Source: Flavobacterium micromati (lineage in GTDB: Bacteria; Bacteroidota; Bacteroidia; Flavobacteriales; Flavobacteriaceae). From it: 64,000 nucleotides of DNA. This document shows, one piece after another, positions 1 through 64,000 of this stretch (within the stretch, counting starts at the first letter, position 1; the number at the start of each line of letters is the position of its first letter). The translations under genes were made by a program, and so were the position numbers. The notes under the pieces were generated by a model. The model worked only from the letters and a program-made list of their open reading frames with translations. It was not told where the DNA came from and did not search any database. The stretch is taken from assembly GCF_900129585.1 (NCBI RefSeq), contig NZ_FQWF01000003.1, positions 186,001-250,000 on the forward strand, in the 5' to 3' direction.

Positions 1-528
1 ATCGGGATGCATTAAACATTCTTCGGAAGTTAACAAAGTTCCTTTTCCGTTACTGTCAATTGCGCCACCCTCGACAATTACTGGTTTTCCTTTATACATC
101 ACTTGCGTAACAGGAATATTTAAGAAATTGCCAACTTTACTAGGAATAAATTTGTCTAATTGGATGTTTTTATATTTGGCCCAACCATTGAAATTAAAGT
201 TCAAAGCCTCTAGTTCATTCCCTTTTTTAACAATAATTGGTGCTGAATCGCGCATCCAACTCCGATTCGTTTTATGAACGATATAAGAAATATTTGAAAG
301 ATTAATTTGTGCTTTTTCCAGCATTGAATTTACTTTTTCTTCATGACTTTTATCAGCAACGATTAGAAAAACGGTTTCAAAAGTGGCTACTTTTTTAATA
401 AATTCTACAAAAGCCCATTGCACTGCTTCATATTTTCCGGGCCAATCATTACCATTGTGCGGAAAACAAAGTAAAATTCCTTGTTGCTTTTCCCATTCAG
501 CGGGGAATCTTCTGTTGTTTGTATCCAT
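1..528 (-). CDS. aguA: Agmatine deiminase, 3' end outside window
   Basis: Hydrolyses agmatine to N-carbamoylputrescine and ammonia in the cytoplasm. Only the first 176 codons are in the window; the gene runs off the left edge. The translation begins MDTNNRRFPAEWEKQ and carries family landmarks: CFPHNGNDWP near residue 21, WMRDSAPI near 90 (the conserved Asp of the porphyromonas-type peptidyl-arginine/agmatine deiminase fold), NFNGWAKY near 112, and GGAIDSNGKGTLL near 154. It starts two bases after the stop of aguB on the same strand, so the two are an operon for consecutive steps of putrescine synthesis. The catalytic Cys would lie beyond the edge. The family call is firm; agmatine rather than peptidyl-arginine as substrate is inferred from the neighbour. 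Confidence 0.9.
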   Translation of the reverse strand, partial: MDTNNRRFPAEWEKQQGILLCFPHNGNDWPGKYEAVQWAFVEFIKKVATFETVFLIVADKSHEEKVNSMLEKAQINLSNISYIVHKTNRSWMRDSAPIIVKKGNELEALNFNFNGWAKYKNIQLDKFIPSKVGNFLNIPVTQVMYKGKPVIVEGGAIDSNGKGTLLTSEECLMHPD

Positions 529-530
529 GA

Positions 531-1418
531 TCAATCTATTGCTCTTTTTGTAATATCTTCAAAAGCGTCTATTCTTCGGTCTCTAAAAAACGGCCAGTTC
601 TGGCGTACGTTTTCTTGTAAGTCTAAATCGACTTCGGCAATTAGGATTTCTTCTTTGTCGTGAGAGGCTTGCGCCAAAATTTCGCCTTGTGGTCCCGCAA
701 TAAACGATGCACCCCAAAACTGGATTCCATCTGTATCAGGTAAATATTGTTCTAAACCAATTCTATTTGCTGCGGCTACATAAACTCCGTTAGCAACTGC
801 ATGTCCTTTCATTACGTTCATCCAAGCACCGTATTGATTCTCGCCATATTGCTCTTTTTCTGCTGGATGCCAACCTATAGCTGTTGGGTAAAATAAAACT
901 TCGGCACCTTTCAATGCTGTAATTCGAGCCGCTTCTGGATACCACTGATCCCAGCAAATTAATGTTCCAATTTTTCCTTTCTGAGTTGGAATTGTTTTAA
1001 AACCTAAATCTCCAGGTGTAAAATAAAATTTTTCATAGAAATGAGGATCATCCGGAATGTGCATTTTACGGTATAATCCCGCTTCTGATCCATCGATGTC
1101 AATAATATAAGCACTATTGTGATAAATTCCAGCCATTCGTTTTTCAAAAAAAGGAACAATAATTACAACCCCCAACTCTTTTGCTAGAGCACTAAAAGCA
1201 ATGAATGAAGTGCTGTACAATGGTTCTGCTAATGCAAAATTATCGACATCTTCACTTTGGCAGAAGTAATGACTACTGTATAATTCAGGTAACGAAATTA
1301 CTTCTGCACCAAGATTTGCTGCGTCACGTACCCATTTTAAACATTTTTTAAGGTTGTTCTCAGCAACATCGTTTAAATTTAATTGAATGACTGCTATTTT
1401 GTATTTCTTATTTGGCAT
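531..1418 (-). CDS. aguB: N-carbamoylputrescine amidase
   Basis: Nitrilase-superfamily amidohydrolase that cleaves N-carbamoylputrescine to putrescine, CO2 and ammonia. The Glu-Lys-Cys triad is visible: Glu45 in LPEL, Lys in YRKMHIPDD near residue 120, and Cys in LICWDQWYPE near 159. The length is 295 residues, usual for AguB. I chose the ATG at 1418 (MPNKKYKIAVIQL) because family proteins begin there and the 39 residues upstream look non-coding; a TATTTTTG element lies about 20 bases upstream of this ATG. It is followed directly by aguA, giving the two-step agmatine-to-putrescine route in one transcript. Confidence 0.93.
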   Translation of the reverse strand: MPNKKYKIAVIQLNLNDVAENNLKKCLKWVRDAANLGAEVISLPELYSSHYFCQSEDVDNFALAEPLYSTSFIAFSALAKELGVVIIVPFFEKRMAGIYHNSAYIIDIDGSEAGLYRKMHIPDDPHFYEKFYFTPGDLGFKTIPTQKGKIGTLICWDQWYPEAARITALKGAEVLFYPTAIGWHPAEKEQYGENQYGAWMNVMKGHAVANGVYVAAANRIGLEQYLPDTDGIQFWGASFIAGPQGEILAQASHDKEEILIAEVDLDLQENVRQNWPFFRDRRIDAFEDITKRAID

Positions 1419-1716
1419 GACTAAAAATTTAGGTGCAAAAATAGTTATTTTAAAGAAGAGTAGAAAATAGTGAAACTGTGATTTATCGGTTTTATTTGGT
1501 GCACTTTGACATTTATTGATTTTGGTTGACATCAAGCCGCACAGAATTTAATTAATAAATAGTCAGAAGTACGTTTCCCAAAACTCGCATTAACAAACAT
1601 TAATAAAAAATTGGCAGAAATAAAAGTACCGGATTATATTTTTGCCTAAAATATTAGCAGTTGGAATGAACTTCGACCGCAATAATCCACTAAAATATTA
1701 ATAAATTATACAAATT
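1419..1716. other. Divergent intergenic region, aguB / small unknown gene
   Basis: No gene seen. It holds the presumed aguB promoter on the minus strand near 1438-1450 and the plus-strand promoter listed at 1611-1644. Confidence 0.6.
1611..1644 (+). promoter_or_regulatory. Bacteroidota-type promoter for the 1717 gene
   Basis: TTG at 1611-1613, a 23-base spacer, then TATTTTTG at 1637-1644, a full match to TAnnTTTG. It lies 72 bases before the ATG at 1717. Confidence 0.6.
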
Positions 1717-1998
1717 ATGACAACTGAATTCGAGATCGTTGATAAAGAGCATATTGCAATTCTTAAATTTCCGCAAACTGATGTTCTTAGTGATGATGAA
1801 GAAATAAAAACGAGATTAGGCGAAATCAACAGAGCTTTATCATTGGGAAATTTAGAGCATTCAAAATTAAAAATTTACTTTGAAGACTCTGAATCTAAGA
1901 AAGTTGTCGACACGACAGTTTGGGGAGTTACAGATAAAAATGTAATCCTAAAACAGGGCGTGCTGATTCCTATTCACAGAATTCATAAATTGTTCTAA
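1717..1998 (+). CDS. Small conserved hypothetical protein
   Basis: A 93-residue soluble protein with no signal peptide or membrane segment. It starts MTTEFEIVDKEH and is acidic in its first half, with basic and hydrophobic residues at the end (IPIHRIHKLF). I do not recognise a domain; the composition resembles small flavobacterial proteins of unknown function. It has its own consensus promoter and is followed by a perfect 9-bp hairpin, so it is probably transcribed alone. The reading frame is supported by these flanking signals rather than by homology. Confidence 0.65.
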   Translation: MTTEFEIVDKEHIAILKFPQTDVLSDDEEIKTRLGEINRALSLGNLEHSKLKIYFEDSESKKVVDTTVWGVTDKNVILKQGVLIPIHRIHKLF

Positions 1999-2048
1999 AT
2001 TTTTTATAAATAAAAATTTTTCAATAGAACTACAAATTCTAAATATAG

Positions 2049-2070
2049 TCACCAGCCCTTTGGCTGGTGA
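2049..2070 (+). terminator. Hairpin after the 1717 gene
   Basis: Perfect 9-bp inverted repeat, TCACCAGCC and GGCTGGTGA, around a CTTT loop, 50 bases after the stop. The following T-run is weak, so it may be a transcript-end or stability hairpin rather than a strong terminator. Confidence 0.55.
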
Positions 2071-2096
2071 TTTAGTTATAATAAAGAAGTTTATAA

Positions 2097-2225
2097 TTAA
2101 CTAAAAACTTCTGTTTGATTTCTAAAAAATAATTTTCCAAAAAAAGCGTCGATGAGAACAATGCATTCAGTAGTTGTTTTGCCGGATAATATTTCTTTTG
2201 ACATCTCATTTTAAAGATTTTACTA
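2097..2225 (-). pseudogene. Degenerate copy of the clpB 3' end
   Basis: Reading leftward, this segment aligns without gaps to the last codons of clpB (plus-strand 3180-3278): roughly 80% identity over about 98 bases. The frame is preserved for about 37 codons. It reads [15 protein letters not shown]... where clpB reads [15 protein letters not shown]..., and it ends FRNQTEVFS then a stop at 2097-2099, against FRNQSELF in clpB. Upstream of that stretch the frame is broken by a stop and similarity fades. It is in the same orientation as clpB, and the MntA/HepT pair lies between the two copies. It has no start codon of its own, so I call it a remnant rather than a gene. Confidence 0.8.
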
Positions 2226-2384
2226 AATGACTCTTTTCTAGGATTTGTATTAAATAGAGGATAATATTTTCACTAGTCCCGATTTTAATTTATAGAATCT
2301 TTTTGGAGTTTAAACGGCTGAATAAGTGCTAGCAGGAATTGATCATTGTGCATCGTTATTCGGATTTTCAAACACAATTTTAAT
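2226..2384. other. Spacer upstream of mntA
   Basis: Together with the hairpin and clpB remnant this completes the 398-base gap 1999-2396. Apart from the mntA -7 element at 2385 I see nothing in it. Confidence 0.5.
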
Positions 2385-2392
2385 TACATTTG
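2385..2392 (+). promoter_or_regulatory. -7 element immediately before mntA
   Basis: TACATTTG is a full match to TAnnTTTG and ends only four bases before the ATG at 2397. Transcription would start about 7 bases after it, at or within the start codon, which suggests a leaderless mRNA. No good TTG is seen 17-23 bases upstream. Confidence 0.5.
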
Positions 2393-2396
2393 TAGT

Positions 2397-2684
2397 ATGT
2401 TATCAAAAAGTCAATTACATATCATAATCGAAACTTTAAAACCCTATCATCCCAAAAAGATAGGATTGTTTGGCTCTGTGGCTAGAAATGAAGAAAACAT
2501 AGAAAGTGATATTGATATTCTTTTTTCTTTGCATAAACCTATTGGATTGTTTACGCTATCCAAAATTCATTTTGAGTTAGAAGAAAAATTACATAGAAAA
2601 GTAGATTTAATTTCTGAAAATGGCTTAAATAAATTTATCAAGGAAAAAGTATTAAAGGAAGTACGATATTTTTATGAAAACTGA
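2397..2684 (+). CDS. mntA: MNT-domain nucleotidyltransferase antitoxin (MntA type)
   Basis: Minimal nucleotidyltransferase of 95 residues. The signature GSx10DxD is exact: Gly26-Ser27, then ten residues to Asp38 and Asp40, with the third metal ligand probably Asp70 in KVDLI. In characterised MntA/HepT pairs this enzyme adds AMP to a tyrosine of the HEPN toxin and so silences it. I chose the ATG at 2397 (MLSKSQLHI) over an upstream in-frame ATG at 2346, because the -7 element at 2385 would lie inside a longer gene and family proteins begin near here. It overlaps hepT by 11 bases, so the two are translationally coupled. Confidence 0.9.
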   Translation: MLSKSQLHIIIETLKPYHPKKIGLFGSVARNEENIESDIDILFSLHKPIGLFTLSKIHFELEEKLHRKVDLISENGLNKFIKEKVLKEVRYFYEN

Positions 2685-3018
2685 AAAATATAAAATCTAT
2701 TTTCTTCATATCCTTGAAGCTATTGAAAAATTAGAGTTGGTTGCCAGTACAACAACAAAGGAAGAATTTTTAGAAGATTGGCTTAAACAAGATGCAGTTC
2801 TTAAAAATTTTATTGTAATTGGCGAAGCTATTGCGCAGATAGATGAAGAAATAAAACAAAAATTTCCTGATGTAGATTGGCGTGGAGCGAAATCCATGCG
2901 TAATTTTATTGTGCACGAATATTTTTCGGTTGATAATAGTTTTGTGTGGGAGACAATTTTTGAAACTATGCCTGATTTCAAAATTCAAATAAGCGATATT
3001 CTTAATTCGTTAAAATAA
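2674..3018 (+). CDS. hepT: HEPN-domain toxin (HepT, DUF86)
   Basis: All-helical HEPN ribonuclease of 114 residues, partner of the MNT gene upstream. The catalytic Rx4H motif is Arg76-His81 within RNFIVHEYF. Tyr83 gives the full Rx4HxY pattern, Tyr being the residue AMPylated by MntA in characterised systems. Both the RNase active site and the modification site look intact, so the pair should be functional. The gene begins inside mntA (11-base overlap). No terminator is obvious downstream before the convergent clpB. The pair is a small mobile-type module, and its placement between two clpB 3' ends supports insertion. Confidence 0.92.
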   Translation: MKTEKYKIYFLHILEAIEKLELVASTTTKEEFLEDWLKQDAVLKNFIVIGEAIAQIDEEIKQKFPDVDWRGAKSMRNFIVHEYFSVDNSFVWETIFETMPDFKIQISDILNSLK

Positions 3019-3165
3019 AAAAAAAGCAACATTAATATTACAAATTAGCACAAAGTATATTCGGAGTCAGTAAATTTATTTAAAATCTTTTTATGTCCTT
3101 GATTACACTTTGCGCTTCTGTTTTTATTCAAAATTGTATACTTTCCGTTTAAAAGTGGTGCAATT

Positions 3166-5778
3166 TTAGAACAACTCGCTTTGATTTCTAAAAACTAATT
3201 TTCCGTCAAAGGCGTCGATGAGAACAATGCTGTCTGTTGTAATTTTCCCTGAAAGAATTTCTTTCGATAATTCATTTAAAATATCCCTTTGAATCACGCG
3301 CTTAACTGGTCTTGCTCCAAATTGTGGATCGTAACCTTTTTCAGATAAATATGCAATGGCTTCTGGAGTCGCACCCATTGATATTCCTTGTAATGCAAGC
3401 ATTTTTGTTACACTTTTCAGTTGGAGTTCTACGATTTTAGCTATATTTTCTGTCGTAAGAGGTGTAAACATTACAATTTCATCAATTCGATTGATAAATT
3501 CAGGTCGGACGGTTTGCTTTAAAAGTGCTAATACTTCGACTTTTGCCGCCTCGATAGCCGCTTCGACGTTTCCTTTCATCCCGAAGTCTCGGGAATCAAA
3601 TTTCTCTTGAATAATTTGGCTTCCCATATTAGAAGTCATAATAATAATAGTGTTTTTAAAATCAGCCAATCGACCTTTATTGTCTGTCAATCTTCCTTCG
3701 TCTAATACTTGCAACAAGATATTGAACGTATCAGGATGTGCTTTTTCAATTTCATCAAGCAAAATCACTGAATAGGGTTTTCTGCGCACGGCTTCTGTTA
3801 GTTGTCCGCCTTCGTCATAACCTACATATCCGGGAGGCGCCCCCACTAATCGGCTTACGCTATGACGCTCCTGATATTCACTCATATCAATACGAGTCAT
3901 CGCATTTTCATCGTCAAATAAATATTCGGCTAAGGCTTTTGCTAATTCCGTTTTTCCTACTCCTGTTGTTCCAAGGAAAAGAAATGTTCCCACTGGTTTT
4001 TTCATGTCCTGTAAACCAGCTCGACTTCGGCGTACAGCATCACTGACAGCCTGAATTGCTTCTTCCTGACCTACAACGCGATGATGTAATTCGTCCTCTA
4101 ATTTTAGAAGTTTTTCTCGTTCTCCTTGTAGCATTTTCATTACTGGAATCCCTGTCCATTTGGCAACGACCTCTGCAATATCCTCTCGAGTAACTTCCTC
4201 TTTTATTAACGAAGTTCCTGACTGATTTTCTTGCAATTGTTTGACAAGTACTTCTAATCTTTCTTGTGCTTCTTTAATTTTTCCGTATCGAATTTCGGCT
4301 ACTTTTCCATAATCGCCATCTCGTTCGGCGCGCTCTGCTTCATATTTAAAATCTTCAATTTCTGTTTTTACGGCTTGGATATTATCAACTACATCTTTCT
4401 CTGATTTCCATTTGGCATAAATTTCGTTGCGATCTTCCTTAAGATTTGCCAAATCCATTCCCAAAATTTTGAGTTTACTTTCGTCTTTTTCACGTTTAAT
4501 AGCTTCAATTTCAATTTCTAACTGCATGATTTTTCGATCTAAAACATCGAGTTCTTCAGGTTTGGAGTTTATTTCCATACGCAGTTTTGAAGCGGCTTCA
4601 TCCATTAAATCAATCGCTTTGTCTGGTAGAAAACGATTAGTAATATAGCGTTGTGACAATTCAACTGCGGCAATAATCGCATCATCTTTAATCTGAACTT
4701 TGTGATGTGTTTCATATTTTTCTTTAATTCCGCGCAATATTGAAATAGCACTTTCAGTATCTGGTTCCACAACTACTATTTTTTGGAAACGTCTTTCAAG
4801 AGCTTTATCTTTTTCAAAATATTTTTGGTATTCATCTAATGTTGTAGCTCCAATTGCACGAAGTTCGCCACGAGCCAAAGCAGGCTTTAAGATATTAGCT
4901 GCATCCATTGCACCTTCGCCACCACCAGCACCCACTAAAGTATGAATTTCGTCAATGAATAAAACAATATCTCCTTCGGCAGAAGTAACTTCTTTTACCA
5001 CTGCTTTTAAACGCTCTTCAAATTCTCCTTTGTATTTGGCACCAGCAATTAGCGCTCCCATATCAAGAGAATAAACAATTTTATCTTTTAAATTATCAGG
5101 AACATCACCATCAACAATTCTATGTGCTAATCCTTCTGCGATGGCCGTTTTCCCTACACCTGGTTCGCCCACTAGCATTGGGTTGTTTTTTGTTCTACGC
5201 GTGAGGATTTGTAACACTCTTCTAATTTCTTCATCACGCCCAATGACTGGATCAAGTTTACCAGCGCGAGCTAGTTCATTCAAGTTTTTAGCATACTTGT
5301 TTAAGGAATTATACGTTTCTTCTGCAGATGCGGATGTCACACGCTCTCCTTTTCGCAATTCTTCAATAGCAGCTTTCAACCCTTTTCCAGTCACTCCTTG
5401 ATCTTTTAAAATTTGTGCTGCTTTAGTTTTGGAATCAAAAATGGCTAAAATTAAGTGCTCGATCGAAACGAATTCATCGTTCATTTTTTTAGCAATTATT
5501 TCCGCTTCATTAAGTGTTGTATTTGCTGTTCTTGAAAGCATTAATTCGCCACCAGAAACTTTTGGAAAACTTTGAATAGTACTATCCAATATTTGGATAA
5601 ATAGCGGAACATTTACATTCAGCTTTTTTAGGATAAAAGGGGCAACATTTTCGTCAACCTCAAAAATGGCCTTAAAAATATGTTCATTTTCTATTTGCTG
5701 CTGATCGTGGCTTTGCGCCAATTGTTGCGAAAGTTGTATTGCTTCCTGTGACTTTATTGTAAATTTATTTATGTTCAT
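3166..5778 (-). CDS. clpB: ATP-dependent disaggregase ClpB
   Basis: Hexameric AAA+ chaperone that rescues aggregated proteins with DnaK. It is full length at 870 residues. The order is the N-domain double Clp repeat (1-150), NBD1 with Walker A GEPGVGKT near 203 and Walker [10 protein letters not shown], the coiled-coil M-domain (about 400-530), then NBD2 with GTTGVGKT near 603 and Walker [14 protein letters not shown]. The C-terminus ends RNQSELF. It is convergent with hepT and divergent from ytxJ. A GACAA-A-TTGTC palindrome lies about 75 bases upstream of the start and may be the stress-control site. The 3' end has a degenerate partner at 2097-2225. Confidence 0.97.
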
Positions 5779-5848
5779 GATTTTAATTGTTTCGTTAATT
5801 GATTAACTTTGAAAATTAATGTTCAATATATATTCCATCACAACAGTA

Positions 5849-5863
5849 CAGACAAATTGTCAG
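5849..5863. promoter_or_regulatory. Palindrome in the clpB/ytxJ divergent region
   Basis: GACAA-A-TTGTC at 5851-5861 is a perfect 11-base palindrome with an extra matching pair at 5849 and 5863. It sits 73-85 bases upstream of the clpB start and about 60 bases before ytxJ, so it could serve either. That it binds a heat-shock or stress regulator is a guess from position. Confidence 0.35.
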
Positions 5864-5919
5864 AATTTAGATGATTGTTATCATTTATTAATGTCGAATT
5901 GTCTTAAAATAAAACAATT

Positions 5920-6309
5920 ATGAGTTTTTTTAAAAACATTTTTTCTGGTTCTAGCGAAACAGGAATAAACGAAAATAAGTGCAACTGGACTGAATTAACT
6001 GATTTAGGGCAATTGAATGAAATTATCACTTTATCAAATGAAAAACCGGTAGCTATTTTTAAACACAGTACACGCTGCAGTGTAAGTAGAATGGCTTTGA
6101 AACAGTTTGAGAAGGAGTTTAATATCGCAGATAAAGTTACTCTTTATTTTTTAGACCTGATTGAAAACAGAGCTATATCTAATGAAATTGCAACACGGTT
6201 TAATGTTGCGCATCAATCACCACAGTTACTTTTAATAAAAGAAGGAAAAGCAATTTACCACGTTTCTCACAGTGATATTGACGCCGAGGTTTTGAAAGAT
6301 AAAGTATAG
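5920..6309 (+). CDS. ytxJ: Bacillithiol-system redox protein YtxJ
   Basis: A monothiol bacilliredoxin-like protein of the thioredoxin fold, 129 residues. It removes bacillithiol from, or otherwise controls, protein thiols in bacteria that make bacillithiol, as many Bacteroidota do. The active-site region is FKHSTRCSVSRMAL, with one cysteine near residue 53 where two-cysteine thioredoxins have CxxC. The cis-proline region is QSPQLLLIKEG. It starts MSFFKNIF with no signal peptide, so it is cytoplasmic. It is divergent from clpB and 428 bases before the ergothioneine cluster; all are linked to thiol or protein stress, though not demonstrably co-regulated. Confidence 0.88.
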   Translation: MSFFKNIFSGSSETGINENKCNWTELTDLGQLNEIITLSNEKPVAIFKHSTRCSVSRMALKQFEKEFNIADKVTLYFLDLIENRAISNEIATRFNVAHQSPQLLLIKEGKAIYHVSHSDIDAEVLKDKV

Positions 6310-6737
6310 TTCTTAAAAACTGTAGCCAGCTTGCCACGAGTTTATTAATTATTTATTAATTTCTAATCCCGTGGCTTTTTCTATTACAAAAGCTATAATT
6401 TTATCTGTTTGTTTTGTTTTTAATCCGTTTCTAAAATTACTTTTTTTGCTTTTTACAACTGTTCTTCTCCTTCAATAGCTTTTTTATTTTAGTTAAAATT
6501 ACAAAACCATTTCATCTTTATATTTTCAAATACTTACTCAAAATTTTTCATTTTCATTTTGTTTTCGAAAACTTATTGTTTTGATACCTCATTCTACGTT
6601 TTCTTAATTGTTTCATAATGGTTGATCAAAATATCTTAATCGTAATTATATAAAAAAAATCTTTAAAAATATAATTTTTAAGAAAATTCATTTACCTAAC
6701 TTACGCAATATTAAGTTTATACATAATTTAATTGAGT
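6310..6737. other. Intergenic region ytxJ-egtB
   Basis: No gene seen. GCCACG at 6333 and CGTGGC at 6370, the latter followed by TTTTTCT, could form a long-loop terminator for ytxJ. The rest is very AT-rich. TAAGTTTA at 6712-6719 is one mismatch from a -7 element and may start the ergothioneine transcript. Confidence 0.45.
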
Positions 6738-7877
6738 ATGGGTGACCGTTTTTTAAAAATTAGAGAAAATTCAGAACAGCTTTGTAAACCTTTAATGATC
6801 GAAGATTATTCGCTTCAAGCGAGTGAATTTGTATCTCCGCCAAAGTGGCATTTAGCGCATTCCACTTGGTTTTGGGAAGAATTTGTGTTGACAAAATATG
6901 TCGAAAACTATGTTCTTTACAATGAGGATTTTCATTTTTTATATAACAGTTATTACAATAATGTTGGTAAACGTGTTTTGCGTCCAGCGAGAGGTTTAAT
7001 GTCTAGGCCTACGGTTGCTGAAGTTTATAAGTATAGAAAATATGTTACTGCTGCTGTAATTGCTTTTTTAAATACAAATCCAAAGAAAGAGATTTTAGAT
7101 ATTATTGAAATTGGTATCAATCATGAAGAACAGCATCAAGAACTTTTGGTTTACGACATTAAATATATCTTAGGAAATCAGCCTACCTTTCCTGTATATC
7201 AAGATAGTTTTAAAACTAAAGTTATATCGCATGCAGCTGGTTTTATCAAGATTGACGCAGGTTTGTATCAAATAGGTCATCAAGGAAATGGTTTTTGTTT
7301 TGATAATGAATTAGAGAGTCATAAAGTGTATGTAAATGATTTTGAAATTAGTAATACGCTAGTTACCAATCAAGAATATTTAGATTTTATTTTGGCTGGA
7401 GGCTATGGAAATTTTAATTTTTGGCACGATGACGGTTGGAGTTGGATAAATAGTAATAAAATTGAAGCGCCACTATATTGGTACAAAATAGAGAGTGAAT
7501 GGTGGAATTATACTTTAAATGGTTTAGAGAAAGTAGTTCTTGATTTACCTGTGATGCACATTAGTTTTTATGAAGCTTTTGCATACAGCGAATGGAAAGG
7601 CTGCCGTTTACCAACCGAATTTGAGTGGGAAATTGCAAGTGATAAATTCCAGTGGGGACAATTGTGGGAATGGACAAATAGTGCCTACTTAGCTTACCCA
7701 GGATTTAGTAAATCACCCGGCGCGCTTGGAGAATACAACGGTAAGTTTATGATTAATCAAATGATCCTTCGAGGAGCATCGGTAGCAACTCCAGAAGGAC
7801 ATAGTCGAAAAACATATCGCAACTTTTTTCCTCCAGATATGCGTTGGCAATTTGGCGGGTTGAGACTAGTAAAATAA
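6738..7877 (+). CDS. egtB: Sulfoxide synthase EgtB (hercynine oxygenase)
   Basis: Non-haem iron enzyme that couples hercynine to a thiol donor and oxygen, giving the sulfoxide precursor of ergothioneine. The N-terminal DinB-like half supplies the iron ligands: His41 in WHLAH, then His129 and His133 in HEEQHQE (HX3HXE). The C-terminal half is an FGE-sulfatase domain with CRLPTEFEWE and the typical EgtB ending GEYNGKFM...RNFFPPDMRWQFGGLRL. Its 379 residues fit a single EgtB without the methyltransferase domain of OvoA. A TTG six bases upstream could also start it. No egtA or egtC is nearby, so a cysteine-using (type II) EgtB is inferred. Confidence 0.92.
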   Translation: MGDRFLKIRENSEQLCKPLMIEDYSLQASEFVSPPKWHLAHSTWFWEEFVLTKYVENYVLYNEDFHFLYNSYYNNVGKRVLRPARGLMSRPTVAEVYKYRKYVTAAVIAFLNTNPKKEILDIIEIGINHEEQHQELLVYDIKYILGNQPTFPVYQDSFKTKVISHAAGFIKIDAGLYQIGHQGNGFCFDNELESHKVYVNDFEISNTLVTNQEYLDFILAGGYGNFNFWHDDGWSWINSNKIEAPLYWYKIESEWWNYTLNGLEKVVLDLPVMHISFYEAFAYSEWKGCRLPTEFEWEIASDKFQWGQLWEWTNSAYLAYPGFSKSPGALGEYNGKFMINQMILRGASVATPEGHSRKTYRNFFPPDMRWQFGGLRLVK

Positions 7878-7892
7878 TTAAAAATCAATATT

Positions 7893-8174
7893 ATGAAAGC
7901 AATATTTAACAAAGTAGTGATTGCTCAAAGTGAGCATCCTGTGGTGATAGAAGGAAATTATTATTTTCCGCTAGAAAGTGTCAATATTGATTATTTGAGC
8001 GAAACGAGTCATCATTCGACTTGCCCATGGAAAGGAGAAGCTTCTTATTACACTGTAAAAGTTAATGATGAAATTAGTGAAAACGCGGCTTGGTTTTATA
8101 AAAATCCTAAAGATGCGGCTAAGGAAATAAAGAATCATGTAGCATTCTGGAAAAACGTTTCGGTTGAAAAATAA
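7893..8174 (+). CDS. DUF427 domain protein
   Basis: A 93-residue single-domain protein of the DUF427 family: a short beta-rich start (MKAIFNKVVIAQS), the central CPWKGEASYYTV motif, and NAAWFYKNPKDAAKEIKNHVAFW near the end. Its biochemical role is not established. It has no signal peptide. It lies 15 bases after egtB and 14 before the reductase gene, so it belongs to the same transcript. Its presence between ergothioneine enzymes hints at a redox or metabolite-binding accessory role; that is inference from context only. Confidence 0.85.
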   Translation: MKAIFNKVVIAQSEHPVVIEGNYYFPLESVNIDYLSETSHHSTCPWKGEASYYTVKVNDEISENAAWFYKNPKDAAKEIKNHVAFWKNVSVEK

Positions 8175-8188
8175 ATTTTTAATTTATA

Positions 8189-9562
8189 ATGCAGATGAAA
8201 AAGTTTGATTTTGTAATTATCGGTAGCGGGCAAGCGGGAGTACCTTTGGCATTTAGCCTTTCAAAAAAAGGGACGGTGGCAATTATAGAGAAAAGTTTTT
8301 TAGGTGGAACTTGCGTTAATAATGGTTGCGTTCCTACAAAAGCTTATGTGGCCAGCGCACGCAGGATGTGGGATAGCTTGCATGGTGAAGAAATGGGAAT
8401 TGAGATTCCAGCTGGCGCAAAAGCCAATCTTGAAAAAATAAAAGAACGAAAAGATATTTTAGTAAAAGGTTCCCGAAAAGGAATTGAGAAAAGTATTGCC
8501 AGTAATGACAAGATCACTCTTTTTAAAGGTGAAGCGCATTTTATTTCTAATAATGAAATTGCGATTAACGATGACACAATTACCGCGAAACAAATTTTTA
8601 TAAATGTGGGAGCGAGGGCAATGATTCCTTCAGATTTTACGCACGTAGATTATTTAACTAATATCGATATTTTAGAGTTGACAAAATTACCTGAGCATTT
8701 AATAATTATTGGCGGAAGCTATATCGGTTTGGAATTTGGACAAATGTTTAAGCGTTTTGGTAGTAAAGTAACAATCATTGAAAGCGGGGATCGACTCATT
8801 AGTAAGGAAGATGAAAATGTAAGCAACGCAATTGCTAAAATTTTGCAAGATGAGGATATAGCAATAGAGTTTAATGCTAAAGAAATAAATGTAACTCAGG
8901 ATAGTAACGTAATTCTAGTAAAAGTAAAAGGATCCGATAAAGAAATTACTGGCACTCATTTACTTCTAGCTGTAGGTCGGGCACCAAACACAGACACATT
9001 ACAGTTAGATAACACCTCAATTATCTATGATGAGAAAGGATATGTTGCCGTAGATGATTATTGCAAAACGAACATAGAAGGTATTTTTGCGATAGGCGAC
9101 TGTAACGGAAAAGGTGCGTTTACTCATACTTCTTACAATGATTTCCAAATTGTAGAGGAGTATATTCTTGGAGATAAAAAAAGGAAAATTAGTGACAGAA
9201 TTACTACTTATGGATTATTTATAGATCCACCATTAGGAAGAGTAGGGTTGACAAAAGCGGAAGCAGAGAAAAAAGGTTTTTCCATTTTGACAGGGTACAG
9301 GCCAATGAATAAGGTGGGTCGTGCTAATGAAAAAGGAGAAACTAAAGGTTTTATGGAAGCAATTATTGATGCGAAAACTAAACAGTTCTTAGGCGCTTGT
9401 GTTTTAGGTGTAGGTGGTGATGAAATCATAAATGGAATTACAAATTTGATGTATGCAAAACAACCTTATACGATTTTTAGAGATGCAATTCATATTCATC
9501 CTACCGTTAGCGAATTAATACCTACCATGCTAGAAGATCTACAACCAACTACTAAAGGATAA
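8189..9562 (+). CDS. FAD-dependent disulfide reductase of the ergothioneine cluster
   Basis: A 457-residue pyridine nucleotide-disulfide oxidoreductase, class I, resembling mercuric reductase and dihydrolipoamide dehydrogenase. It has the FAD-binding GSGQAG near residue 12, the redox pair Cys42/Cys47 in GGTCVNNGCVP, the NAD(P)-binding GGSYIGLEFGQ, the second FAD motif AIGDCNGKG, and the C-terminal catalytic base in HIHPTVSE. It lacks the N-terminal metal-binding domain of MerA and no mer genes are near, so mercury is an unlikely substrate. Placed within an egt run, it may reduce ergothioneine disulfide or a related thiol; this is untested. Two ATGs (8189, 8195) are possible starts. Confidence 0.85.
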   Translation: MQMKKFDFVIIGSGQAGVPLAFSLSKKGTVAIIEKSFLGGTCVNNGCVPTKAYVASARRMWDSLHGEEMGIEIPAGAKANLEKIKERKDILVKGSRKGIEKSIASNDKITLFKGEAHFISNNEIAINDDTITAKQIFINVGARAMIPSDFTHVDYLTNIDILELTKLPEHLIIIGGSYIGLEFGQMFKRFGSKVTIIESGDRLISKEDENVSNAIAKILQDEDIAIEFNAKEINVTQDSNVILVKVKGSDKEITGTHLLLAVGRAPNTDTLQLDNTSIIYDEKGYVAVDDYCKTNIEGIFAIGDCNGKGAFTHTSYNDFQIVEEYILGDKKRKISDRITTYGLFIDPPLGRVGLTKAEAEKKGFSILTGYRPMNKVGRANEKGETKGFMEAIIDAKTKQFLGACVLGVGGDEIINGITNLMYAKQPYTIFRDAIHIHPTVSELIPTMLEDLQPTTKG

Positions 9563-9566
9563 TATT

Positions 9567-11060
9567 TTGATCACAAAATTATACGGTCATTCACGGCCAA
9601 GTAGCTTATTATTTTACGGCGCACTATTTGGCTTATTTTTCTTTCTGACTGGTTTATTTGCACCAGCATTTTTATCACAAGTATTGAATAAAGTAAACCA
9701 AAATTTATTAACTGTCTTTGGCACCTATTATTTATGGGTTGGCTTGATTACAGTCATAGCAGCAGTGGCTATTTTATTTATGCCTTTGCGAAAGCAGCGT
9801 TTAGGAGATGAAAAACCCGCTTTTTCTTATTTCAGTTGGGTTGCTCTTTTATATAGCACTGGAATGGGTTCGGGATTGTTGTTACGCGCAGTTCAAGAGC
9901 CTGCATACTATCTCAACAATCCTCCTGTTGCCACCGCTAATAATAAGGTCACGGCTTTACAATACACTTTTTTTCATTGGGGTTTTACACCGTGGGCCAT
10001 GTACAGTTTATTTGGATTGATTGTGGCTTACAATCTTTATGTAAAAAAAGTCCCAAATTTATTAGATGCCATTGTTCCTTACACTAAAAGTAAAATGATA
10101 AAATTCATAGCTACACTATTTATTGTTTTAATTACAATAACCGGAGTTATAGCATCAGTAGGGTTAGGCACTGCCCAAGTTGTAAATGGGATACAGTATG
10201 CTTTTAAAGTGGATTTTGGTACTAATTTTTTATTATTAATGGTTGTCTTTATCGGAATTATAGCTACCTATTCAGCTTTGACAGGAATAAACAAGGTGAT
10301 CAAATTTTTAGCTGATTTTGATTTTACATTTTCAATTTTACTAATGTTGTTTATCGGTTTTTTTCTTAATTTTAATTCTTTTTTGTACCAAACTGCTTTA
10401 GCTTTTTATAATTATGTAATTCATTTTTTTGAAATGAGCCTGTCATTTGGAAGCTTTAAGACCTCTGAAATTTTTACGCAAGAATGGACCGTTTTTTATT
10501 GGGCCTTTTGGTTAGCTTGGGTTCCATTTACGGGAATTTTTATCGCTAGAATATCAAAAGGTAGAACGATAAAAGAGTTTTTAATCACAACGATTTTCGT
10601 TCCAACAATAGCAACCGTTATTTGGTTTTCCATATTTGCAAATTCAGCTTTTAATATAATTTCGATGGGAGATAAGACACAATTTGATACGATTTTCAGT
10701 TCATTATTTATTTTTTTAGAGCATTTTCCGTTTCAGTACATTACCTTTTTTATCGCTGGATTATTGGTGCTTATTTCCATTATAAATTCTGTGGATTCAG
10801 CCATCTTTGTATTAGGAATGTTCAGCGATAACGGAAACGAAAACCCTTCTAAAAGGCATAAACTAGGCTGGGGATTTATAATAACAGCTACCGCACTTGG
10901 ACTTACTGCTATTGGAACTAATGAATTACTCAATGGGATAAGTAATTTATTAGTGATTATGGCTTTACCTTTTAGTTTTTTATATGGTTCTATTATTTTT
11001 TTATTTTTTAAAAATATAATTATAAACAAAGAATCTTCAAGTCAAATAAGTAAGCATTGA
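9567..11060 (+). CDS. BCCT-family betaine transporter
   Basis: Inner-membrane secondary transporter of 497 residues with about twelve hydrophobic segments, in the betaine/carnitine/choline family. Family landmarks are GMGSGLLLRAVQEPAYY, the HWGFTPWAMY motif, SVGLGTAQVVNGI, and FWLAWVPFTGIFIARISKGRT. It starts with TTG at 9567: this follows AAAGGAT by a short gap and lies four bases after the previous stop, whereas the first in-frame ATG (9780) would remove two membrane segments. Hercynine, the EgtD product, is histidine betaine, and ergothioneine is a betaine too, so a role in moving one of them is an attractive inference. Confidence 0.88.
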   Translation: MITKLYGHSRPSSLLFYGALFGLFFFLTGLFAPAFLSQVLNKVNQNLLTVFGTYYLWVGLITVIAAVAILFMPLRKQRLGDEKPAFSYFSWVALLYSTGMGSGLLLRAVQEPAYYLNNPPVATANNKVTALQYTFFHWGFTPWAMYSLFGLIVAYNLYVKKVPNLLDAIVPYTKSKMIKFIATLFIVLITITGVIASVGLGTAQVVNGIQYAFKVDFGTNFLLLMVVFIGIIATYSALTGINKVIKFLADFDFTFSILLMLFIGFFLNFNSFLYQTALAFYNYVIHFFEMSLSFGSFKTSEIFTQEWTVFYWAFWLAWVPFTGIFIARISKGRTIKEFLITTIFVPTIATVIWFSIFANSAFNIISMGDKTQFDTIFSSLFIFLEHFPFQYITFFIAGLLVLISIINSVDSAIFVLGMFSDNGNENPSKRHKLGWGFIITATALGLTAIGTNELLNGISNLLVIMALPFSFLYGSIIFLFFKNIIINKESSSQISKH

Positions 11061-11108
11061 GTTAGTGTTTGAGCATTGTAAATGTTAAATATTTTAAACC
11101 AAGTAAAG

Positions 11109-12101
11109 ATGAGCGAGACAAAAATAACAAAGAAAAAAAAACACGATAATAGCATTATTAACCACTTTAAAAAAGAGGTTGATGAAGGATTAAGTAACGC
11201 AGAAAAGTCTTTGCCTTCAAAGTATTTTTATGATAAAACTGGAGATGCTCTATTTGTAAAAATCATGCATTTACCAGAGTATTATGTAACACGATCAGAA
11301 CACGAAATTTTTAAAACGCAAAGTCAGGTCATTATTAAAGCGTTGCAGCTTAATCCCGAAACTTATTTTGAATTAATTGAGCTTGGTGCTGGCGATGGTT
11401 TAAAGACCAAGGAATTGTTAAGAGAATTAATCCAATTCAACTATAGGTTTGAATATATGCCAGTAGATATTTCTCAAAACGCTTTGGACAAATTGGAAAC
11501 GAATTTAAATCACGAATTACCAAAATGCAAAATTACTAAAGAACACGGCGATTATTTTGAGGTTTTAGAATTATTAAAAGAAAATATGCATCCAAAAGTG
11601 ATTTTGTTTTTAGGGTCAAATATTGGAAATATGCCTGATGCTGTTGCTACTGATTTTTTGTCGAAATTAAGCGATAATTTACAAAAAAAGGATAAGTTAT
11701 TTTTAGGAGTAGATTTAATTAAACCGGCCTCCATTGTGCTTCCTGCTTACAATGATAGCCAAGGAATTACAGCGGCTTTTAACCTAAATTTATTAGATAG
11801 AATAAACAGGGAGTTAGAAGCCAATTTTGATTTAAAATTTTTTAAACATCAACCTGAATATAAGGAGAGCGACGGAATTGCTAAAAGTTATTTGGTTAGT
11901 ACCAAAGCGCAACAGGTTTACATTGCTCGACTCAACAAAAGGTTTGATTTTTATAAAGGTGAACGGATATTAACAGAAATATCCAGAAAGTATAATGATA
12001 CGATCTTAAACTCAATTTTAAGTAAAACCGATTTTGTAATTAAAGGTAGAATAACAGATAGCAAAGCGTATTTTGCTAATTATATTTTAGAGCGGAAATA
12101 A
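11109..12101 (+). CDS. egtD: L-histidine N-alpha-methyltransferase EgtD
   Basis: SAM-dependent enzyme that trimethylates histidine to hercynine, the first step of ergothioneine synthesis. Family markers: LPEYYVTRSEHEIF, which matches the histidine-binding YYxTRxE of EgtD, the SAM-binding ELGAGDGLKTKELL, and FLGSNIGNM. The length is 330 residues from the chosen ATG (MSETKITKKK); an in-frame ATG at 11082 would add nine residues and cannot be excluded. It is the last gene of the run, 48 bases (or 21) after the transporter. The later beta-lyase step (EgtE) is not encoded here and would have to come from elsewhere in the genome. Confidence 0.93.
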   Translation: MSETKITKKKKHDNSIINHFKKEVDEGLSNAEKSLPSKYFYDKTGDALFVKIMHLPEYYVTRSEHEIFKTQSQVIIKALQLNPETYFELIELGAGDGLKTKELLRELIQFNYRFEYMPVDISQNALDKLETNLNHELPKCKITKEHGDYFEVLELLKENMHPKVILFLGSNIGNMPDAVATDFLSKLSDNLQKKDKLFLGVDLIKPASIVLPAYNDSQGITAAFNLNLLDRINRELEANFDLKFFKHQPEYKESDGIAKSYLVSTKAQQVYIARLNKRFDFYKGERILTEISRKYNDTILNSILSKTDFVIKGRITDSKAYFANYILERK

Positions 12102-12203
12102 AATGAAATATTGGATAAATTCAGTTGTTAATTTTGCAAGTTGTAAAGCTTTTTTTTAATTTAAATGTTATCTAGCTTTAATTTTTTAAAGTTGATTTTA
12201 TTT

Positions 12204-12219
12204 ACTTGACCGATCAAGT
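12204..12219. promoter_or_regulatory. Inverted repeat between egtD and argH
   Basis: ACTTGA-CCGA-TCAAGT is a 6-bp inverted repeat in the 237-base gap between convergent egtD and argH. There is no T-run beside it, so it is not a clear terminator. Function unknown. Confidence 0.25.
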
Positions 12220-12338
12220 TGTTAAAATAAATTTTGATTAGGTTTCTCTAAATATAACTCTTAAAATTCAGTTTCATTCTGAAGTTATAAATAAAAAAAG
12301 CACTGTTATTTATAGTATTTTTTGATACGACAAGGTTA

Positions 12339-13625
12339 TTACTTTTGATATGCTAACACCATCTTTTCTTTTATTTCTGCTAAACACAAATTATTAATAC
12401 TTCCTTCGTGAGTATGTTTTGTTTTTTTTGGAGACTGGAATGACCCATTTTCTAATTGTTCTGCCACTAATTTATACGCATCTCTAAAAGGCACTCCTGC
12501 CACAACCATCTCGTTCAAGGCATCTACTGTAAACAAATAATTATATTTTTTATCTTCTAAAATATGTTCTTTGACTTTGATATCCTTTATTGAAAATATA
12601 GCAATATCTAAGCAAGCTTTTAAATTTTGAATGGCTGGAAACAAACCTTCTTTCAACAATTGTAAATCTCTGTGATAGCCACTTGGAAGGTTATTTGTTA
12701 TTAATGTGATTTCGTATGGCAAGGCTTGAATTTTGTTACATTTCCCACGTATCAATTCAAAAACATCAGGGTTTTTTTTGTGAGGCATAATACTTGAGCC
12801 TGTTGTAAGGTGCGAAGGCAATGTAATAAAATCAAAATTTTGACTCATGTATAAACAAACATCCATCGAGAATTTAGACAAAGTTGCTGCGACGCTGCTC
12901 ATGGCAAAAGCAACTATTTTCTCTGATTTTCCGCGACTCATTTGGGCTGCAACTGAATTGTATTTTAAGGTTTCAAAACCCAATTCTTGAGTTGTAAAGG
13001 TTCTATTTATAGGGAAAGAGCTCCCGTAACCTGCTGCTGAACCTAATGGATTTTGGTCCACAATTTTTAAGGCGGCATTTAGCATCGTGATATCATCGAT
13101 TAACGTTTCGGCATAAGCGGAAAACCACATCCCGAAAGAAGATGGCATTGCAATTTGCAAATGCGTGTAACCTGGTAATAAAACATTTTGGTGTTTTTCT
13201 GCTGATTCCATTAGCAAATCAAAAAGGCTTTTTACTTGACGTTTAAACTCTAAAACAACATCCTTTAGATACAAATTGACATCCACTAAAACCTGGTCGT
13301 TACGCGATCGGGCGGTGTGAATCTTTTTTCCGGCATCACCTAGTTTTACCGTCAATAAATATTCGATTTTGGAATGTACATCTTCAAAACTGTCTTCGAT
13401 TATGAAATTGCCTTTTTCGACATCTGCGATGATTTCTTCTAAAGCAACTACTAAGGACTCGGTTTCCCCGTTTGTAAGTAATCCAATTTGGCCTAGCATT
13501 TTTGCATGAGCGATTGAGCCTAATGCATCGTATTTGGCTAAAACTAAATCCAGTTCTCTGTCGTTTCCAACGGTGAATTGTTCTATTTGTTTATCGGTTG
13601 GTATTCCTTTTTCCCAAAGTTTCAT
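12339..13625 (-). CDS. argH: Argininosuccinate lyase
   Basis: Splits argininosuccinate into arginine and fumarate, the last step of arginine synthesis. It has 428 residues from MKLWEKGIPTDKQIE. The fumarase/aspartase-superfamily signature GSSIMPHKKNP is intact, as are TARSRNDQV near residue 100 and the conserved GYTHLQIAMPSSF. The ATG at 13625 is preferred to one nine codons upstream because homologues start MKLWEKG. It is the last gene of the arginine run and is separated from argE by one copy of a palindromic repeat (13681-13762). Confidence 0.96.
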   Translation of the reverse strand: MKLWEKGIPTDKQIEQFTVGNDRELDLVLAKYDALGSIAHAKMLGQIGLLTNGETESLVVALEEIIADVEKGNFIIEDSFEDVHSKIEYLLTVKLGDAGKKIHTARSRNDQVLVDVNLYLKDVVLEFKRQVKSLFDLLMESAEKHQNVLLPGYTHLQIAMPSSFGMWFSAYAETLIDDITMLNAALKIVDQNPLGSAAGYGSSFPINRTFTTQELGFETLKYNSVAAQMSRGKSEKIVAFAMSSVAATLSKFSMDVCLYMSQNFDFITLPSHLTTGSSIMPHKKNPDVFELIRGKCNKIQALPYEITLITNNLPSGYHRDLQLLKEGLFPAIQNLKACLDIAIFSIKDIKVKEHILEDKKYNYLFTVDALNEMVVAGVPFRDAYKLVAEQLENGSFQSPKKTKHTHEGSINNLCLAEIKEKMVLAYQK

Positions 13626-13680
13626 AGTTTTATTTTTTTGTTGTAAGGACAATTCGTGAACTGTCTGTACTTATTGTTTT

Positions 13681-13762
13681 TAGCCCCGATAGCAGTGAAA
13701 ATCCTTTTTATTTTTCTTTAAAAATAAAAAGATTGCAACGGATAGCGGGAAGCAGCTCCAAA
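13681..13762. repeat. Covarying palindromic repeat, copy A
   Basis: Family with conserved flanks AGCCCCGATA...ATCC and GATTGCAACG...AGCGGGA, ending GCTCCAAA. The central stem is TTTTTATTTTT with AAAAATAAAAA around a CTTT loop. It lies between argE and argH. Related copies are at 19337 and 62961; their stems differ in sequence but stay paired. Confidence 0.8.
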
Positions 13763-13767
13763 TTATT

Positions 13768-14838
13768 TTAGTGCTTAAAAAAATCTGTCAAAATTTTAAT
13801 ATACAAATCAATTCCTTCTTCAATTTCATTCAAATATATAAATTCATCCGCAGAGTGGGACCGTAATGTATCGCCAGGACCTAATTTTAAGGATTGGCAA
13901 CTCAAAACCGCTTGATCTGAAAGGGTAGGAGAGCCATAAGTTGTTCTTCCTAATACCATTCCAGCTTGCACTAATCCATGAGTTATAGGGATTGAGGATG
14001 CGTTTAAATGCATCGAGCGCGGAGTGACTTCGGCTTTTACATGTTCTTTTACTACTTCTAAAATTTCAAGATTAGAATAACAATCATTGACTCTAATATC
14101 GACAACCAAATGACATTCTGCAGGAACTACGTTGTGCTGTTTTCCAGCATTGATTAGCGTTACAGTCATTTTTACAGCTCCTAAAACTTCCGATATTCTT
14201 TCGAATGTATAGTTTTTGAACCATTCTATAACAGGCATTGCATTGTAAATAGGATTGTCAGGATTATTGTGTGCGGCGTGACTGGCAGTTCCTTTGACAA
14301 TTACGTCGAGCACAAGTAATCCTTTTTCGGCTATAGCTAATTGCATCAATGTTGGTTCACCCACAATGGCACAATCGAGCTCAGGTAAATGTTTTAAGAC
14401 GCTGTTTAATCCCTTTTTGCCACTGCTTTCCTCTTCTGCGGAAGCGACTACGATAATATTGTAAGGCAGATTTTCATCTGAATAAAAATAAGCAAAAGTT
14501 GCTAAAAGCGAAACCAAACAACCGCCAGCATCATTGCTTCCTAATCCATATAATTTGTCTTCCTTTACGATAGCTTCAAATGGATTATTTAAATATCCTT
14601 GGTTTGGTTTTACAGTGTCGTGATGCGAATTTAGTAAAAGCGTCGGTTTTGTTATATCAAAATTTTTATTAAAAGCCCAAATATTATTATTCTCTCTTTC
14701 GAAAGGAATACTATTTTGAGTAAACCATTTTTCGATTAAGAGTGCCGTTTGATCTTCTTCACTTGAAAAGGAGGGAGTTTTAATTAGCGATTTTAATAAC
14801 TCAATGGCTTCTTCTGTTAGGATTTTTATGTTTTTCAT
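13768..14838 (-). CDS. argE: N-acyl-ornithine/citrulline deacylase (M20 family)
   Basis: Dinuclear metallohydrolase of the M20 family, 356 residues. It removes the acyl group from the arginine intermediate; given the succinylornithine-type transcarbamylase in the same cluster, the substrate is probably N-succinyl- or N-acetylcitrulline. Metal-binding motifs are visible: LNSHHDTVKP, SNDAGGCLVSLL, EEESSGKKGL with the catalytic Glu, and GEPT. The dimerisation domain (about 160-270) contains ASHAAHNNPDNP. It is 96 bases downstream of argB and shares the run's direction. Acetyl versus succinyl preference cannot be read from the sequence. Confidence 0.9.
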   Translation of the reverse strand: MKNIKILTEEAIELLKSLIKTPSFSSEEDQTALLIEKWFTQNSIPFERENNNIWAFNKNFDITKPTLLLNSHHDTVKPNQGYLNNPFEAIVKEDKLYGLGSNDAGGCLVSLLATFAYFYSDENLPYNIIVVASAEEESSGKKGLNSVLKHLPELDCAIVGEPTLMQLAIAEKGLLVLDVIVKGTASHAAHNNPDNPIYNAMPVIEWFKNYTFERISEVLGAVKMTVTLINAGKQHNVVPAECHLVVDIRVNDCYSNLEILEVVKEHVKAEVTPRSMHLNASSIPITHGLVQAGMVLGRTTYGSPTLSDQAVLSCQSLKLGPGDTLRSHSADEFIYLNEIEEGIDLYIKILTDFFKH

Positions 14839-14847
14839 GTTTTATTT

Positions 14848-14905
14848 GCCACAAGGGCGCTATTTTTTTGCCACGAAGACACAAGGGCACAAAGTTTTTA
14901 ATCTG
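14848..14905. repeat. GCCAC-type interspersed repeat
   Basis: Two related units, TGCCACAAGGGCGC and TGCCACGAAGACACAAGG followed by GCACAAAG, fill the argE-argB spacer. A similar CACGAGGCACAAGCGCACAAA is at 33092, and a related CTTTGCG...TTAGCGGCAAG is at 51760. It resembles low-complexity interspersed elements common in flavobacterial spacers. Confidence 0.5.
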
Positions 14906-14934
14906 TGTAAAATTGTGAAATTTGCGTTATCATT

Positions 14935-15783
14935 TTATAATTCTATCGTTGTGCAAATTGAATCGTCATTTTGCAACATTCTGTGATGGCCAATTTTTAT
15001 TTTTTGAACTCCTTTGGACAAGCTGTGAAAACAATTATCCAGTTTTGGAATCATGCCAGAATGTATCGCCTTTTCGGCTTTTAATTTGGAATACAATTCT
15101 TGATTTATGGTTGCAATTACGGTAGAATCGTCTTCAGCATCAAGTAAAACACCGGGTTTCTCAAAGCAGTAATTCAAAGTTACATCAAAAACCTTCGATA
15201 AAGCAATCGCTAATTCACTGGCAATGGTGTCTGCGTTTGTATTTAATAATTGCCCTTTCCCATCGTGCGTAATCGCGCAAAATACAGGAACGATTCCGCT
15301 CAAAAGTAAATTGGTTAGCAAATCAATATTTACTTTTTTGACATCTCCTACAAAACCATAATCGATGCTAGGATGGTTTCTCTTTTCGGATTGGATTAAA
15401 TTCCCATCAGCACCGGAAAACCCCATCGCATTGGTATGATTTGCCTGCAATTGAGCAACGATATTTTTGTTGATTTGTCCCGCATAAATCATCACAACAA
15501 CTTCAAGCATTGCTGCATCAGTAATGCGTCGTCCATCAATCATTTGAGGAACTAAACCAATACTTTTAGCCATTTTAGTAGCTGATTTTCCGCCGCCATG
15601 AACCAATATTTTATAACCTTCTCCCGAGTATTCGGGATTAGAAAAATCAGCTAAAAACTGAGATAATTCGGTTGGATTATCAATGATGTTGCCGCCTATT
15701 TTTATGATCCTCACCCCCAACCCCTCTCCAAAGGAGAGGGGAGCTGAAACTGGCAGATGGGAGTTTTGAAATGGTAATGTCAT
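14935..15783 (-). CDS. argB: Acetylglutamate (acylglutamate) kinase with repeat-derived N-terminus
   Basis: Phosphorylates N-acylglutamate, the second step of arginine synthesis. The 282-residue frame contains the kinase core IIKIGGNIIDNP, VHGGGKSATKMAKS and the FSGADGN loop. Residues about 4-25 (NSHLPVSAPLSFGEGLGVR) are not family sequence: they are the translation of a GC-rich palindromic repeat at 15711-15766 inserted in frame. An internal GTG at the end of the repeat (V of GVR) could start a normal-length protein instead. Homologues begin just before IIKIGGN. The kinase itself looks intact; whether the extra residues are translated is open. Confidence 0.9.
   Translation of the reverse strand: MTLPFQNSHLPVSAPLSFGEGLGVRIIKIGGNIIDNPTELSQFLADFSNPEYSGEGYKILVHGGGKSATKMAKSIGLVPQMIDGRRITDAAMLEVVVMIYAGQINKNIVAQLQANHTNAMGFSGADGNLIQSEKRNHPSIDYGFVGDVKKVNIDLLTNLLLSGIVPVFCAITHDGKGQLLNTNADTIASELAIALSKVFDVTLNYCFEKPGVLLDAEDDSTVIATINQELYSKLKAEKAIHSGMIPKLDNCFHSLSKGVQKIKIGHHRMLQNDDSICTTIEL
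15711..15766. repeat. GC-rich palindromic repeat inside argB
   Basis: TCACCCCCAA, then a perfect 9-bp palindrome CCCCTCTCC-AAA-GGAGAGGGG (15721-15741), then GAGCTGAAACTGGCAGATGG. The tail matches the copy at 20668 (GAGCCAAAACTGGCAATTGG). It is read as coding sequence at the argB 5' end. Confidence 0.85.
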
Positions 15784-15795
15784 AATGCACTATTT

Positions 15796-16785
15796 TTATT
15801 TTGCAGATTTACTTTTAAAAAGCACCTCCTTTGGAGGGGTTGGGGAGGATTTCAATATTTTATGAAGCACTAATTGTACCGCATACGTTCTATTATTGGC
15901 TTGTTCAATTACAATCGAATTCTCGCTGTCAATCACTTCATCAGTTACAATTACGTTACGTCTTACGGGCAAGCAATGCATGAATTTAGCATTATTTGTC
16001 AATTTCATTTTATCAGCTGTTACAGTCCAAGTGGGGTCAGTGTTGGTGATTTGACCATACTCCTTGTAATTACTCCAGTTTTTGGCATAAATGAAATCGG
16101 CATTTTTAAAAGCTTTATCTTGATCGTACTCAATTCTTGAATCTTTGGTAATTTCTGGATTCAATTCATAACCTTCGGGATGTGTAATAACAAAATCAGC
16201 ATCTTGTAACTGCATCATTTGCACAAAGGAATTTGCAACCGCTTGCGGGAGCGCTTTAGGATGAGGTGCCCAAGTCAAAACGACTTTTGGTCGGTGTTTT
16301 GTTTTGTGTTCGGTCATTGTGATAGCATCGGCAAAAGCTTGCAAGGGATGCCCTGTAGCGCTTTCCATATTTACAATTGGAACCGTGGCATGTTTTAAGA
16401 AACCCATGAGTACAGTTTCAGCATTATCTTTTTCCTTATCTATCAATCCTGCAAATGCCCTGATAGCAATAATATCACAATATTGGGAAACTACCTCTGC
16501 CGCCTCTTTAATATGTTCCGAAGCGCCAGAATTCATGACAGCACCGTCTTCAAACTCTAATGTCCAACCCTCACTGGTAAAATTCATTACCATTACGTTC
16601 ATTCCAAGATTTAAAGCAGCCTTTTGCGTGCTCAAACGCGTTCTTAAACTGGAATTAAAAAACAACATGCCTAAGGTTTTGTTTTTACCTAGTTTCTTGT
16701 TTTTAAGTGGTTTTTGCTTAATCTTGAGGGCTTGTTTTACCCATTTTTCGAGCGAATCTATATTTTGGATGGAGATGTAGTTCAT
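15796..16785 (-). CDS. argF': N-succinylornithine-type transcarbamylase (ArgF')
   Basis: Transfers the carbamoyl group from carbamoyl phosphate to an N-acylornithine. Carbamoyl-phosphate motif SSLRTR (residues 45-50) and HCLPVRR near 270 are present. At the position that separates acetyl- from succinyl-ornithine enzymes (Glu92 in Xanthomonas AOTCase, Pro90 in Bacteroides fragilis SOTCase) this protein has Ser89, in GASEHIKEA. Published E92S mutants of AOTCase prefer succinylornithine, so a succinyl substrate is predicted. The last residues, SSPTPPKEVLF and beyond, are encoded by a GC-rich repeat and extend the protein past the usual end. No carA/carB is in this cluster. Confidence 0.93.
   Translation of the reverse strand: MNYISIQNIDSLEKWVKQALKIKQKPLKNKKLGKNKTLGMLFFNSSLRTRLSTQKAALNLGMNVMVMNFTSEGWTLEFEDGAVMNSGASEHIKEAAEVVSQYCDIIAIRAFAGLIDKEKDNAETVLMGFLKHATVPIVNMESATGHPLQAFADAITMTEHKTKHRPKVVLTWAPHPKALPQAVANSFVQMMQLQDADFVITHPEGYELNPEITKDSRIEYDQDKAFKNADFIYAKNWSNYKEYGQITNTDPTWTVTADKMKLTNNAKFMHCLPVRRNVIVTDEVIDSENSIVIEQANNRTYAVQLVLHKILKSSPTPPKEVLFKSKSAK
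15818..15852. repeat. GC-rich palindromic repeat at the argF' 3' end
   Basis: Plus-strand AGCACCTCCTTTGGAGGGG followed by TTGGGGAGGAT; the stem is CCTCC-TTT-GGAGG. It is the same family as the argB insert but in the opposite orientation. It encodes the C-terminal SSPTPPKEVL of argF'. Confidence 0.75.
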
Positions 16786-16941
16786 TGCTATAGTTTATAT
16801 TAGGTTTAAAATAATTCAACGGTTGTAAATTTAGAAAAAGAACAAAGTGAAACCTTTCTACTTTTTTTTATGTTGAAAAATAGTACGATTACTTCACAGC
16901 CGCGTTACAGTTAATACGGCTTCATCTATTTATGTTTCTGT

Positions 16942-18084
16942 TTAGATTATTTGTAATTCGGCCAAACTTTCTTTTAAAGCGGTAATAAAAGTATCTATTG
17001 CTTCTTTTTTTATTGTCAATGGTGGAAGGATTCGCAATAAATTTTTATTGCTGGCACTTCCTGTAAAAATATGCTTTTCAAGAATTAGTTTTTTTCGTAG
17101 GGCACTAACATCAAAATCAAATTCGACACCCAGCATTAAACCTCTGCCTTTTACTTTAATTACTTCTGGAATAGATTTTATTTGTTCCTGAAAATAAGCA
17201 GAAATAGATATTGCATTTTCCATCAGTTTCTCTTTTTCTATAATATCCAAAACAGCAATTCCAGCGGCGCAAGACAAGTGGTTTCCACCAAAAGTAGTTC
17301 CTAACATTCCATACACTGCTGCAATATGATTGCCAATTAAAACGCCTCCAATAGGAAATCCATTTCCCATTCCTTTAGCAATAGTAATTATATCGGGTTT
17401 GATGTTATGGTGTTGAAAACCAAAAAACTTACCCGTTCTGCCATAACCAGCCTGCACTTCATCTAAAATAAGAACGACGTCGTAGGTTTTACACAATTGT
17501 TCTAAAGCGTGAAAAAACGTGGTCGAAGCTTGGTCTAAACCGCCTACACCTTGAATGGATTCGATTATAACAGAGGAAACATCTCCTTTTTTAAGTTCAT
17601 TTTCTAAGGCAGCAACATCATCAAAAGGCAAAAAAGTAACTTTTTGTTGCTTGTTTAGAGGGGCATTAATTTTTTCGTTATCAGTAACAGCGACAGCCGC
17701 AGAGGTTCTTCCGTGAAAAGCGTTGTTAAAAGCAACTATTCTTGATTTGCCATTAGCAAAGGAGGCTAACTTCAATGCATTTTCATTGGCTTCAGCCCCA
17801 GAACTGCACAAGAATAAATTATAATCTTCACAACCAGATAGTTTTCCTAGTTTAGTAGCTAGTTCTTCTTGAATTGGATTTTGAATCGCATTGGAATAAA
17901 ATGCCAAATGATCCAATTGATCTTTAAGTTTTGCCACATATTCTGGATGCGTATGACCTACTGATATGACGGCATGACCACCGTAAAGGTCTAAATATTC
18001 TATTCCTTTGTCATCTGTAATGATGCAATCTAGTCCTTTAACAGGAGTTACATCATATAATGGGTAAACGTTAAATAAGTTCAT
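16942..18084 (-). CDS. argD: Acetyl/succinylornithine aminotransferase
   Basis: PLP enzyme converting N-acylglutamate semialdehyde to N-acylornithine, 380 residues. Seen: SSGAEANENALKLA (phosphate-binding turn), AFHGRTSAAVAVT, LILDEVQAGYGRTGKFF with the PLP-ring Asp, and ITIAKGMGNGFPIGG with the Schiff-base Lys. Length and motifs are normal for ArgD. It follows argC after a 152-base spacer that holds a GC-rich repeat, and precedes argF' by 156 bases. The spacers in this run are longer than in tight operons and most carry repeats. Confidence 0.95.
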   Translation of the reverse strand: MNLFNVYPLYDVTPVKGLDCIITDDKGIEYLDLYGGHAVISVGHTHPEYVAKLKDQLDHLAFYSNAIQNPIQEELATKLGKLSGCEDYNLFLCSSGAEANENALKLASFANGKSRIVAFNNAFHGRTSAAVAVTDNEKINAPLNKQQKVTFLPFDDVAALENELKKGDVSSVIIESIQGVGGLDQASTTFFHALEQLCKTYDVVLILDEVQAGYGRTGKFFGFQHHNIKPDIITIAKGMGNGFPIGGVLIGNHIAAVYGMLGTTFGGNHLSCAAGIAVLDIIEKEKLMENAISISAYFQEQIKSIPEVIKVKGRGLMLGVEFDFDVSALRKKLILEKHIFTGSASNKNLLRILPPLTIKKEAIDTFITALKESLAELQII

Positions 18085-18089
18085 ATTGT

Positions 18090-18123
18090 TCCTCCCCCTA
18101 ACCCCCTCCGAATGAGGGGGAAT
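18090..18123. repeat. GC-rich repeat upstream of argD
   Basis: CCTCCCCCTAACCCCCTCCG followed by AATGAGGGGGAAT, six bases before the argD start. CCCCCTC and GAGGGGG flank a CGAAT loop. It is a divergent member of the family at 15711, 15818 and 20668. On the transcript the hairpin would lie over the argD ribosome-binding region. Confidence 0.65.
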
Positions 18124-18236
18124 CTATAACAACGGGGGGTGTTGCTTTTAAAATCAAATGAATATTTATGATGTAATTTTTAATTTTATTTATCAGTATT
18201 TTTTTTGTTCCCCGGCCGTGGCTGTATCAGGGGGAT

Positions 18237-19214
18237 CTAAAACCCACTTGGTTTCAATTTTAATCCTGTCGTTTCATCCAATCCAAACATCAAATTCATG
18301 TTTTGAATCGCCTGTCCCGAAGCACCTTTTGTTAAGTTATCAATTACGGAAGTAATCAGTAACCGATTTCCTTTTTTCATTAAACTGATGATGCATTTGT
18401 TCGTTTGCACTACTTGCTTCATGTTGATCGCGCTAGTTGTCACGGTTACAAAAGGCTGATCAGCATAGAAAGTTTCATATTTTGACACTATTTCTTCTAA
18501 ACTTTCCTCGATTGTAGTGTACAAAGTCGCGAAAATTCCTCTGGCAAAATCGCCTCTGTTCGGTATAAATATTAATTCATTTTTATAATTGACTTGCAAT
18601 TGGTTTACACTTTGGTTTATTTCGCCCAAATGTTGGTGTTCAAAAGCTTTGTAATGCGACATATTATTGGATCTCCAACTAAAATGTGTCGTTTCCGAAG
18701 GGGTAACTCCAGCGCCGGTGCTTCCTGTTGTGGCGTTTATGTGAACATCAGTTGTTAGTACTCCGGCTGTCGCCAAAGGCAATAATGCCAATTGAATTGC
18801 GGTTGCAAAACAACCGGGATTAGCTAAAAATTGCGCGTTTTTGATACTCGATTTATTTAACTCAGGTAAACCGTAGACAAATGATTTTCCTTCGAATTCT
18901 GCGTCTTTTGTCAAACGGAAATCATTTCCTAAATCAATGATTTTAGTGTGAGTTGCAAATTTATTTTGCTCTAAAAATGATTTGGATTTACCATGACCTA
19001 AACAGAGGAATACCACATTTACATTAGGATTAATAGTGTTGGTAAAATTCATTTCAATATCCCCAAGTAAATCTTGGTGCGCAACCGAAACTGGTTTTCC
19101 AGAATTAGTGGTACTGTAAACAAAATCAATTGTTGCATTGGGATGAAACATCAATATTCTGATGAGTTCTCCCGCTGTATAACCGGATCCACCTATTATT
19201 CCAACATGTATCAT
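18237..19214 (-). CDS. argC: N-acetyl-gamma-glutamyl-phosphate reductase
   Basis: NADPH-dependent reduction of N-acylglutamyl phosphate to the semialdehyde. It has 325 residues. The N-terminal nucleotide-binding GIIGGSGYTAGELIRIL and the catalytic Cys in ANPGCFATAIQLALLPL near residue 140 are intact. GSTGAGVTPSETTHFSWRSNN is the conserved substrate region. The sequence fits the standard ArgC family. It lies between argG and argD on the minus strand; a palindromic repeat fills the argG-argC spacer. Confidence 0.95.
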   Translation of the reverse strand: MIHVGIIGGSGYTAGELIRILMFHPNATIDFVYSTTNSGKPVSVAHQDLLGDIEMNFTNTINPNVNVVFLCLGHGKSKSFLEQNKFATHTKIIDLGNDFRLTKDAEFEGKSFVYGLPELNKSSIKNAQFLANPGCFATAIQLALLPLATAGVLTTDVHINATTGSTGAGVTPSETTHFSWRSNNMSHYKAFEHQHLGEINQSVNQLQVNYKNELIFIPNRGDFARGIFATLYTTIEESLEEIVSKYETFYADQPFVTVTTSAINMKQVVQTNKCIISLMKKGNRLLITSVIDNLTKGASGQAIQNMNLMFGLDETTGLKLKPSGF

Positions 19215-19336
19215 TATCTCTTTTTTTAAATATTTTTATTGTTTTAACAGGTAAGGAATCAAGTCACCTTTAGTACAAAATTCATAATTTTTTAAAAGTT
19301 TATCTAAATTTCTTTTGAAAACTAAAACTTGATTTT

Positions 19337-19447
19337 TAGCCCCGATTGAAGTGAAAATCCTTTTCCTTTTTATTTTCAAAAAGGAAAAGATTGCAACGAA
19401 AAGCGGGACAAATTTTCTTCAAAAACAAAGTATTTCTGCTCCTAAAA
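19337..19447. repeat. Covarying palindromic repeat, copy B
   Basis: Same flanks as the 13681 copy: AGCCCCGATTGAAGTGAAAA before the stem, GATTGCAACGAAAAGCGGGA after it, and GCTCCTAAAA at the end. The stem here is TTTTCCTTTTT with AAAAAGGAAAA, so both arms changed together relative to copy A. It sits between argG and argC. Confidence 0.8.
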
Positions 19448-19459
19448 AAGCATACTATT

Positions 19460-20653
19460 TTACACGTACGTTTCCTTATTCACCGATGAAAATATGTTTT
19501 GCGCATTGCCTAAAATTTTGATAAACCCTTTGGCATCGTCAGCGGTCCACGCATTGTTCATTTCGCCATATTGACCAAAACCGGTGTTCATTAAATCATT
19601 ATCAGATTCAATTCCGTCCAACGTGAAATGATAGGGTTTTAACGCTACTGTCACCGTTCCATTTACTGTTTTTTGCGTGTCTTCAAGGAAAGTTTCGATA
19701 TTTCGCATCACTGGATCCAGAAATTGACCTTCATGAAACAGCATTCCGTACCAGTTTCCCAACTGTTCTTTCCAGTGCTGTTGCCATTTTCCAAGGGTGT
19801 GTTTCTCCAGTAAATGGTGTGCTTTGATAATAATTAACGGCGCGGCAGCTTCAAAACCAACTCTCCCTTTTATTCCTATTATCGTATCGCCAACATGTAT
19901 GTCTCTACCAATTGCAAAGGCGCTTGCGAGTTTTTCCAATAAAATGATATTTTTTACAGGCGTATCCATTTTGTTATTGATCCCTACCAATTCTCCTTTT
20001 TCAAAGTGCAAAGTCACTTTTTCTTCGCCCTCTCTTTGCAATTGCGAAGGATATGCTTCACTTGGAAGCGGAAGGTTTGAGGTCAAGGTTTCTTTGCCGC
20101 CAACACTCGTTCCCCAAAGTCCTTTATTGATGGAATATTGTGCTTTCTCCCACGAATATTCTACACCGTTGGCCTGTAAATACGCCACCTCTTCCTGTCT
20201 TGATAATTTCAAATCGCGGATAGGGGTGATGATTTCTATTTCGGGAGCGATGGTTTGAAAAATTAAATCAAATCGGATTTGGTCATTTCCTGCGCCAGTG
20301 CTTCCGTGAGCAATTGCATCAGCACCAACTGATTTGGCATATTTAATCGCTTCCATAGCTTGAAAAACACGTTCGGCACTTACTGATAGTGGATACGTAT
20401 TATTTTTTAACACATTTCCATAGATCAAATATTTGATTGCCTTATCATAATATTTATCTACAATAGTAAGATTGATATGTTTTGCGCTTCCTAAATCATA
20501 AGCTCTCTCTTCAATTGCTGCTAATTCGGCTTCGTCAAATCCTCCTGTGTTGATAAGCACGGTATGAACTTGGTATCCTTTTTCGTTCTTCAAATATCTC
20601 AGGCAGTAGGAGGTATCTAATCCTCCGCTATATGCTAATACAACTTTTTTCAT
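19460..20653 (-). CDS. argG: Argininosuccinate synthase
   Basis: Joins citrulline and aspartate using ATP; 397 residues. The ATP-pyrophosphatase P-loop SGGLDTS is at residues 9-15. GSTGAGNDQIRFD and the citrulline/aspartate-binding SINKGLWGTSVGGKE region are present. The sequence matches the Bacteroidota-type ArgG. It is downstream of the GNAT gene with a 151-base spacer holding a GC-rich repeat, and is the first classical arginine enzyme in the run. Confidence 0.95.
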   Translation of the reverse strand: MKKVVLAYSGGLDTSYCLRYLKNEKGYQVHTVLINTGGFDEAELAAIEERAYDLGSAKHINLTIVDKYYDKAIKYLIYGNVLKNNTYPLSVSAERVFQAMEAIKYAKSVGADAIAHGSTGAGNDQIRFDLIFQTIAPEIEIITPIRDLKLSRQEEVAYLQANGVEYSWEKAQYSINKGLWGTSVGGKETLTSNLPLPSEAYPSQLQREGEEKVTLHFEKGELVGINNKMDTPVKNIILLEKLASAFAIGRDIHVGDTIIGIKGRVGFEAAAPLIIIKAHHLLEKHTLGKWQQHWKEQLGNWYGMLFHEGQFLDPVMRNIETFLEDTQKTVNGTVTVALKPYHFTLDGIESDNDLMNTGFGQYGEMNNAWTADDAKGFIKILGNAQNIFSSVNKETYV

Positions 20654-20667
20654 AATATTATTTTTTT

Positions 20668-20732
20668 CCTTTCCCTTCCCGACGCTTCGGGACGCTCCAA
20701 AGGAGGGGGAGCCAAAACTGGCAATTGGGAAT
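20668..20732. repeat. GC-rich palindromic repeat upstream of argG
   Basis: It contains CCCGA-CGCT-TCGGG, then CTCC-AAA-GGAG followed by GGGGAGCCAAAACTGGCAAT. The last part matches the tail of the argB insert at 15741-15766, which defines a shared arm beyond the palindrome. Confidence 0.75.
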
Positions 20733-20804
20733 TTTTATTTATTGATACTAATTATTTTTTTTCCTCGATTCCTTCTTTTTTAGTGAAGGCTATGGAGGGA
20801 ATTA

Positions 20805-21419
20805 TTATTTTAAGAATAATGCAGCTTTTATTGATTTTAGTCTTTTGAGAACCCGGACATTAAATGGATGTTTTGGAGGATCTTTCGGTTGTTCTTTCGG
20901 GTCATAAAGCATTCCTGTGCAGAGACATAACTTATTGTCTTTGCTTTTTAGGATTTCATAATTAGTGCAGGTTTGGCATCCTTTCCAAAAACTCGGATCG
21001 TTAGTCAATTCTGAAAAAGGAACTGGCTTGTACCCTAAATCTGAATTTATTTTCATCACAGCTAAACCTGTTGTAATTCCGAAAACTTTGGCATCTGGAT
21101 ATTTCTCCATTGAATAGTCAAATACTTTTGATTTGATTTGTTTTGCCAAACCTAAATTTCTATAATCGGGATGTACAATTAAACCAGAATGCGCTACAAA
21201 TTTCCCATGTTGCCAACTTTCGATATAACAAAAACCGGCAAATTTTCCGTTATCTAAGGCGATAACTGCATCCTGGCTTTCCATCTTTTTCTGGATGTAT
21301 TCAGGTGTTCTTTTTGCTATTCCTGTACCTCTTAATAAAGCAGACTGTTCAATGGTATCGCATATTTCCTGCGAATATTTATAGTGTTCTTCCTGTGTTA
21401 TAATTATAGAAATATTCAT
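20805..21419 (-). CDS. GNAT acyltransferase, first gene of the arginine run
   Basis: A 204-residue GNAT protein with the acyl-CoA-binding region VHPDYRNLGLAKQIKSKVF (R-x-x-G-x-A form) near residues 82-100. It occupies the position expected for the enzyme that acylates glutamate, and no argA or argJ is present in the cluster. A role as N-acetyl- or N-succinylglutamate synthase is therefore a reasonable inference, not shown by the sequence. A four-cysteine pattern (Cys148, Cys151, Cys165, Cys167; CxxC-x13-CxC) follows the catalytic domain and may bind metal. Three ATTAGTC heptamers and a possible promoter lie upstream. Confidence 0.8.
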   Translation of the reverse strand: MNISIIITQEEHYKYSQEICDTIEQSALLRGTGIAKRTPEYIQKKMESQDAVIALDNGKFAGFCYIESWQHGKFVAHSGLIVHPDYRNLGLAKQIKSKVFDYSMEKYPDAKVFGITTGLAVMKINSDLGYKPVPFSELTNDPSFWKGCQTCTNYEILKSKDNKLCLCTGMLYDPKEQPKDPPKHPFNVRVLKRLKSIKAALFLK

Positions 21420-21488
21420 TTTAAGAGTTGAATTTCAGAGTTAAAAAATGAGCTGTAAGTTTGTTTTGAAACGTATTTTTTATCCCAC

Positions 21489-21518
21489 TAAAATTAAAAC
21501 TTAAATACGAAATTACAA
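21489..21518 (-). promoter_or_regulatory. Possible promoter of the arginine run
   Basis: On the minus strand TTG (21518-21516) is followed after 19 bases by TAATTTTA (21496-21489), one mismatch from TAnnTTTG. It would give a leader of about 65 bases to the GNAT start at 21419. Confidence 0.4.
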
Positions 21519-21539
21519 TCCAATAAATTGAATAACAAT

Positions 21540-21557
21540 GTATTAGTCGTATTAGTC
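21540..21557. promoter_or_regulatory. Tandem 9-base repeat upstream of the arginine promoter
   Basis: GTATTAGTC occurs twice in a row. On the minus strand it lies just upstream of the proposed TTG element. The core ATTAGTC occurs a third time at 21782-21788 inside a palindrome. It is a candidate regulator-binding site. Confidence 0.45.
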
Positions 21558-21827
21558 TAATGATTTTGGAATATGCTATTCCACCAGAAATTAAATGTGA
21601 TTTCAAAACGATAAAATGAAAAATTAATAAAAATATATCAGAACACTTGTGGAAACTATACTAATAGCGTCCGTACTTCGGGAGAAGTAGTAGGTCTGTT
21701 TGTCCGTGAGGTTGGATTTATATTTAAATTATTATTTAGCATTGGGTCAAAAGTAAACAAATTTTTGTAATGAATGACTCAATTAGTCATTTGTAACAAA
21801 TTTTTATGGTATTGTTGATTTTTGTTC

Positions 21828-21860
21828 AAAAAAAACCCCTGATCGTTTTAAATCAAGGAG
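21828..21860 (-). terminator. Rho-independent terminator of the 22054 gene
   Basis: On the minus strand CTCCTTGAT pairs with ATCAGGGG (one G-T pair) around TTAAAACG and is followed by eight T residues. It lies about 190 bases past the lipoprotein stop. Confidence 0.65.
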
Positions 21861-22053
21861 TTTTATAATAATTGTATTTATGTTTTGAATTTACTGTTGA
21901 AAAGAATTAAAATTTGTAAGGTTTACCACTTTAACATGATTGTAATGGAGCACGAAACGTTGTTTGTAAGTCCTTCTTAATCAAGCCTGCGCTCGATTTG
22001 ACAAAAACATGACAGTAATTTCAAAGACTATTTTGTATAAGTAAGTAGTAACA

Positions 22054-23238
22054 CTAATTTCTAAATCGATTTTGGCTAATTATTCCTTTTAATTTTGCTT
22101 TTAAATCTTCACCAGTGTCATAAACCATCTGCTCGCTATCAGGAAACTGAACTGATGTTCTGTCAAAATATGAAAAATAATTATCATCTGATGCTCGTCT
22201 ATCTCCTTGATAAGTGGCATATATGTTTTCAAAAACATATTCGCTAGTTAACGGGAAGGTTTTTAGTAATTGATTGTTTCTCAGATTTGTATAATCAATT
22301 TTAGCTGTAATTTGGCATGACTTAAATTGTCTAAATTCGTAAATACTCGCTGTGACCGTTCTTAAATTATCAACTAGAACTACTTTCCCTTTTTCGTCAA
22401 CAACTTCTTTTCCATTGGCATCGATTAGTTTTTTGAAACCATCTTTAATGATTCGTTCTTTTGCAAATTCTCTTTCTTTGATTTGCTCTGGCGAAATAAA
22501 TATTTGTCTAAAATTGATTATCATTCCGTAATCATAATTAGTTCCTTTTTGCTTTGAACTATGGTAGACGGTCCATCTATCATTAATTCCCAAAGTGCTA
22601 AAATCTAATAAATCATTTTGCAACCGAACAGGAATAATCATATTGGTTTCATTTTTAGTATAAACCCAAACAAAATCCAGTCCTTTAAATTTAGCTTCAT
22701 CCATTAATTGTAGAACATTTTTGTAATTTGGATTTATTTGATTCAAATATTCCAAATCGTCAAACGCTTGCCTAAAATTCATTTTATCTGAAGTGATCAT
22801 TAATTTCTTAGCATTGGCATACAAATAGGCTGCCAAGGCGTTTTTACTATCTATAATTTGATCGTTATAATTTTCAAATGGAAATATAGCATTTCTTCCT
22901 TCGCGTAAAAGTTTAAGTGGCAATATTGGTTTGATTTTTTCTTGACGCTGGTTTAGTTGTAAGTAAGTATTGTACATCTTTTCCAACTTTGCAGGATTTG
23001 CATCTTTTACAAGTAAATTGATCGCGTTTAAGTCGCGCTCCTTTGCTTTGGCGAAAGCCTCTTCAATTAAATAGACGTAATCTTGCTTGCTTTTTTTGTC
23101 TTTATTAGTCCGTAGATTAGAAATAGCGTTGTCAATTGCTTGATCATAATTGCCCGAACTTAAAAAGTTTCGTGTTTGCTTTAAACCGCAGCTAATGATA
23201 ATAATAAAGAACGAGAATAGTAAGGTAATTTTTTTCAT
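22054..23238 (-). CDS. Predicted lipoprotein of unknown function
   Basis: A 394-residue protein starting MKKITLLFSFFIIIISC: a lipoprotein signal with Cys at the lipobox, so it is probably anchored in the envelope. After it comes NYDQAIDNAISNLRTNKDKK, a helical TPR-like stretch (about 25-150), then a beta-rich C-terminal half. I do not recognise a named family. I chose the ATG at 23238; an earlier in-frame ATG would read through the terminator hairpin of fahA at 23325-23360. It stands alone between terminators. A role in envelope maintenance would only be a guess. Confidence 0.75.
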   Translation of the reverse strand: MKKITLLFSFFIIIISCGLKQTRNFLSSGNYDQAIDNAISNLRTNKDKKSKQDYVYLIEEAFAKAKERDLNAINLLVKDANPAKLEKMYNTYLQLNQRQEKIKPILPLKLLREGRNAIFPFENYNDQIIDSKNALAAYLYANAKKLMITSDKMNFRQAFDDLEYLNQINPNYKNVLQLMDEAKFKGLDFVWVYTKNETNMIIPVRLQNDLLDFSTLGINDRWTVYHSSKQKGTNYDYGMIINFRQIFISPEQIKEREFAKERIIKDGFKKLIDANGKEVVDEKGKVVLVDNLRTVTASIYEFRQFKSCQITAKIDYTNLRNNQLLKTFPLTSEYVFENIYATYQGDRRASDDNYFSYFDRTSVQFPDSEQMVYDTGEDLKAKLKGIISQNRFRN

Positions 23239-23324
23239 AAGCATTTTTATAAATTGGAGTATTTCTGAGCCTTTCTTATTATTGAGATTATATAGTTTTA
23301 AGTTTGAAGCCAAAAATAATGCCA

Positions 23325-23360
23325 TAAAAAAACCTAACAAAAATAAAGAATTGTTAGGCT
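23325..23360 (-). terminator. Terminator of fahA
   Basis: CCTAACAA (23333-23340) and TTGTTAGG (23351-23358) form a perfect 8-bp stem. On the minus strand it is followed by seven T residues, 22 bases after the fahA stop. Confidence 0.85.
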
Positions 23361-23381
23361 TAAAAACTTTTATTTTTTACT

Positions 23382-24665
23382 TTATTTTCGGACGAATGTT
23401 GGTAATAATTTACTGGAAACTTCACCAAAACCAATTCTTACATTTTCATTTTGAGAATATCCTTTCATAATTACCGTATCATTGTCATTGATAAATTTAC
23501 GTTCGGTTCCATCATTCAACTTGATTGGGTTTTTTCCTCCCCAAGTTAATTCCAGCATCGAGCCAAAACTACTAGGTGTAGGTCCTGATATAGTACCTGA
23601 ACCCATCATATCGCCTGAATTTACTCGGCAACCATTTGAAGTATGATGCGCTAATTGCTGACTCATTGTCCAATACATATATTTGAAATTAGAACGTGAT
23701 ATTACAGTTGGCTCTCCCTTTTCAGGCTGTATTGCGACTTCTAGATTTATATCAAAAGAGTGTTTTCCTTTTTGTTGTAGGTAGGGAAGTGGTGTTGGTT
23801 CTTGCTTTGGGCCTTTAGTTTTGAAAGGTTCTAACGCATCCATAGTTACAATCCATGGCGATATTGAAGAGGCAAAACTTTTTGCTAAAAATGGACCAAG
23901 TGGCACATATTCCCATTTTTGTATATCTCGAGCGCTCCAGTCATTTAGCAAAACCATTCCAAAAATATATTCTTCGGCTTCGGTAATTAGAATATTCTCG
24001 CCCATAATGTTGACATCAGTAGTAATAAAGGCAGTTTCTAATTCGAAATCTACTAAACGTGACGGACCAAAAACAGGAGTTGATTCACCATTTGGCAATG
24101 TTTGACCCATTGGTCTGTGAACCGGAATTCCTGATGGAACTATTGTAGAACTTCGTCCATGATAACCTACTGGAATGTGAAGCCAGTTTGGTAATAATGC
24201 ATTTTCTGGATCGCGAAACATTTTCCCCACATTAGTCGCGTGCTCCTTGCTAGAATAAAAATCAGTGTAATCACCTATTAGAACCGGCAATTGCATTTCC
24301 ACTTCATCCATCTTAAAAATGATGGTTGCACAATCTTTAGCGTTTTCCTGTAATTTTGGATTTTCCACGTCAAAAAGTTCTGCAATACGATTGCGAACTA
24401 AACGCCATGTTTTTTGACCATCTGAAATAAAGTCATTCAAAGTATCTTGCATGAACATGTCATCCGTAAGTTCAATTCCCTCGAAATAGTTTAATTGCTG
24501 GAGTGCTCCAAGATCAATGGCAAAATCGCCAATTCTAGTTCCTACAGTTACTATATTTTCTCTTGTAAGAAAAACTCCAAAGGGTATGTTTTGTATTGGG
24601 AAATCACTGTTTGAAGGAACTTCTAACCATGATTTTCTATTAGTATCGTTAGCTGTTATTGGCAT
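23382..24665 (-). CDS. fahA: Fumarylacetoacetase
   Basis: Last enzyme of tyrosine/phenylalanine catabolism; it hydrolyses fumarylacetoacetate to fumarate and acetoacetate. It has 427 residues, the full length of the two-domain eukaryote-like FAH family. The N-terminal SH3-like domain contains IPFGVFLT and the C-terminal catalytic domain contains HVPVGYHGRSS-type sequence (HIPVGYHGRSST), the metal-binding FELETAF, and SARDIQKWEYVPLGPF. It has its own consensus promoter and a strong terminator, so it is monocistronic. No other homogentisate-pathway genes are in the window. Confidence 0.96.
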   Translation of the reverse strand: MPITANDTNRKSWLEVPSNSDFPIQNIPFGVFLTRENIVTVGTRIGDFAIDLGALQQLNYFEGIELTDDMFMQDTLNDFISDGQKTWRLVRNRIAELFDVENPKLQENAKDCATIIFKMDEVEMQLPVLIGDYTDFYSSKEHATNVGKMFRDPENALLPNWLHIPVGYHGRSSTIVPSGIPVHRPMGQTLPNGESTPVFGPSRLVDFELETAFITTDVNIMGENILITEAEEYIFGMVLLNDWSARDIQKWEYVPLGPFLAKSFASSISPWIVTMDALEPFKTKGPKQEPTPLPYLQQKGKHSFDINLEVAIQPEKGEPTVISRSNFKYMYWTMSQQLAHHTSNGCRVNSGDMMGSGTISGPTPSSFGSMLELTWGGKNPIKLNDGTERKFINDNDTVIMKGYSQNENVRIGFGEVSSKLLPTFVRK

Positions 24666-24699
24666 ATCGTGTTAATTAATTTGTTAAAAAATAACTCGT

Positions 24700-24730
24700 C
24701 AAATATATTATAATCTAACTATTAACCAAA
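24700..24730 (-). promoter_or_regulatory. fahA promoter
   Basis: On the minus strand TTTGG (24730-24726), an 18-base spacer, then TATATTTG (24707-24700), a full TAnnTTTG match 35 bases before the start codon. Confidence 0.7.
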
Positions 24731-24740
24731 CGTTTTTTTG

Positions 24741-24748
24741 TATTTTTG
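24741..24748 (+). promoter_or_regulatory. glyA -7 element
   Basis: TATTTTTG, a full match to TAnnTTTG, ends 25 bases before the glyA ATG. No clear TTG is seen upstream. It is back-to-back with the fahA promoter. Confidence 0.5.
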
Positions 24749-24773
24749 CATCAAATTAACGAAAATCAAAAAA

Positions 24774-26048
24774 ATGCAACGCGACAAACAAATTTTTGAC
24801 CTTATTCTAGAAGAACAAGAAAGACAAATTCACGGATTAGAACTTATTGCCTCAGAAAACTTTGTAAGTGACGACGTGATGGAAGCAGCTGGTTCAGTGT
24901 TAACTAACAAATATGCTGAAGGATATCCTGGCAAAAGATACTACGGAGGTTGCGAAGTGGTTGATGTTGTGGAGCAAATTGCTATAGATAGAGCCAAAGA
25001 ATTATTTGGTGCTGAATATGCCAATGTGCAACCACACTCGGGATCCCAAGCAAATACTGCAGTTTACCATGCTTGTATTAAACCGGGAGACAAAATCTTA
25101 GGGTTTGATTTAGCTCATGGTGGTCATTTAACCCACGGTTCGCCGGTTAACTTTTCAGGCCGTATTTATACACCTTCGTTTTATGGTGTTGATAAGGAAA
25201 CTGGATTATTGAACTACGATAAAATTCAAGAAATAGCAACTAGAGAACAGCCAAAATTAATTATTGCAGGAGCATCAGCATACTCTCGTGATATGGATTT
25301 TGAGCGTTTTAGAGTTATCGCAGATAGTGTAGGCGCAATTTTATTAGCCGATATTTCTCATCCTGCTGGGCTTATCGCCAAAGGTTTGATGAATGATCCG
25401 TTACCGCATTGCCATATTGTTACCACTACAACACATAAAACATTACGAGGTCCTCGTGGTGGATTAATTATGATGGGTAAAGATTTTCCAAATCCATTTG
25501 GTTTAACAACTCCAAAAGGAGAAATAAGAATGATGTCATCTTTATTAGATTTAGCGGTTTTCCCCGGAAATCAAGGTGGTCCATTAATGCACATCATTGC
25601 TGCTAAAGCTGTCGCTTTTGGTGAAGCATTACAAGATGAATTCTTCACTTATGCTTTGCAATTACAAAAAAATGCAAAAGCTATGGCCGAAGCATTTGTA
25701 AAAAGAAGTTACGAACTTATTTCGGGAGGAACTGACAATCACATGATGTTGATCGATTTAAGAAACAAAAATATTTCTGGAAAAGACGCTGAAAATGCTT
25801 TAGTAAAAGCAGAAATCACAGTAAATAAAAATATGGTTCCATTTGACGATAAATCGCCATTTGTAACTTCTGGAATTCGTGTAGGAACAGCAGCGATTAC
25901 TACTCGCGGACTTGTAGAGGCAGATATGGAAACTATTGTTGAATTAATCGACAGAGTTTTAGTCGATCATACTAATGAAGATGTTATCGAAGCGGTTGCT
26001 AATGAAGTAAACGAAATGATGAGCGATAGATCTATTTTTGTGTATTAA
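24774..26048 (+). CDS. glyA: Serine hydroxymethyltransferase
   Basis: PLP enzyme that interconverts serine and glycine and charges tetrahydrofolate with one-carbon units. It has 424 residues from [10 protein letters not shown]. The PLP-lysine motif [14 protein letters not shown] is intact, as are [15 protein letters not shown] and [14 protein letters not shown] rejected an upstream alternative start (24738) because it overlaps the -7 element and adds residues not found in the family. It is divergent from fahA, and about 110 bases upstream of the MiaE-like gene with an imperfect long inverted repeat between. Confidence 0.97.
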
Positions 26049-26072
26049 TACATATTAGCATTCAGTTTTAAG

Positions 26073-26137
26073 AGTCGAAAGTTAAAATTAGAAAAGATAG
26101 TTAAGTATTCTTTTCCAATTTTGATTGTCGACTTTTG
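26073..26137. repeat. Imperfect long inverted repeat between glyA and miaE
   Basis: GTCGAAAGTTAAAATTAGAA (26074-26093), continuing AAGA, pairs imperfectly with TCTTTTCCAATTTTGATTG (26109-26127), continuing TCGAC. It could act as a glyA terminator or be a decayed palindromic repeat. Confidence 0.45.
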
Positions 26138-26161
26138 ATTTCAACTAAAAAAATAATAATT

Positions 26162-26755
26162 ATGTCAGTACTAAGATTGAAATTACCAACGGATCCAAGA
26201 TGGGTCAATATTGTAGAAAAAAATATAGAAGAAATATTGACAGATCACGCTTGGTGTGAACAAAAAGCAGCTACCAATGCAATTACTATTATCACAAATA
26301 ACTCAGAGCATCAGGATTTAGTGCAGGATTTATTGGCTCTAGCCAAAGAAGAGCTTGATCATTTTGAACAAGTGCATAATATAATCATCAAACGTGGATT
26401 AAAGTTGGGACGCGAGCGCAAAGACGATTATGTAAATGAACTGTATTTGTACATGAAAAAAAGCGGTAACGGCAGCCGCGTGTCCAGTTTAGTAGAACGA
26501 TTACTTTTTTCGGCTATGATTGAAGCTAGAAGTTGTGAACGTTTCAAAGTGCTTTCTGAAAATATCCAAGATGAAGAATTATCAGTATTTTATCGAGATT
26601 TGATGGAAAGTGAAGCAGGTCATTACACCACTTTTATTACATACGCCAGAAAATACGGAATAGGAATAGACGTAGAAAAAAGATGGAGGGAATGGATTGA
26701 ATATGAAGCATCGATCATTGCAAACTATGGCAAAAGCGAGACAATTCATGGATAA
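26162..26755 (+). CDS. miaE: tRNA 2-methylthio-N6-isopentenyladenosine hydroxylase-like protein
   Basis: Ferritin-like di-iron monooxygenase, 197 residues, that hydroxylates the isopentenyl group of the modified A37 in tRNA. Di-iron ligand motifs are visible: AKEELDHFEQVH near residues 65-76 and ESEAGHYTTF near 150-160, plus RSCERFKVL. It starts MSVLRLKLPTDPRW, as in homologues. A TTG 27 bases upstream is in frame but has no support. It appears monocistronic. The fold and metal motifs are clear; the exact tRNA substrate is taken from the family. Confidence 0.88.
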   Translation: MSVLRLKLPTDPRWVNIVEKNIEEILTDHAWCEQKAATNAITIITNNSEHQDLVQDLLALAKEELDHFEQVHNIIIKRGLKLGRERKDDYVNELYLYMKKSGNGSRVSSLVERLLFSAMIEARSCERFKVLSENIQDEELSVFYRDLMESEAGHYTTFITYARKYGIGIDVEKRWREWIEYEASIIANYGKSETIHG

Positions 26756-27076
26756 TGTATAAGTAATACCTTTTATTTTAAAGATGTCAAAGTCACTCCA
26801 TAATGTAAATTCGATTTACAAGAAATCCCAATTTTGAACTCAAATATCCATTTAATTATATCGAGGAAATAATATCTAAAAAAACGTAAAAAATTATACT
26901 TAAGAATTAACTCTCCTAAATGAGTTACTCAAATCGTCGTTTCAACTTTTTTACTTGTTCAAAAATGTATATTTTAAGTCGGAATTATATAACAATAAAT
27001 CTCTATGGAGCTTGGTTATTTTTTTGTATATTTATTTAAGGACTGACTTCAATTTAATGCCAAAAAAATAGGTAAA
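26756..27076. other. Intergenic region before the exporter operon
   Basis: 321 bases, AT-rich, no gene and no clear promoter motif; I see nothing further in it. Confidence 0.5.
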
Positions 27077-28171
27077 ATGATTTCGAAAATAGCTCTATCA
27101 TTTTTTATTCTAGCTTTTAATTTAACTTCTTGTTCTAAAAAAGAAATAGAAGAAATACAACCTACGATAGGTGAAGTTACTGAAAGCGTTTATGCATCAG
27201 GAGTGATAAAAGCGGAAGGCCAATACACTGTTTACTCTACTGTGAATGGAACATTACAGAAGATCAACGGTAAAGTTGGTCAGTTTATAAATAAAGGACA
27301 AACACTTTTTGAACTAGAAAGTGACAAGGCAGAATTGAATATTGAAAATGCTCGATTGGCTTATCAATTAAATGAAGAAAGTAGTCGATATAACCGAGAT
27401 AAAATTGCGGAGATAGAGCTGAAAGTCCAATCAGCAAAAGATAAATTAGTGTTAGACGAATCCATTTTGAATCGCAATAAAAATGTGATTAAACAAGGCG
27501 GAATTTCAGAGGTTGATTTTGAAAGAATTGAGTTAGCTTACAAAAGTTCCAAAATTAATTATCAATCTACTCAAAAACAGCTGACGCAACTCAAAGCGCA
27601 ATTGAAAAATGATCAAAGTAGAAATTCTAATAATCTAAGGTTAAGTCAAGAGTCCAAAAATGATTTTAATATTAAAAGTGCTTTTTCGGGGCAACTATTT
27701 GATGTCTCAGTAAAAGAAGGAACTTTTATTACTCCTCAAGTGCCGCTAGCTATAATTGGCCAAGCCAATTCTTTTTTATTAGAATTAGAAGTCGATGAAA
27801 ACGACATGGTCCGCGTAAAAATTGGACAAAAAGTAATTGTAACAATGGATAGTTACAAAGGAAAAATTTTTGATGCCAGCATTGATAAAATTTATCCTAT
27901 TATGAATGAGCGTTCGCGTGCTTTTAAAATTGAGGCGCATTTTATAAAACCACCTGAAAAATTATATCCAAATTTAACCGCTGAATCTAATATAATCATC
28001 CAAATAAAAAAAAATGCGATTACGATTCCCAAATCATATTTAGTTGACGGAAAATACGTTTTAGTAAATAAAGACGAGAAGAGAAAAGTAATTACAGGCC
28101 TAAGCGATTATGAAAAAGTTGAAATTTTATCCGGACTAACAGCCGATGAAACGATTTATAAACCTAAATAA
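27077..28171 (+). CDS. HlyD-family periplasmic adaptor lipoprotein
   Basis: Membrane-fusion protein that links an inner-membrane ABC exporter to the outer membrane. It has 364 residues. The N-terminus MISKIALSFFILAFNLTSC is a lipoprotein signal with a lipobox Cys. It is followed by a biotinyl-lipoyl-like half (TVYSTVNGTLQKINGKVGQF), a coiled-coil hairpin (about 95-185), the second lipoyl half and a beta-barrel domain. Its stop overlaps the start of the permease gene (TAATG). The order adaptor-permease-ATPase is that of MacAB/DevBCA-type exporters; the substrate cannot be read. Confidence 0.88.
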   Translation: MISKIALSFFILAFNLTSCSKKEIEEIQPTIGEVTESVYASGVIKAEGQYTVYSTVNGTLQKINGKVGQFINKGQTLFELESDKAELNIENARLAYQLNEESSRYNRDKIAEIELKVQSAKDKLVLDESILNRNKNVIKQGGISEVDFERIELAYKSSKINYQSTQKQLTQLKAQLKNDQSRNSNNLRLSQESKNDFNIKSAFSGQLFDVSVKEGTFITPQVPLAIIGQANSFLLELEVDENDMVRVKIGQKVIVTMDSYKGKIFDASIDKIYPIMNERSRAFKIEAHFIKPPEKLYPNLTAESNIIIQIKKNAITIPKSYLVDGKYVLVNKDEKRKVITGLSDYEKVEILSGLTADETIYKPK

Positions 28172-29427
28172 TGAACACGAAACTTATTTTGAACATTGCA
28201 CTGCATTTGCTCCAAGCACGACTAAAACAAACGATTGTGGCAGCGGTTGGAGTAACGTTTAGTATTGCTATGTTTATTGCTTTAGTAAGTTTTATGAATG
28301 GATTAAATGATTTGTTAGATGGATTGATGTTAAACCGGACACCGCATGTGTTGTTGTACAACGAGATCAAACCTTCTAAAATTCAACCTATTTTTTTAGC
28401 GGAAGATTTTAAAAGTAAAACTAATTTTGTTCATTCTATCAAGCCAAAAGATATTGGAAAATCTATTTACGATAGCCAAACAATTATCTCGGTTTTAAAA
28501 AAGGATGAACGAATAATAGACGTTGCGCCAAAGGTAACATTGCCTGTTTTTTTTAATTCAGGAACTATAGAAATTTCAGGAATAATAAACGGTATTGATG
28601 TTTTGCCAGAAGAAAAATTATTTAATATTAGTGATTATATTATACAGGGGAAAATTGCCGATTTGCTACAAAATAACAGTATCATAATTGGAAAAGGTTT
28701 AGCAGACAAAATGTTGCTTACTCTGGGCGATATTATTAAAATTACAACTTCTAAAGGAAACTTGGCATCGCTAAAAATTGTTGGAATTTCTGAAATTGGA
28801 ATAGCAGAAATTGATAATACAATGAGCTATACTTCATTAGTTACGGCCCAAAAAATATTAGGTGAGCCTACAAATTACATTACTGATATTCAGTTAAAAT
28901 TATTTGATATAACGTCAGCTCCGGCTATTGCAAAAGAATTTAAGGATAAATTTAATGTTGATACCATTGACTATCAAAGTGCAAATTCTCAGTTTGAAAC
29001 TGGAAGTTCAGTGCGGAGTATTATTTCTTATGCGGTGGGATTTGTACTTTTGATTGTGGCTGGATTTGGAATTTATAATATTCTAAACATGATGATTTAT
29101 GAAAAAATGGACAGTATTGCGATACTCAAAGCAACTGGATTTTCTGGGAATGATGTGAAGTGGATTTTTATTTCATTATCAATTATTATTGGATTGGTGG
29201 GTGGAATTTTTGGCTTAATCTTTGGCTACGCTTTTTCAGCACTAATAGATAATATACCGTTCAATACTACTTCGTTGCCCACAATAACCACCTATCCTAT
29301 AAACTACAATCCAATGTTTTATTTTATTGGGATTACTTTTGCATTATTTACAACAATCATTGCCGGACTTTTCCCAGCGCTAAAGGCTAGTAAGGTCGAC
29401 CCGGTTGCAATTATTAGAGGAAAATAA
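28171..29427 (+). CDS. FtsX/MacB-type ABC exporter permease
   Basis: Inner-membrane permease of 418 residues: one N-terminal transmembrane helix (about 10-45), a large periplasmic domain (about 50-275), then three helices (near 285-310, 330-360 and 380-400). This is the MacB/LolC topology without a fused ATPase. The C-terminal region holds the typical GLFPALKASKVDPVAIIRGK ending. The ATPase is encoded next, two bases downstream, and the adaptor overlaps upstream, so all three are translationally coupled. Probable substrates are a lipid, peptide or toxic compound; none is indicated. Confidence 0.9.
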   Translation: MNTKLILNIALHLLQARLKQTIVAAVGVTFSIAMFIALVSFMNGLNDLLDGLMLNRTPHVLLYNEIKPSKIQPIFLAEDFKSKTNFVHSIKPKDIGKSIYDSQTIISVLKKDERIIDVAPKVTLPVFFNSGTIEISGIINGIDVLPEEKLFNISDYIIQGKIADLLQNNSIIIGKGLADKMLLTLGDIIKITTSKGNLASLKIVGISEIGIAEIDNTMSYTSLVTAQKILGEPTNYITDIQLKLFDITSAPAIAKEFKDKFNVDTIDYQSANSQFETGSSVRSIISYAVGFVLLIVAGFGIYNILNMMIYEKMDSIAILKATGFSGNDVKWIFISLSIIIGLVGGIFGLIFGYAFSALIDNIPFNTTSLPTITTYPINYNPMFYFIGITFALFTTIIAGLFPALKASKVDPVAIIRGK

Positions 29428-29429
29428 TA

Positions 29430-30110
29430 ATGGAAAAAAGCGCTATTTTACAAACCGTAGGTTTAAGTAAATATTTTTACGATCCAGTAAAATTTAAAGT
29501 TTTGAACGAAATTGACCTTTCAATAAAACACGGTGAATTTGTTTCAATAATAGGTAAATCGGGATGTGGAAAATCAACATTGTTGTATTTATTATCTACA
29601 ATGGACACGGATTATGAGGGACAAATATTGATTGATGACGAATTGATGACTGGTAAAACTGATAGGGAATTAGCAATTATTAGAAATGAAAAAATAGGCT
29701 TCGTTTTTCAATTTCATTATCTTTTAGCTGAATACAGCGTGCTAAAAAATGTAATGCTCCCCGGAATGAAGTTAGGTAAATATTCTAACGCGGAACTAGA
29801 ACATCGTGCAATGGAACATCTAAAAACGCTAGATATGGGAGATCAAGCGCTCAAAATGACAAATCAGTTAAGTGGTGGACAAAAACAGCGAGTTGCAATT
29901 GCTCGAGCATTAATTAACGATCCCGTATTGATTATGGGCGATGAGCCTACAGGAAATTTGGATAAGAAAAACAGCGACTTAGTTTTTGATATTTTTAAGA
30001 AATTGACACAAGTTGAAAATCAAACATTACTAGTTGTTACGCATGACACTGATTTTGCAGAAAGAACTCAAAGAATAATTACGATGGAAGATGGGAAAAT
30101 AATTTCCTAA
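29430..30110 (+). CDS. ABC transporter ATPase (LolD/MacB type)
   Basis: A 226-residue nucleotide-binding subunit for the upstream permease. Walker [10 protein letters not shown] near residue 43, Q-loop in [16 protein letters not shown], signature [15 protein letters not shown], Walker [14 protein letters not shown] and the H-loop His in VVTHDTDFA are all intact. The family is that of the MacB/LolD/FtsE ATPases. Its stop codon (30108-30110) is directly adjacent to the stop codon of the convergent pentapeptide gene, leaving no room for a terminator between the two. Confidence 0.95.
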
Positions 30111-30680
30111 TTATTGAACTATAATATCGTGTTTATAAAGCAAACCTTTGACGCCTTCTAATGAGAAAACGGCTTTCTTTATTTTAGTTTTCGTTGGATC
30201 AATGGTATAGTTTCGACTCGTTTGGAAATTAGCTTTATTGGCTATTGCTTTTGCAAATTCGGCGCGGTATAAATCACAATTATCAAATACGACTTCGGTT
30301 AAGTCTGTGCTCATAAAATCGACTGCAATCAAACTGCAATTTGTAAAAGAGGTTCTTTTTATTTTTAGAGTGTAAAATTTGGAGAAATCCAAAACACAAT
30401 TATTGAAAGCAATTTCAAAGATTAATTTATCACACATTGCAAAATTAACATCTTTGATTTCACAATGGTTAAAAATCACGGTTCTAAACGCAACGTAATT
30501 AATTTTGGCTTCACTAAAAATACAGTTGTTGAAAGTGCAATCAATAAAAGTTACTGCGACAAAAACGCATTGCGAGAAATTGCAATTTGAAAATGTGCAG
30601 CATTCATACTCCTTAAAGTTTGCTTCTTGCTGCGTAAAAGTGGTATTGTTATACTCAATATCGACAAAATATTCTGGCAT
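30111..30680 (-). CDS. Pentapeptide-repeat protein
   Basis: A 189-residue protein built of A(D/N)LXX-like pentapeptides, for example CTFSNCNFSQCVF, TFIDCTFNNCIFSEA and VVFDNCDLYRAEF. Such repeats form a right-handed quadrilateral beta-helix. The end (VFSLEGVKGLLYKHDIIV) is the C-terminal cap found in Qnr-like and related single-domain members. Qnr proteins protect DNA gyrase, but most chromosomal members have no known role, so I do not assign resistance. It is unusually rich in Cys. It is convergent with the exporter ATPase with no gap. Confidence 0.88.
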   Translation of the reverse strand: MPEYFVDIEYNNTTFTQQEANFKEYECCTFSNCNFSQCVFVAVTFIDCTFNNCIFSEAKINYVAFRTVIFNHCEIKDVNFAMCDKLIFEIAFNNCVLDFSKFYTLKIKRTSFTNCSLIAVDFMSTDLTEVVFDNCDLYRAEFAKAIANKANFQTSRNYTIDPTKTKIKKAVFSLEGVKGLLYKHDIIVQ

Positions 30681-30779
30681 TTATAACAGTTATAGTTTAA
30701 TTGTAGTAAGCATTGATAAGCTGGAAATAAAAGTCAAAAAAGCTACTAAATTTTTTAGAAATAGTACTTTAATTAAATT

Positions 30780-31214
30780 TTATACGCGCTCGTAATCACC
30801 TTTCCAGTATTGAATTGATTTTTTAATCTTGTCTCCCGATAAATTTTTAGTTAGCACTTGTTGAACAAGCTCTTCGAGTTCAATATCAGCAGCAAATCGC
30901 AAAGCAAATAGCTGATCATCATTGAGTTGCTCTTCAATATCTTCCAATTTTTTTCCTGTTACAGCTAGGTATCGGTATCTTAATTCTAGGCGCACAATTC
31001 TATTTTGTAATGTCAACGCATAATGCTGTCGAAGCATAAATGCTAAGCAAAAAAGTATAATAAAAATAGCGCTAATAAATGACCACAGAATCACGTCTTT
31101 TGTGGTAAAAGCAAAAAATACGCTGAATGACAAAAAGGCAATAATTATTGGATAGTAGACAAAATGATGTGGCGGGTAAAAGCGAATGTGGTTTTTATAA
31201 GATTGCGTTTTCAT
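30780..31214 (-). CDS. DUF6526 family membrane protein
   Basis: A 144-residue protein starting MKTQSYKNHIRFYPPHHFV. Two adjacent hydrophobic segments (about residues 20-40 and 47-67) form a membrane hairpin. The cytoplasmic-looking C-terminal half is charged and helical (YRYLAVTGKKLEDIEEQLNDDQ, and QVLTKNLSGDKIKKSIQYW). The arrangement matches DUF6526 proteins found widely in Flavobacteriia; function unknown. I chose the ATG at 31214 because the upstream extension is unlike the family. Confidence 0.75.
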   Translation of the reverse strand: MKTQSYKNHIRFYPPHHFVYYPIIIAFLSFSVFFAFTTKDVILWSFISAIFIILFCLAFMLRQHYALTLQNRIVRLELRYRYLAVTGKKLEDIEEQLNDDQLFALRFAADIELEELVQQVLTKNLSGDKIKKSIQYWKGDYERV

Positions 31215-31726
31215 CAGAATTTTTTTTAAAGGTACAGTAAAACCATCAGTTTGAAGTGCATGTAGTATTTTATAAATAAAACAAAAATTTAAAGCGCTTT
31301 TTGTAGGTAAGACAATGCCTGGCATTACTATTTTAATTTGAGAATATTAGAGATTTTTAATCAATTTATTACAAAATAAAAAGATAAATAATATTTATTT
31401 TTGTTTCATAATTTACATTTATAACAGTAAAAATATTACTAAAACGAATTTCATCGATAATATTTGCTTTACAAGGAAAAGAAAAGTATTACTAATATTT
31501 TTTGCTTTCTTTTGCTTCATATTCTGTTCATAATTTACCCGCTGACTTGTAAGCTGAATCATTTTTTACAAGATTACAATTGCACTTTAATATTTATTTG
31601 GAACAAAAATTTTCGTCTCAAAACAATATAAAATTACCATTTGTATTTCTCAGTTTTAACGAAATGGCTTGTTATGGAATGACATATTACAACAAAAAAC
31701 AAACTAAAAAAAACAAAAAAAAACAA
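31215..31726. other. Intergenic region before the exported Ppx-like gene
   Basis: 512 bases, no convincing gene. TATTTTTG at 31396-31403 matches a -7 element, but it lies over 320 bases before the next ATG. An A-rich stretch with several ACAAA units precedes the start codon. Confidence 0.45.
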
Positions 31727-32803
31727 ATGAAATTAAAATTACATTTTTTGATAGGCTTACTGTCAGTACTATTTACTACTTCTGTGTGTGCAGCAGCTGA
31801 AACTTCAATTTATGGAGGTATTGAAATAGGGAGTAAAGGGATTAAAATGACCGTGCTAGATGTTGACAATATCAAGAAAGGGAAGTACACTATTAAGTTA
31901 TTCTGGACTGAAAACATTGGTATCGCAAAAGGAATTGCAAAAGACGGAAATTTAGCTAAAGAAGATATTGATAAAACTGTTGCAACAGTTCTTGCAAACT
32001 ATACAAAAATGCTTAATGAATTTAAAATTGCGAATGAAAATATTTTTATTGTTGGATCATCAGGAGTTGCGATGGCAAAAAACACGCAATTACTGGCCGA
32101 TAAAATTTATTTAGCAACCACTAAAACGTTAGAGTTTATTGATGCACAAACTGAGGGAAAAATGTTATTAAAGGGATGTGTACCTCCGCAAGAATATTCA
32201 GACTCAGTAATTTTAGACATAGGTGGTGGCAATACTAAAGGTGGTTACGTTGATGTGCGCAATAATGATGTTTTTGTGTTTTTTCCATTGAGTGTAAATT
32301 ATGGCACTATCACATTAACAGAGGCTGTGATAAAAAATACAAAGAAAGACGATTTATCAGAATTTAAAGAAAAGTCATTTGGATTTCTACCTATTTTAAG
32401 AAAGCAAATAGATGCGATGTATGCCTCAAATCCAGAAGCTTTAGATAAAAAGAAAGTTTTCATGTCTGGTGGAGCAGTGTGGGCATTTTACACGCTATAT
32501 AATGGAGTGGCAAAATCAAGTTTTAGTAAATTTACGATAGAAAATGTACTTGACTATGATGCGGTTTTAAAAAATAATTTTGGAAAGTTTGAAGAATTAG
32601 CTAAGACCGATAAAGAAATAGAAACGGTGCTTAAAACATACTCGCAAAAATATTTGATATCGGGAAGTAATATGCTGCTAGTAACTCTTGAGGCAATTCC
32701 AGACATAAATAATAAAAAGCTTTTTTTCGCCAAAGAAGGTCAAATAGCGTGGTTAGTAACCTACATTGCTGAAAGATCTAAAACGGTTAAAAAAATCTGG
32801 TAA
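31727..32803 (+). CDS. Exported Ppx/GppA-like (ASKHA fold) protein
   Basis: A 358-residue protein. Residues 1-25 (MKLKLHFLIGLLSVLFTTSV...) look like a Sec signal peptide ending near CAAAE. The mature part resembles the exopolyphosphatase/GppA phosphatase group: phosphate-1-like YGGIEIGSKGIKMTVLDV, phosphate-2-like VILDIGGGNTKGGYVD, and VFMSGGAVW. This nucleotide or polyphosphate-binding fold is normally cytoplasmic, so an exported member is unusual. The ATG at 31727 is chosen because it gives the signal peptide directly; the long in-frame upstream extension is low-complexity. The substrate is not known. Confidence 0.7.
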   Translation: MKLKLHFLIGLLSVLFTTSVCAAAETSIYGGIEIGSKGIKMTVLDVDNIKKGKYTIKLFWTENIGIAKGIAKDGNLAKEDIDKTVATVLANYTKMLNEFKIANENIFIVGSSGVAMAKNTQLLADKIYLATTKTLEFIDAQTEGKMLLKGCVPPQEYSDSVILDIGGGNTKGGYVDVRNNDVFVFFPLSVNYGTITLTEAVIKNTKKDDLSEFKEKSFGFLPILRKQIDAMYASNPEALDKKKVFMSGGAVWAFYTLYNGVAKSSFSKFTIENVLDYDAVLKNNFGKFEELAKTDKEIETVLKTYSQKYLISGSNMLLVTLEAIPDINNKKLFFAKEGQIAWLVTYIAERSKTVKKIW

Positions 32804-33419
32804 ATAACGTTATCCATATATTTTTAATACTTAAAAAAAATCGTTGTATACTTTGATTTTTGCATCGATTTCTGTTTTTTTAAAACAAGTATGTTTTTAT
32901 AAATTAAATAAGCTAAAAAGTTTTTAAACAGATAATTTTTCACCGTTATTTAAATGTTTACAAACGGTGAAGGGAATCATAGATCACCTACTTTTTTAAT
33001 GATAAATCTCAACTTTAGCTTTGGTAAAGGGAATTTTACTTAATCGTATAAAAATTTATCGTCCGTCCATGATTAAAATAGGTTTGTAAGTCACGAGGCA
33101 CAAGCGCACAAAATCAGAATTTATAAATTTTAGCTTTTTTATAAATGACCTAATTATAATCTTTAAGATCTGTAACTCTAGTGTTATTAAACATATTTTT
33201 TAGGTTTGGCAGAATATCGTAGTTGTTGTTTAAAAAAATACATTGGTCATGACAGCTCCTAACTTTAGTTGATTTATCTAAATGGTCGAGTAAATTATTT
33301 GTTGTATTAATTGTTTTCTATCAAAATAACCAGAATAAATTAAAGAAATATTATCGAAGAAGAGACAGCAAAAATTCAAGAATTTCGTAATTTTAGTAAA
33401 AATTTAAAATTTAAAAATC
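32804..33419. other. 616-base intergenic region
   Basis: No gene seen. It contains a hairpin CACCGTT...AACGGTG at 32941-32969 (15-base loop) and a CACGAGGCACAAGCGCACAAA sequence near 33092 that resembles the repeat at 14848. The rest is AT-rich. Confidence 0.5.
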
Positions 33420-34463
33420 ATGATAGCAACGAAAGGATACGCGGTTGAAGATAAAAAAACAGATCTAGCGCCATGGAATTTTGAAAGAAGAGAAGTAGGA
33501 CCGCACGACGTACAATTTGATATTCAATTTTGTGGTGTTTGTCACAGTGACTTACACCAAATAAAAGACGATTGGGGAGGATCAATTTATCCAATGGTTC
33601 CAGGTCACGAAATTGTTGGAAAAGTTGTTAAAGTGGGGAGTCATGTCAAGAAGTTTAAGATTGGTGATCTCGCTGGGACAGGATGTTTAGTCGATTCTTG
33701 TAGAACATGCGAAAATTGTAAGGAAGGATTAGAGCAATTTTGTTTAAAGGGAAGCACAGCAACTTATAACGCTCTTGAGCAAGATGGAAAGACACCAACT
33801 TATGGTGGATATTCGAATACAATTGTGGTGCATGAAGATTTTGTGCTTCACATATCTGATAAATTAGACTTAGCGGCTGTCGCTCCATTGCTTTGCGCAG
33901 GAATAACAACGTATTCGCCGTTGAGACATTGGAAAGTTGGAAAAGGACACAAATTAGCAGTTTTAGGCTTAGGAGGTTTAGGCCACATGGCAGTGAAATT
34001 TGGAGTTGCTTTTGGGGCAGAAGTCACCGTACTAAGTACATCTCCTGACAAAGAAGTCGATGCTAAGAAATTAGGTGCTCATAAATTTATTGTCACTAAA
34101 GATGCCAAACAACTTAAAGGTGCTGCTGGCTACTTTGATTTTATTTTGGATACCGTTTCAGCGCCACATGATTTGAATTTATATCTTTCTTTATTAGGTG
34201 TAAATGGAGTTCATATATGTGTGGGAGTTCCTCCAACGCCTTATGAGATTCATGCATTCAGTTTAATAGGAGGAAGAAAAAGTTTAGCAGGTTCATTGAT
34301 TGGTGGATTACCAGAAACTCAGGAAATGCTGGACTACTGCGCAGAACATGACATTGTTTCAGATATCGAAATGATTGATATTGAAAATGTGCATAATGCT
34401 TATGATCGAATGATAAAAGGAGATGTGCGCTATCGTTTTGTAATTGATATGGCAACTTTGTAA
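33420..34463 (+). CDS. Zinc-dependent alcohol dehydrogenase (YahK/CAD type)
   Basis: Medium-chain dehydrogenase of 347 residues, NAD(P)-dependent. Catalytic zinc ligands lie in CGVCHSDLH and PGHEIVG. The structural zinc cluster is CRTCENCKEGLEQFC. The nucleotide-binding GLGGLGHMAVKF follows near residue 180. It fits the cinnamyl-alcohol/aldehyde reductase subgroup that reduces a broad range of aldehydes. It stands alone, upstream of and convergent with the response-regulator pseudogene. Motifs are complete. The physiological aldehyde is unknown. Confidence 0.93.
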   Translation: MIATKGYAVEDKKTDLAPWNFERREVGPHDVQFDIQFCGVCHSDLHQIKDDWGGSIYPMVPGHEIVGKVVKVGSHVKKFKIGDLAGTGCLVDSCRTCENCKEGLEQFCLKGSTATYNALEQDGKTPTYGGYSNTIVVHEDFVLHISDKLDLAAVAPLLCAGITTYSPLRHWKVGKGHKLAVLGLGGLGHMAVKFGVAFGAEVTVLSTSPDKEVDAKKLGAHKFIVTKDAKQLKGAAGYFDFILDTVSAPHDLNLYLSLLGVNGVHICVGVPPTPYEIHAFSLIGGRKSLAGSLIGGLPETQEMLDYCAEHDIVSDIEMIDIENVHNAYDRMIKGDVRYRFVIDMATL

Positions 34464-34501
34464 CAATAAAATATTTTTAATGTGCATAAAAAAACTGCAA
34501 G

Positions 34502-35310
34502 TTACTGCAAGGTTTCTGGAATGTATTCATTTGTCTCTAAAACGCGTAGTAACTTGCTTGTAAACAAAGTGGCATTTCACCTATTTCATCTAAAAACAAA
34601 GTACCACCATTTGCTTCTTCAATAAAACCTTTTTTGTCCTTTATAGCCCCGGTAAACGCGCCAAGCTTGTGTCCAAACAATTCGCTTTCTAAAAGTTCCT
34701 TGCTAAAAGTACTGCAGTTTAAAGCGACAAATGATTTTCCAGCTCGTGTACTATTTTCATGAATTGCTTGCGCAAAAACTTCTTTTCCTGTTCCTGTTTC
34801 ACCTGTTAAAAGAACAGTAGAATTAGTTTTAGCTACTTTTTTAGCCAAATCTATTAGTTGTTCTAAAGCTTTTGATTTTCCAATAATGGTGTTGAAAGAA
34901 TATTTATCGGTAATACGTTTTTCCAGTTGTTGGACTTTCTTTTGGAGTTGGACTTTTTCCAAAGCTTTGTGAAGTAGCGGAATAATTTTATCGTTATCAT
35001 CGCCTTTAACAATGTAATCAAAAGCGCCATTTTTCATAGCTTGGACACCATCAGCTATATTGCCATAGGCTGTTAAAAGAATTACTTCGATTAAATGAAA
35101 ATTTGTTTTTATTTTTTCAAGAAAATGAAAGCCACTGCCATCGGGGAGTTTTACATCGCACTCACTACAACAATATCGTTCTGTTTTAACTTTTTAAAAC
35201 CAAATTTCAAATTGGCTGCCTCAAGTACTTCAAAACCTTCTGACCTTACAAATTCGGGTAAGTAGACCACGCAATTTTTCTTCGTCGTCGATTATTAGAA
35301 TATCTCTCAA
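34502..35310 (-). pseudogene. Broken sigma-54 (NtrC-type) response regulator
   Basis: Reading leftward from a TTG near 35310 the sequence begins a receiver domain (DILIIDDEEKLRGLLTRI), then shifts frame near 35240 (SEGFEVLEAA) and again near 35160 (CDVKLPDGSGFHFLEKI, with the phosphoacceptor Asp). A long open part then gives LLTAYGNIADGVQAMKNGAF, Walker A GETGTGKE, the GAFTGA loop that touches sigma-54, and [11 protein letters not shown]. One missing A near 34560 shifts frame again; the other frame continues LLRVLETNEYIPETLQ and stops. The rest of the AAA+ domain and the Fis-type DNA-binding domain are absent. At least three frameshifts plus truncation make it non-functional. Confidence 0.88.
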
Positions 35311-35488
35311 TCCGTTTAAAATTAAATTTTGGTAAAATTAAATATTATTATTTAGAGGATTACTTTTTCTAAATCATATTGAAATGGCGTCATACCAAAA
35401 TAGAAAAACTAATTTTTTTGCAAAATAAAATGTGATTAAAAAATAGATTTGTAACAACGGCTAACTAAGCCGCTTTATTTTAAAATAA

Positions 35489-35520
35489 AAAAGAGATAAC
35501 TTAAAGTAGTTATCTCTTTT
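35489..35520 (-). terminator. Terminator of the 35550 gene
   Basis: Perfect 13-bp stem AAAAGAGATAACT / AGTTATCTCTTTT with loop TAAAGT, 29 bases past the stop and with T-rich sequence following on the minus strand. It could also work in the other direction. Confidence 0.85.
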
Positions 35521-35549
35521 AAATATAAAATTACACATTAATGGCTTTC

Positions 35550-36023
35550 TCAATCTTTACGACCGTGATCCTTATCTTTTTTCTTGTTTTGACCATGTTT
35601 ATCGTTTCCTTTATAATCATCGTTACCGGAACGTCTGTTATCCATATAATCGCTACGGTTTTTATTATTACCCTTGTAGCCTTTATAGTACTTTATTTTA
35701 TGACTTTTAAAATTGTTGTAAGGTTGTGCTCCATGATAATCATGTAAAACTACTTTGTACCCGCCATATAAATCATAATTTCTGTATTGGCCAGGTAGGT
35801 ATCTAGAGCGCATCCATCTGCCATTCCCATAATAAATAAATTGTGTTTGCCTTACATCATAATAAGCTTCTACGTCAGGTAGATAATAATATTCAGCGTC
35901 TGCATAACCTACAGGAGCCCATGCTGGTGGTCTACCAATATTTACATTGACTGAAACTTGTGCTTGTGTTATAGCTGAAAAAAGTAGAACAGTTGCGATA
36001 ACGAAAAATTTTGTTGTTTTCAT
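35550..36023 (-). CDS. Secreted basic protein of unknown function
   Basis: A 157-residue protein with a clear signal peptide (MKTTKFFVIATVLLFSAITQAQ). The mature part begins VSVNVNIGRPPAWAPVGY, has a tyrosine-rich middle (AEYYYLPDVEAYYDVRQTQ, YRNYDLYGGYKVVLHDYHG) and ends in a very basic, low-complexity Lys/Asp/Asn tail. Similar proteins occur in Flavobacterium without assigned function. It is probably periplasmic or surface-exposed. It has its own terminator. The charged tail may bind DNA or polysaccharide, but that is only a possibility. Confidence 0.75.
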   Translation of the reverse strand: MKTTKFFVIATVLLFSAITQAQVSVNVNIGRPPAWAPVGYADAEYYYLPDVEAYYDVRQTQFIYYGNGRWMRSRYLPGQYRNYDLYGGYKVVLHDYHGAQPYNNFKSHKIKYYKGYKGNNKNRSDYMDNRRSGNDDYKGNDKHGQNKKKDKDHGRKD

Positions 36024-36190
36024 ATTTGGGGTATTTGTTACAAATCTTTTTTAGATTTATAAATTGTATATTTTATCTTGTAAGCCAAAGATTGTGCCAT
36101 CATTACTTCTGTAAAACTAATTTACATTGTACTAAATTTAGCTTTCATCGGTTTTTAAAATGAAGCGTTGATTTACAGATATTTGGTAAT

Positions 36191-36226
36191 AAAAAAAGGA
36201 AACAATTTATTTAGTTTCCTTTTTTT
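36191..36226 (-). terminator. Terminator of the 36244 gene
   Basis: Perfect 13-bp stem AAAAAAAGGAAAC / GTTTCCTTTTTTT with a 10-base loop, 18 bases past the stop. The T-run on the minus strand is contained in the stem. Confidence 0.85.
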
Positions 36227-36243
36227 TAATGAATTTAAAATTT

Positions 36244-36561
36244 TTACAGCAATAGAATTAATAATAAAATTACAATAATTATCGCACCTACTGATAAATA
36301 AATTCCATTTCCTGTTGATTTTAATTCTTTTTTAATAGTGCGAACTTCTTTTCGCAATTCCTTTTTCTCAACTGAACTTAGTTCAGATTTATCCATTGAT
36401 TTGATTTCGTCAAGACGATTCAACATCACTTTAACTTCTGCAGGAACTTCTTTTGGGCTATCAGTTCGCAAAGCAGGATTTTTTTCACTTGCAAATATTT
36501 GAGTTGGCATAACTGTTAATGACAAAACGATCATCATTAAGTAAAAGGAAATTTTTTTCAT
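36244..36561 (-). CDS. Small exported protein with C-terminal membrane anchor
   Basis: A 105-residue protein: signal peptide MKKISFYLMMIVLSLTVMPT ending near FASEK, a central charged helix (LNRLDEIKSMDKSELSSVEK then KELRKEVRTIKKELKS), and a C-terminal hydrophobic helix (YLSVGAIIIVILLLILLL). The helix probably forms a coiled coil in the periplasm tethered to the inner membrane. It is a recurring flavobacterial small protein of unknown role. Its terminator is clear; the promoter is not. Confidence 0.75.
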   Translation of the reverse strand: MKKISFYLMMIVLSLTVMPTQIFASEKNPALRTDSPKEVPAEVKVMLNRLDEIKSMDKSELSSVEKKELRKEVRTIKKELKSTGNGIYLSVGAIIIVILLLILLL

Positions 36562-36908
36562 TTTTAAGAATTTATGGATTAAAATTTATTTTCAAATATA
36601 AAAGTTTTATTATTAATCCACTTTACATAATATCTTTCATTTTTTGTATAATTTACTGTTAATTAATTTAAGAAGTAGAGGAATAGAATAAACAATCTTA
36701 TTTTACACATTCGCAGATTTTATATTTCCAATTTTATTTTTTTTGATTTTCAGTTTTAATTCTAAGTGATCAAAATCTTTACATTATTTTTTAAAAAGTT
36801 TTAAAAATTAATAAAATTGTGTTTGTATAAACTAAGTAATCTTAATAAATGAACGATTAGAACCTTTCAACTATGAAATTACTAAACTATGATTTTATGT
36901 AAAATGTA
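36562..36908. other. Intergenic region, AT-rich
   Basis: 347 bases between the small anchored protein and the Omp85-like gene. No gene or clear signal seen. Confidence 0.5.
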
Positions 36909-38729
36909 TCATCTATAAATGACTGTGCGAGGTTTAGCCAATTCAAATTCTTGAAAACCAAAATCGGTTGTCTCAAATGAATTATTTCTAAAAACATTTT
37001 GTCCCACACCGGGAATAGTTGGAAAATAGGAAAGCGAAATTTGGAACGAACTAAAAACGAGATAATCATTGTTGATAATCAAGCCGATACCAATTTTATT
37101 ATAAATTTTGCTTTTTAATAATCCTCTTTCGTTATTTCCAAGAACAGCCACCGAGTAATTAAAATACGGATTTAGACGAAATCCCCAAAGATTCCAAGGC
37201 GAATATAACTGCGTTTGGGTGGTAATTATTGCTTTTTTAGTACCAAATTCAGCTATTCTAAATCCACGAAGTCCAAAGTTTTCATTAATTGATAGCTGAT
37301 CTCCGATAACATTTGCACGATTTGAACCTAAAACTAATTGTGGTTTTACAAACTGTCGAACTTTCCATTTTCCCAAAGTCAACAAATTGGTAAAATAATT
37401 TGCTTGAAATGAAAATGAAGTTTGCTTTGTTACTGAATTTTCAAAAAATGTTCCTAATTCAAAATTAGCGCTTAAAAATCCCCATTTAAAAAAATTACCA
37501 AATGTAGCTTGACCACCTACATAAAATCTACCTCCGTTATTTTTATATTGGTATCCAGTTGTAATTCCGTAAATCTTTCCAATGGGTACATCTTCGATAA
37601 TACCATTTTGAAAAATATAGCGGTCTCTAATAAATTTTCTGGAGGAAATACCAATGCCAATTAACGCCAGTTTTTCATTTGAATAAAAATCATCGCTATC
37701 ATATAAAATACTCGGACTTTCTGTAAATTGTACATTCAGAAATCGAGCGGATGTGATTAGGTTAGTGGTTCGCTCTCTTTCGGTATTTCCTTTAAATATT
37801 TTAAAAGATCTTGCCGCCCAGAAATCATGTGTATTGAATTTGAAATTTTGCCTTGTAAATAATGACGTAGCATCGGGCAGCGTATCTTGTCTAAATTGTT
37901 GATCTATAAAAATTCCGCCAGCCCATTTTGTCAACGGCGAATAAAAAGGGCGATCAATTGCGATAGTTTTTGCATAAAAATCATCTTGATCAATGAAGTA
38001 ACTTACTCTTGTGCGTATAAAAGTGTTCTTAATATTTGGAATTGTGTAAGCCGTATTATAAGCTGTTTTGCCGTCATCAAATCGATTTCTAATTTGATTT
38101 TCAAACTGATGACCAGAACCTAAAATATTGCGTTCGTTCAATGCAAAATTGATTCTCGAACCTGACGCAGAACCCTTTGGAATAAGACTCCAGGAGTCTA
38201 ATACACGGATCGATATATCTACAGAATCGACGTTATTTTCGATCAATTTTGGCAATATATCTACGCGATTAATAAAACGCTGCGTTCTAATTAAACGTTC
38301 GGATTCCCTCACTAATAACGAATCAAAAGGTTTATTCTTTTTTATTAAAATCAAATTTAAAATAGCTCTTCTATTTGTTTTAACATGGATTTTATTTCCA
38401 GTTCTTTCAGCCCAATTTTTAGGTTTTTTTAAAGTATCAATTTCAGAATAGCCAAACGGATCGAGAGTTACAATTGTAATGTTTCTAATAATTTTTCCGT
38501 TGTAATTTGTATATTCTTTTTGGATTTTCTTTATCGTTTTCTTTTGTAACACGGGAGCTCTAAACACTAATTTGTGCATGAATTTAGTAAACTTATTGCG
38601 TTGAGAAAACTTTTGTATGTTACTATAAACAGTAGACGTGTCTTTCTTAGTGATTGTTTGTTGAGCCAATAAACTCTGAAAACAACACCAAAAAAAAAGC
38701 AACAAAATCAGATATATTTTCTTTTGCAT
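36909..38729 (-). CDS. Omp85/BamA-like outer-membrane protein
   Basis: A 606-residue exported protein with signal peptide MQKKIYLILLLFFWCCFQS. Residues about 75-175 contain a POTRA-like unit (IIRNITIVTLDPFGYSEIDT, and NKPFDSLLVRESERLIRTQ with RFINRVDI). The remainder is a beta-barrel of alternating residues. The L6-loop motif of Omp85 proteins is present as FGLRGFRIAE. It is shorter than BamA, with probably fewer POTRA domains, and resembles TamA/BamL-type surface-antigen proteins. It may insert or export lipids or proteins at the outer membrane; the cargo is unknown. Confidence 0.8.
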   Translation of the reverse strand: MQKKIYLILLLFFWCCFQSLLAQQTITKKDTSTVYSNIQKFSQRNKFTKFMHKLVFRAPVLQKKTIKKIQKEYTNYNGKIIRNITIVTLDPFGYSEIDTLKKPKNWAERTGNKIHVKTNRRAILNLILIKKNKPFDSLLVRESERLIRTQRFINRVDILPKLIENNVDSVDISIRVLDSWSLIPKGSASGSRINFALNERNILGSGHQFENQIRNRFDDGKTAYNTAYTIPNIKNTFIRTRVSYFIDQDDFYAKTIAIDRPFYSPLTKWAGGIFIDQQFRQDTLPDATSLFTRQNFKFNTHDFWAARSFKIFKGNTERERTTNLITSARFLNVQFTESPSILYDSDDFYSNEKLALIGIGISSRKFIRDRYIFQNGIIEDVPIGKIYGITTGYQYKNNGGRFYVGGQATFGNFFKWGFLSANFELGTFFENSVTKQTSFSFQANYFTNLLTLGKWKVRQFVKPQLVLGSNRANVIGDQLSINENFGLRGFRIAEFGTKKAIITTQTQLYSPWNLWGFRLNPYFNYSVAVLGNNERGLLKSKIYNKIGIGLIINNDYLVFSSFQISLSYFPTIPGVGQNVFRNNSFETTDFGFQEFELAKPRTVIYR

Positions 38730-38817
38730 TAGATGCTTATAAGCTATAATTAAAACTCCAATGTAATTATTTATTGCTGCACATCAAAGATCAAGCTTTT
38801 TTAGAAGCCTATTTTCT

Positions 38818-40020
38818 CTAGGATTTATCGTTTCTAACCGTAACTTCTTCGGTAGTATTTTCGGTAAATTCAGGTGCTATAGCTGCCGTTATAATAACAG
38901 TATTTTGAGAAGATTCTTCAGAGTCAAATAACGGTAATTTTATGTTGCGCCAAGTATAAGTTTTAGGTAAATGGTCGCCCAGTAAGTACCCCCAAGGTTT
39001 TAAAGATTCTATACGGTCAAAAATTACTTTCATTATTGCGAGAACAGGTAGTGCTAAAAACATACCAGAAATTCCAGCAATTGCTCCACCTATAATGATC
39101 CCAATAATTGAGATAAAGGCATTAATTTCAACTTTAGAACTCACAACTAACGGAACTATTATATTATTATCAATCAATTGAACTACAATTGTAACAATAA
39201 CTACACCTATAATAATGGACAAATCAGGCGATCCAGTTAGCGTAGCAATTATGCTTAATAATCCAGCAAACAAAATTCCGATGTACGGAATTAAATTTAA
39301 AATTCCAGTGATCACCCCCAATAGAATGGCGTATTTGACTCCAATAATCATATAGCCAATAGTAGTAAGTGTTGCAATAACAAATAGTTGAATGATTAAA
39401 CCCACAATATAACTATTTATGGCAAGTCTAATATTTGCTAAAATATTTTTTAATTGTTCGTGATTTTCTTTTTTTACTAATTTGGTTAAAAATAGTAAGA
39501 AATGAGTTCTGTATAAAAGTATTAAAAATGTATAGATAGGAATCAACGTTAAATTCAATAGCGTGTCAGTAAAAGATAATAAAGTAGTTCCAATGATTTC
39601 TTTTCCTTTCTCCATTGAGTCCTCGGTAGCTGTTTCTATATACTCTTTTTGCTCTCTTGAACTTAAATGAAAGTTATCTCTTATATACCCTTGTACGTTA
39701 GTAAGATGAATATTTATATTCCTCTCTATTTTATCAAAATCGGTAGCAAAATCAGTTATTTGAATCGACAGAAATACGAACAATCCAACAAAAAATAACA
39801 CCATTAGGATCACGGCCATAATGACCGCTAAAACATGTGGAAAATGAATTCTGGTTTTAAAAAATTGTACGATGGGGTGCAGCAGTATTGCGAATAGAAA
39901 AGACATCATTACCGGTACTATAATGTTTTGACCAATATGAAGAGTGAATGTTAAAGCTATTAACCCTATCAAGATCAGCGTCAATTTAACGTAAAACGGA
40001 AATTTTAAAATGGTATTCAT
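38818..40020 (-). CDS. AI-2E (TqsA/PerM) family membrane transporter
   Basis: A 400-residue integral membrane protein with about eight hydrophobic segments, grouped as in the PerM/AI-2E family: two pairs near the start, a charged linker (about 95-150), then a C-terminal block containing GVITGILNLIPYIGILFAGL and DNNIIVPLVVSSKVEINAF, both typical. Members include AI-2 exporters and Na+/H+ antiporters, so the substrate is not assigned. I chose the ATG at 40020 (MNTILKFPFYVKL); an ATG 15 codons upstream is possible. Confidence 0.88.
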   Translation of the reverse strand: MNTILKFPFYVKLTLILIGLIALTFTLHIGQNIIVPVMMSFLFAILLHPIVQFFKTRIHFPHVLAVIMAVILMVLFFVGLFVFLSIQITDFATDFDKIERNINIHLTNVQGYIRDNFHLSSREQKEYIETATEDSMEKGKEIIGTTLLSFTDTLLNLTLIPIYTFLILLYRTHFLLFLTKLVKKENHEQLKNILANIRLAINSYIVGLIIQLFVIATLTTIGYMIIGVKYAILLGVITGILNLIPYIGILFAGLLSIIATLTGSPDLSIIIGVVIVTIVVQLIDNNIIVPLVVSSKVEINAFISIIGIIIGGAIAGISGMFLALPVLAIMKVIFDRIESLKPWGYLLGDHLPKTYTWRNIKLPLFDSEESSQNTVIITAAIAPEFTENTTEEVTVRNDKS

Positions 40021-40249
40021 GTATTTGTCGTTGCTTAAAATCAAATTCAAGTATAAATTCGTCACAAATATGTATTAAAAAACGCTAAATTACATTACAT
40101 TTTTTTTAATTATCGTTACATAATTATCACTGTTTTAGTTTTTCATTTTATTGTTTTAGAAAATTTACAATGAAATGTTAGGATACAACTGAAGAGAAAA
40201 CTTTAATTTTATTTCGTTATTGAACATTTAAATTTTTGAGATGTTCCAT

Positions 40250-40771
40250 TTATTCGATATAAGAAGCGTAATCATGATCCTCTTTAAGAATAGATATTCC
40301 TTTTTGTAACAGTAAATTATTAGGGTAAATAATTTGCTCTCCTTCTTTAGTTTTCAAAATCACATGAAAAGCCGCAATATCCTCTATTTCTGCAACAATT
40401 GGAAAATCTTTGTCATGAATTTTGATGATATCGCCAATTTTGAAAGGAAATGAAAAAAATAAAATGATTCCAGATGTTATATTGCTTAAAATAGACCATT
40501 GTGCAAATAAAGCAACTCCTACGACTGTTGTTATAGATGAAAACGCTAAAGTCAGATCTTTAGTTTGTACACCCCAAATAATGATTACAGCAATGCTAGC
40601 TAAAATATATAGAAATATACGAATGTACTTCACTACTAAGTTCGTGCGTTTTTCAACAGTGTGATTAGATTTTGCGTAGCGCAACACTAATTTTGTGGTT
40701 GCTGATCTAAAAAAAATCAGCAATAGTATCAAAATACCTGATGCTATTAGTTCCCTTGTATATTCTTGCAT
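40250..40771 (-). CDS. Small MscS-family mechanosensitive channel protein
   Basis: A 173-residue protein with three hydrophobic segments followed by the MscS beta-domain (FPFKIGDIIKIHDKDFPIVA, then EIEDIAAFHVILKTKEGEQI and YPNNLLLQKGI). The pore-lining helix precedes it (VGVALFAQWSILSNITSGI). It lacks the usual C-terminal alpha/beta domain of E. coli MscS, so it is a short form. It would act as a tension-gated pore or ion channel in the inner membrane. It begins 18 bases after the maf stop; an ATG three codons upstream is also possible. Confidence 0.85.
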   Translation of the reverse strand: MQEYTRELIASGILILLLIFFRSATTKLVLRYAKSNHTVEKRTNLVVKYIRIFLYILASIAVIIIWGVQTKDLTLAFSSITTVVGVALFAQWSILSNITSGIILFFSFPFKIGDIIKIHDKDFPIVAEIEDIAAFHVILKTKEGEQIIYPNNLLLQKGISILKEDHDYASYIE

Positions 40772-40789
40772 GATCAACATTTTAAAATT

Positions 40790-41377
40790 TTATTTAGAAA
40801 ATTTAGATAAATATTCAAAAACTTTATCAGTAGGCATTCCCATTACATTAGCATAGGAACCCTCAATTTTTGAAACCCCTATTAATCCTATCCAATCTTG
40901 GATTCCATAAGCACCTGCTTTATCATAAGGTTTGAATTTTTCTAGGTAATACGCAATTGCTTCATCACTCAATTCGTTGAAAGTAACTTTTGTTATTTCG
41001 GTTATAACATCTGATTTGTAGATAGTTGTAAAACAAACAGACGTAATGACTTCATGTGTTGCATTTGAAAGTGATCGTAATATTTCAAATGCATCTTGTT
41101 CATTTTTTGGTTTACCCAAAGCTTTTTTGTTATGCCAAACAATTGTATCGCTGGTAATTAAAATTTCATTATTTAAAAGTTCTCCCGCGAATGCACTGGC
41201 TTTTAAAGTGGCTAAATAACTCGTAATTTCTTCTGCCTTAAGTTCTGAGGGGTAAATTTCGTCAATTTCTTTCAGGCGGATTTCGTAATCTAAATCTAAA
41301 TCTTTAAAAAATTGCTGGCGTCTTGGCGAAGCTGATGCAAGAATTAAACGGTATTTTTTTAATTGATCTTTAATCAT
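40790..41377 (-). CDS. maf: Maf-family nucleotide pyrophosphatase
   Basis: A 195-residue Maf protein, hydrolysing dTTP/UTP or modified nucleotides to monophosphates and so preventing their incorporation. Family markers: LILASASPRRQQFFKDL near the start, SDTIVWHNKKALGKPKN, and YDKAGAYGIQDWIGLI with VSKIEGSYANVMGMPT. It overlaps the UbiA-type gene by eight bases, and the MscS-like gene follows after 12, so the group is one transcript. The substrate class (YhdE- versus YceF-type) is not settled. Confidence 0.93.
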   Translation of the reverse strand: MIKDQLKKYRLILASASPRRQQFFKDLDLDYEIRLKEIDEIYPSELKAEEITSYLATLKASAFAGELLNNEILITSDTIVWHNKKALGKPKNEQDAFEILRSLSNATHEVITSVCFTTIYKSDVITEITKVTFNELSDEAIAYYLEKFKPYDKAGAYGIQDWIGLIGVSKIEGSYANVMGMPTDKVFEYLSKFSK

Positions 41378-42290
41378 TGTATTTCATATTAAAACTTATT
41401 ACTGCAACTGATAAAATTCCGAAAAACAAAATCAGTTTTAAAAGGAAACTAAGGAAGTGAAACTGCTGTTTTGATTTGGCATTCCATATTTTTAAAATAA
41501 AAACCAGTAACGGTCCGCAAACAAAAAGTAGCAGGTATATCGTGACAAAAAGTAAGTCAAGCAAATATCGATTGATATAATAAATCACTAAAATTAACGG
41601 TATAAAGCTCAACGCAAAAACTATTTTTGTGGCTTTTTCTTCGCCAACGAAAATAGGAAATGTAGTCATTCCTTGATTGTGATCTCCTTCAAAATCTTCG
41701 ATGTCTTTTGTAATTTCTCTAAGCAAATTAATAATAAAAGCAAAAATGGCAAAATCAAGTAACATAGAAAAAAAAATTCCCATTTGTTGTTGATTTTCGC
41801 TAGTGGTTGCGGGAAACAAATCAAAAATACCTACGATGATAACACTAAAGGACAATAATAATGCTACTACAATGTTCCCAATGAGCATCATTTGTTTTAA
41901 ACTTGTGGCGTATAAATAAAGCGTCGCTGCAATCAAAATAAAAATAGCGGCAAAGCCCGGTTTTTCAATCACATTCGATAAGTAAAATCCCATTGCAACA
42001 CCGATTGATGTCAATGCTAGATAAATATTGTACGCGTGCGTTTCGGAAATACTTGCGCCTACAATTACATTTTTAGGATTATTAATCAAATCAGTATCTT
42101 GATCAAAAATATTATTTATTACGTAACCGCCTGCAGCTATCAAAACAGTCGATAAAACCAGCAAATTGTATTGCCAATCGGCCAATGCAAGCGGAATATT
42201 TTGATATTTAAAAAATCCGTACCTAAAAATAAGCTGCATAAAAGCTAACAGCAGTAAGTTTTGGTATCTGATTAGTTTTAGAAAATTCAT
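41370..42290 (-). CDS. UbiA-family prenyltransferase
   Basis: A 306-residue integral membrane enzyme with about eight helices. The first Asp-rich motif is NNIFDQDTDLINNP and the second lies in DIEDFEGDHNQGM. This resembles the (di)geranylgeranylglyceryl-phosphate synthase-like subgroup rather than MenA or UbiA proper, but the substrate pair is not provable from sequence. It overlaps maf by eight bases and is separated from kdsC by a tandem-repeat region of about 180 bases. Confidence 0.85.
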   Translation of the reverse strand: MNFLKLIRYQNLLLLAFMQLIFRYGFFKYQNIPLALADWQYNLLVLSTVLIAAGGYVINNIFDQDTDLINNPKNVIVGASISETHAYNIYLALTSIGVAMGFYLSNVIEKPGFAAIFILIAATLYLYATSLKQMMLIGNIVVALLLSFSVIIVGIFDLFPATTSENQQQMGIFFSMLLDFAIFAFIINLLREITKDIEDFEGDHNQGMTTFPIFVGEEKATKIVFALSFIPLILVIYYINRYLLDLLFVTIYLLLFVCGPLLVFILKIWNAKSKQQFHFLSFLLKLILFFGILSVAVISFNMKYND

Positions 42291-42298
42291 TTATTAAA

Positions 42299-42465
42299 GT
42301 TCAGTGTTCAGAGGTAAGTGTTCAGTGTTCAGTGCTCAGAGTTCAGTGTTCAGAGTTCAGTGTTCAGTTTTGAGTGTTCAGTTGTCTTTGTTGAGATCTA
42401 TCTGTTTTCCATCTTAAATCATCAATCTTAAATCAAAAATCTTAAATCATCAATCTTAAATCTAC
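42299..42465. repeat. Short tandem repeats between kdsC and the UbiA gene
   Basis: Two adjacent arrays. The first (42299-42382) has many copies of GTTCAGT/GTTCAGA, some with extra bases. The second (42411-42465) has four or five copies of an AATCTTAAATCATC-like unit. No ORF or spacer structure; they read as simple sequence. Confidence 0.8.
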
Positions 42466-42468
42466 AAT

Positions 42469-42996
42469 CTAATCGTGTTTTCCATCAAAGTGAGCCATCC
42501 ATTTTCCTTGTGTTTTCATCACTTGTTCAATTACGTCTCGAGCGGCACCTTTTCCGCCGTTTTTGTGCGAGATATATTTGCAAATTGCCTTGATTTCAGG
42601 ACTTGCGTCTTGCGGGCAAGTTGGTAATCCTACTAATTTCATTACATGAAAATCAGGAATATCATCACCCATGTACAGGACTTGCTCTGGATTGATGTTG
42701 TAAACATCAGTATATTCATCAAATGTTTCAACTTTGTTTGGAGTTCCTAAATAAATATCAGTGATTCCTAAATTTCTTAGTCGTACACGAACACCTTCGT
42801 TACTTCCTCCAGAAATGATACAGACATTATAACCACTTTCCACAGCTGCTTTCATCGCATAACCGTCACGAATATTCATTGTTCTTAGAATTTCTCCTTC
42901 ATTGGTTACAAAAACGGAACTATCAGTTAGCACGCCATCGACATCAAAAATAAAAGTAGTGATATCGTTCATTAATTCTTTATAACTTTTTGCCAT
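42469..42996 (-). CDS. kdsC: KDO-8-phosphate phosphatase (KdsC-like HAD)
   Basis: A 175-residue HAD-superfamily phosphatase, cap-less type. Nucleophile motif FIFDVDGVLTDSSVFV near residue 15, then NIRDGYAMKAA, IISGGSNEGV, and MGDDIPDFHVM with the metal-binding Asp pair. It removes phosphate from KDO-8-phosphate in lipopolysaccharide core synthesis; close relatives act on other sugar phosphates. It overlaps the DUF2520 gene by 17 bases, an arrangement common in Flavobacteriia. Confidence 0.9.
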   Translation of the reverse strand: MAKSYKELMNDITTFIFDVDGVLTDSSVFVTNEGEILRTMNIRDGYAMKAAVESGYNVCIISGGSNEGVRVRLRNLGITDIYLGTPNKVETFDEYTDVYNINPEQVLYMGDDIPDFHVMKLVGLPTCPQDASPEIKAICKYISHKNGGKGAARDVIEQVMKTQGKWMAHFDGKHD

Positions 42997-43753
42997 TATT
43001 ATGTATTGCTTGCGTTAATAATTTATAAATCATCAGGTGATTTTCATCTAGTAAAAAAGCTTCGTGCGTTAGAGTTGTCTCGGTATCATTCCTTTTCGCT
43101 GGACCAGTTTGTGCTTCTTGCGGCGAAAGTACCATTATTTTATTTGCGGTTTCAATGATTAATGGTTTTAATATTTCAAAAGAAACTTGATGTTGCTCAC
43201 AAATTTCATTACCTATTTGGTACAAATGATTCGTAAAATTATTGACAAAAACTGCCGCAACGTGCAGCGCTTTTCGTTGTTCCGAATTAATTGCAAAAAC
43301 TGAATCAGAAATTGATTTAGCTACAGTATTTAAAATTTGGTAATCAAATGGATTTTCGCTCTCCAAACAAATAGGAATAGTGGTAAAATCGACTGCTTTA
43401 TTTTTAGAGAATGTTTGTAAAGGATAGAAAACCCCTCTTCGATTATTATCATTCAATGCATCCAAAGGAAAACTTCCCGATGTATGCACCACCAAACGAT
43501 TTTTAAACGGTAGATTATCTACTACTTTGGCAATCGCGTCATCAGAAACAGCAATAATATAAATGTCAGCCTCTACTAATTTTTCGTAATCGTCTGTAAT
43601 TCGGTCTAAATCTACTAAGCGAGATAATTTCTCCCTTTTGCGCGAAAAAATCTGCACGAGTTCAATGGAATTCCCTTTTTTTTGAGCATTTTCAAATGCA
43701 ACTATCAAGTGATGCGCCACATTTCCGGAACCTATAATCACTATTTTAATCAT
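42980..43753 (-). CDS. Rossmann-fold and DUF2520 protein
   Basis: A 257-residue protein with an N-terminal NAD(P)-binding GSGNVAHHLIVAF near residue 7 and a C-terminal all-helical DUF2520 domain (about 130-257; GPAKRNDTETTLTHEAFL, a conserved region). The fold is like F420-dependent oxidoreductase/ProC relatives, but the substrate is unknown. I chose the ATG at 43753 (MIKIVIIGSG), matching homologues. It overlaps kdsC, so they are transcribed together. It is divergent from ccsBA. Confidence 0.88.
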   Translation of the reverse strand: MIKIVIIGSGNVAHHLIVAFENAQKKGNSIELVQIFSRKREKLSRLVDLDRITDDYEKLVEADIYIIAVSDDAIAKVVDNLPFKNRLVVHTSGSFPLDALNDNNRRGVFYPLQTFSKNKAVDFTTIPICLESENPFDYQILNTVAKSISDSVFAINSEQRKALHVAAVFVNNFTNHLYQIGNEICEQHQVSFEILKPLIIETANKIMVLSPQEAQTGPAKRNDTETTLTHEAFLLDENHLMIYKLLTQAIHNNGKKL

Positions 43754-43894
43754 CTGCCAAAAATAGCAAAAAAAAATGAAGTTATTATAGAGAAAGTAGA
43801 CTCTAAAAACCATTAAAAATGACGGAGGTAGTCGTCACATTCATCGCTTTTAGGACCTATTTATTTTGCAATTAATTAACAAATGTCTGAATTA

Positions 43895-43921
43895 TTGAAC
43901 CAACATTTTTGAGTACTTTTG
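43895..43921 (+). promoter_or_regulatory. ccsBA promoter
   Basis: TTG (43895-43897), a 16-base spacer, then TACTTTTG (43914-43921), a full TAnnTTTG match, 25 bases before the start codon. Confidence 0.6.
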
Positions 43922-43946
43922 TGCTCTCAAACATAATCCCATAATA

Positions 43947-46900
43947 ATGGACAAAAAAATATATTCTTTTTTGTTTTCAACAAGATTGATGGCACTCCTT
44001 TTTATTTCTTACGCAGTAGCGATGGCAACTGGTACTTTTATCGAAAGTAAATACAATACTGATACCGCAAAAATTTTAATATACAACGCCTGGTGGTTCG
44101 AAGCAATTCACGTTTTTTTTCTTATCAATTTTATCGGAAATATAAAGCGTTACCAGCTTTTAAAAAAAGAGAAATGGGCGACATTAATTCTTCATATGTC
44201 GTTTATTTTTATACTTTTAGGTGCTTTTGTAACTCGATATATTAGTTATGAAGGAATGATGCCCATTCGCGAAGGCGCATCGGAAAACCAAATTTATTCT
44301 GATAAAACGTTTTTGACTGTTTTTGCAGACGGGGAGTATAAGGGCGAAATGAAACGTAGAATTTTTGAAAAAAAACTATTGCTTTCCCCAGCAACTAACA
44401 ATAATTTCAGCATGTCTGAAAATTTTGCTGACACACATTTTGAAGTGGAATACCAAAATTTCATAATGGGAGCAAAGGAGTATATTAAAACAGATCCCAA
44501 AGGCGTCACCTATTTGAAGCTGGTAGAAGCCGGAGACGGTGGTCGTCATGAGCATTATTTGAAAGATGGTGATGTTCAAAACATTCATAATGTGTTGTTT
44601 GCTTTAAATAAATTTACAGATGGTGCGATAAACATAAATACCTCTGGTACCAAATACACCATTCAAACGCCTTTTGAAGGAAATTTTATGCGAATGGCTG
44701 ATAAATTTGAAGGAAAAATAACCAAAGATAATGTGCAGCCTTTAATGATGCGTTCGCTTTACAGCATTGGGGAAATGCGCTTTGTGTTTCCTGATGCAGC
44801 GATTAAAGGTAGTGTAGATTATAAATCAGATAATGATTATAAAGCCAAAACACATGAAGATGCTTTGACGGTAAAACTTACTGCTGATGGACAAGAAAAA
44901 ATAGTAACTCTGTTAGGTTCTAAAGGTAAAATTGGAGATTCTAAAACCGTGAAGATTGGGAATATTGACTACACTTTTTTCTATGGAAGTAAAACTTACA
45001 TTTTGCCATTTAAAATAAAATTGAATGATTTTATTGCAGAGAAATATCCTGGTACGGAAAAAAGTTATTCCGCTTTTGAAAGTAAAGTTACCGTTCAAGA
45101 TGAAAAATCATTTGATGCCAGAATTTACATGAACAATATTTTAGATCATCGAGGGTTTCGCTTTTTTCAAGCTAGTTTTGATCCAGATGAAAAGGGAACA
45201 GTACTTTCTGTAAACCATGATTTCTGGGGGACAACGTTAACGTACATTGGTTATTTTTTACTCTATTTCGCTATGATGGCTATTATGTTTACTAAGTATT
45301 CTCGTTTTGCGGATATTAAAAGAAAATTAGAAATTGTCAAAATAAAAAAGGCAAAACTATTGACCATTTTAATGTTGATATTTAGTTTTAGCAGTTTTGC
45401 ACAGCAGCCAGAACACGATCATGCAGATCATGAAGGCCACGCACATACAGAAGCTGAAGTAGTTCCTGCGCCAGCACAAACCGCTCCTGCAGATGCAAAG
45501 CATTCGCAACATACTAAAAAAGTGCTAAGTCAAGATGAGTTAAATGCGTTAATCGAGAAATTTAAAGTACCGCAAACGCACGCATCAAAATTTGGACGAC
45601 TGATAATTCAAGATGGTGGTGGAAGAATGAAACCAATTAATACCTTTTCATCGGAATTATTGCGTAAAGTAAGCCACGAGAATTCTTATAAAGGAATGAA
45701 TTCAGATCAAGTTTTCTTGTCTATGACACAATATGCTGGATATTGGATAGAAATTCCTATTATTTACATGAAAAGCGGCAATGATAGCATTCGCAAAATT
45801 ATAGGTGTTGACAGTAAAGCGAAATACGCTCCATTTGTTGCCTTTTTTGATGAAAAGGGAAATTACAAACTTTCAAAATATTTAGAAGAAGCCTTTAAGG
45901 CCGCAAATCCAAACCAGTTTGAAAAGGATTTCATAGAAACGGACAAGAAAGTAAATTTAATGGAATCAGCATTAAGTGGCCGAATTTTGAAAATATTTCC
46001 GCTTCCTAATGATAAAAATAATAAATGGGTTTCTTATTTAGAACTCAATGAATCTGGACTGAAAGGCATGGAAATGACGTACACTAAAAATGTCTTGCCA
46101 TTATATTTTGGTTCTTTGGCCAATGCAGCTAAAACCGGTGATTACAAAACTGCTGATGAATTACTAGAAAGTGTAAACGGTTTTCAAAAACGTTTTGGTG
46201 AAAAGGTAAGACCAAGTGAGGAAAGAATCACATCAGAGGTAATGTATAACAAATATGATGTTTTCCAAAAATTACCATACTGGTACATTTTTGCTGCAAT
46301 TCTAATGCTATTTTTTACCATTCTAAAGATATTTAAGGAAAGAAAATCACTCAATTACATCGTTAACTTTTTGCATGTTGTGATTTTCCTATTGTTCTTA
46401 TTGCACACTTTTGCATTAATCGTAAGATGGTATATTTCAGGTCACGCTCCGTGGAGTGATGCTTATGAATCTATTATTTATGTAGCTTGGGCAACCATGT
46501 TTTTTGGTTTGGCTTTTGATATAAAGTCAAAACTTACAGTTGCATCATCTGCTTTTGTAACCGCTATGATTTTGGCGGCAGCCTACATGAACTGGATTGA
46601 TCCTGAAATTGCAAACCTACAGCCAGTGCTAAACTCGTATTGGTTGATGATTCACGTGGCAGTAATTGTAGCGAGTTATGGACCGTTTGCCTTGGGAATG
46701 ATTTTAGGTGCAGTGTCTTTGTTATTGATTATGTTTACCACTAAAGAAAACAAAGTCAAAATGGATTTGAACATTCGAGAAATTACGTATATCAATGAAC
46801 TAGCGCTTACAATTGGTTTAATTATGTTAACCATTGGAAACTTTCTTGGCGGACAGTGGGCAAATGAAAGTTGGGGACGTTATTGGGGATGGGATCCGAA

Positions 46901-47180
46901 AGAGACTTGGGCTTTAATCAGTATTATGATTTATGCGTTTGTGATTCATGCTCGATTTGTTCCATCTTTAAGAGGGAAATGGATTTTTAACTTGATGAGT
47001 ATGTTTGCTTTTATATCCATCTTGTTTACTTATTATGGAGTAAACTTTCATTTAGTAGGATTACATTCTTACGCAAGTGGAGAAGCACATTCGCTAAATT
47101 GGATTTGGTATTCAATAGCAGCAATTTCACTAATTGGTGCAATTTCATATCCGAAATATAAAAAATATTATAAAAAATAG
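43947..47180 (+). CDS. ccsBA: Fused cytochrome c maturation protein CcsBA (ResB-ResC)
   Basis: System II haem exporter and cytochrome c haem lyase, a fusion of ResB-like and CcsA-like halves, 1077 residues. The N-terminal half has ResB-type membrane segments and a large periplasmic domain. A His-rich linker follows, HDHADHEGHAHTEAE, near residue 490. The C-terminal half holds the WWD domain WANESWGRYWGWDPKETW near residue 970, flanked by conserved His segments. It delivers haem across the inner membrane and attaches it to apocytochrome c. It is monocistronic, with a consensus promoter and a strong terminator. The His-rich stretch is unusual. Confidence 0.95.
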   Translation: MDKKIYSFLFSTRLMALLFISYAVAMATGTFIESKYNTDTAKILIYNAWWFEAIHVFFLINFIGNIKRYQLLKKEKWATLILHMSFIFILLGAFVTRYISYEGMMPIREGASENQIYSDKTFLTVFADGEYKGEMKRRIFEKKLLLSPATNNNFSMSENFADTHFEVEYQNFIMGAKEYIKTDPKGVTYLKLVEAGDGGRHEHYLKDGDVQNIHNVLFALNKFTDGAININTSGTKYTIQTPFEGNFMRMADKFEGKITKDNVQPLMMRSLYSIGEMRFVFPDAAIKGSVDYKSDNDYKAKTHEDALTVKLTADGQEKIVTLLGSKGKIGDSKTVKIGNIDYTFFYGSKTYILPFKIKLNDFIAEKYPGTEKSYSAFESKVTVQDEKSFDARIYMNNILDHRGFRFFQASFDPDEKGTVLSVNHDFWGTTLTYIGYFLLYFAMMAIMFTKYSRFADIKRKLEIVKIKKAKLLTILMLIFSFSSFAQQPEHDHADHEGHAHTEAEVVPAPAQTAPADAKHSQHTKKVLSQDELNALIEKFKVPQTHASKFGRLIIQDGGGRMKPINTFSSELLRKVSHENSYKGMNSDQVFLSMTQYAGYWIEIPIIYMKSGNDSIRKIIGVDSKAKYAPFVAFFDEKGNYKLSKYLEEAFKAANPNQFEKDFIETDKKVNLMESALSGRILKIFPLPNDKNNKWVSYLELNESGLKGMEMTYTKNVLPLYFGSLANAAKTGDYKTADELLESVNGFQKRFGEKVRPSEERITSEVMYNKYDVFQKLPYWYIFAAILMLFFTILKIFKERKSLNYIVNFLHVVIFLLFLLHTFALIVRWYISGHAPWSDAYESIIYVAWATMFFGLAFDIKSKLTVASSAFVTAMILAAAYMNWIDPEIANLQPVLNSYWLMIHVAVIVASYGPFALGMILGAVSLLLIMFTTKENKVKMDLNIREITYINELALTIGLIMLTIGNFLGGQWANESWGRYWGWDPKETWALISIMIYAFVIHARFVPSLRGKWIFNLMSMFAFISILFTYYGVNFHLVGLHSYASGEAHSLNWIWYSIAAISLIGAISYPKYKKYYKK

Positions 47181-47195
47181 AATTTACAATTAAAT

Positions 47196-47230
47196 AAAAA
47201 AAGGTTCAACTTTACGGTTGAACCTTTTTT
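47196..47230 (+). terminator. Terminator of ccsBA
   Basis: GGTTCAAC / GTTGAACC with a 6-base loop, extended by A-T pairs to AAAAAAGG / CCTTTTTT, 16 bases after the stop. Confidence 0.9.
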
Positions 47231-47368
47231 GCGTTGCAATTATTTTACTATTGTTTGATTCTTACCTAATTCATTGATTTTCAAAAGCAGTTAGTCAATC
47301 TAAAAGAAAAATAGTGGTAAATCTCATAAAAAAGACTTACGAAAAAAGTTTTTTTTATGTTTTAGAAT

Positions 47369-48154
47369 TTAAACTTTTCCTAACGTGTACAACTGTTCCA
47401 TTGTAGGACTTACACTTCCTCCAGCAGGTTCCAAAGTGATTCCAAAAGCTTCAGCTTCTTCTGCATTATTGACAGTAAATAGTTTTTGTTCGTTAGAGTC
47501 ATATTTTTCAAGCAGTCCAATGCTTGTTGGAGTCAGCGGATTTAATTTCAACGCCCAAACTTGGTAAACCATTCCTTCCGGAGGTTTAGGTAATCCGGCA
47601 GCATCAATATAAACTACTTTTGTTTCTTGATTCCAATACACTTTTGCAAAAGACTCTGGCGCGACAGCTTGCCCTCCAAGTGAGACAACTGTATTTTTAA
47701 TATCTCTAACAATTGCTAAAGTGGTTTCGCTACTTTTATTTTTTAGAATTAAGATTTTTAACTCTTTTTCTAATTTTGTTTTTTTAATAGTAGCATTTGC
47801 AACTTGTGAATTATTTTGATCTATTTGCATATATTGGAAACCAATGCCTGCAAGTAAAAGTACAGCAGCAGCCCAGCCTATATATTGAGACCAATTTGTA
47901 GTTGGTTTCATTTCTACGACTTTAGCATGTTTAAGCTCTAATTTTTCTTTAATTTTTTCAAAATTTGCAACAGAGTGAAATGGAGAAAAGCTTGATGAAA
48001 GCGCTACAATTGATTTTTCGATTGCTATGATTTCTTCATTTATCTCTGGGCTACTTTTGGACATGAAAGACACTTCTAGATTTTCAGTTTCACTGAGTAA
48101 ACCGTAAACGTAAAGTTCTAAAATTCCTGATTCGATATATTCTTTTGTATCCAT
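47369..48154 (-). CDS. Anti-sigma factor (RskA-like)
   Basis: A 261-residue inner-membrane protein that should hold the adjacent ECF sigma factor inactive. The N-terminal cytoplasmic zone (about 1-90) begins MDTKEYIESGILELYVYG, followed by one transmembrane helix (YIGWAAAVLLLAGIGFQYM), then a coiled stretch and a periplasmic RskA-type domain (VYWNQETKVVYIDAAGLPK, then PPEGMVYQVWALK). Its start overlaps the sigma stop by one base (TAATG), as in paired sigma/anti-sigma genes. The signal sensed is unknown. No terminator is seen. Confidence 0.88.
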   Translation of the reverse strand: MDTKEYIESGILELYVYGLLSETENLEVSFMSKSSPEINEEIIAIEKSIVALSSSFSPFHSVANFEKIKEKLELKHAKVVEMKPTTNWSQYIGWAAAVLLLAGIGFQYMQIDQNNSQVANATIKKTKLEKELKILILKNKSSETTLAIVRDIKNTVVSLGGQAVAPESFAKVYWNQETKVVYIDAAGLPKPPEGMVYQVWALKLNPLTPTSIGLLEKYDSNEQKLFTVNNAEEAEAFGITLEPAGGSVSPTMEQLYTLGKV

Positions 48155-48684
48155 TATATTTTCAAATAATTACGTAGATCATTAATGCAATTTCTATTCT
48201 GAGTTTTCACTGTTCCTAAAGGAATTGCCAACTCGTCTGAAGCTTCTTGCTGTGTATATCCTTTAAAAAAAAGTAAATCTATTATTTGAATGCATTTTGG
48301 TTTTAGTCTTTTAACAAATTCGCCTAAACCTATAGTATCCACTTTGTCTGCGAGTTTAGAATTGTTTTCGAAGTGATTTACGAAATTATCAGTCGAAAGG
48401 TTTTTTTTACTATTATTAAAATCCTTAGATCGCAGTTTGTCAATAGATGTATTTCGGGCAATATTTAGTATCCAAGTGTAAAATCGTCCCTTACTATCAT
48501 TGTAAGAGTCAATATTTTTCCAAATTTTAACAAAAACCTCTTGTAAGATATCTTCAGCCTCTTCTCTATTTTTAACTAAAACATTAATAACTGAAAATAA
48601 ACTTTTAGAATACATATCATACAGATGTGTAAAAGCACGTTCATCTTTTTTATAAATTAATTCTAACAACTCTTCTTGACTCAT
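48154..48684 (-). CDS. ECF-family RNA polymerase sigma factor
   Basis: A 176-residue sigma-70 ECF protein with regions 2 and 4 only. Region 2 contains EDILQEVFVKIWKNID and region 2.4 GRFYTWILNIARNTSID; region 4 is IQIIDLLFFKGYTQQEASDE followed by a helix-turn-helix with GTVKTQNRNCINDLR. It starts MSQEELLELIY at 48684; a start seven codons upstream is also possible. It is the first gene of a pair with the RskA-type anti-sigma factor. The regulon cannot be seen from this window. Confidence 0.92.
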   Translation of the reverse strand: MSQEELLELIYKKDERAFTHLYDMYSKSLFSVINVLVKNREEAEDILQEVFVKIWKNIDSYNDSKGRFYTWILNIARNTSIDKLRSKDFNNSKKNLSTDNFVNHFENNSKLADKVDTIGLGEFVKRLKPKCIQIIDLLFFKGYTQQEASDELAIPLGTVKTQNRNCINDLRNYLKI

Positions 48685-49189
48685 ATTTTTTTGTATATAA
48701 TACAAACTTATACATTCTATTTTACATATAGAGTACTTTACTGTTGTTACAAATGAATTTTAAACTAGTGGGTTTTTGCGAGAAGTAAAAAAATGGGTTC
48801 AATAATTCGCATTTTAAATTTTACTCAAATCCAAAAAAGAAAAGTACTTGATCGTATCGGTAAAATAATAGAAGATACTTTTTATATAAATTCTGAAATT
48901 CATCCTCCCACAAATAATTTCTGACTATTAAAGGAACGAAAAACAGTTTGCAATTGAGTCGAGATTGCAAAATGAGTTTATAAGTTATATTTAATTGACT
49001 TAACACGTTTTACGCCATTTTTATCAAAAGCAAAATCATTTACACTTTTTAATCTTTTTTAAACCAATTTCTCAGTACATAAAACCAAATTGATTTTCCT
49101 AAATTTAAAAAGTTATATTTTAACAGACGTTTATTAAAATTAAATATTGATGAGACAAATAATTGTTTAATTTTAACAAAAAAATTGAT
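48685..49189. other. 505-base intergenic region
   Basis: The sigma-factor promoter should lie at its left end on the minus strand and the gpx promoter at its right end. A 61-codon frame at 48821-49006 has no RBS or domain and looks fortuitous. I see no other structure. Confidence 0.5.
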
Positions 49190-49777
49190 ATGAAAAATAT
49201 AATAGCAATGGCGTCTTGCGCATTATTCTTATTCAGTTGCCAAAATCAAGCGCAACCTAAAAAATCCGACAATAATATGAGTGCAGAAAATGTAGTTAAA
49301 GAAACAATTTACCAGTATAAAGTAGAAGATTTATCAGGAGATACTTTTGACTTTGCTTCCTTAAAAGGTAAAAAAATAATGATTGTAAACACAGCTTCAA
49401 AATGTGGAAATACGCCACAATATAAAGACTTAGAAGCAACTTACAAAGAATACAAAGATAAAGGTTTTGTAATTGTTGGTTTTCCTGCAAATAATTTTAT
49501 GTCTCAAGAGCCTGGAACTAATCAGGAAATTGCTGCTTTTTGTCAAAAAAATTATGGGGTAACATTCCCAATGATGGATAAAGTTTCAGTAAAGGGAGAT
49601 GATATGTGTCCGATTTATCAATTTTTGACACAAAAATCTAAGAATGGATTGCAAGATTCAAAGGTAGATTGGAATTTTCAAAAATACTTAATCAACGAAA
49701 AAGGGGAATTAGAAAAAGTGATTTCGCCTCGCACTTCAATTACTGATCCAGAAGTAATGAATTGGATCAAAGCATAA
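49190..49777 (+). CDS. Glutathione peroxidase-family lipoprotein
   Basis: A thiol peroxidase of the glutathione peroxidase family, 195 residues. It has a lipoprotein signal MKNIIAMASCALFLFSC, so it acts in the envelope, which is less common than the cytoplasmic form. The peroxidatic Cys is in NTASKCGNTPQY; the second family motif is GFPANNFMSQEPG, with Ala where GFPCNQF-type enzymes have Cys. WNFQKYLI supplies the Trp/Asn of the active site. It probably uses a thioredoxin-like donor. Placing the ATG at 49190 gives the signal peptide directly; an earlier start would add nine residues. Confidence 0.9.
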   Translation: MKNIIAMASCALFLFSCQNQAQPKKSDNNMSAENVVKETIYQYKVEDLSGDTFDFASLKGKKIMIVNTASKCGNTPQYKDLEATYKEYKDKGFVIVGFPANNFMSQEPGTNQEIAAFCQKNYGVTFPMMDKVSVKGDDMCPIYQFLTQKSKNGLQDSKVDWNFQKYLINEKGELEKVISPRTSITDPEVMNWIKA

Positions 49778-49793
49778 AAAAGTAAAAGATTAT

Positions 49794-49833
49794 AAAAAGC
49801 GATTTTCGGGAAACTGAAAATCGCTTTTTTTAT
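49794..49833 (+). terminator. Terminator after the peroxidase
   Basis: Perfect 14-bp stem AAAAAGCGATTTTC / GAAAATCGCTTTTT with an 8-base loop, followed by T's. It could also serve the convergent dihydrouridine synthase gene. Confidence 0.9.
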
Positions 49834-49855
49834 GTGTTACTTTAATTCTATACTT

Positions 49856-50809
49856 TTAAAATTTTTCGTTTCTGAAAATTTCTGCTACTGCAGTTTCGTA
49901 ATTCCGAATGCTTTGTGCTTTTTTAATCTTTTTCAAAACTTTATGAGGATCAGAAAAAGTAGCTGAAAAGTATTCCCATAAATGGTACATTTTCAACAAA
50001 ATATGAGTTGATCCAGATAGAGATTCACTATAAATTGCGTACAAAGTATCATGGAATGCATTGAATAATTCAATTTTGTTTTCGGGATATTCCTCGGTAT
50101 TATTTTTAATCATAGTTGGTAAAAACGGATCAGATATTAATCCGCGACCTATCATCCAATGATCAATTGATGGGAATCGCTGTTGCATTTCGTGGAATTT
50201 AGCCACTGATGTAATATCGCCATTGTAATACAATTTGTGTTTAGTATTATCAATACACTGCTGAAAAGCGTCAAGATGCACGCCGCCTTTATACAATTGT
50301 TTACCAATTCGGGCATGAATAGCGATATTCTTTATCGGATATTTATCTAAAATAGGAAGTGCGTCTAAAATTTCTTCAGTAGTTTCATAGCCCAAACGCA
50401 TTTTCATCGATACAATTATATCCGATTCATTGTGCGCTCTTTCAAGGACGTGATTTATTTTTTCTGGATTGCTTATCAGTCCAGAACCCATTCCTGATTT
50501 AGTGACCATAGGATAAGGGCAACCTAAATTCCAGTTTAATTCTTTGTAGCCCAATTCACGAACATATTTAGCTACAAATAAAAATTCATCTGCATCGTTA
50601 GTAATCACTTGCGGGATCACTTCTAAATCGAGATTATTTTCAGGAAGCAAATCGCGTTCGTATGAAGCTTTGATAATCATTTTTCCATTCAACCTGATAT
50701 ATGGCGAATAAAAAGTATCGATTCCTCCAAAAAGTTTATTCTGAGCATTTCTAAAACGGAAGTCGGTAAATCCCTGTAAAGGAGAAGAAAGTAAGGTGTA
50801 GTCCATCAA
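49856..50809 (-). CDS. dus: tRNA-dihydrouridine synthase
   Basis: FMN enzyme that reduces uridine to dihydrouridine in tRNA; 317 residues. It starts MMDYTLLSSPLQGFTDFRFR. Seen are the active-site Cys in NWNLGCPYPMVTKSGMGSG, VSMKMRLGYE with the flavin-binding Lys, IAIHARIGKQLYKG, and YNGDITS. The GMGSGLI motif is normal. The second ATG is equally good as a start. It is convergent with the peroxidase and monocistronic. The specific uridine position cannot be told. Confidence 0.94.
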   Translation of the reverse strand: MMDYTLLSSPLQGFTDFRFRNAQNKLFGGIDTFYSPYIRLNGKMIIKASYERDLLPENNLDLEVIPQVITNDADEFLFVAKYVRELGYKELNWNLGCPYPMVTKSGMGSGLISNPEKINHVLERAHNESDIIVSMKMRLGYETTEEILDALPILDKYPIKNIAIHARIGKQLYKGGVHLDAFQQCIDNTKHKLYYNGDITSVAKFHEMQQRFPSIDHWMIGRGLISDPFLPTMIKNNTEEYPENKIELFNAFHDTLYAIYSESLSGSTHILLKMYHLWEYFSATFSDPHKVLKKIKKAQSIRNYETAVAEIFRNEKF

Positions 50810-50968
50810 AATTTTAATTGTGCAAATATAGGCTTCTTTTTGCAGTAAGATTTTTTAGAAATAATAAATTTTGGAAATTCTGCAGGCCTTGTCAAGTTTC
50901 CTGCAATGTCTTTTTTCCAAGTTCTCAAATTTGATTTTGGAAATTTGGCAATAGTATTTTCTTTCTCG

Positions 50969-51550
50969 TTAAACTTTATCTGATGTGATCCATTTAGTAA
51001 CCGCTGGTGCGGCGTAATTATTCATTTGGAATAAAAGATCGTCAATATTATCGCTTACAATAAGCATTTTTTGATTAATTTCTTTCAAAAAACCTTTGTC
51101 AACCATTGTTTGCAGCATATTCAATAGCGAATCATAAAAACCATTTATGTTAAGAACCCCAATAGGTTTAGTGTGCAATCCAAGTTGAGCCCAAGTTAGC
51201 ATTTCAAAAAGTTCTTCCAAAGTTCCAAAACCGCCTGGCAATGCAATTACGCCATCGCAAAGCGCATTCATTTTTGTTTTTCGTTCGTGCATGCTATCAA
51301 CTAAAATTAATTCAGTTAGCTGCAAATGAGCAATTTCCTTCGATTTTAAGAAATTAGGCAAAACCCCAATGACTTTTCCGCCCTCATTCAAAGCTGCGTC
51401 AGCAACTGCTCCCATGAGTCCAACTCTTGCGCCTCCGTAAACAATTTCAATGCCTTGATTGGCAAGTGTTTTACCAACTAAAATTGCCTGCGATGTAAAG
51501 ATTTCTTCTGTTCCAAGACTGGAACCGCAAAACACTGTTATTCTTTTCAT
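50969..51550 (-). CDS. LOG-family protein (TIGR00730)
   Basis: A 193-residue Rossmann-like protein of the LOG (lonely guy) family, phosphoribohydrolases that release bases from nucleoside 5'-monophosphates. Motifs: CGSSLGTEEIF near the start, GGARVGLMGAVADAAL, and PGGFGTLEELFEMLTWAQLG, the last including the conserved PGGxGTxxE. It may be a cytokinin-type or general purine/pyrimidine ribohydrolase. It is alone on its transcript. Confidence 0.93.
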   Translation of the reverse strand: MKRITVFCGSSLGTEEIFTSQAILVGKTLANQGIEIVYGGARVGLMGAVADAALNEGGKVIGVLPNFLKSKEIAHLQLTELILVDSMHERKTKMNALCDGVIALPGGFGTLEELFEMLTWAQLGLHTKPIGVLNINGFYDSLLNMLQTMVDKGFLKEINQKMLIVSDNIDDLLFQMNNYAAPAVTKWITSDKV

Positions 51551-51865
51551 TTGTACTTTTTTGTAAATAATGTTTAAAGTTAGAATTTTTACAACATTCC
51601 CAATCAGTTATTATTTGAGGTACTAAAGTATTTACTCTGAATTTGAACTTGATAAATTATTAGGTTTTATAACTATTTGAGTGCTTTTGTGATTCATTTT
51701 CCAAGAATGCACAAAAACAAAACAAAATATTCTTGCGCTTTTTATCAAACTAAAGTGACTAAAAGCTTTGCGAATTTGTGACTTAGCGGCAAGAAGAATA
51801 TTTTATATGTGTTTAAAATTTTTCTTTTCGTATTTTTAAACCCTCAATATTGTTAGTAGAAAAAA
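51551..51865. other. Intergenic region with a degraded repeat
   Basis: 315 bases. Around 51700-51800 lie AAGAATGCACAAAA and CTTTGCGAATTTGTGACTTA followed by GCGGCAAG, resembling the GCCAC-type interspersed elements seen at 14848 and 33092. No gene seen. Confidence 0.45.
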
Positions 51866-52363
51866 TTATTCTAATATCAACTGCATAAAAACCGAATCGA
51901 GCCAGCGATCAAATTTATAACCTGATTCTTTAATAATTCCAACGGTTTTAAAACCAAATTTTTCATGAAATTCTACACTACTTTGATTTTCAGCATCAAT
52001 AACTGCCACCATAGTATGTAGCTTCTGGTTTTTCGCAAGTTTGATCAGTTCTGCAAGTAATAATTTGCCAATTCCGTTGCCGTGATATTTCTCATTTACA
52101 TAAACAGAATGTTCAACGGTAAATTTATAAGCTTCGCGAAAACGAAACTCACTATACATTCCAAAACCAATAACAATTCCTTCTGATTCCGCAACAATAA
52201 CAGGAAAACCTTTGGCTAATTTGTCTTCTAAGATTAATTTTTGTTGTTCTATTGTTCGTATATTGTAGTCGTACAATGCAGTAGAGTGTAAAATATTGTA
52301 ATTAATTATATCTAAAATTGCGGGAGTATCTTCTATTTTATAAGCTCGTAATTTGATTTCCAT
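51866..52363 (-). CDS. GNAT N-acetyltransferase (phosphinothricin-type)
   Basis: A 165-residue GNAT protein. It starts MEIKLRAYKIEDTPAI; the acetyl-CoA-binding motif is VNEKYHGNGIGKLLLAELI (H-G-N-G-I-G). FHEKFGFKTVGIIKESGYKF matches the bialaphos/phosphinothricin acetyltransferase-like subgroup, whose members acetylate amino-acid analogues or polyamines. It is divergent from menD, sharing a 96-base spacer. The substrate is unassigned. Confidence 0.85.
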   Translation of the reverse strand: MEIKLRAYKIEDTPAILDIINYNILHSTALYDYNIRTIEQQKLILEDKLAKGFPVIVAESEGIVIGFGMYSEFRFREAYKFTVEHSVYVNEKYHGNGIGKLLLAELIKLAKNQKLHTMVAVIDAENQSSVEFHEKFGFKTVGIIKESGYKFDRWLDSVFMQLILE

Positions 52364-52431
52364 TTGCTGTTTATTTGTTTCAAAAATAATAAAAAACAAC
52401 TAAAACTAAAGGAAAAAGCATTGCAAGTTTG

Positions 52432-52439
52432 TAACTTTG
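52432..52439 (+). promoter_or_regulatory. menD -7 element
   Basis: TAACTTTG is a full TAnnTTTG match, 20 bases before the menD ATG. No TTG is seen at the usual spacing. Confidence 0.45.
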
Positions 52440-52459
52440 TATTTCAGAAAAATGATACA

Positions 52460-54121
52460 ATGATTTACCCAAAAATACCTTTAGCGCAAAGCATAATCGA
52501 AATTTGTTTGGCCAAAGGAATTACCACAATAATTATTTCTCCCGGTTCTAGAAATGCTCCTTTAACGATAGGTTTTGTTAACAATCCAGCTTTTCAATGT
52601 TATAGTATTGCTGATGAACGTTCGGCTGCTTTTTTCGGAATGGGAATAGCGCAACAAACTAGAAAACCTGTGGTTTTAGTTTGTACTTCGGGATCTGCTT
52701 TACTGAATTATTATCCTGCTTTTGCGGAAGCTTTTTACAGTCAGATTCCGTTAATCGTAATTTCAGCAGATCGTCCGCAAAGCAAAATTGACATTGGCGA
52801 CGGCCAAACCATTCGTCAAGAAAATGTTTTTGAAAACCACTCTTTGTATAACGCAAACTTACTAGCAGATGTCTCTGTTGAAAATGATGTAAAAATCAAT
52901 GACGCGATAAACATTTCTATTACAAAAAAAGGACCTGTTCACATTAATGCTCCTTTTGAAGAACCTCTTTACGAAATTGTTTCAGAGCTTTCTGTAAATG
53001 TAAATAATATTGCTTTCGCAAAAGATACGCAGGAAATTTCCATTCAAGATCTTGCTCAATATGCGAGTATTTGGAATCAATCAACTAAAAAAATGATTTT
53101 AGTTGGTGTTAATGATCTTAATAGTATTGATCAAGAAATTAGTAACGCTTTTGCAGAAGATGAATCGGTTGTTGTGATGACAGAAACAACATCTAACTTG
53201 CATCACGATACGTTCATCAATAATATAGATACGATAATAACCCCTTTTTCAACTGATGATTTTGAATATTTTCAACCAGAAATACTTGTCACTTTTGGGG
53301 GAATGATTGTTTCCAAGCGAATCAAAGCATTCCTGCGAAAATACAAACCAAAACACCATTGGCATATTGATACGCTCAGAGCTTACGACACTTTTGGTGC
53401 ATTGACTCATCATTTTGAATTGGGACCAAATACTTTTTTCAAAGCTTTTTTACCATTAACAACAGTAATTAGCAGTGATTATTTCGTTAAGATGGATGCT
53501 GTAAAACAATTGCGATTAGCAAAACACGAAATCTACTTGTCGAAAATTCCTTTTTCTGATTTTGTGGTTTTTGAGAAAGTAATTCAAAGTTTACCAGAAA
53601 ATAGTCAGTTGCAAATCAGCAATAGTTCAGCCATCAGATATGCACAATTAATTGATATTAATCCGTTAATCGAAGTATATTGTAATCGTGGAACGAGCGG
53701 AATTGATGGTAGTACATCGACTGCAATTGGCGCGGCTGTTGCCAATAAAAAACAAACAGTTTTCATCACTGGTGATATTAGTTTTCTATACGATAGCAAT
53801 GCTTTATGGAATAGTTACATCCCTAGAAACTTTAAAATCATTCTAATAAATAATGGTGGTGGTGGTATTTTTAGAATTTTGCCTGGACATGAAGAAAGTC
53901 CTGTTTTTAATACCTTTTTTGAAACTTCCCATTGTTTGACAGCCGAACATTTGGCAAAAATGTATGGTTTTGATTATTCAATCGCTAGCAACGAAACGAG
54001 TTTAACTAGCAGCTTGACGACTTTATATGCTCAAAATGAAAGACCTTGTATTTTAGAAATTTTCACGCCGACATTAAAAAATGATAGTATTTTGCTACAG
54101 TATTTTAGGGAGTTGGTGTAG
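52460..54121 (+). CDS. menD: SEPHCHC synthase MenD
   Basis: ThDP-dependent enzyme that joins isochorismate and 2-oxoglutarate in menaquinone synthesis. It has 553 residues. The N-terminal ThDP-binding fold contains SPGSRNAPLTIGFVN and CTSGSALLNYYPAFAEA; the C-terminal ThDP motif is FITGDISFLYDSNALWN with the downstream Asn-rich INNGGGGIFRIL. I chose the ATG at 52460 (MIYPKIPLAQSI), which is where homologues begin; the longer frame from 52364 overlaps the divergent GNAT region. Other men genes are not in the window. Confidence 0.95.
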   Translation: MIYPKIPLAQSIIEICLAKGITTIIISPGSRNAPLTIGFVNNPAFQCYSIADERSAAFFGMGIAQQTRKPVVLVCTSGSALLNYYPAFAEAFYSQIPLIVISADRPQSKIDIGDGQTIRQENVFENHSLYNANLLADVSVENDVKINDAINISITKKGPVHINAPFEEPLYEIVSELSVNVNNIAFAKDTQEISIQDLAQYASIWNQSTKKMILVGVNDLNSIDQEISNAFAEDESVVVMTETTSNLHHDTFINNIDTIITPFSTDDFEYFQPEILVTFGGMIVSKRIKAFLRKYKPKHHWHIDTLRAYDTFGALTHHFELGPNTFFKAFLPLTTVISSDYFVKMDAVKQLRLAKHEIYLSKIPFSDFVVFEKVIQSLPENSQLQISNSSAIRYAQLIDINPLIEVYCNRGTSGIDGSTSTAIGAAVANKKQTVFITGDISFLYDSNALWNSYIPRNFKIILINNGGGGIFRILPGHEESPVFNTFFETSHCLTAEHLAKMYGFDYSIASNETSLTSSLTTLYAQNERPCILEIFTPTLKNDSILLQYFRELV

Positions 54122-54341
54122 ATGGTAATTATCTAATAAAGAGCACGATTGTAATTAATAGGGCAGCTGAATTACTGACATTATGCAATCAGTTCAATTA
54201 GTACTGAAATTCTATAATAAAATCCTCCAAAAGACAAATAGTAGCTTCCGTTCATTTTTACTACCTTTTTATGTGATTTTTTATTGGGAACTAAATTAAT
54301 ATCCTATTTTAGTCTTTTTCAAATTCCATAAGTTTTTTTTC

Positions 54342-55094
54342 ATGAAAATAAAGGTTATTATTGTTGATGATGAATTGCATGCTCGTAGTTTTCTAAGAAA
54401 ATTTTGTGAGCGTTATTATAATGAAAGTATTGAAGTACTTGATGAATGCAATTCAGTAGAAAGTGCCGTTAGATCTATAAAAAAAAATCAGCCTGATTTA
54501 GTTTTTTTGGATATTGCTATGCCTGACGAGAATGGATTTGAATTACTAAAGTATTTTGATAAAATCAACTTCGAGATAATTTTTACCACTGCGTACAAAG
54601 AATTTGCCATTCAAGCTATAAGAAATAGTGCTTTGGATTATTTAGTTAAACCTATTAATAATGAAGATTTTCAAGTAGCAATTTCTCGTTTTGAATTTAA
54701 AAAAGACACTAAAATTGATTTTGATCGATTTAAATTGCTAACAGATAACATCAATAACCAGTTTGTAGATAAGCAAAGAATTGTGTTTCCCACTAAAAAT
54801 GGTTTTGAAGTAATTCAGGCCAACACTATTGTTTACTGTAAATCTGATGGTTCTTACACAAGTATTCATACCATTGAAAAAGAACATTTTACCTCTAAAA
54901 CGTTTAAGGAAGTTTGCGAAATACTTGTAGAATCGCACTATATTAAAGTCCATAGAAGTTTCTTAATAAACAAAAATTATATCAAAGGATTTAAAACAGA
55001 TGACTATAATTTAGAAATGATTACCGGTCATATTATTCCTGTTTCGGATGCATTATTTACAAAAAAGAAGCTAATCGATGCCATTACGAATTAG
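54342..55094 (+). CDS. LytTR-family response regulator
   Basis: A 250-residue two-domain regulator. The receiver has acidic pocket VDDE (8-11), phosphoacceptor Asp57 in LVFLDIAMPDENGFELL, and Lys in YLVKPINNEDF. The C-terminal LytTR DNA-binding domain (about 150-250) contains YCKSDGSYTSIHT and VHRSFLINKNYIKGF. It should bind direct repeats upstream of target genes when phosphorylated. It overlaps the kinase gene by 17 bases, so the pair forms a two-component system. Targets are not identifiable here. Confidence 0.93.
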   Translation: MKIKVIIVDDELHARSFLRKFCERYYNESIEVLDECNSVESAVRSIKKNQPDLVFLDIAMPDENGFELLKYFDKINFEIIFTTAYKEFAIQAIRNSALDYLVKPINNEDFQVAISRFEFKKDTKIDFDRFKLLTDNINNQFVDKQRIVFPTKNGFEVIQANTIVYCKSDGSYTSIHTIEKEHFTSKTFKEVCEILVESHYIKVHRSFLINKNYIKGFKTDDYNLEMITGHIIPVSDALFTKKKLIDAITN

Positions 55095-58071
55095 GTTTTC
55101 ACTTTGCTTTTTGTTTCTGGCGTTTCAATCTTTGTTAGCACAATATTTCCCTTCAAAAAATTATTCTACAACAGACGGTTTGCCTAATAATGCCGTACGC
55201 GCTCTTTTTTTAGATTCAAAAAGTGTATTGTGGATTGGTACAGAAAATGGAGTTGCTATAATGGAAAACGGATCTTTTTTAACTATAGATGAATCAAATG
55301 GACTAGGGCATAATAGCTGTTGGGATATTTCTCAAGATGCTAATGGAAAGATGTGGTTTGCGAGTTACGGCGGTGGAGTAAGCAAATATGACGGAAAGAA
55401 ATTCACCGTTTTTACTACTAAAAATGGTCTACCAGCGGATAAAACTAGAAAAGTATTTCCTTTTAAAAATAAAATGTATGTTGGTACAGAGCAAGGCGTT
55501 TCTATTATCGATATCAATAGCCATAAAGTAGTCACGCCAAAAGTTCCCGCTCACAAGGAGGATTTTATTTGTATTTCCTTTTTTGAATATAAAAATGAAG
55601 TTTATTTCACATCTATTTTTGAGGGATTATTTAAAATAGATGAATCTGGCAAAACACCGCAGATTATCTCAATTAAGCGGCACGAAAAATCATATTGTTT
55701 GGGTCTTTTTGGAACCACTTTATATACCGCTAATGATGGTTTTCTTAGTAAGTTTGATATTCAAAATATTGCGAATGGTAATTGGACTTCTTCTAAATTC
55801 GGAAAATCAGTAGTTTGGCAATTTGCGCAAGATAAACGAAATAGTATTTATGCAGCAGCTTGGGGAATTTTCAGCCCTGATGGCGGACTATATCGAATTT
55901 TGGATGATGAAATGATTGATGTTTCTGATTTTTATGGAATTGATTCGAAAGTTATCTTGAATGTGGTTTATGATAAAAGCAAAGATATTTTATATGTAGG
56001 TTCTAATGACAAAGGAGTTTACGAAGTTCGATTAGATCAAATGATTGATTATAATTCCTTTAAAGGAAAATCAATTATAGATTTTGAAGTATTTAACGAT
56101 CAAAAGCTTATTTTACATAACAGAGGAATTTCTTTTTTAGATTCGAAAGGAGCGATTTTAAAAACAGTTTTACGTTCTGATTTTAAGAACAGCGAACTTT
56201 CTTTCCTTAAAAAAGGGAAAAATAGTGTAAGCAAACAAGGTGTTGAATCCAGAGATTTTGAATTAAATTTTAACATTCCTGCTGATGCGATTGAGTTTTA
56301 TGAAATGGTAAAGCATAAAAATTCGATCTGGGTTAGCAGTAATATTGGGATCTTTGAAATAAACCAACACGGAAAAATAATTGCGTACATTCCTAAGCAT
56401 AGTTTGAAATTTGGATTTACTACTAACGATAAATTCATTGAAACCATTACTTATGCAGGAGTCCGAGTGTATGATGACATATATAATTTAAAAGGCAAGC
56501 ATTATTCAAAGTTCGAAAAAAATACTCCGCAATACATTGTTAAAATTCTGAATAACAATAATAAAACCTATTTGCTTTCTGTGTTTAATGGACTATATGT
56601 GTTTCATAACAATCAATTTCAATCGTATTTAGCTGACGGAATTTGGAAAGAGAAAAAATTCAAACACATCACTGTTAATGAAAAAGGGCAGCTAATTTTG
56701 GCAGCCGAATTCGGGAATGTTTTTATAGTGGACGACAAAAAATCATTTGAAATTTTAAAAACTATTGCTAAAAAAGACTTGGTTGGAAATACAATTCTAT
56801 TTCTCGAAGCCTACAAAGATTTCATCCTTATTGGAACTGAAAAGGGCTTAAATATTTATCACAACGGAATAATTAGATTAATTGATAAAGAACAAGGTCT
56901 AAAAGATGGTGCGGTTACAACCTCTCAGATTTTTGAAAATCAATTGTGGTTGGGTACTAAAAATGGCTATTATGTTGTTGATTTAGATAAAGTGGTACAG
57001 GAACAAATTACAGTTGATGCCATCGGTATTAGCAGTTTGGCAATTAATGGTATTGCACTGCCAAAAGAAAAATACAGGTGGTTTCAATATGCATCTAATA
57101 AGTTAGTTTGCGATTATAAAAATAATTCATTTGCTATTAATTTTATTCCAAAAGGACACCTATTTCCCAATAAATTAAAGTATCGTTATCGTCTAAAAAG
57201 TAGTAACCGTTGGAGTCCGTATAGTGATAAAACGAATTTGTATTTATCGTATTTGCCTTATGGGAATTACACAATTGAAGTAGAAGTTTTTGATTCGAAT
57301 GCCGGTAAAGCCACTATTTTTAAGTTGTTGAATATTCAAATTCAGCCGCCATTTTGGTTGACTTGGTGGTTTATTGTGTTGTTTTGCATAGTAATAATTT
57401 GCTTTTTGGTTACAATTATTTTACGGTACAAGTTTAAAGCCAAAGAAAAGGCTCGAATCGAAAAACGTATTGCAGAGACGGAGTCGGACGTTTTATTGAA
57501 TCAAATGAACCCGCATTTTATGTTCAATGCTATTAATACGATTCAACATTTTATTATCAGCAATGATGTCGATAGTTCGCTCAATTTTGTCAGCAAATTA
57601 TCGGGATTGATGCGTCAAACTTTAGAAAATTCATTAGAAAAGAGAATAACTATTGCCGAAGAAATTAATTACCTCAAAGGCTATATCCAAATTGAAAATA
57701 TGCGATTTGGTAATCGTATTGCGGTTGATTTTCAAATCGACCCCAACATTGATTGTAGTTTATACAAAATTCCCACCATGACGCTACAACCTTTTGTAGA
57801 AAATGTGTTTGTTCACGCCTTCAACGACAATTCACAAGATCCCAAGTTACAGCTTTCTTTTCAAATGAAAACTAATGCAGTAATGGTATGTAAAATCATC
57901 GATAATGGTAAAGGGAGTGCATCCTTTACAAAAGTAAAACTTCATAAATCGAAAGGTATTTCATTAACAAAAGAACGGTTGTCACTACTGCAACCTGAAA
58001 TAGAGAATCCTATCACAATTGAATACTCCGAAACTCAAGGAACAACGGTTTATATTTTGTTAGCTATTTAA
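55078..58071 (+). CDS. Propeller-sensor histidine kinase (LytS-type)
   Basis: A 997-residue membrane kinase. It has a signal peptide (MPLRIRFSLCFLFLAFQS), then a periplasmic beta-propeller of regulator-repeat blades (VLWIGTENGVAIMENG, MWFASYGGGVSKYDGKKF, and others, residues 20-640), a Y_Y_Y-type domain (KYRYRLKSSNRWSPYSD, NYTIEVEVFDSN), one membrane helix (about 757-780) and the His-kinase domain. Phosphorylated His813 lies in NQMNPHFMFNAINTIQHF; the ATPase has DNGKG. This is the hybrid-like layout of Bacteroidota sensors, often for glycans. It begins inside the LytTR gene. The ligand is unknown. Confidence 0.92.
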   Translation: MPLRIRFSLCFLFLAFQSLLAQYFPSKNYSTTDGLPNNAVRALFLDSKSVLWIGTENGVAIMENGSFLTIDESNGLGHNSCWDISQDANGKMWFASYGGGVSKYDGKKFTVFTTKNGLPADKTRKVFPFKNKMYVGTEQGVSIIDINSHKVVTPKVPAHKEDFICISFFEYKNEVYFTSIFEGLFKIDESGKTPQIISIKRHEKSYCLGLFGTTLYTANDGFLSKFDIQNIANGNWTSSKFGKSVVWQFAQDKRNSIYAAAWGIFSPDGGLYRILDDEMIDVSDFYGIDSKVILNVVYDKSKDILYVGSNDKGVYEVRLDQMIDYNSFKGKSIIDFEVFNDQKLILHNRGISFLDSKGAILKTVLRSDFKNSELSFLKKGKNSVSKQGVESRDFELNFNIPADAIEFYEMVKHKNSIWVSSNIGIFEINQHGKIIAYIPKHSLKFGFTTNDKFIETITYAGVRVYDDIYNLKGKHYSKFEKNTPQYIVKILNNNNKTYLLSVFNGLYVFHNNQFQSYLADGIWKEKKFKHITVNEKGQLILAAEFGNVFIVDDKKSFEILKTIAKKDLVGNTILFLEAYKDFILIGTEKGLNIYHNGIIRLIDKEQGLKDGAVTTSQIFENQLWLGTKNGYYVVDLDKVVQEQITVDAIGISSLAINGIALPKEKYRWFQYASNKLVCDYKNNSFAINFIPKGHLFPNKLKYRYRLKSSNRWSPYSDKTNLYLSYLPYGNYTIEVEVFDSNAGKATIFKLLNIQIQPPFWLTWWFIVLFCIVIICFLVTIILRYKFKAKEKARIEKRIAETESDVLLNQMNPHFMFNAINTIQHFIISNDVDSSLNFVSKLSGLMRQTLENSLEKRITIAEEINYLKGYIQIENMRFGNRIAVDFQIDPNIDCSLYKIPTMTLQPFVENVFVHAFNDNSQDPKLQLSFQMKTNAVMVCKIIDNGKGSASFTKVKLHKSKGISLTKERLSLLQPEIENPITIEYSETQGTTVYILLAI

Positions 58072-58088
58072 AAATTGAGTATTTTAAG

Positions 58089-58123
58089 AAAGCTCTTGCC
58101 AAGATTTGGTAAGAGCTTTTTTA
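58089..58123 (+). terminator. Terminator of the two-component operon
   Basis: AAGCTCTTGCCAA / TTGGTAAGAGCTT with a 3-base loop, followed by T's, 18 bases past the stop. One G-T pair is included. Confidence 0.85.
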
Positions 58124-58136
58124 GTTTAAAAACCAC

Positions 58137-58176
58137 AAAAGGGGTTTTGTAAGATAAAAAGGGGTTTTGGTAAGAT
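58137..58176. repeat. Tandem GGGGTTTTG direct repeat
   Basis: AAAAGGGGTTTTGTAAGAT is followed at once by AAAAGGGGTTTTGGTAAGAT. It lies just upstream of the promoter of the zinc-finger gene (TTG at 58183), so it is a candidate regulator site. Confidence 0.6.
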
Positions 58177-58182
58177 AAGTAA

Positions 58183-58210
58183 TTGTAAAAAGTATTAGTT
58201 TATATTTTTG
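58183..58210 (+). promoter_or_regulatory. Promoter of the accessory cassette
   Basis: TTG at 58183-58185, a 17-base spacer, and TATTTTTG at 58203-58210, a full TAnnTTTG match, 33 bases before the ATG. Confidence 0.65.
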
Positions 58211-58243
58211 AAGAACAATTAACCAATCAAAAAATTAAACCCT

Positions 58244-58495
58244 ATGTCAAATTTTTATTGTGAATACTGCGGAACAAAAAGTTCCAGTATATCGAGTTTA
58301 ACAGGAAGTTCCTGCAGCCGACATCCACTTGGAGGTAATAAAGGCAGGCACAAATTATATGAAGGAAGTGAAAAATCAAAATACAGCTGTAAGTATTGCG
58401 GAACCTCATCTTCCTCCATTTCAAGTCTAACAGGAAATTCATGTTCAAGACATCCGAACGGGAGTAATAAAGGGAAACACGCAGCGGCGTTGTAA
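58244..58495 (+). CDS. Small tandem zinc-finger protein
   Basis: An 83-residue protein made of two near-identical units: YCEYCGTKSSSISSLTG then SSCSRHPLGGNKGRH (5-36), and SCKYCGTSSSSISSLTG then NSCSRHPNGSNKGKH (48-79). Each has CxxC and CxxH, so Cys6, Cys9, Cys24 and His27, and Cys49, Cys52, Cys67 and His70, are likely zinc ligands. A linker KLYEGSEKSKY joins them. The units use different serine codon families (AGY versus TCN) at matching positions, so the duplication is old and selected at protein level. It is the first gene of a cassette with its own promoter. DNA-, RNA- or protein-binding is open. Confidence 0.75.
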   Translation: MSNFYCEYCGTKSSSISSLTGSSCSRHPLGGNKGRHKLYEGSEKSKYSCKYCGTSSSSISSLTGNSCSRHPNGSNKGKHAAAL

Positions 58496-58548
58496 TTACA
58501 TAAGTTTTCTGAATATAATTTATTTTGTTAACCAAAAGCACATCAATT

Positions 58549-58986
58549 ATGAATGATCAAAATTTTGTTTCAAAGTTTGAAAGAATATATGAAAATACTA
58601 ATGTTGCATTACAAAATGTTGACACTGCATTCGAAAATTATAATTCTATTTTTTCCCAAGTTGATTATACAGTAGATAAGATAGGAATGATAATCCTTCA
58701 AGCTAAAGAAATTGAAAAATCGATAAAAATTATGGATTGTCAAGTTGAAATAATGTGTAAAGAATTTGACATGAGAATCGAAAAATGTAAAATTCAAGCA
58801 AATTTAATACAAAATGTTCTGCCGAGCTTTTCTAATACTACAAATTCGATTTTGAATGAAATATTGAATATGGATAGTTATAGTAACGATCATAATTATA
58901 TAAGACATAGGTCAGAATTAATTGGAACTTTACGGAGCACATCTGATAATATTACTAATATGGTAATAACTTTTATGTCAATTTAA
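58549..58986 (+). CDS. Helical protein of unknown function
   Basis: A 145-residue soluble protein, starting MNDQNFVSKFERIYENTN, with long amphipathic helices (for example IGMIILQAKEIEKSIKIMDC and EIMCKEFDMRIEKCKI) suggesting coiled coils. Three Cys residues lie in the middle. No signal peptide or recognisable domain. The spacer to the zinc-finger gene is 53 bases and to the next gene 11. I infer one transcript, though no family ties the genes. Confidence 0.7.
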   Translation: MNDQNFVSKFERIYENTNVALQNVDTAFENYNSIFSQVDYTVDKIGMIILQAKEIEKSIKIMDCQVEIMCKEFDMRIEKCKIQANLIQNVLPSFSNTTNSILNEILNMDSYSNDHNYIRHRSELIGTLRSTSDNITNMVITFMSI

Positions 58987-58997
58987 AAAAAAAGGTT

Positions 58998-60236
58998 ATG
59001 AGTTATACAATACAAGAGAAACTTAAGGGTTTAAGGACGGACATTGATTTGATAGAAAAGGAAATAATTATTATTTCTGAATTGGCTGCTGAAGTTTCAG
59101 AAAAATTTCAAGGTTTAGCAAATAATATTCAAAATTTATCGGGTATTGTCGGTTTTTTTGCAGGTAGAAAAGCTGGAGGTGCTACTAATTTAATTGGAGG
59201 AGCTATTGGATTCTTTGGGGATATCTATGCTGGGATGAAACATGATGAGGCACTTGCTAAATTAGCTCCGAAAAAGTTAGCCTTATCAAGAGCAAAGTTG
59301 GAAACAATTACAAATTTTCGAGATTTACTTGATAATAATAGTGAAAATTATTGGAAATTATTCCTTGTAGAAGCTAACAGACAATACAATACTGATCAGC
59401 AAGATGAATTTGTTATGCTTTATGGTGAATCGTGCAACGATGCATTCTACCTCTTTGTTATGAACTTTTATCTGATTCAGGTTTGTGATTATATGTTAGA
59501 ACAATTTAAATCTTGGGGATGGTCAAACGGAAAAAATGACAGCACCACTGCTGTAAAACCAAATAAAACCTATGTATTAGAAGAGATTGTAACAAATGTA
59601 ATTTTGCCTAACACCAGTTTTCTCGAAGCTGTGTCAAGTAAAGAGTCAAGTGGCGGAATTTGGTTAATGTCTCAACACGAATCTCTTTTCGCAGTTTTAT
59701 TGCAAAAAATAGTAAGTGAAGCAGAGAATGATGACGCAAATAATAAAAAAAGGGTAGCCAATAAAAAATCTTTTATTGCTTTAAAAAAAGATTTAAAAGC
59801 AATGAAAAATATTGAAAACGAAGATCCTGCTATCTGGTTAAAAGGAAATAAAGTTTATCAACAAGCCAACTCCGTGTGCAAAATTACTTCAATAAATCAC
59901 TATTTATTTAAATATTTTTTTATTGGAATATTTTGCTTTTTATTATTGCCAATTACGGAAATATTAGATTACGATTTATCATACATATATCAAAAAGTCG
60001 TTGAGAAATTAATATTGGCTTTATTTGTAGCATTAATTTTGAGTGGTGTAGCAAGAATTTTACTTTGGGCTAAAGAAAGCGATGATGGAAGTAAATCAAT
60101 CTATTACTACATATTTTATTTATTTATTTCTGTTTTCACTCTCGGTTTGATGCCTATTTTAATTTTTAGATATCAGAAAAAAGAAAAAAATTATGGTATA
60201 TTTTTAGTTCAATTAAACGGAACAATAAATAGTTGA
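58998..60236 (+). CDS. Membrane protein of unknown function, accessory cassette
   Basis: A 412-residue protein. The first 60 residues are helical. Residues 45-80 hold a Gly/Ala/Phe-rich hydrophobic stretch (GIVGFFAGRKAGGATNLIGG). A soluble, aromatic-rich middle follows (GESCNDAFYLFVMNFYLIQV). Residues 300-400 contain three predicted transmembrane helices (FKYFFIGIFCFLLLPITEIL, KLILALFVALILSGVARIL, and YYYIFYLFISVFTLGLMPIL). It does not match a family I know. The stop at 60234-60236 is followed, in the same frame, by a second stop and then an open TerB/SHOCT-like tail, so the protein may once have been longer. Confidence 0.7.
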   Translation: MSYTIQEKLKGLRTDIDLIEKEIIIISELAAEVSEKFQGLANNIQNLSGIVGFFAGRKAGGATNLIGGAIGFFGDIYAGMKHDEALAKLAPKKLALSRAKLETITNFRDLLDNNSENYWKLFLVEANRQYNTDQQDEFVMLYGESCNDAFYLFVMNFYLIQVCDYMLEQFKSWGWSNGKNDSTTAVKPNKTYVLEEIVTNVILPNTSFLEAVSSKESSGGIWLMSQHESLFAVLLQKIVSEAENDDANNKKRVANKKSFIALKKDLKAMKNIENEDPAIWLKGNKVYQQANSVCKITSINHYLFKYFFIGIFCFLLLPITEILDYDLSYIYQKVVEKLILALFVALILSGVARILLWAKESDDGSKSIYYYIFYLFISVFTLGLMPILIFRYQKKEKNYGIFLVQLNGTINS

Positions 60237-60248
60237 TTAAGCGGATAA

Positions 60249-60443
60249 TCTGTAGAGTTAAAAAAACAATTGTCTTCAATCGAAGATTTAAATGAAAACG
60301 AACAAGAGCACATTGAAGAGTATCAGGAACTTCTAATAGATGGTAGTATATCTGATAAAGAAAGAAAAATGTTAAACAGAATGGCTACTAGGCTAGCTAT
60401 TCCAGAGGAAAGAGTGAGTGAATTGGAAACCATTTACACTTAA
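60249..60443 (+). pseudogene. TerB/SHOCT-like C-terminal fragment
   Basis: Open frame of 64 codons before the stop at 60441, lacking an ATG near its start; TTG at 60270 is a possible start. It reads LNENEQEHIEEYQELLID, then GSISDKERKMLNRMATRLAI and PEERVSELE. This acidic two-helix motif with a G-x-I-S-x-x-E-R centre typically ends larger tellurite/SHOCT-type proteins. It is in the same frame as the 58998 gene, from which only two stop codons (60234 TGA, 60246 TAA) separate it. It may be a detached C-terminus of that gene or a small gene of its own. Confidence 0.55.
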
Positions 60444-60479
60444 ACTATTTCTTTTTTTAGAGAAAAGATTAAATTAGTT

Positions 60480-60514
60480 AAGCCTTTAACACTAATAGTT
60501 AAAGGCTTTTGTTG
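60480..60514 (+). terminator. Terminator of the accessory cassette
   Basis: AAGCCTTTAAC / GTTAAAGGCTT with a 7-base loop and following T's, 37 bases after the TerB-like stop. Confidence 0.85.
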
Positions 60515-60681
60515 TTCAATAGACAGAACGAGGCGTTCATCACTTTAAAATAGGTGTTAACAAAGTGTTTAATGAAAATGGAAAGAGTTGTTTTATTTTT
60601 GTGTTCCAAATCATAAGGTGTTTTGCTGCTGTTTTAAAAAAAATAATAGCGACAATTCAATCTTATTCAAATCACACAACT

Positions 60682-60924
60682 ATGCTACCACTAAAAAAAG
60701 GTCTTAAAGTTATTTCATTTACATTAAGGATTTCAGCTGTAATATTGCTAATCTCTTTTGGAGTATTTTGGCTTTTGGATATACTATTCTCAAACATAAA
60801 TTATCAGAATGAAGGACCATATTGGCTAGCTTGTATCTTTATTATTTTTGGAACCTATAGCTTTTTATGGAAGCAAATTATCAGGTTTACTGGATTTAAT
60901 GAAATCATAGAATTAGAAAATTAA
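60682..60924 (+). CDS. Small two-helix membrane protein
   Basis: An 80-residue protein starting MLPLKKGLKVISFTLRISA with two transmembrane helices (VILLISFGVFWLLDILF and YWLACIFIIFGTYSFLW). Its function is unknown. An in-frame GTG at 60565 would add 39 residues with another hydrophobic stretch. I favour the ATG because positive residues then precede the first helix. It is separated from the cassette by a terminator. Confidence 0.55.
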   Translation: MLPLKKGLKVISFTLRISAVILLISFGVFWLLDILFSNINYQNEGPYWLACIFIIFGTYSFLWKQIIRFTGFNEIIELEN

Positions 60925-61272
60925 AAGTAAAACTACTTTTTTTGATATACTATTTTCCTTGTTCGTTGAGTGGGATAAATTCTTATTTAAATTTTTGGGT
61001 CTGAAAGCTCGATAACTGAAATAAAATTATTATTTATCAGTATAAGAGAAAAATTAATTGAGAAGTACATATCCAATTTGATAGAGAAATGTGGTGTAAA
61101 TTAAAAAATTCGGCTTTTCTCTCTATAATAGTTACTAAGCGGCAATTTTTGTGCTGACAATCCATCCAACAAATTAAAATAAATGTGCAAAAGTATTATT
61201 GAAGATTTAAATGATGTCTATAAAAAAAGCGTTTGCCCAAGCAAACGCTTTTTAGTTTTATAACTATAATTT
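60925..61272. other. Intergenic region
   Basis: 348 bases with no gene. It holds the terminator at 61224-61253. A stretch around 61060-61135 is AT-rich with no structure I can name. Confidence 0.5.
61222..61253 (-). terminator. Terminator of the M28 peptidase gene
   Basis: Perfect 13-bp stem AAAAAGCGTTTGC / GCAAACGCTTTTT with loop CCAA, 20 bases past the M28 stop. The A-run on the plus strand supplies the T-run on the minus strand. Confidence 0.9.
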
Positions 61273-62625
61273 TTATCTAATCGGCACTGGAAAAACAGCC
61301 AAACTAGAATGTCCGAATTCATCAACGCTCTGTACGGCGAAGAAAAAATTATCTTTGGAATAAGGGATTTCTGCTTTTATGTCTTTTACAAAAATTGTTT
61401 TTTCCCAGTGAGATGATGCTGTTTCTCTAATCAAAATATTATAACCATAAACTGGTTTGCCGGCTGGAGCTGTCCAGAGTAAAGTCGAAAAATTAGTCAA
61501 GTCTTTTACTTCAATTCCTACGTTTGTTGGCGTTTTTGGTGACCAAGCCAAATTACTGAAAGTAGCCAAATTAGAACAAGTTACTTTTTTCATATATTCG
61601 AAATCCATAAATTCAGGTAAATCGCCGAATTGTACGCTATTTTCTTTTCGAACGTCTTGATGTTGGTGATTGTAGTTTTCATTCATTTCGCAAAAACGAA
61701 TCGCCGTAAACCCATTTTGACTAAAAGGAGTATGATCGCCGCCTCGTAAAAAACGATCGTTGCGATATACCAAATTGATGTCTAATTGTTCTACATATTG
61801 ATTGGTAACCGTTTTTATATATCGCGCTAATTGTCTTGACGGACTGTCGTTATCGCGATTAGTTGACTTACGCATTTTGGATTCGGCTTCTGTTTCCAGA
61901 TACGGAATAGTTTCGCTAAAAACACGAACTTGGGTGTTGTCTCTAAGTAAAGTTCCGCTAGACAAACTGTTTCCTATCATGTCATTATTGATCATAGCGA
62001 CTACATTCCATTTTCCTTCTTTCGCAACATCCGCTAAATGTTTTGCGCCATATAGTCCTTGCTCTTCGCCCACTACGGCAACAAAAATCAAGGTGAATGG
62101 AAATTCTCTTTTGCTCATAATTCTGGCAAGTTCCATCATTGCTGCAACTCCAGAAGCATCATCATTTGCACCAGGAGCATCAATTTTAGAATCCATTACA
62201 TCCGAAGCACGAGAATCTAAATGTCCGCTAATTATTAAAACTCGATCATCTGTAGCATCAGTTCCTTTTAAAGTGGCCATTACATTCCCAAGCTGGGTAT
62301 CAGCAGCAATACGGCGTCCATCAGCTTTTATCGTAAAGAAATCAATTTTAGAGGTCAATCTTCCATTAGATTCAAGCGCGTATTTGTCAAACTCTGATTT
62401 AACCCAGCGTTGTGCTGCTCCAATTCCACGAGTATTGCTCTTAGTGTCGCTCAATGTATGTCTCGTTCCAAAAGTTACGAGTTTACGAACAGTGGCTTCC
62501 ATGTTTTCCGATTTCACTTCAGAAATCATTTTTTTTATTTCGGGATCATCAACGGTGGTTTGCGCAATAGTAAATTGGGAATTTAAGAGTAATAGAAATA
62601 AACAGACGAGTGAAGTTGTTTTCAT
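61273..62625 (-). CDS. Secreted M28-family metallopeptidase
   Basis: A 450-residue exported aminopeptidase-like enzyme. Signal peptide MKTTSLVCLFLLLLNSQFT ends near AQ. The M28 zinc motifs are visible: SGHLDSRASD (first His/Asp), DAPGANDDASGVAAMMELA (bridging Asp), VVGEEQGLYGAKHLA (catalytic Glu and ligand Glu), MINNDMIG and HQHQDVR. Residues about 365-450 form a C-terminal fibronectin-III-like domain (WSPKTPTNVGIEVKDL). It likely removes N-terminal residues from extracellular peptides. A TAnnTTTG element lies 20-27 bases upstream. Confidence 0.92.
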   Translation of the reverse strand: MKTTSLVCLFLLLLNSQFTIAQTTVDDPEIKKMISEVKSENMEATVRKLVTFGTRHTLSDTKSNTRGIGAAQRWVKSEFDKYALESNGRLTSKIDFFTIKADGRRIAADTQLGNVMATLKGTDATDDRVLIISGHLDSRASDVMDSKIDAPGANDDASGVAAMMELARIMSKREFPFTLIFVAVVGEEQGLYGAKHLADVAKEGKWNVVAMINNDMIGNSLSSGTLLRDNTQVRVFSETIPYLETEAESKMRKSTNRDNDSPSRQLARYIKTVTNQYVEQLDINLVYRNDRFLRGGDHTPFSQNGFTAIRFCEMNENYNHQHQDVRKENSVQFGDLPEFMDFEYMKKVTCSNLATFSNLAWSPKTPTNVGIEVKDLTNFSTLLWTAPAGKPVYGYNILIRETASSHWEKTIFVKDIKAEIPYSKDNFFFAVQSVDEFGHSSLAVFPVPIR

Positions 62626-62645
62626 TTAAGTTTTTTTTAGTTGCC

Positions 62646-62653
62646 CAAAGTTA
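62646..62653 (-). promoter_or_regulatory. -7 element of the M28 gene
   Basis: On the minus strand TAACTTTG, a full TAnnTTTG match, 20 bases before the start codon. No clear TTG upstream. Confidence 0.45.
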
Positions 62654-63156
62654 ATAAAAAATGATAATAAACTTTCTCAGGTACAGGATTTAGCATTTGT
62701 TGAGCATTTAAATTTAAAAGGTATTTTTTTTAGGTTTTTTATTAGAGTCCAAGAGAAGCAATCATGCGTTTTAGGTCCAGCTAATGCATACAGTTAAACA
62801 AAATTTGCTTTCTATCAAAATTTTGTGTTCCTAAGAAAGAACCATCAAATACAAAAGCAAAACTTATCTGTTTTTCTATTTCTTCTACGGATTTAAAAAC
62901 TACCTTATTTGTTTTCAATATTTATTTAAGGAAAGCGTTGTAAAAATAAGTTTTCTATTGCAGCCCCGATAGAAGCAAGTATCCTGCGCTTTTGGGCGCA
63001 GATACTGCGAATAGCGGGAGAGAAAGTGAGCTGAATGACAAATTTTCTGCTCCTAAAAATGAAAAATCAATTTGAATATTCAAAACTTATGAGAATTTGC
63101 ATATTTTGCTTTTCAAAATGGTATAACTCAAATACCGTAATCAATTTTTGAGTTAT
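62654..63156. other. Intergenic region with repeat copy C
   Basis: 503 bases without a gene. It contains the palindromic repeat at 62961-63058; the rest is AT-rich and shows nothing else. Confidence 0.5.
62961..63058. repeat. Covarying palindromic repeat, copy C
   Basis: Flanks AGCCCCGATAGAAGC and AATAGCGGGAG match the copies at 13681 and 19337, and it ends GCTCCTAAAA like copy B. The stem is AGTATC-CTGCGC with GCGCAG-ATACT around TTTTGG, entirely different bases from copies A and B but equally paired. Confidence 0.8.
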
Positions 63157-63495
63157 TTATTCCAAAACTTTTTTTACTCTTGCAACAGTGTCCAGTTTTG
63201 ACAAAGTCAATCTTACAATACTATCTTCTTCGGCCAGTAAATCATGCGGAATATTAGCATCTAGAGAGATTAAATCTCCTGTTTTCAATGTCATTTTCTC
63301 ACCTTCTGCACCAAAAGTTATCCATCCTTGATGAATTTCTACGGTGATAGGATAGCCTGCTTTATGTTCTTTCATCAACTGACCTTTTCGAAACAATATT
63401 CTAATCTCCTTTGATGTTTCTGTTTCCATCATGACATCAATGGCAACTTTATCTTCATTGTACTCGAGTTCTTTTCTTAGGGAGGCTGTTTTCAT
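63157..63495 (-). CDS. Cupin-domain protein
   Basis: A 112-residue single cupin beta-barrel. It starts MKTASLRKELEYNEDKVAI. The metal-ligand region of the first cupin motif is partial: GQLMKEHKAGYPITVEIHQG has His in place but lacks the usual HxH, and the second motif is LISLDANIPHDLLAEED with one His. It could bind a metal or small molecule; no function is assigned. The ATG at 63495 follows a possible TTG start two codons earlier. It is divergent from the cvfB-like gene. Confidence 0.8.
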   Translation of the reverse strand: MKTASLRKELEYNEDKVAIDVMMETETSKEIRILFRKGQLMKEHKAGYPITVEIHQGWITFGAEGEKMTLKTGDLISLDANIPHDLLAEEDSIVRLTLSKLDTVARVKKVLE

Positions 63496-63646
63496 TATCA
63501 ATATTTTTAGTAATTTTTAAATATTTTTTAATAATGCGAAGGTCAAGAAAATATGGTTCTAGCAATATAATTGATGCAAGCTTCGCTACTTTTAAAGATA
63601 GGTTTTTATAACGCTAAAGTAAAATTATTCGTCAATTAAATCTTTG

Positions 63647-63654
63647 TACCTTTG
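63647..63654 (+). promoter_or_regulatory. cvfB -7 element
   Basis: TACCTTTG, a full TAnnTTTG match, 38 bases before the ATG at 63693. No TTG at the usual distance. Confidence 0.45.
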
Positions 63655-63692
63655 CATTTGATAAAGTTAGAAATGACTAAGAATTTAAGAAA

Positions 63693-64000
63693 ATGATTGA
63701 AATAGGAAAATACAATACGCTTACCATTTTACGGGATACCAAAGTGGGTTTGTTTTTGGGAAATCCCGAGCAAGATCCTGAGGGAATTCACGATATTTTA
63801 TTACCCAATAAATATGTACCAAATGATTTTGAAATAGGCGAGGAGCTCATCGTTTTCGTATATTTAGACCATGAAGAAAGACCTGTTGCTACAACTCTAG
63901 AACCTTATATATTGCTGAATGAATTTGCACTTTTGCGTGTGAATTATACCAATCAAGTGGGTGCTTTTATGGATTGGGGAATGGAAAAAGATATTTTAGT
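63693..64000 (+). CDS. cvfB: CvfB/YitL-like S1 RNA-binding protein, 3' end outside window
   Basis: The first 102 codons are in the window. It starts MIEIGKYNTLTILRDTKVG, then GIHDILLPNKYVPNDFEIGE and VFVYLDHEERPVATT, the OB-fold S1 arrangement of CvfB/YitL proteins, RNA-binding regulators of virulence or general gene expression. ALLRVNYTNQVGAFMDWGM begins the second S1 unit, typical of the family. The remainder lies beyond the right edge. Confidence 0.85.
   Translation, partial: MIEIGKYNTLTILRDTKVGLFLGNPEQDPEGIHDILLPNKYVPNDFEIGEELIVFVYLDHEERPVATTLEPYILLNEFALLRVNYTNQVGAFMDWGMEKDIL

What the first reader, a model, noticed from the sequence alone, without database searches (positions are those of the whole stretch)
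58244..60443. Unknown accessory cassette: tandem zinc finger, helical protein, multi-helix membrane protein, TerB/SHOCT-like tail
A group with its own promoter, an upstream tandem repeat and a downstream terminator, bounded by ordinary genes. None of the three full proteins fits a family I can name, yet the parts (small Zn finger, coiled coil, glycine-rich membrane protein, TerB-like tail) resemble membrane-linked stress or conflict systems. Cassette organisation and lack of a housekeeping role make it the best candidate for an undescribed system.
Basis: partly seen in the sequence, partly recalled or inferred. Interest (0 to 1): 0.7.

Follow-up and report, generated by a model that had tools for sequence, protein, structure and literature searches.

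The report
Zinc-finger-headed cassette with swappable membrane cargo
This small group of genes belongs to a family of bacterial gene cassettes that share one small zinc-finger gene at the front and carry changing cargo behind it, much of it immune- or membrane-related, and I found no description of the family.

Summary
The cassette is real. The window (a Flavobacterium) holds a tandem zinc-finger (ZnF) gene, a helical protein, a 412-aa membrane protein and a terminator, between a LytS/LytTR two-component pair and a small membrane gene; a relative (G511) has the empty site. The "TerB/SHOCT tail" is not part of the system: it is the last ~60 codons of a different cargo protein that sits directly behind ZnF in other genomes, so it looks like the scar of a cargo swap. 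ZnF is the unifying element. I hold 63 distinct ZnF loci (Bacteroidota, Spirochaetota, Verrucomicrobiota), where it is usually the first gene of an operon. Genes behind it are richer in GmrSD-like, dynamin-like GTPase and DEDDh exonuclease proteins than control genes from the same contigs. In Flavobacterium the cassettes recur behind one kinase gene with six cargo types; in 7 of 13 such loci a shared footprint, perhaps a LytTR site, precedes ZnF. The helical+membrane pair is a rare module: one full and one contig-cut relative in the genus, none detected outside. Best reading: a modular membrane-acting conflict (probably anti-phage) cassette, perhaps under two-component control. Anatomy and cargo exchange are shown; defence is inferred and untested.

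The parts
54342..55094 (+). Response regulator with LytTR DNA-binding domain (flank; candidate controller of the cassette)
   Evidence: Pfam Response_reg 6.3e-21, LytTR 9.6e-16
55078..58071 (+). LytS-type sensor kinase (Reg_prop, Y_Y_Y, His_kinase); left boundary of the insertion site
   Evidence: Pfam; 13 of 199 sampled genus genomes carry a copy of at least 50% identity; empty or other-cargo sites behind it
58084..58124 (+). Terminator-like hairpin behind the kinase gene
   Evidence: fold -23.3 kcal/mol, z -7.5
58137..58178 (+). Direct repeat AAAAGGGGTTTTGGTAAGAT x2 (20-bp spacing), candidate LytTR-type operator centred near -60
   Evidence: TRF; lies in a footprint alignable in 9 kinase-linked regions; a profile made from those 9 hits only them among the loci held (circular); lag test marginal; absent from L067 and the more distant kinase loci
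58203..58210 (+). TANNTTTG-type promoter box of the ZnF operon
   Evidence: sequence; enrichment 28 of 63 vs 35 of 630; that this is the Bacteroidota -7 box is recalled
58244..58495 (+). ZnF: 83-aa tandem zinc finger, the shared head gene of the cassette family
   Evidence: alignment A1 of 20 chosen rows, invariant C6 C9 C24 H36 C49 C52 C67 H70 H79; 42 genome loci, 4 plasmid records; model pLDDT 86
58549..58986 (+). hel: 145-aa helical protein, first half of the two-gene cargo module
   Evidence: relatives L122 (61%) and L117 (20%), each just before a mem relative; dN/dS 0.33
58998..60236 (+). mem: 412-aa protein, helical N-terminus with Gly-rich stretch, 3 C-terminal TM segments
   Evidence: no family match (none at E below 0.02); relatives L122 (59%) and L117 (19%, cut by contig end); hydropathy
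60246..60443 (+). Remnant of the C-terminus of a different ZnF-linked cargo protein (TerB-like helical tail); scar of cargo replacement
   Evidence: 34 of 60 positions identical to the end of the L100 702-aa protein (my count); blastn 69% over 135 nt to L101; PDC-S48 6.5e-5
60480..60508 (+). Terminator of the cassette
60530..60564 (+). Second direct repeat (21-bp spacing by eye) before the small membrane gene, alignable in the empty site L124
60682..60924 (+). Small protein with 2 hydrophobic segments, right flank of the insertion
   Evidence: its relative follows the kinase directly in G511 (L124); hydropathy

Best explanation
It is one member of a family of modular conflict cassettes. A conserved tandem zinc-finger protein is expressed first, usually from its own promoter, followed by interchangeable effector genes; here the effector is a paired helical protein plus a membrane protein. 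Proposed working: a LytS-type kinase/LytTR regulator pair next door senses an envelope signal (for example phage attack or membrane damage) and switches the cassette on through a direct-repeat operator; ZnF acts as an adaptor or sensor; the helical protein keeps in check or assembles with the membrane protein, which acts on the inner membrane (anchor, channel or disruption) to stop the invader or the infected cell. Shown: the anatomy, the empty site, cargo exchange, the recurrent pair, ZnF as usual first gene, and an excess of defence-type cargo behind ZnF. Inferred: operator function, ZnF as adaptor, the membrane action and the anti-phage purpose.
For: ZnF is usually first in an operon: next gene co-directional in 57 of 62 loci and within 115 nt in 45 of 62, against 146 of 306 for control genes; a co-directional gene within 115 nt upstream in only 10 of 58, against 145 of 307 controls. 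First and second genes behind ZnF (54+40 = 94 proteins from 54 of 63 loci) against 95 of 96 control genes from the same loci: GmrSD_N 12, Dynamin_N 8, MMR_HSR1 8 (overlapping with Dynamin_N), RNase_T 5, DUF1232 3, EcsC 2; none of these is among the 25 families shown for the controls, whose counts run down to 1. PADLOC: SspE/HEC-06/Orf5 models up to 12 members, LeoA 7, LeoBC 6, PDC-S48 7 (25 of 113 families shown). EcsC cargo at the kinase site matches PDC-S29 at 2.7e-85 (L043). An IRG-like GTPase (IIGP 1.7e-44) lies upstream of ZnF in Algoriphagus. Hotspot: 8 of 22 ZnF copies in the genus sample lie right behind this kinase or a relative of it, though a kinase of at least 50% identity occurs in only 13 of 199 genomes. 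Empty site in G511. Cargo-swap scar. Envelope link: one ZnF protein is fused to an SH3 domain and a TM-like segment, and mem has 3 TM-like segments.
Against: No member has been tested here. hel and mem match no defence model, PHROG, Pfam or NCBIfam family convincingly (hel has a few weak PHROG hits, best 0.0023, which I take as coiled-coil noise) and no solved structure. The mem model failed (pLDDT 41), so pore or anchor is a guess. The pair occurs without ZnF in G783 and, in G525, with another gene in its place, so ZnF is not needed for it. PADLOC control: the 95 control genes matched more models in all (186, against 113 for the cargo), mad2 in 5 members and the other 24 shown in one each (MTase, AbiE, PDC), so the excess concerns particular families, not PADLOC hits as such. 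Several GmrSD loci share one 561-aa gene; counting 7 instead of 12 and assuming one hidden control hit gives Fisher p 0.03. Some ZnF neighbours look ordinary (carbonic anhydrase, ABC transporter, amidase). The footprint before ZnF is in only 7 of 13 kinase-linked ZnF loci; L067, with an equally similar kinase, lacks it. The lag-21 signal barely exceeds shuffles (9.4 vs 9.0 maximum), other lags are close, and in most single loci the best lag is not 21. Genome-wide I searched only the second repeat's pattern, with 3 hits against 6 in the control.
Confidence: 0.5

Rival explanations
1. Envelope-stress cassette: ZnF and membrane cargo (TM2, EcsC, DUF1232, dynamin-like, SH3-TM) maintain or repair the cell envelope under control of the neighbouring kinase, with no role against phage.
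For: Membrane-linked cargo types; LytS/LytTR neighbour; SH3-TM-ZnF fusion; hydrophobic N-terminal extensions of ZnF in 12 of 63 loci, 10 of them Bacteroidales.
Against: GmrSD-like nucleases and DEDDh exonucleases are frequent behind ZnF and do not fit envelope upkeep; very patchy distribution and cargo turnover resemble arms-race genes.
Confidence: 0.25
2. Toxin-antidote (addiction or inter-bacterial) module: mem is a membrane toxin, hel its partner or immunity protein, and ZnF a regulator; selection is for retention or competition.
For: Two-gene module of small helical plus membrane protein that recurs as a pair (L122, L117); transposase-like genes (by eye) beside it in G783.
Against: No toxin or antitoxin family hit for hel or mem (mem has one weak PHROG hit named hemolysin, 0.14); no relative of mem in the plasmid or phage collections.
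Confidence: 0.12
3. Passenger model: the kinase's 3' end is a permissive insertion site, ZnF is an independent small regulator that merely has a good promoter, and the cargo are unrelated passengers.
For: Cargo is very diverse, and the pair exists without ZnF; ordinary genes appear too.
Against: Cargo is not random: GmrSD and dynamin-type excess over same-contig controls, and ZnF is followed by such cargo in other phyla away from the kinase.
Confidence: 0.13

Closest known systems
GTPase-centric conflict systems (Kaur et al. 2020, PMC7159879; two passages seen)
   Same: GTPases with zinc ribbons and membrane-spanning components in variable operons, predicted to act near the membrane
   Different: There the zinc ribbons are N-terminal parts of the DO-GTPases; here ZnF is a separate, conserved tandem protein before GTPase and non-GTPase cargo alike; 'dynamin', 'DUF1232' and 'SHOCT' do not occur in that main text
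LeoA/LeoBC bacterial dynamins (PADLOC models; PMC4159319 seen as listing and abstract start)
   Same: Dynamin-like GTPase cargo behind ZnF matches these models
   Different: ZnF matches no PADLOC model below 0.04; the window cassette has no GTPase
PDC-S48 / TerB-like tail
   Same: The window remnant and the L064 and L100 proteins match about positions 225-273 of the 411-position model; the exonuclease behind ZnF in L104 matches its positions 4-171
   Different: The window copy is a 3' remnant without its main domain
Defence hotspots with swapped cargo (general knowledge, recalled; a Pseudomonas example appears in the listing)
   Same: Constant flanks, variable cargo, empty sites
   Different: The constant part includes a head gene and possibly a two-component pair

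Membership tests
Classical C2H2 zinc finger | Significant match to the zf-C2H2 model | tested here: not met
   E 2.9e-4, 21.6 bits, below the 25.2-bit cut-off; best PDB sequence hit 0.006; no fold match at E <= 0.001
Zinc-binding tandem finger (general) | Two repeats of conserved Cys/His ligand sets | tested here: met
   C6 C9 C24 H36 and C49 C52 C67 H70 H79 invariant in the 20 rows chosen; outside these rows L070, L114, L115 and L116 diverge and L071 has one finger. Zinc binding itself not testable
TerB / SHOCT | Match above family cut-off in the tail | tested here: not met
   TerB E 0.096, 13.4 bits against a 24.4-bit cut-off; no SHOCT match listed
Known PADLOC defence system (window cassette) | ZnF, hel or mem matches a defence model | tested here: not met
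   ZnF best 0.047, hel best 0.024, mem none; only the tail remnant matches PDC-S48
Defence-type cargo (ZnF loci in general) | Genes behind ZnF enriched for defence-type families against local controls | tested here: met
   For GmrSD and dynamin-type families; modest after removing near-copies (p 0.03); total number of PADLOC models matched is not higher than in controls (113 vs 186)
LytTR-regulated promoter | Direct repeat about two helical turns apart upstream of the promoter, near -60 | tested here: inconclusive
   Repeat 58137-58178 centred about -60 from the inferred start; alignable footprint in 9 regions but absent from others; lag test marginal. AgrA repeats near -60: PMC4227749 passages
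Helical pore-forming protein | Helical bundle with hydrophobic hairpin; relation by sequence or fold | tested here: inconclusive
   No sequence relative in the PDB; model too poor for a fold search
Housekeeping complex | Universal presence and a profile hit to a housekeeping family | tested here: not met
   mem in 4 of 398 genus genomes, one of them weak; ZnF in 19 of 299

The most novel reading that the evidence does not exclude
The tandem ZnF is a shared 'front-end' protein of an undescribed immune platform spanning at least three bacterial phyla. One conserved adaptor or sensor, expressed first, licenses many interchangeable effectors (GmrSD nucleases, dynamin/IRG-like GTPases, EcsC and TM2 membrane proteins, exonucleases, and the new hel+mem pair), and in Flavobacterium it has been put under an envelope-sensing two-component system at a dedicated docking site.
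Probability: 0.3. Interest if true: 0.82.

Novelty: new variant of a known kind. Interest (0 to 1): 0.6.

Why it matters
If ZnF is a common front end, one small gene becomes a search handle for unknown immune cassettes (63 distinct loci here), and one protein could be tested against many effectors. The site behind the kinase gives a natural series of empty, occupied, swapped and decayed alleles in one genus, so regulation by a two-component system and cargo exchange can be tested directly. Bacterial IRG- and dynamin-like GTPases beside the same gene would also bear on the origins of cell-autonomous immunity.

Tried and rejected
Tail as a working fourth protein or SHOCT domain: rejected (stops in frame, no good start, not seen in L122, matches the end of other cargo). 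Hel or mem as relatives of the other helical cargo families (A9, A10, A11): hhalign probability 0.23% or less (shallow profiles). Fold of mem: model pLDDT 41, so no fold search was made. ZnF fold search in the PDB: nothing at E <= 0.001. Relatives of mem in plasmids, phages, viral contigs and the genome-contig pattern scan, and of the cassette DNA in phages: none. RNA families: four sub-threshold matches, treated as chance. Second repeat's motif as a genome-wide regulon: 3 hits against 6 in the reversed control; the first repeat was not searched genome-wide. Weak mem matches (28 of 299 at E <= 0.1, own genome included): only own and G525 pass 0.001. The G555 match (79 columns, 9.3e-4) is probably chance. 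Literature: no description of this ZnF family or its cassettes in the result listings (open-licence PMC papers only; in PMC12839542 and PMC7159879 I saw passages; most subscription papers are missing).

Rows dropped before counts: 89 ZnF ORF hits collapsed to 63 loci by identical downstream sequence; 9 of these lacked a co-directional next gene under 500 nt; one of 96 control genes was left out (L106 edge gene). L036 is labelled a Bacilli MAG but looks like the Dysgonomonas/Parabacteroides loci and may be misbinned, so no fourth phylum is claimed. Names given by eye, without a family search: HNH-like for the 144-aa gene of L056/L117 (Pfam gave nothing above cut-off; PADLOC PDC-M40B 8.8e-6 for L056), the transposase in L122, and the flanking peptidase and cupin in L124.

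Full report
What is there. The window lies in a 3.69-Mb, 40-contig assembly. Four same-genus contigs (L102, L103, L105, L110) have the lengths of named Flavobacterium records, so the genus is taken as Flavobacterium. Between a LytTR response regulator/LytS-type kinase pair (54342-58071) and a small membrane gene (60682-60924) sit ZnF (83 aa), hel (145 aa), mem (412 aa) and a further open frame of 57 aa. A strong hairpin follows the kinase gene. A direct repeat and a TANNTTTG box follow, then ZnF; a second hairpin closes the cassette. dN/dS is below 1 for all three genes.

Empty site. In G511 (L124) a kinase 66% identical is followed directly by a relative of the same small membrane gene, a 113-aa gene, and genes that by eye are the same M28 peptidase and cupin. 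The window aligns with that site from about 60512 rightwards, so about 2.4 kb (58072-60511) is extra in the window. Behind the 13 kinase copies of at least 50% identity in 199 sampled genomes: 4 have an intact ZnF next to the kinase (own, G485, G403, G523); G525's copy is cut by a contig end, with a kinase end plus ZnF on another contig; 6 are without it (G511, G432, G507, G536, G415, G443); G482 has a decayed ZnF start (stop after about 12 codons) before an EcsC-like gene; G540 ends too soon to tell.

Cargo differs. In 13 kinase-linked ZnF loci (L030, L031, L043, L046, L056, L057, L059, L067, L097, L107, L111, L113, L118) I count six cargo types: hel+mem; EcsC; a ~180-aa TM family (with DUF1232 in L097); a ~190-aa TM family; an HNH-like gene (by eye) plus GTPase; helical plus TPR/TM2 plus a 273-aa protein. 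Some of these loci are close relatives, so this is not 13 independent events, and several of the kinases are only about 45-50% alike in their last 230 residues.

Scar. The 57-aa open frame is in the same frame as mem behind two stops. Its protein matches the very C-terminus of the 702-aa L100 protein (34 of 60 positions by my count of the alignment) and that of the L101 protein, which there continues in another frame (69% DNA identity over 135 nt). Both of those proteins sit directly behind ZnF (12 and 21 nt). The relative of mem in G783 ends at the same C-terminus without this tail. The simplest reading is that an L100-type cargo was replaced by hel+mem and left its last codons behind.

The pair. 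mem is rare: only the window's own genome among 397 family genomes and 395 order genomes; own, G525, G783 and one doubtful match among 398 genus genomes. In G783 hel and mem are adjacent without ZnF, with transposase-like genes behind (by eye). In G525 hel and a contig-cut mem follow the kinase end behind the HNH-like gene. The pair is thus a module of its own. It has no convincing family or solved-structure match and the mem model was too poor to use.

The head gene. ZnF relatives: 42 genome loci, one close and one distant (33%) viral-contig match, three Myroides plasmid records and one Hymenobacter plasmid; 19 of 299 genus genomes with 22 copies; one copy in the window's own genome. In the 20 rows aligned, which span Bacteroidota, Brachyspira/Treponema and a Verrucomicrobiaceae MAG, all six Cys and three His positions named in the parts list are invariant; a few other loci are diverged or truncated. 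Among 63 distinct loci the next gene is co-directional in 57 of 62 and within 115 nt in 45 of 62, against 146 of 306 controls; a co-directional gene within 115 nt upstream is found in 10 of 58, against 145 of 307 controls; a promoter box lies upstream in 28 of 63, against 35 of 630. So ZnF is usually, not always, first: in Algoriphagus (L040) it comes last.

What follows it. 94 first/second genes (54 of 63 loci) against 95 control genes more than 4.5 kb away: GmrSD_N 12, Dynamin_N 8, MMR_HSR1 8, RNase_T 5, DUF1232 3, EcsC 2 (25 of 58 families shown); none of these is in the 25 of 124 families shown for the controls, which cannot exclude one hidden single hit each. PADLOC gives SspE/HEC-06/Orf5, LeoA, LeoBC and PDC-S48 models; the controls match more models in all (186 against 113), but of the 25 shown only mad2 has more than one member (5). 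Several GmrSD loci share a 561-aa gene also seen on a Myroides plasmid, so the excess is smaller once near-copies are merged (p 0.03 with 7, assuming 1 in controls). Algoriphagus has an IIGP-type GTPase upstream of ZnF.

Regulation. The region between kinase and ZnF carries a footprint alignable in nine regions (window, L030, L031, L043, L097, L111, L113, and L125 and L128, which lack an intact ZnF). It is missing from L067, whose kinase is as similar, and from the five loci with more distant kinases. In the window it is a near-exact direct repeat of 20 bp; in the others a repeat of about 21 bp can be seen by eye, but the lag test is marginal, and the profile that finds these sites alone was made from them. 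A second repeat precedes the small membrane gene and aligns with the empty site. Published AgrA sites are direct repeats centred near -60 (PMC4227749 passages), about where the window's repeat lies relative to the inferred start. Control by the neighbouring regulator is therefore a hypothesis.

Envelope link. One ZnF protein is fused behind a signal-peptide-like start, a bacterial SH3 domain and a TM-like segment (L116), and 12 of 63 loci, 10 of them Bacteroidales, show a hydrophobic N-terminal stretch. This fits membrane-acting cargo, though the topology of ZnF may differ between groups.

Conclusion. A modular, swap-prone cassette family with a conserved zinc-finger head is shown. That it is an immune platform is likely but unproven; that hel+mem acts on the membrane is a reasoned guess.

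Noticed in passing
L116:5979-6662 (-): ZnF fused behind a signal-peptide-like start, a bacterial SH3 domain and a TM-like segment, so ZnF can be tethered to the envelope.
   Followed up: partly
L128, about 170 nt behind the kinase stop: Decayed ZnF start (stop after about 12 codons) in front of an EcsC-like gene: head gene lost while the cargo is kept.
   Followed up: partly
L040:5198-6298 (+): Algoriphagus IIGP-type (IRG-like) GTPase and a 155-aa gene upstream of ZnF, downstream of a related kinase.
   Followed up: partly
L050, L051, L054, L055, L060-L063, L065, L066, L068: Bacteroidales ZnF frames extend upstream into signal-peptide or TM-like N-termini (L063 slightly below the cut used); the start codon used is uncertain.
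   Followed up: no
window 60530-60564: Second direct repeat before the small membrane gene, alignable at the empty site in G511.
   Followed up: partly
L101:5941-8007 (-): ZnF-linked 650-aa cargo gene with an apparent frameshift near its end; the TerB-like tail continues in another frame.
   Followed up: partly
L111, kinase gene upstream of ZnF: The kinase frame is split into 854- and 135-aa pieces in G618, so the kinase may be broken there while ZnF is kept.
   Followed up: no
L032, L072, L073, L114, L115: ZnF plus a same-length (561-aa) GmrSD-like gene on a Myroides plasmid, a viral contig and Flavobacterium/Bacteroidetes contigs, suggesting recent transfer.
   Followed up: no
L035, L036, L038: Very similar ZnF regions with a metallophosphoesterase-like gene (by eye) upstream in Dysgonomonas, Parabacteroides and a MAG labelled Bacilli.
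   Followed up: no
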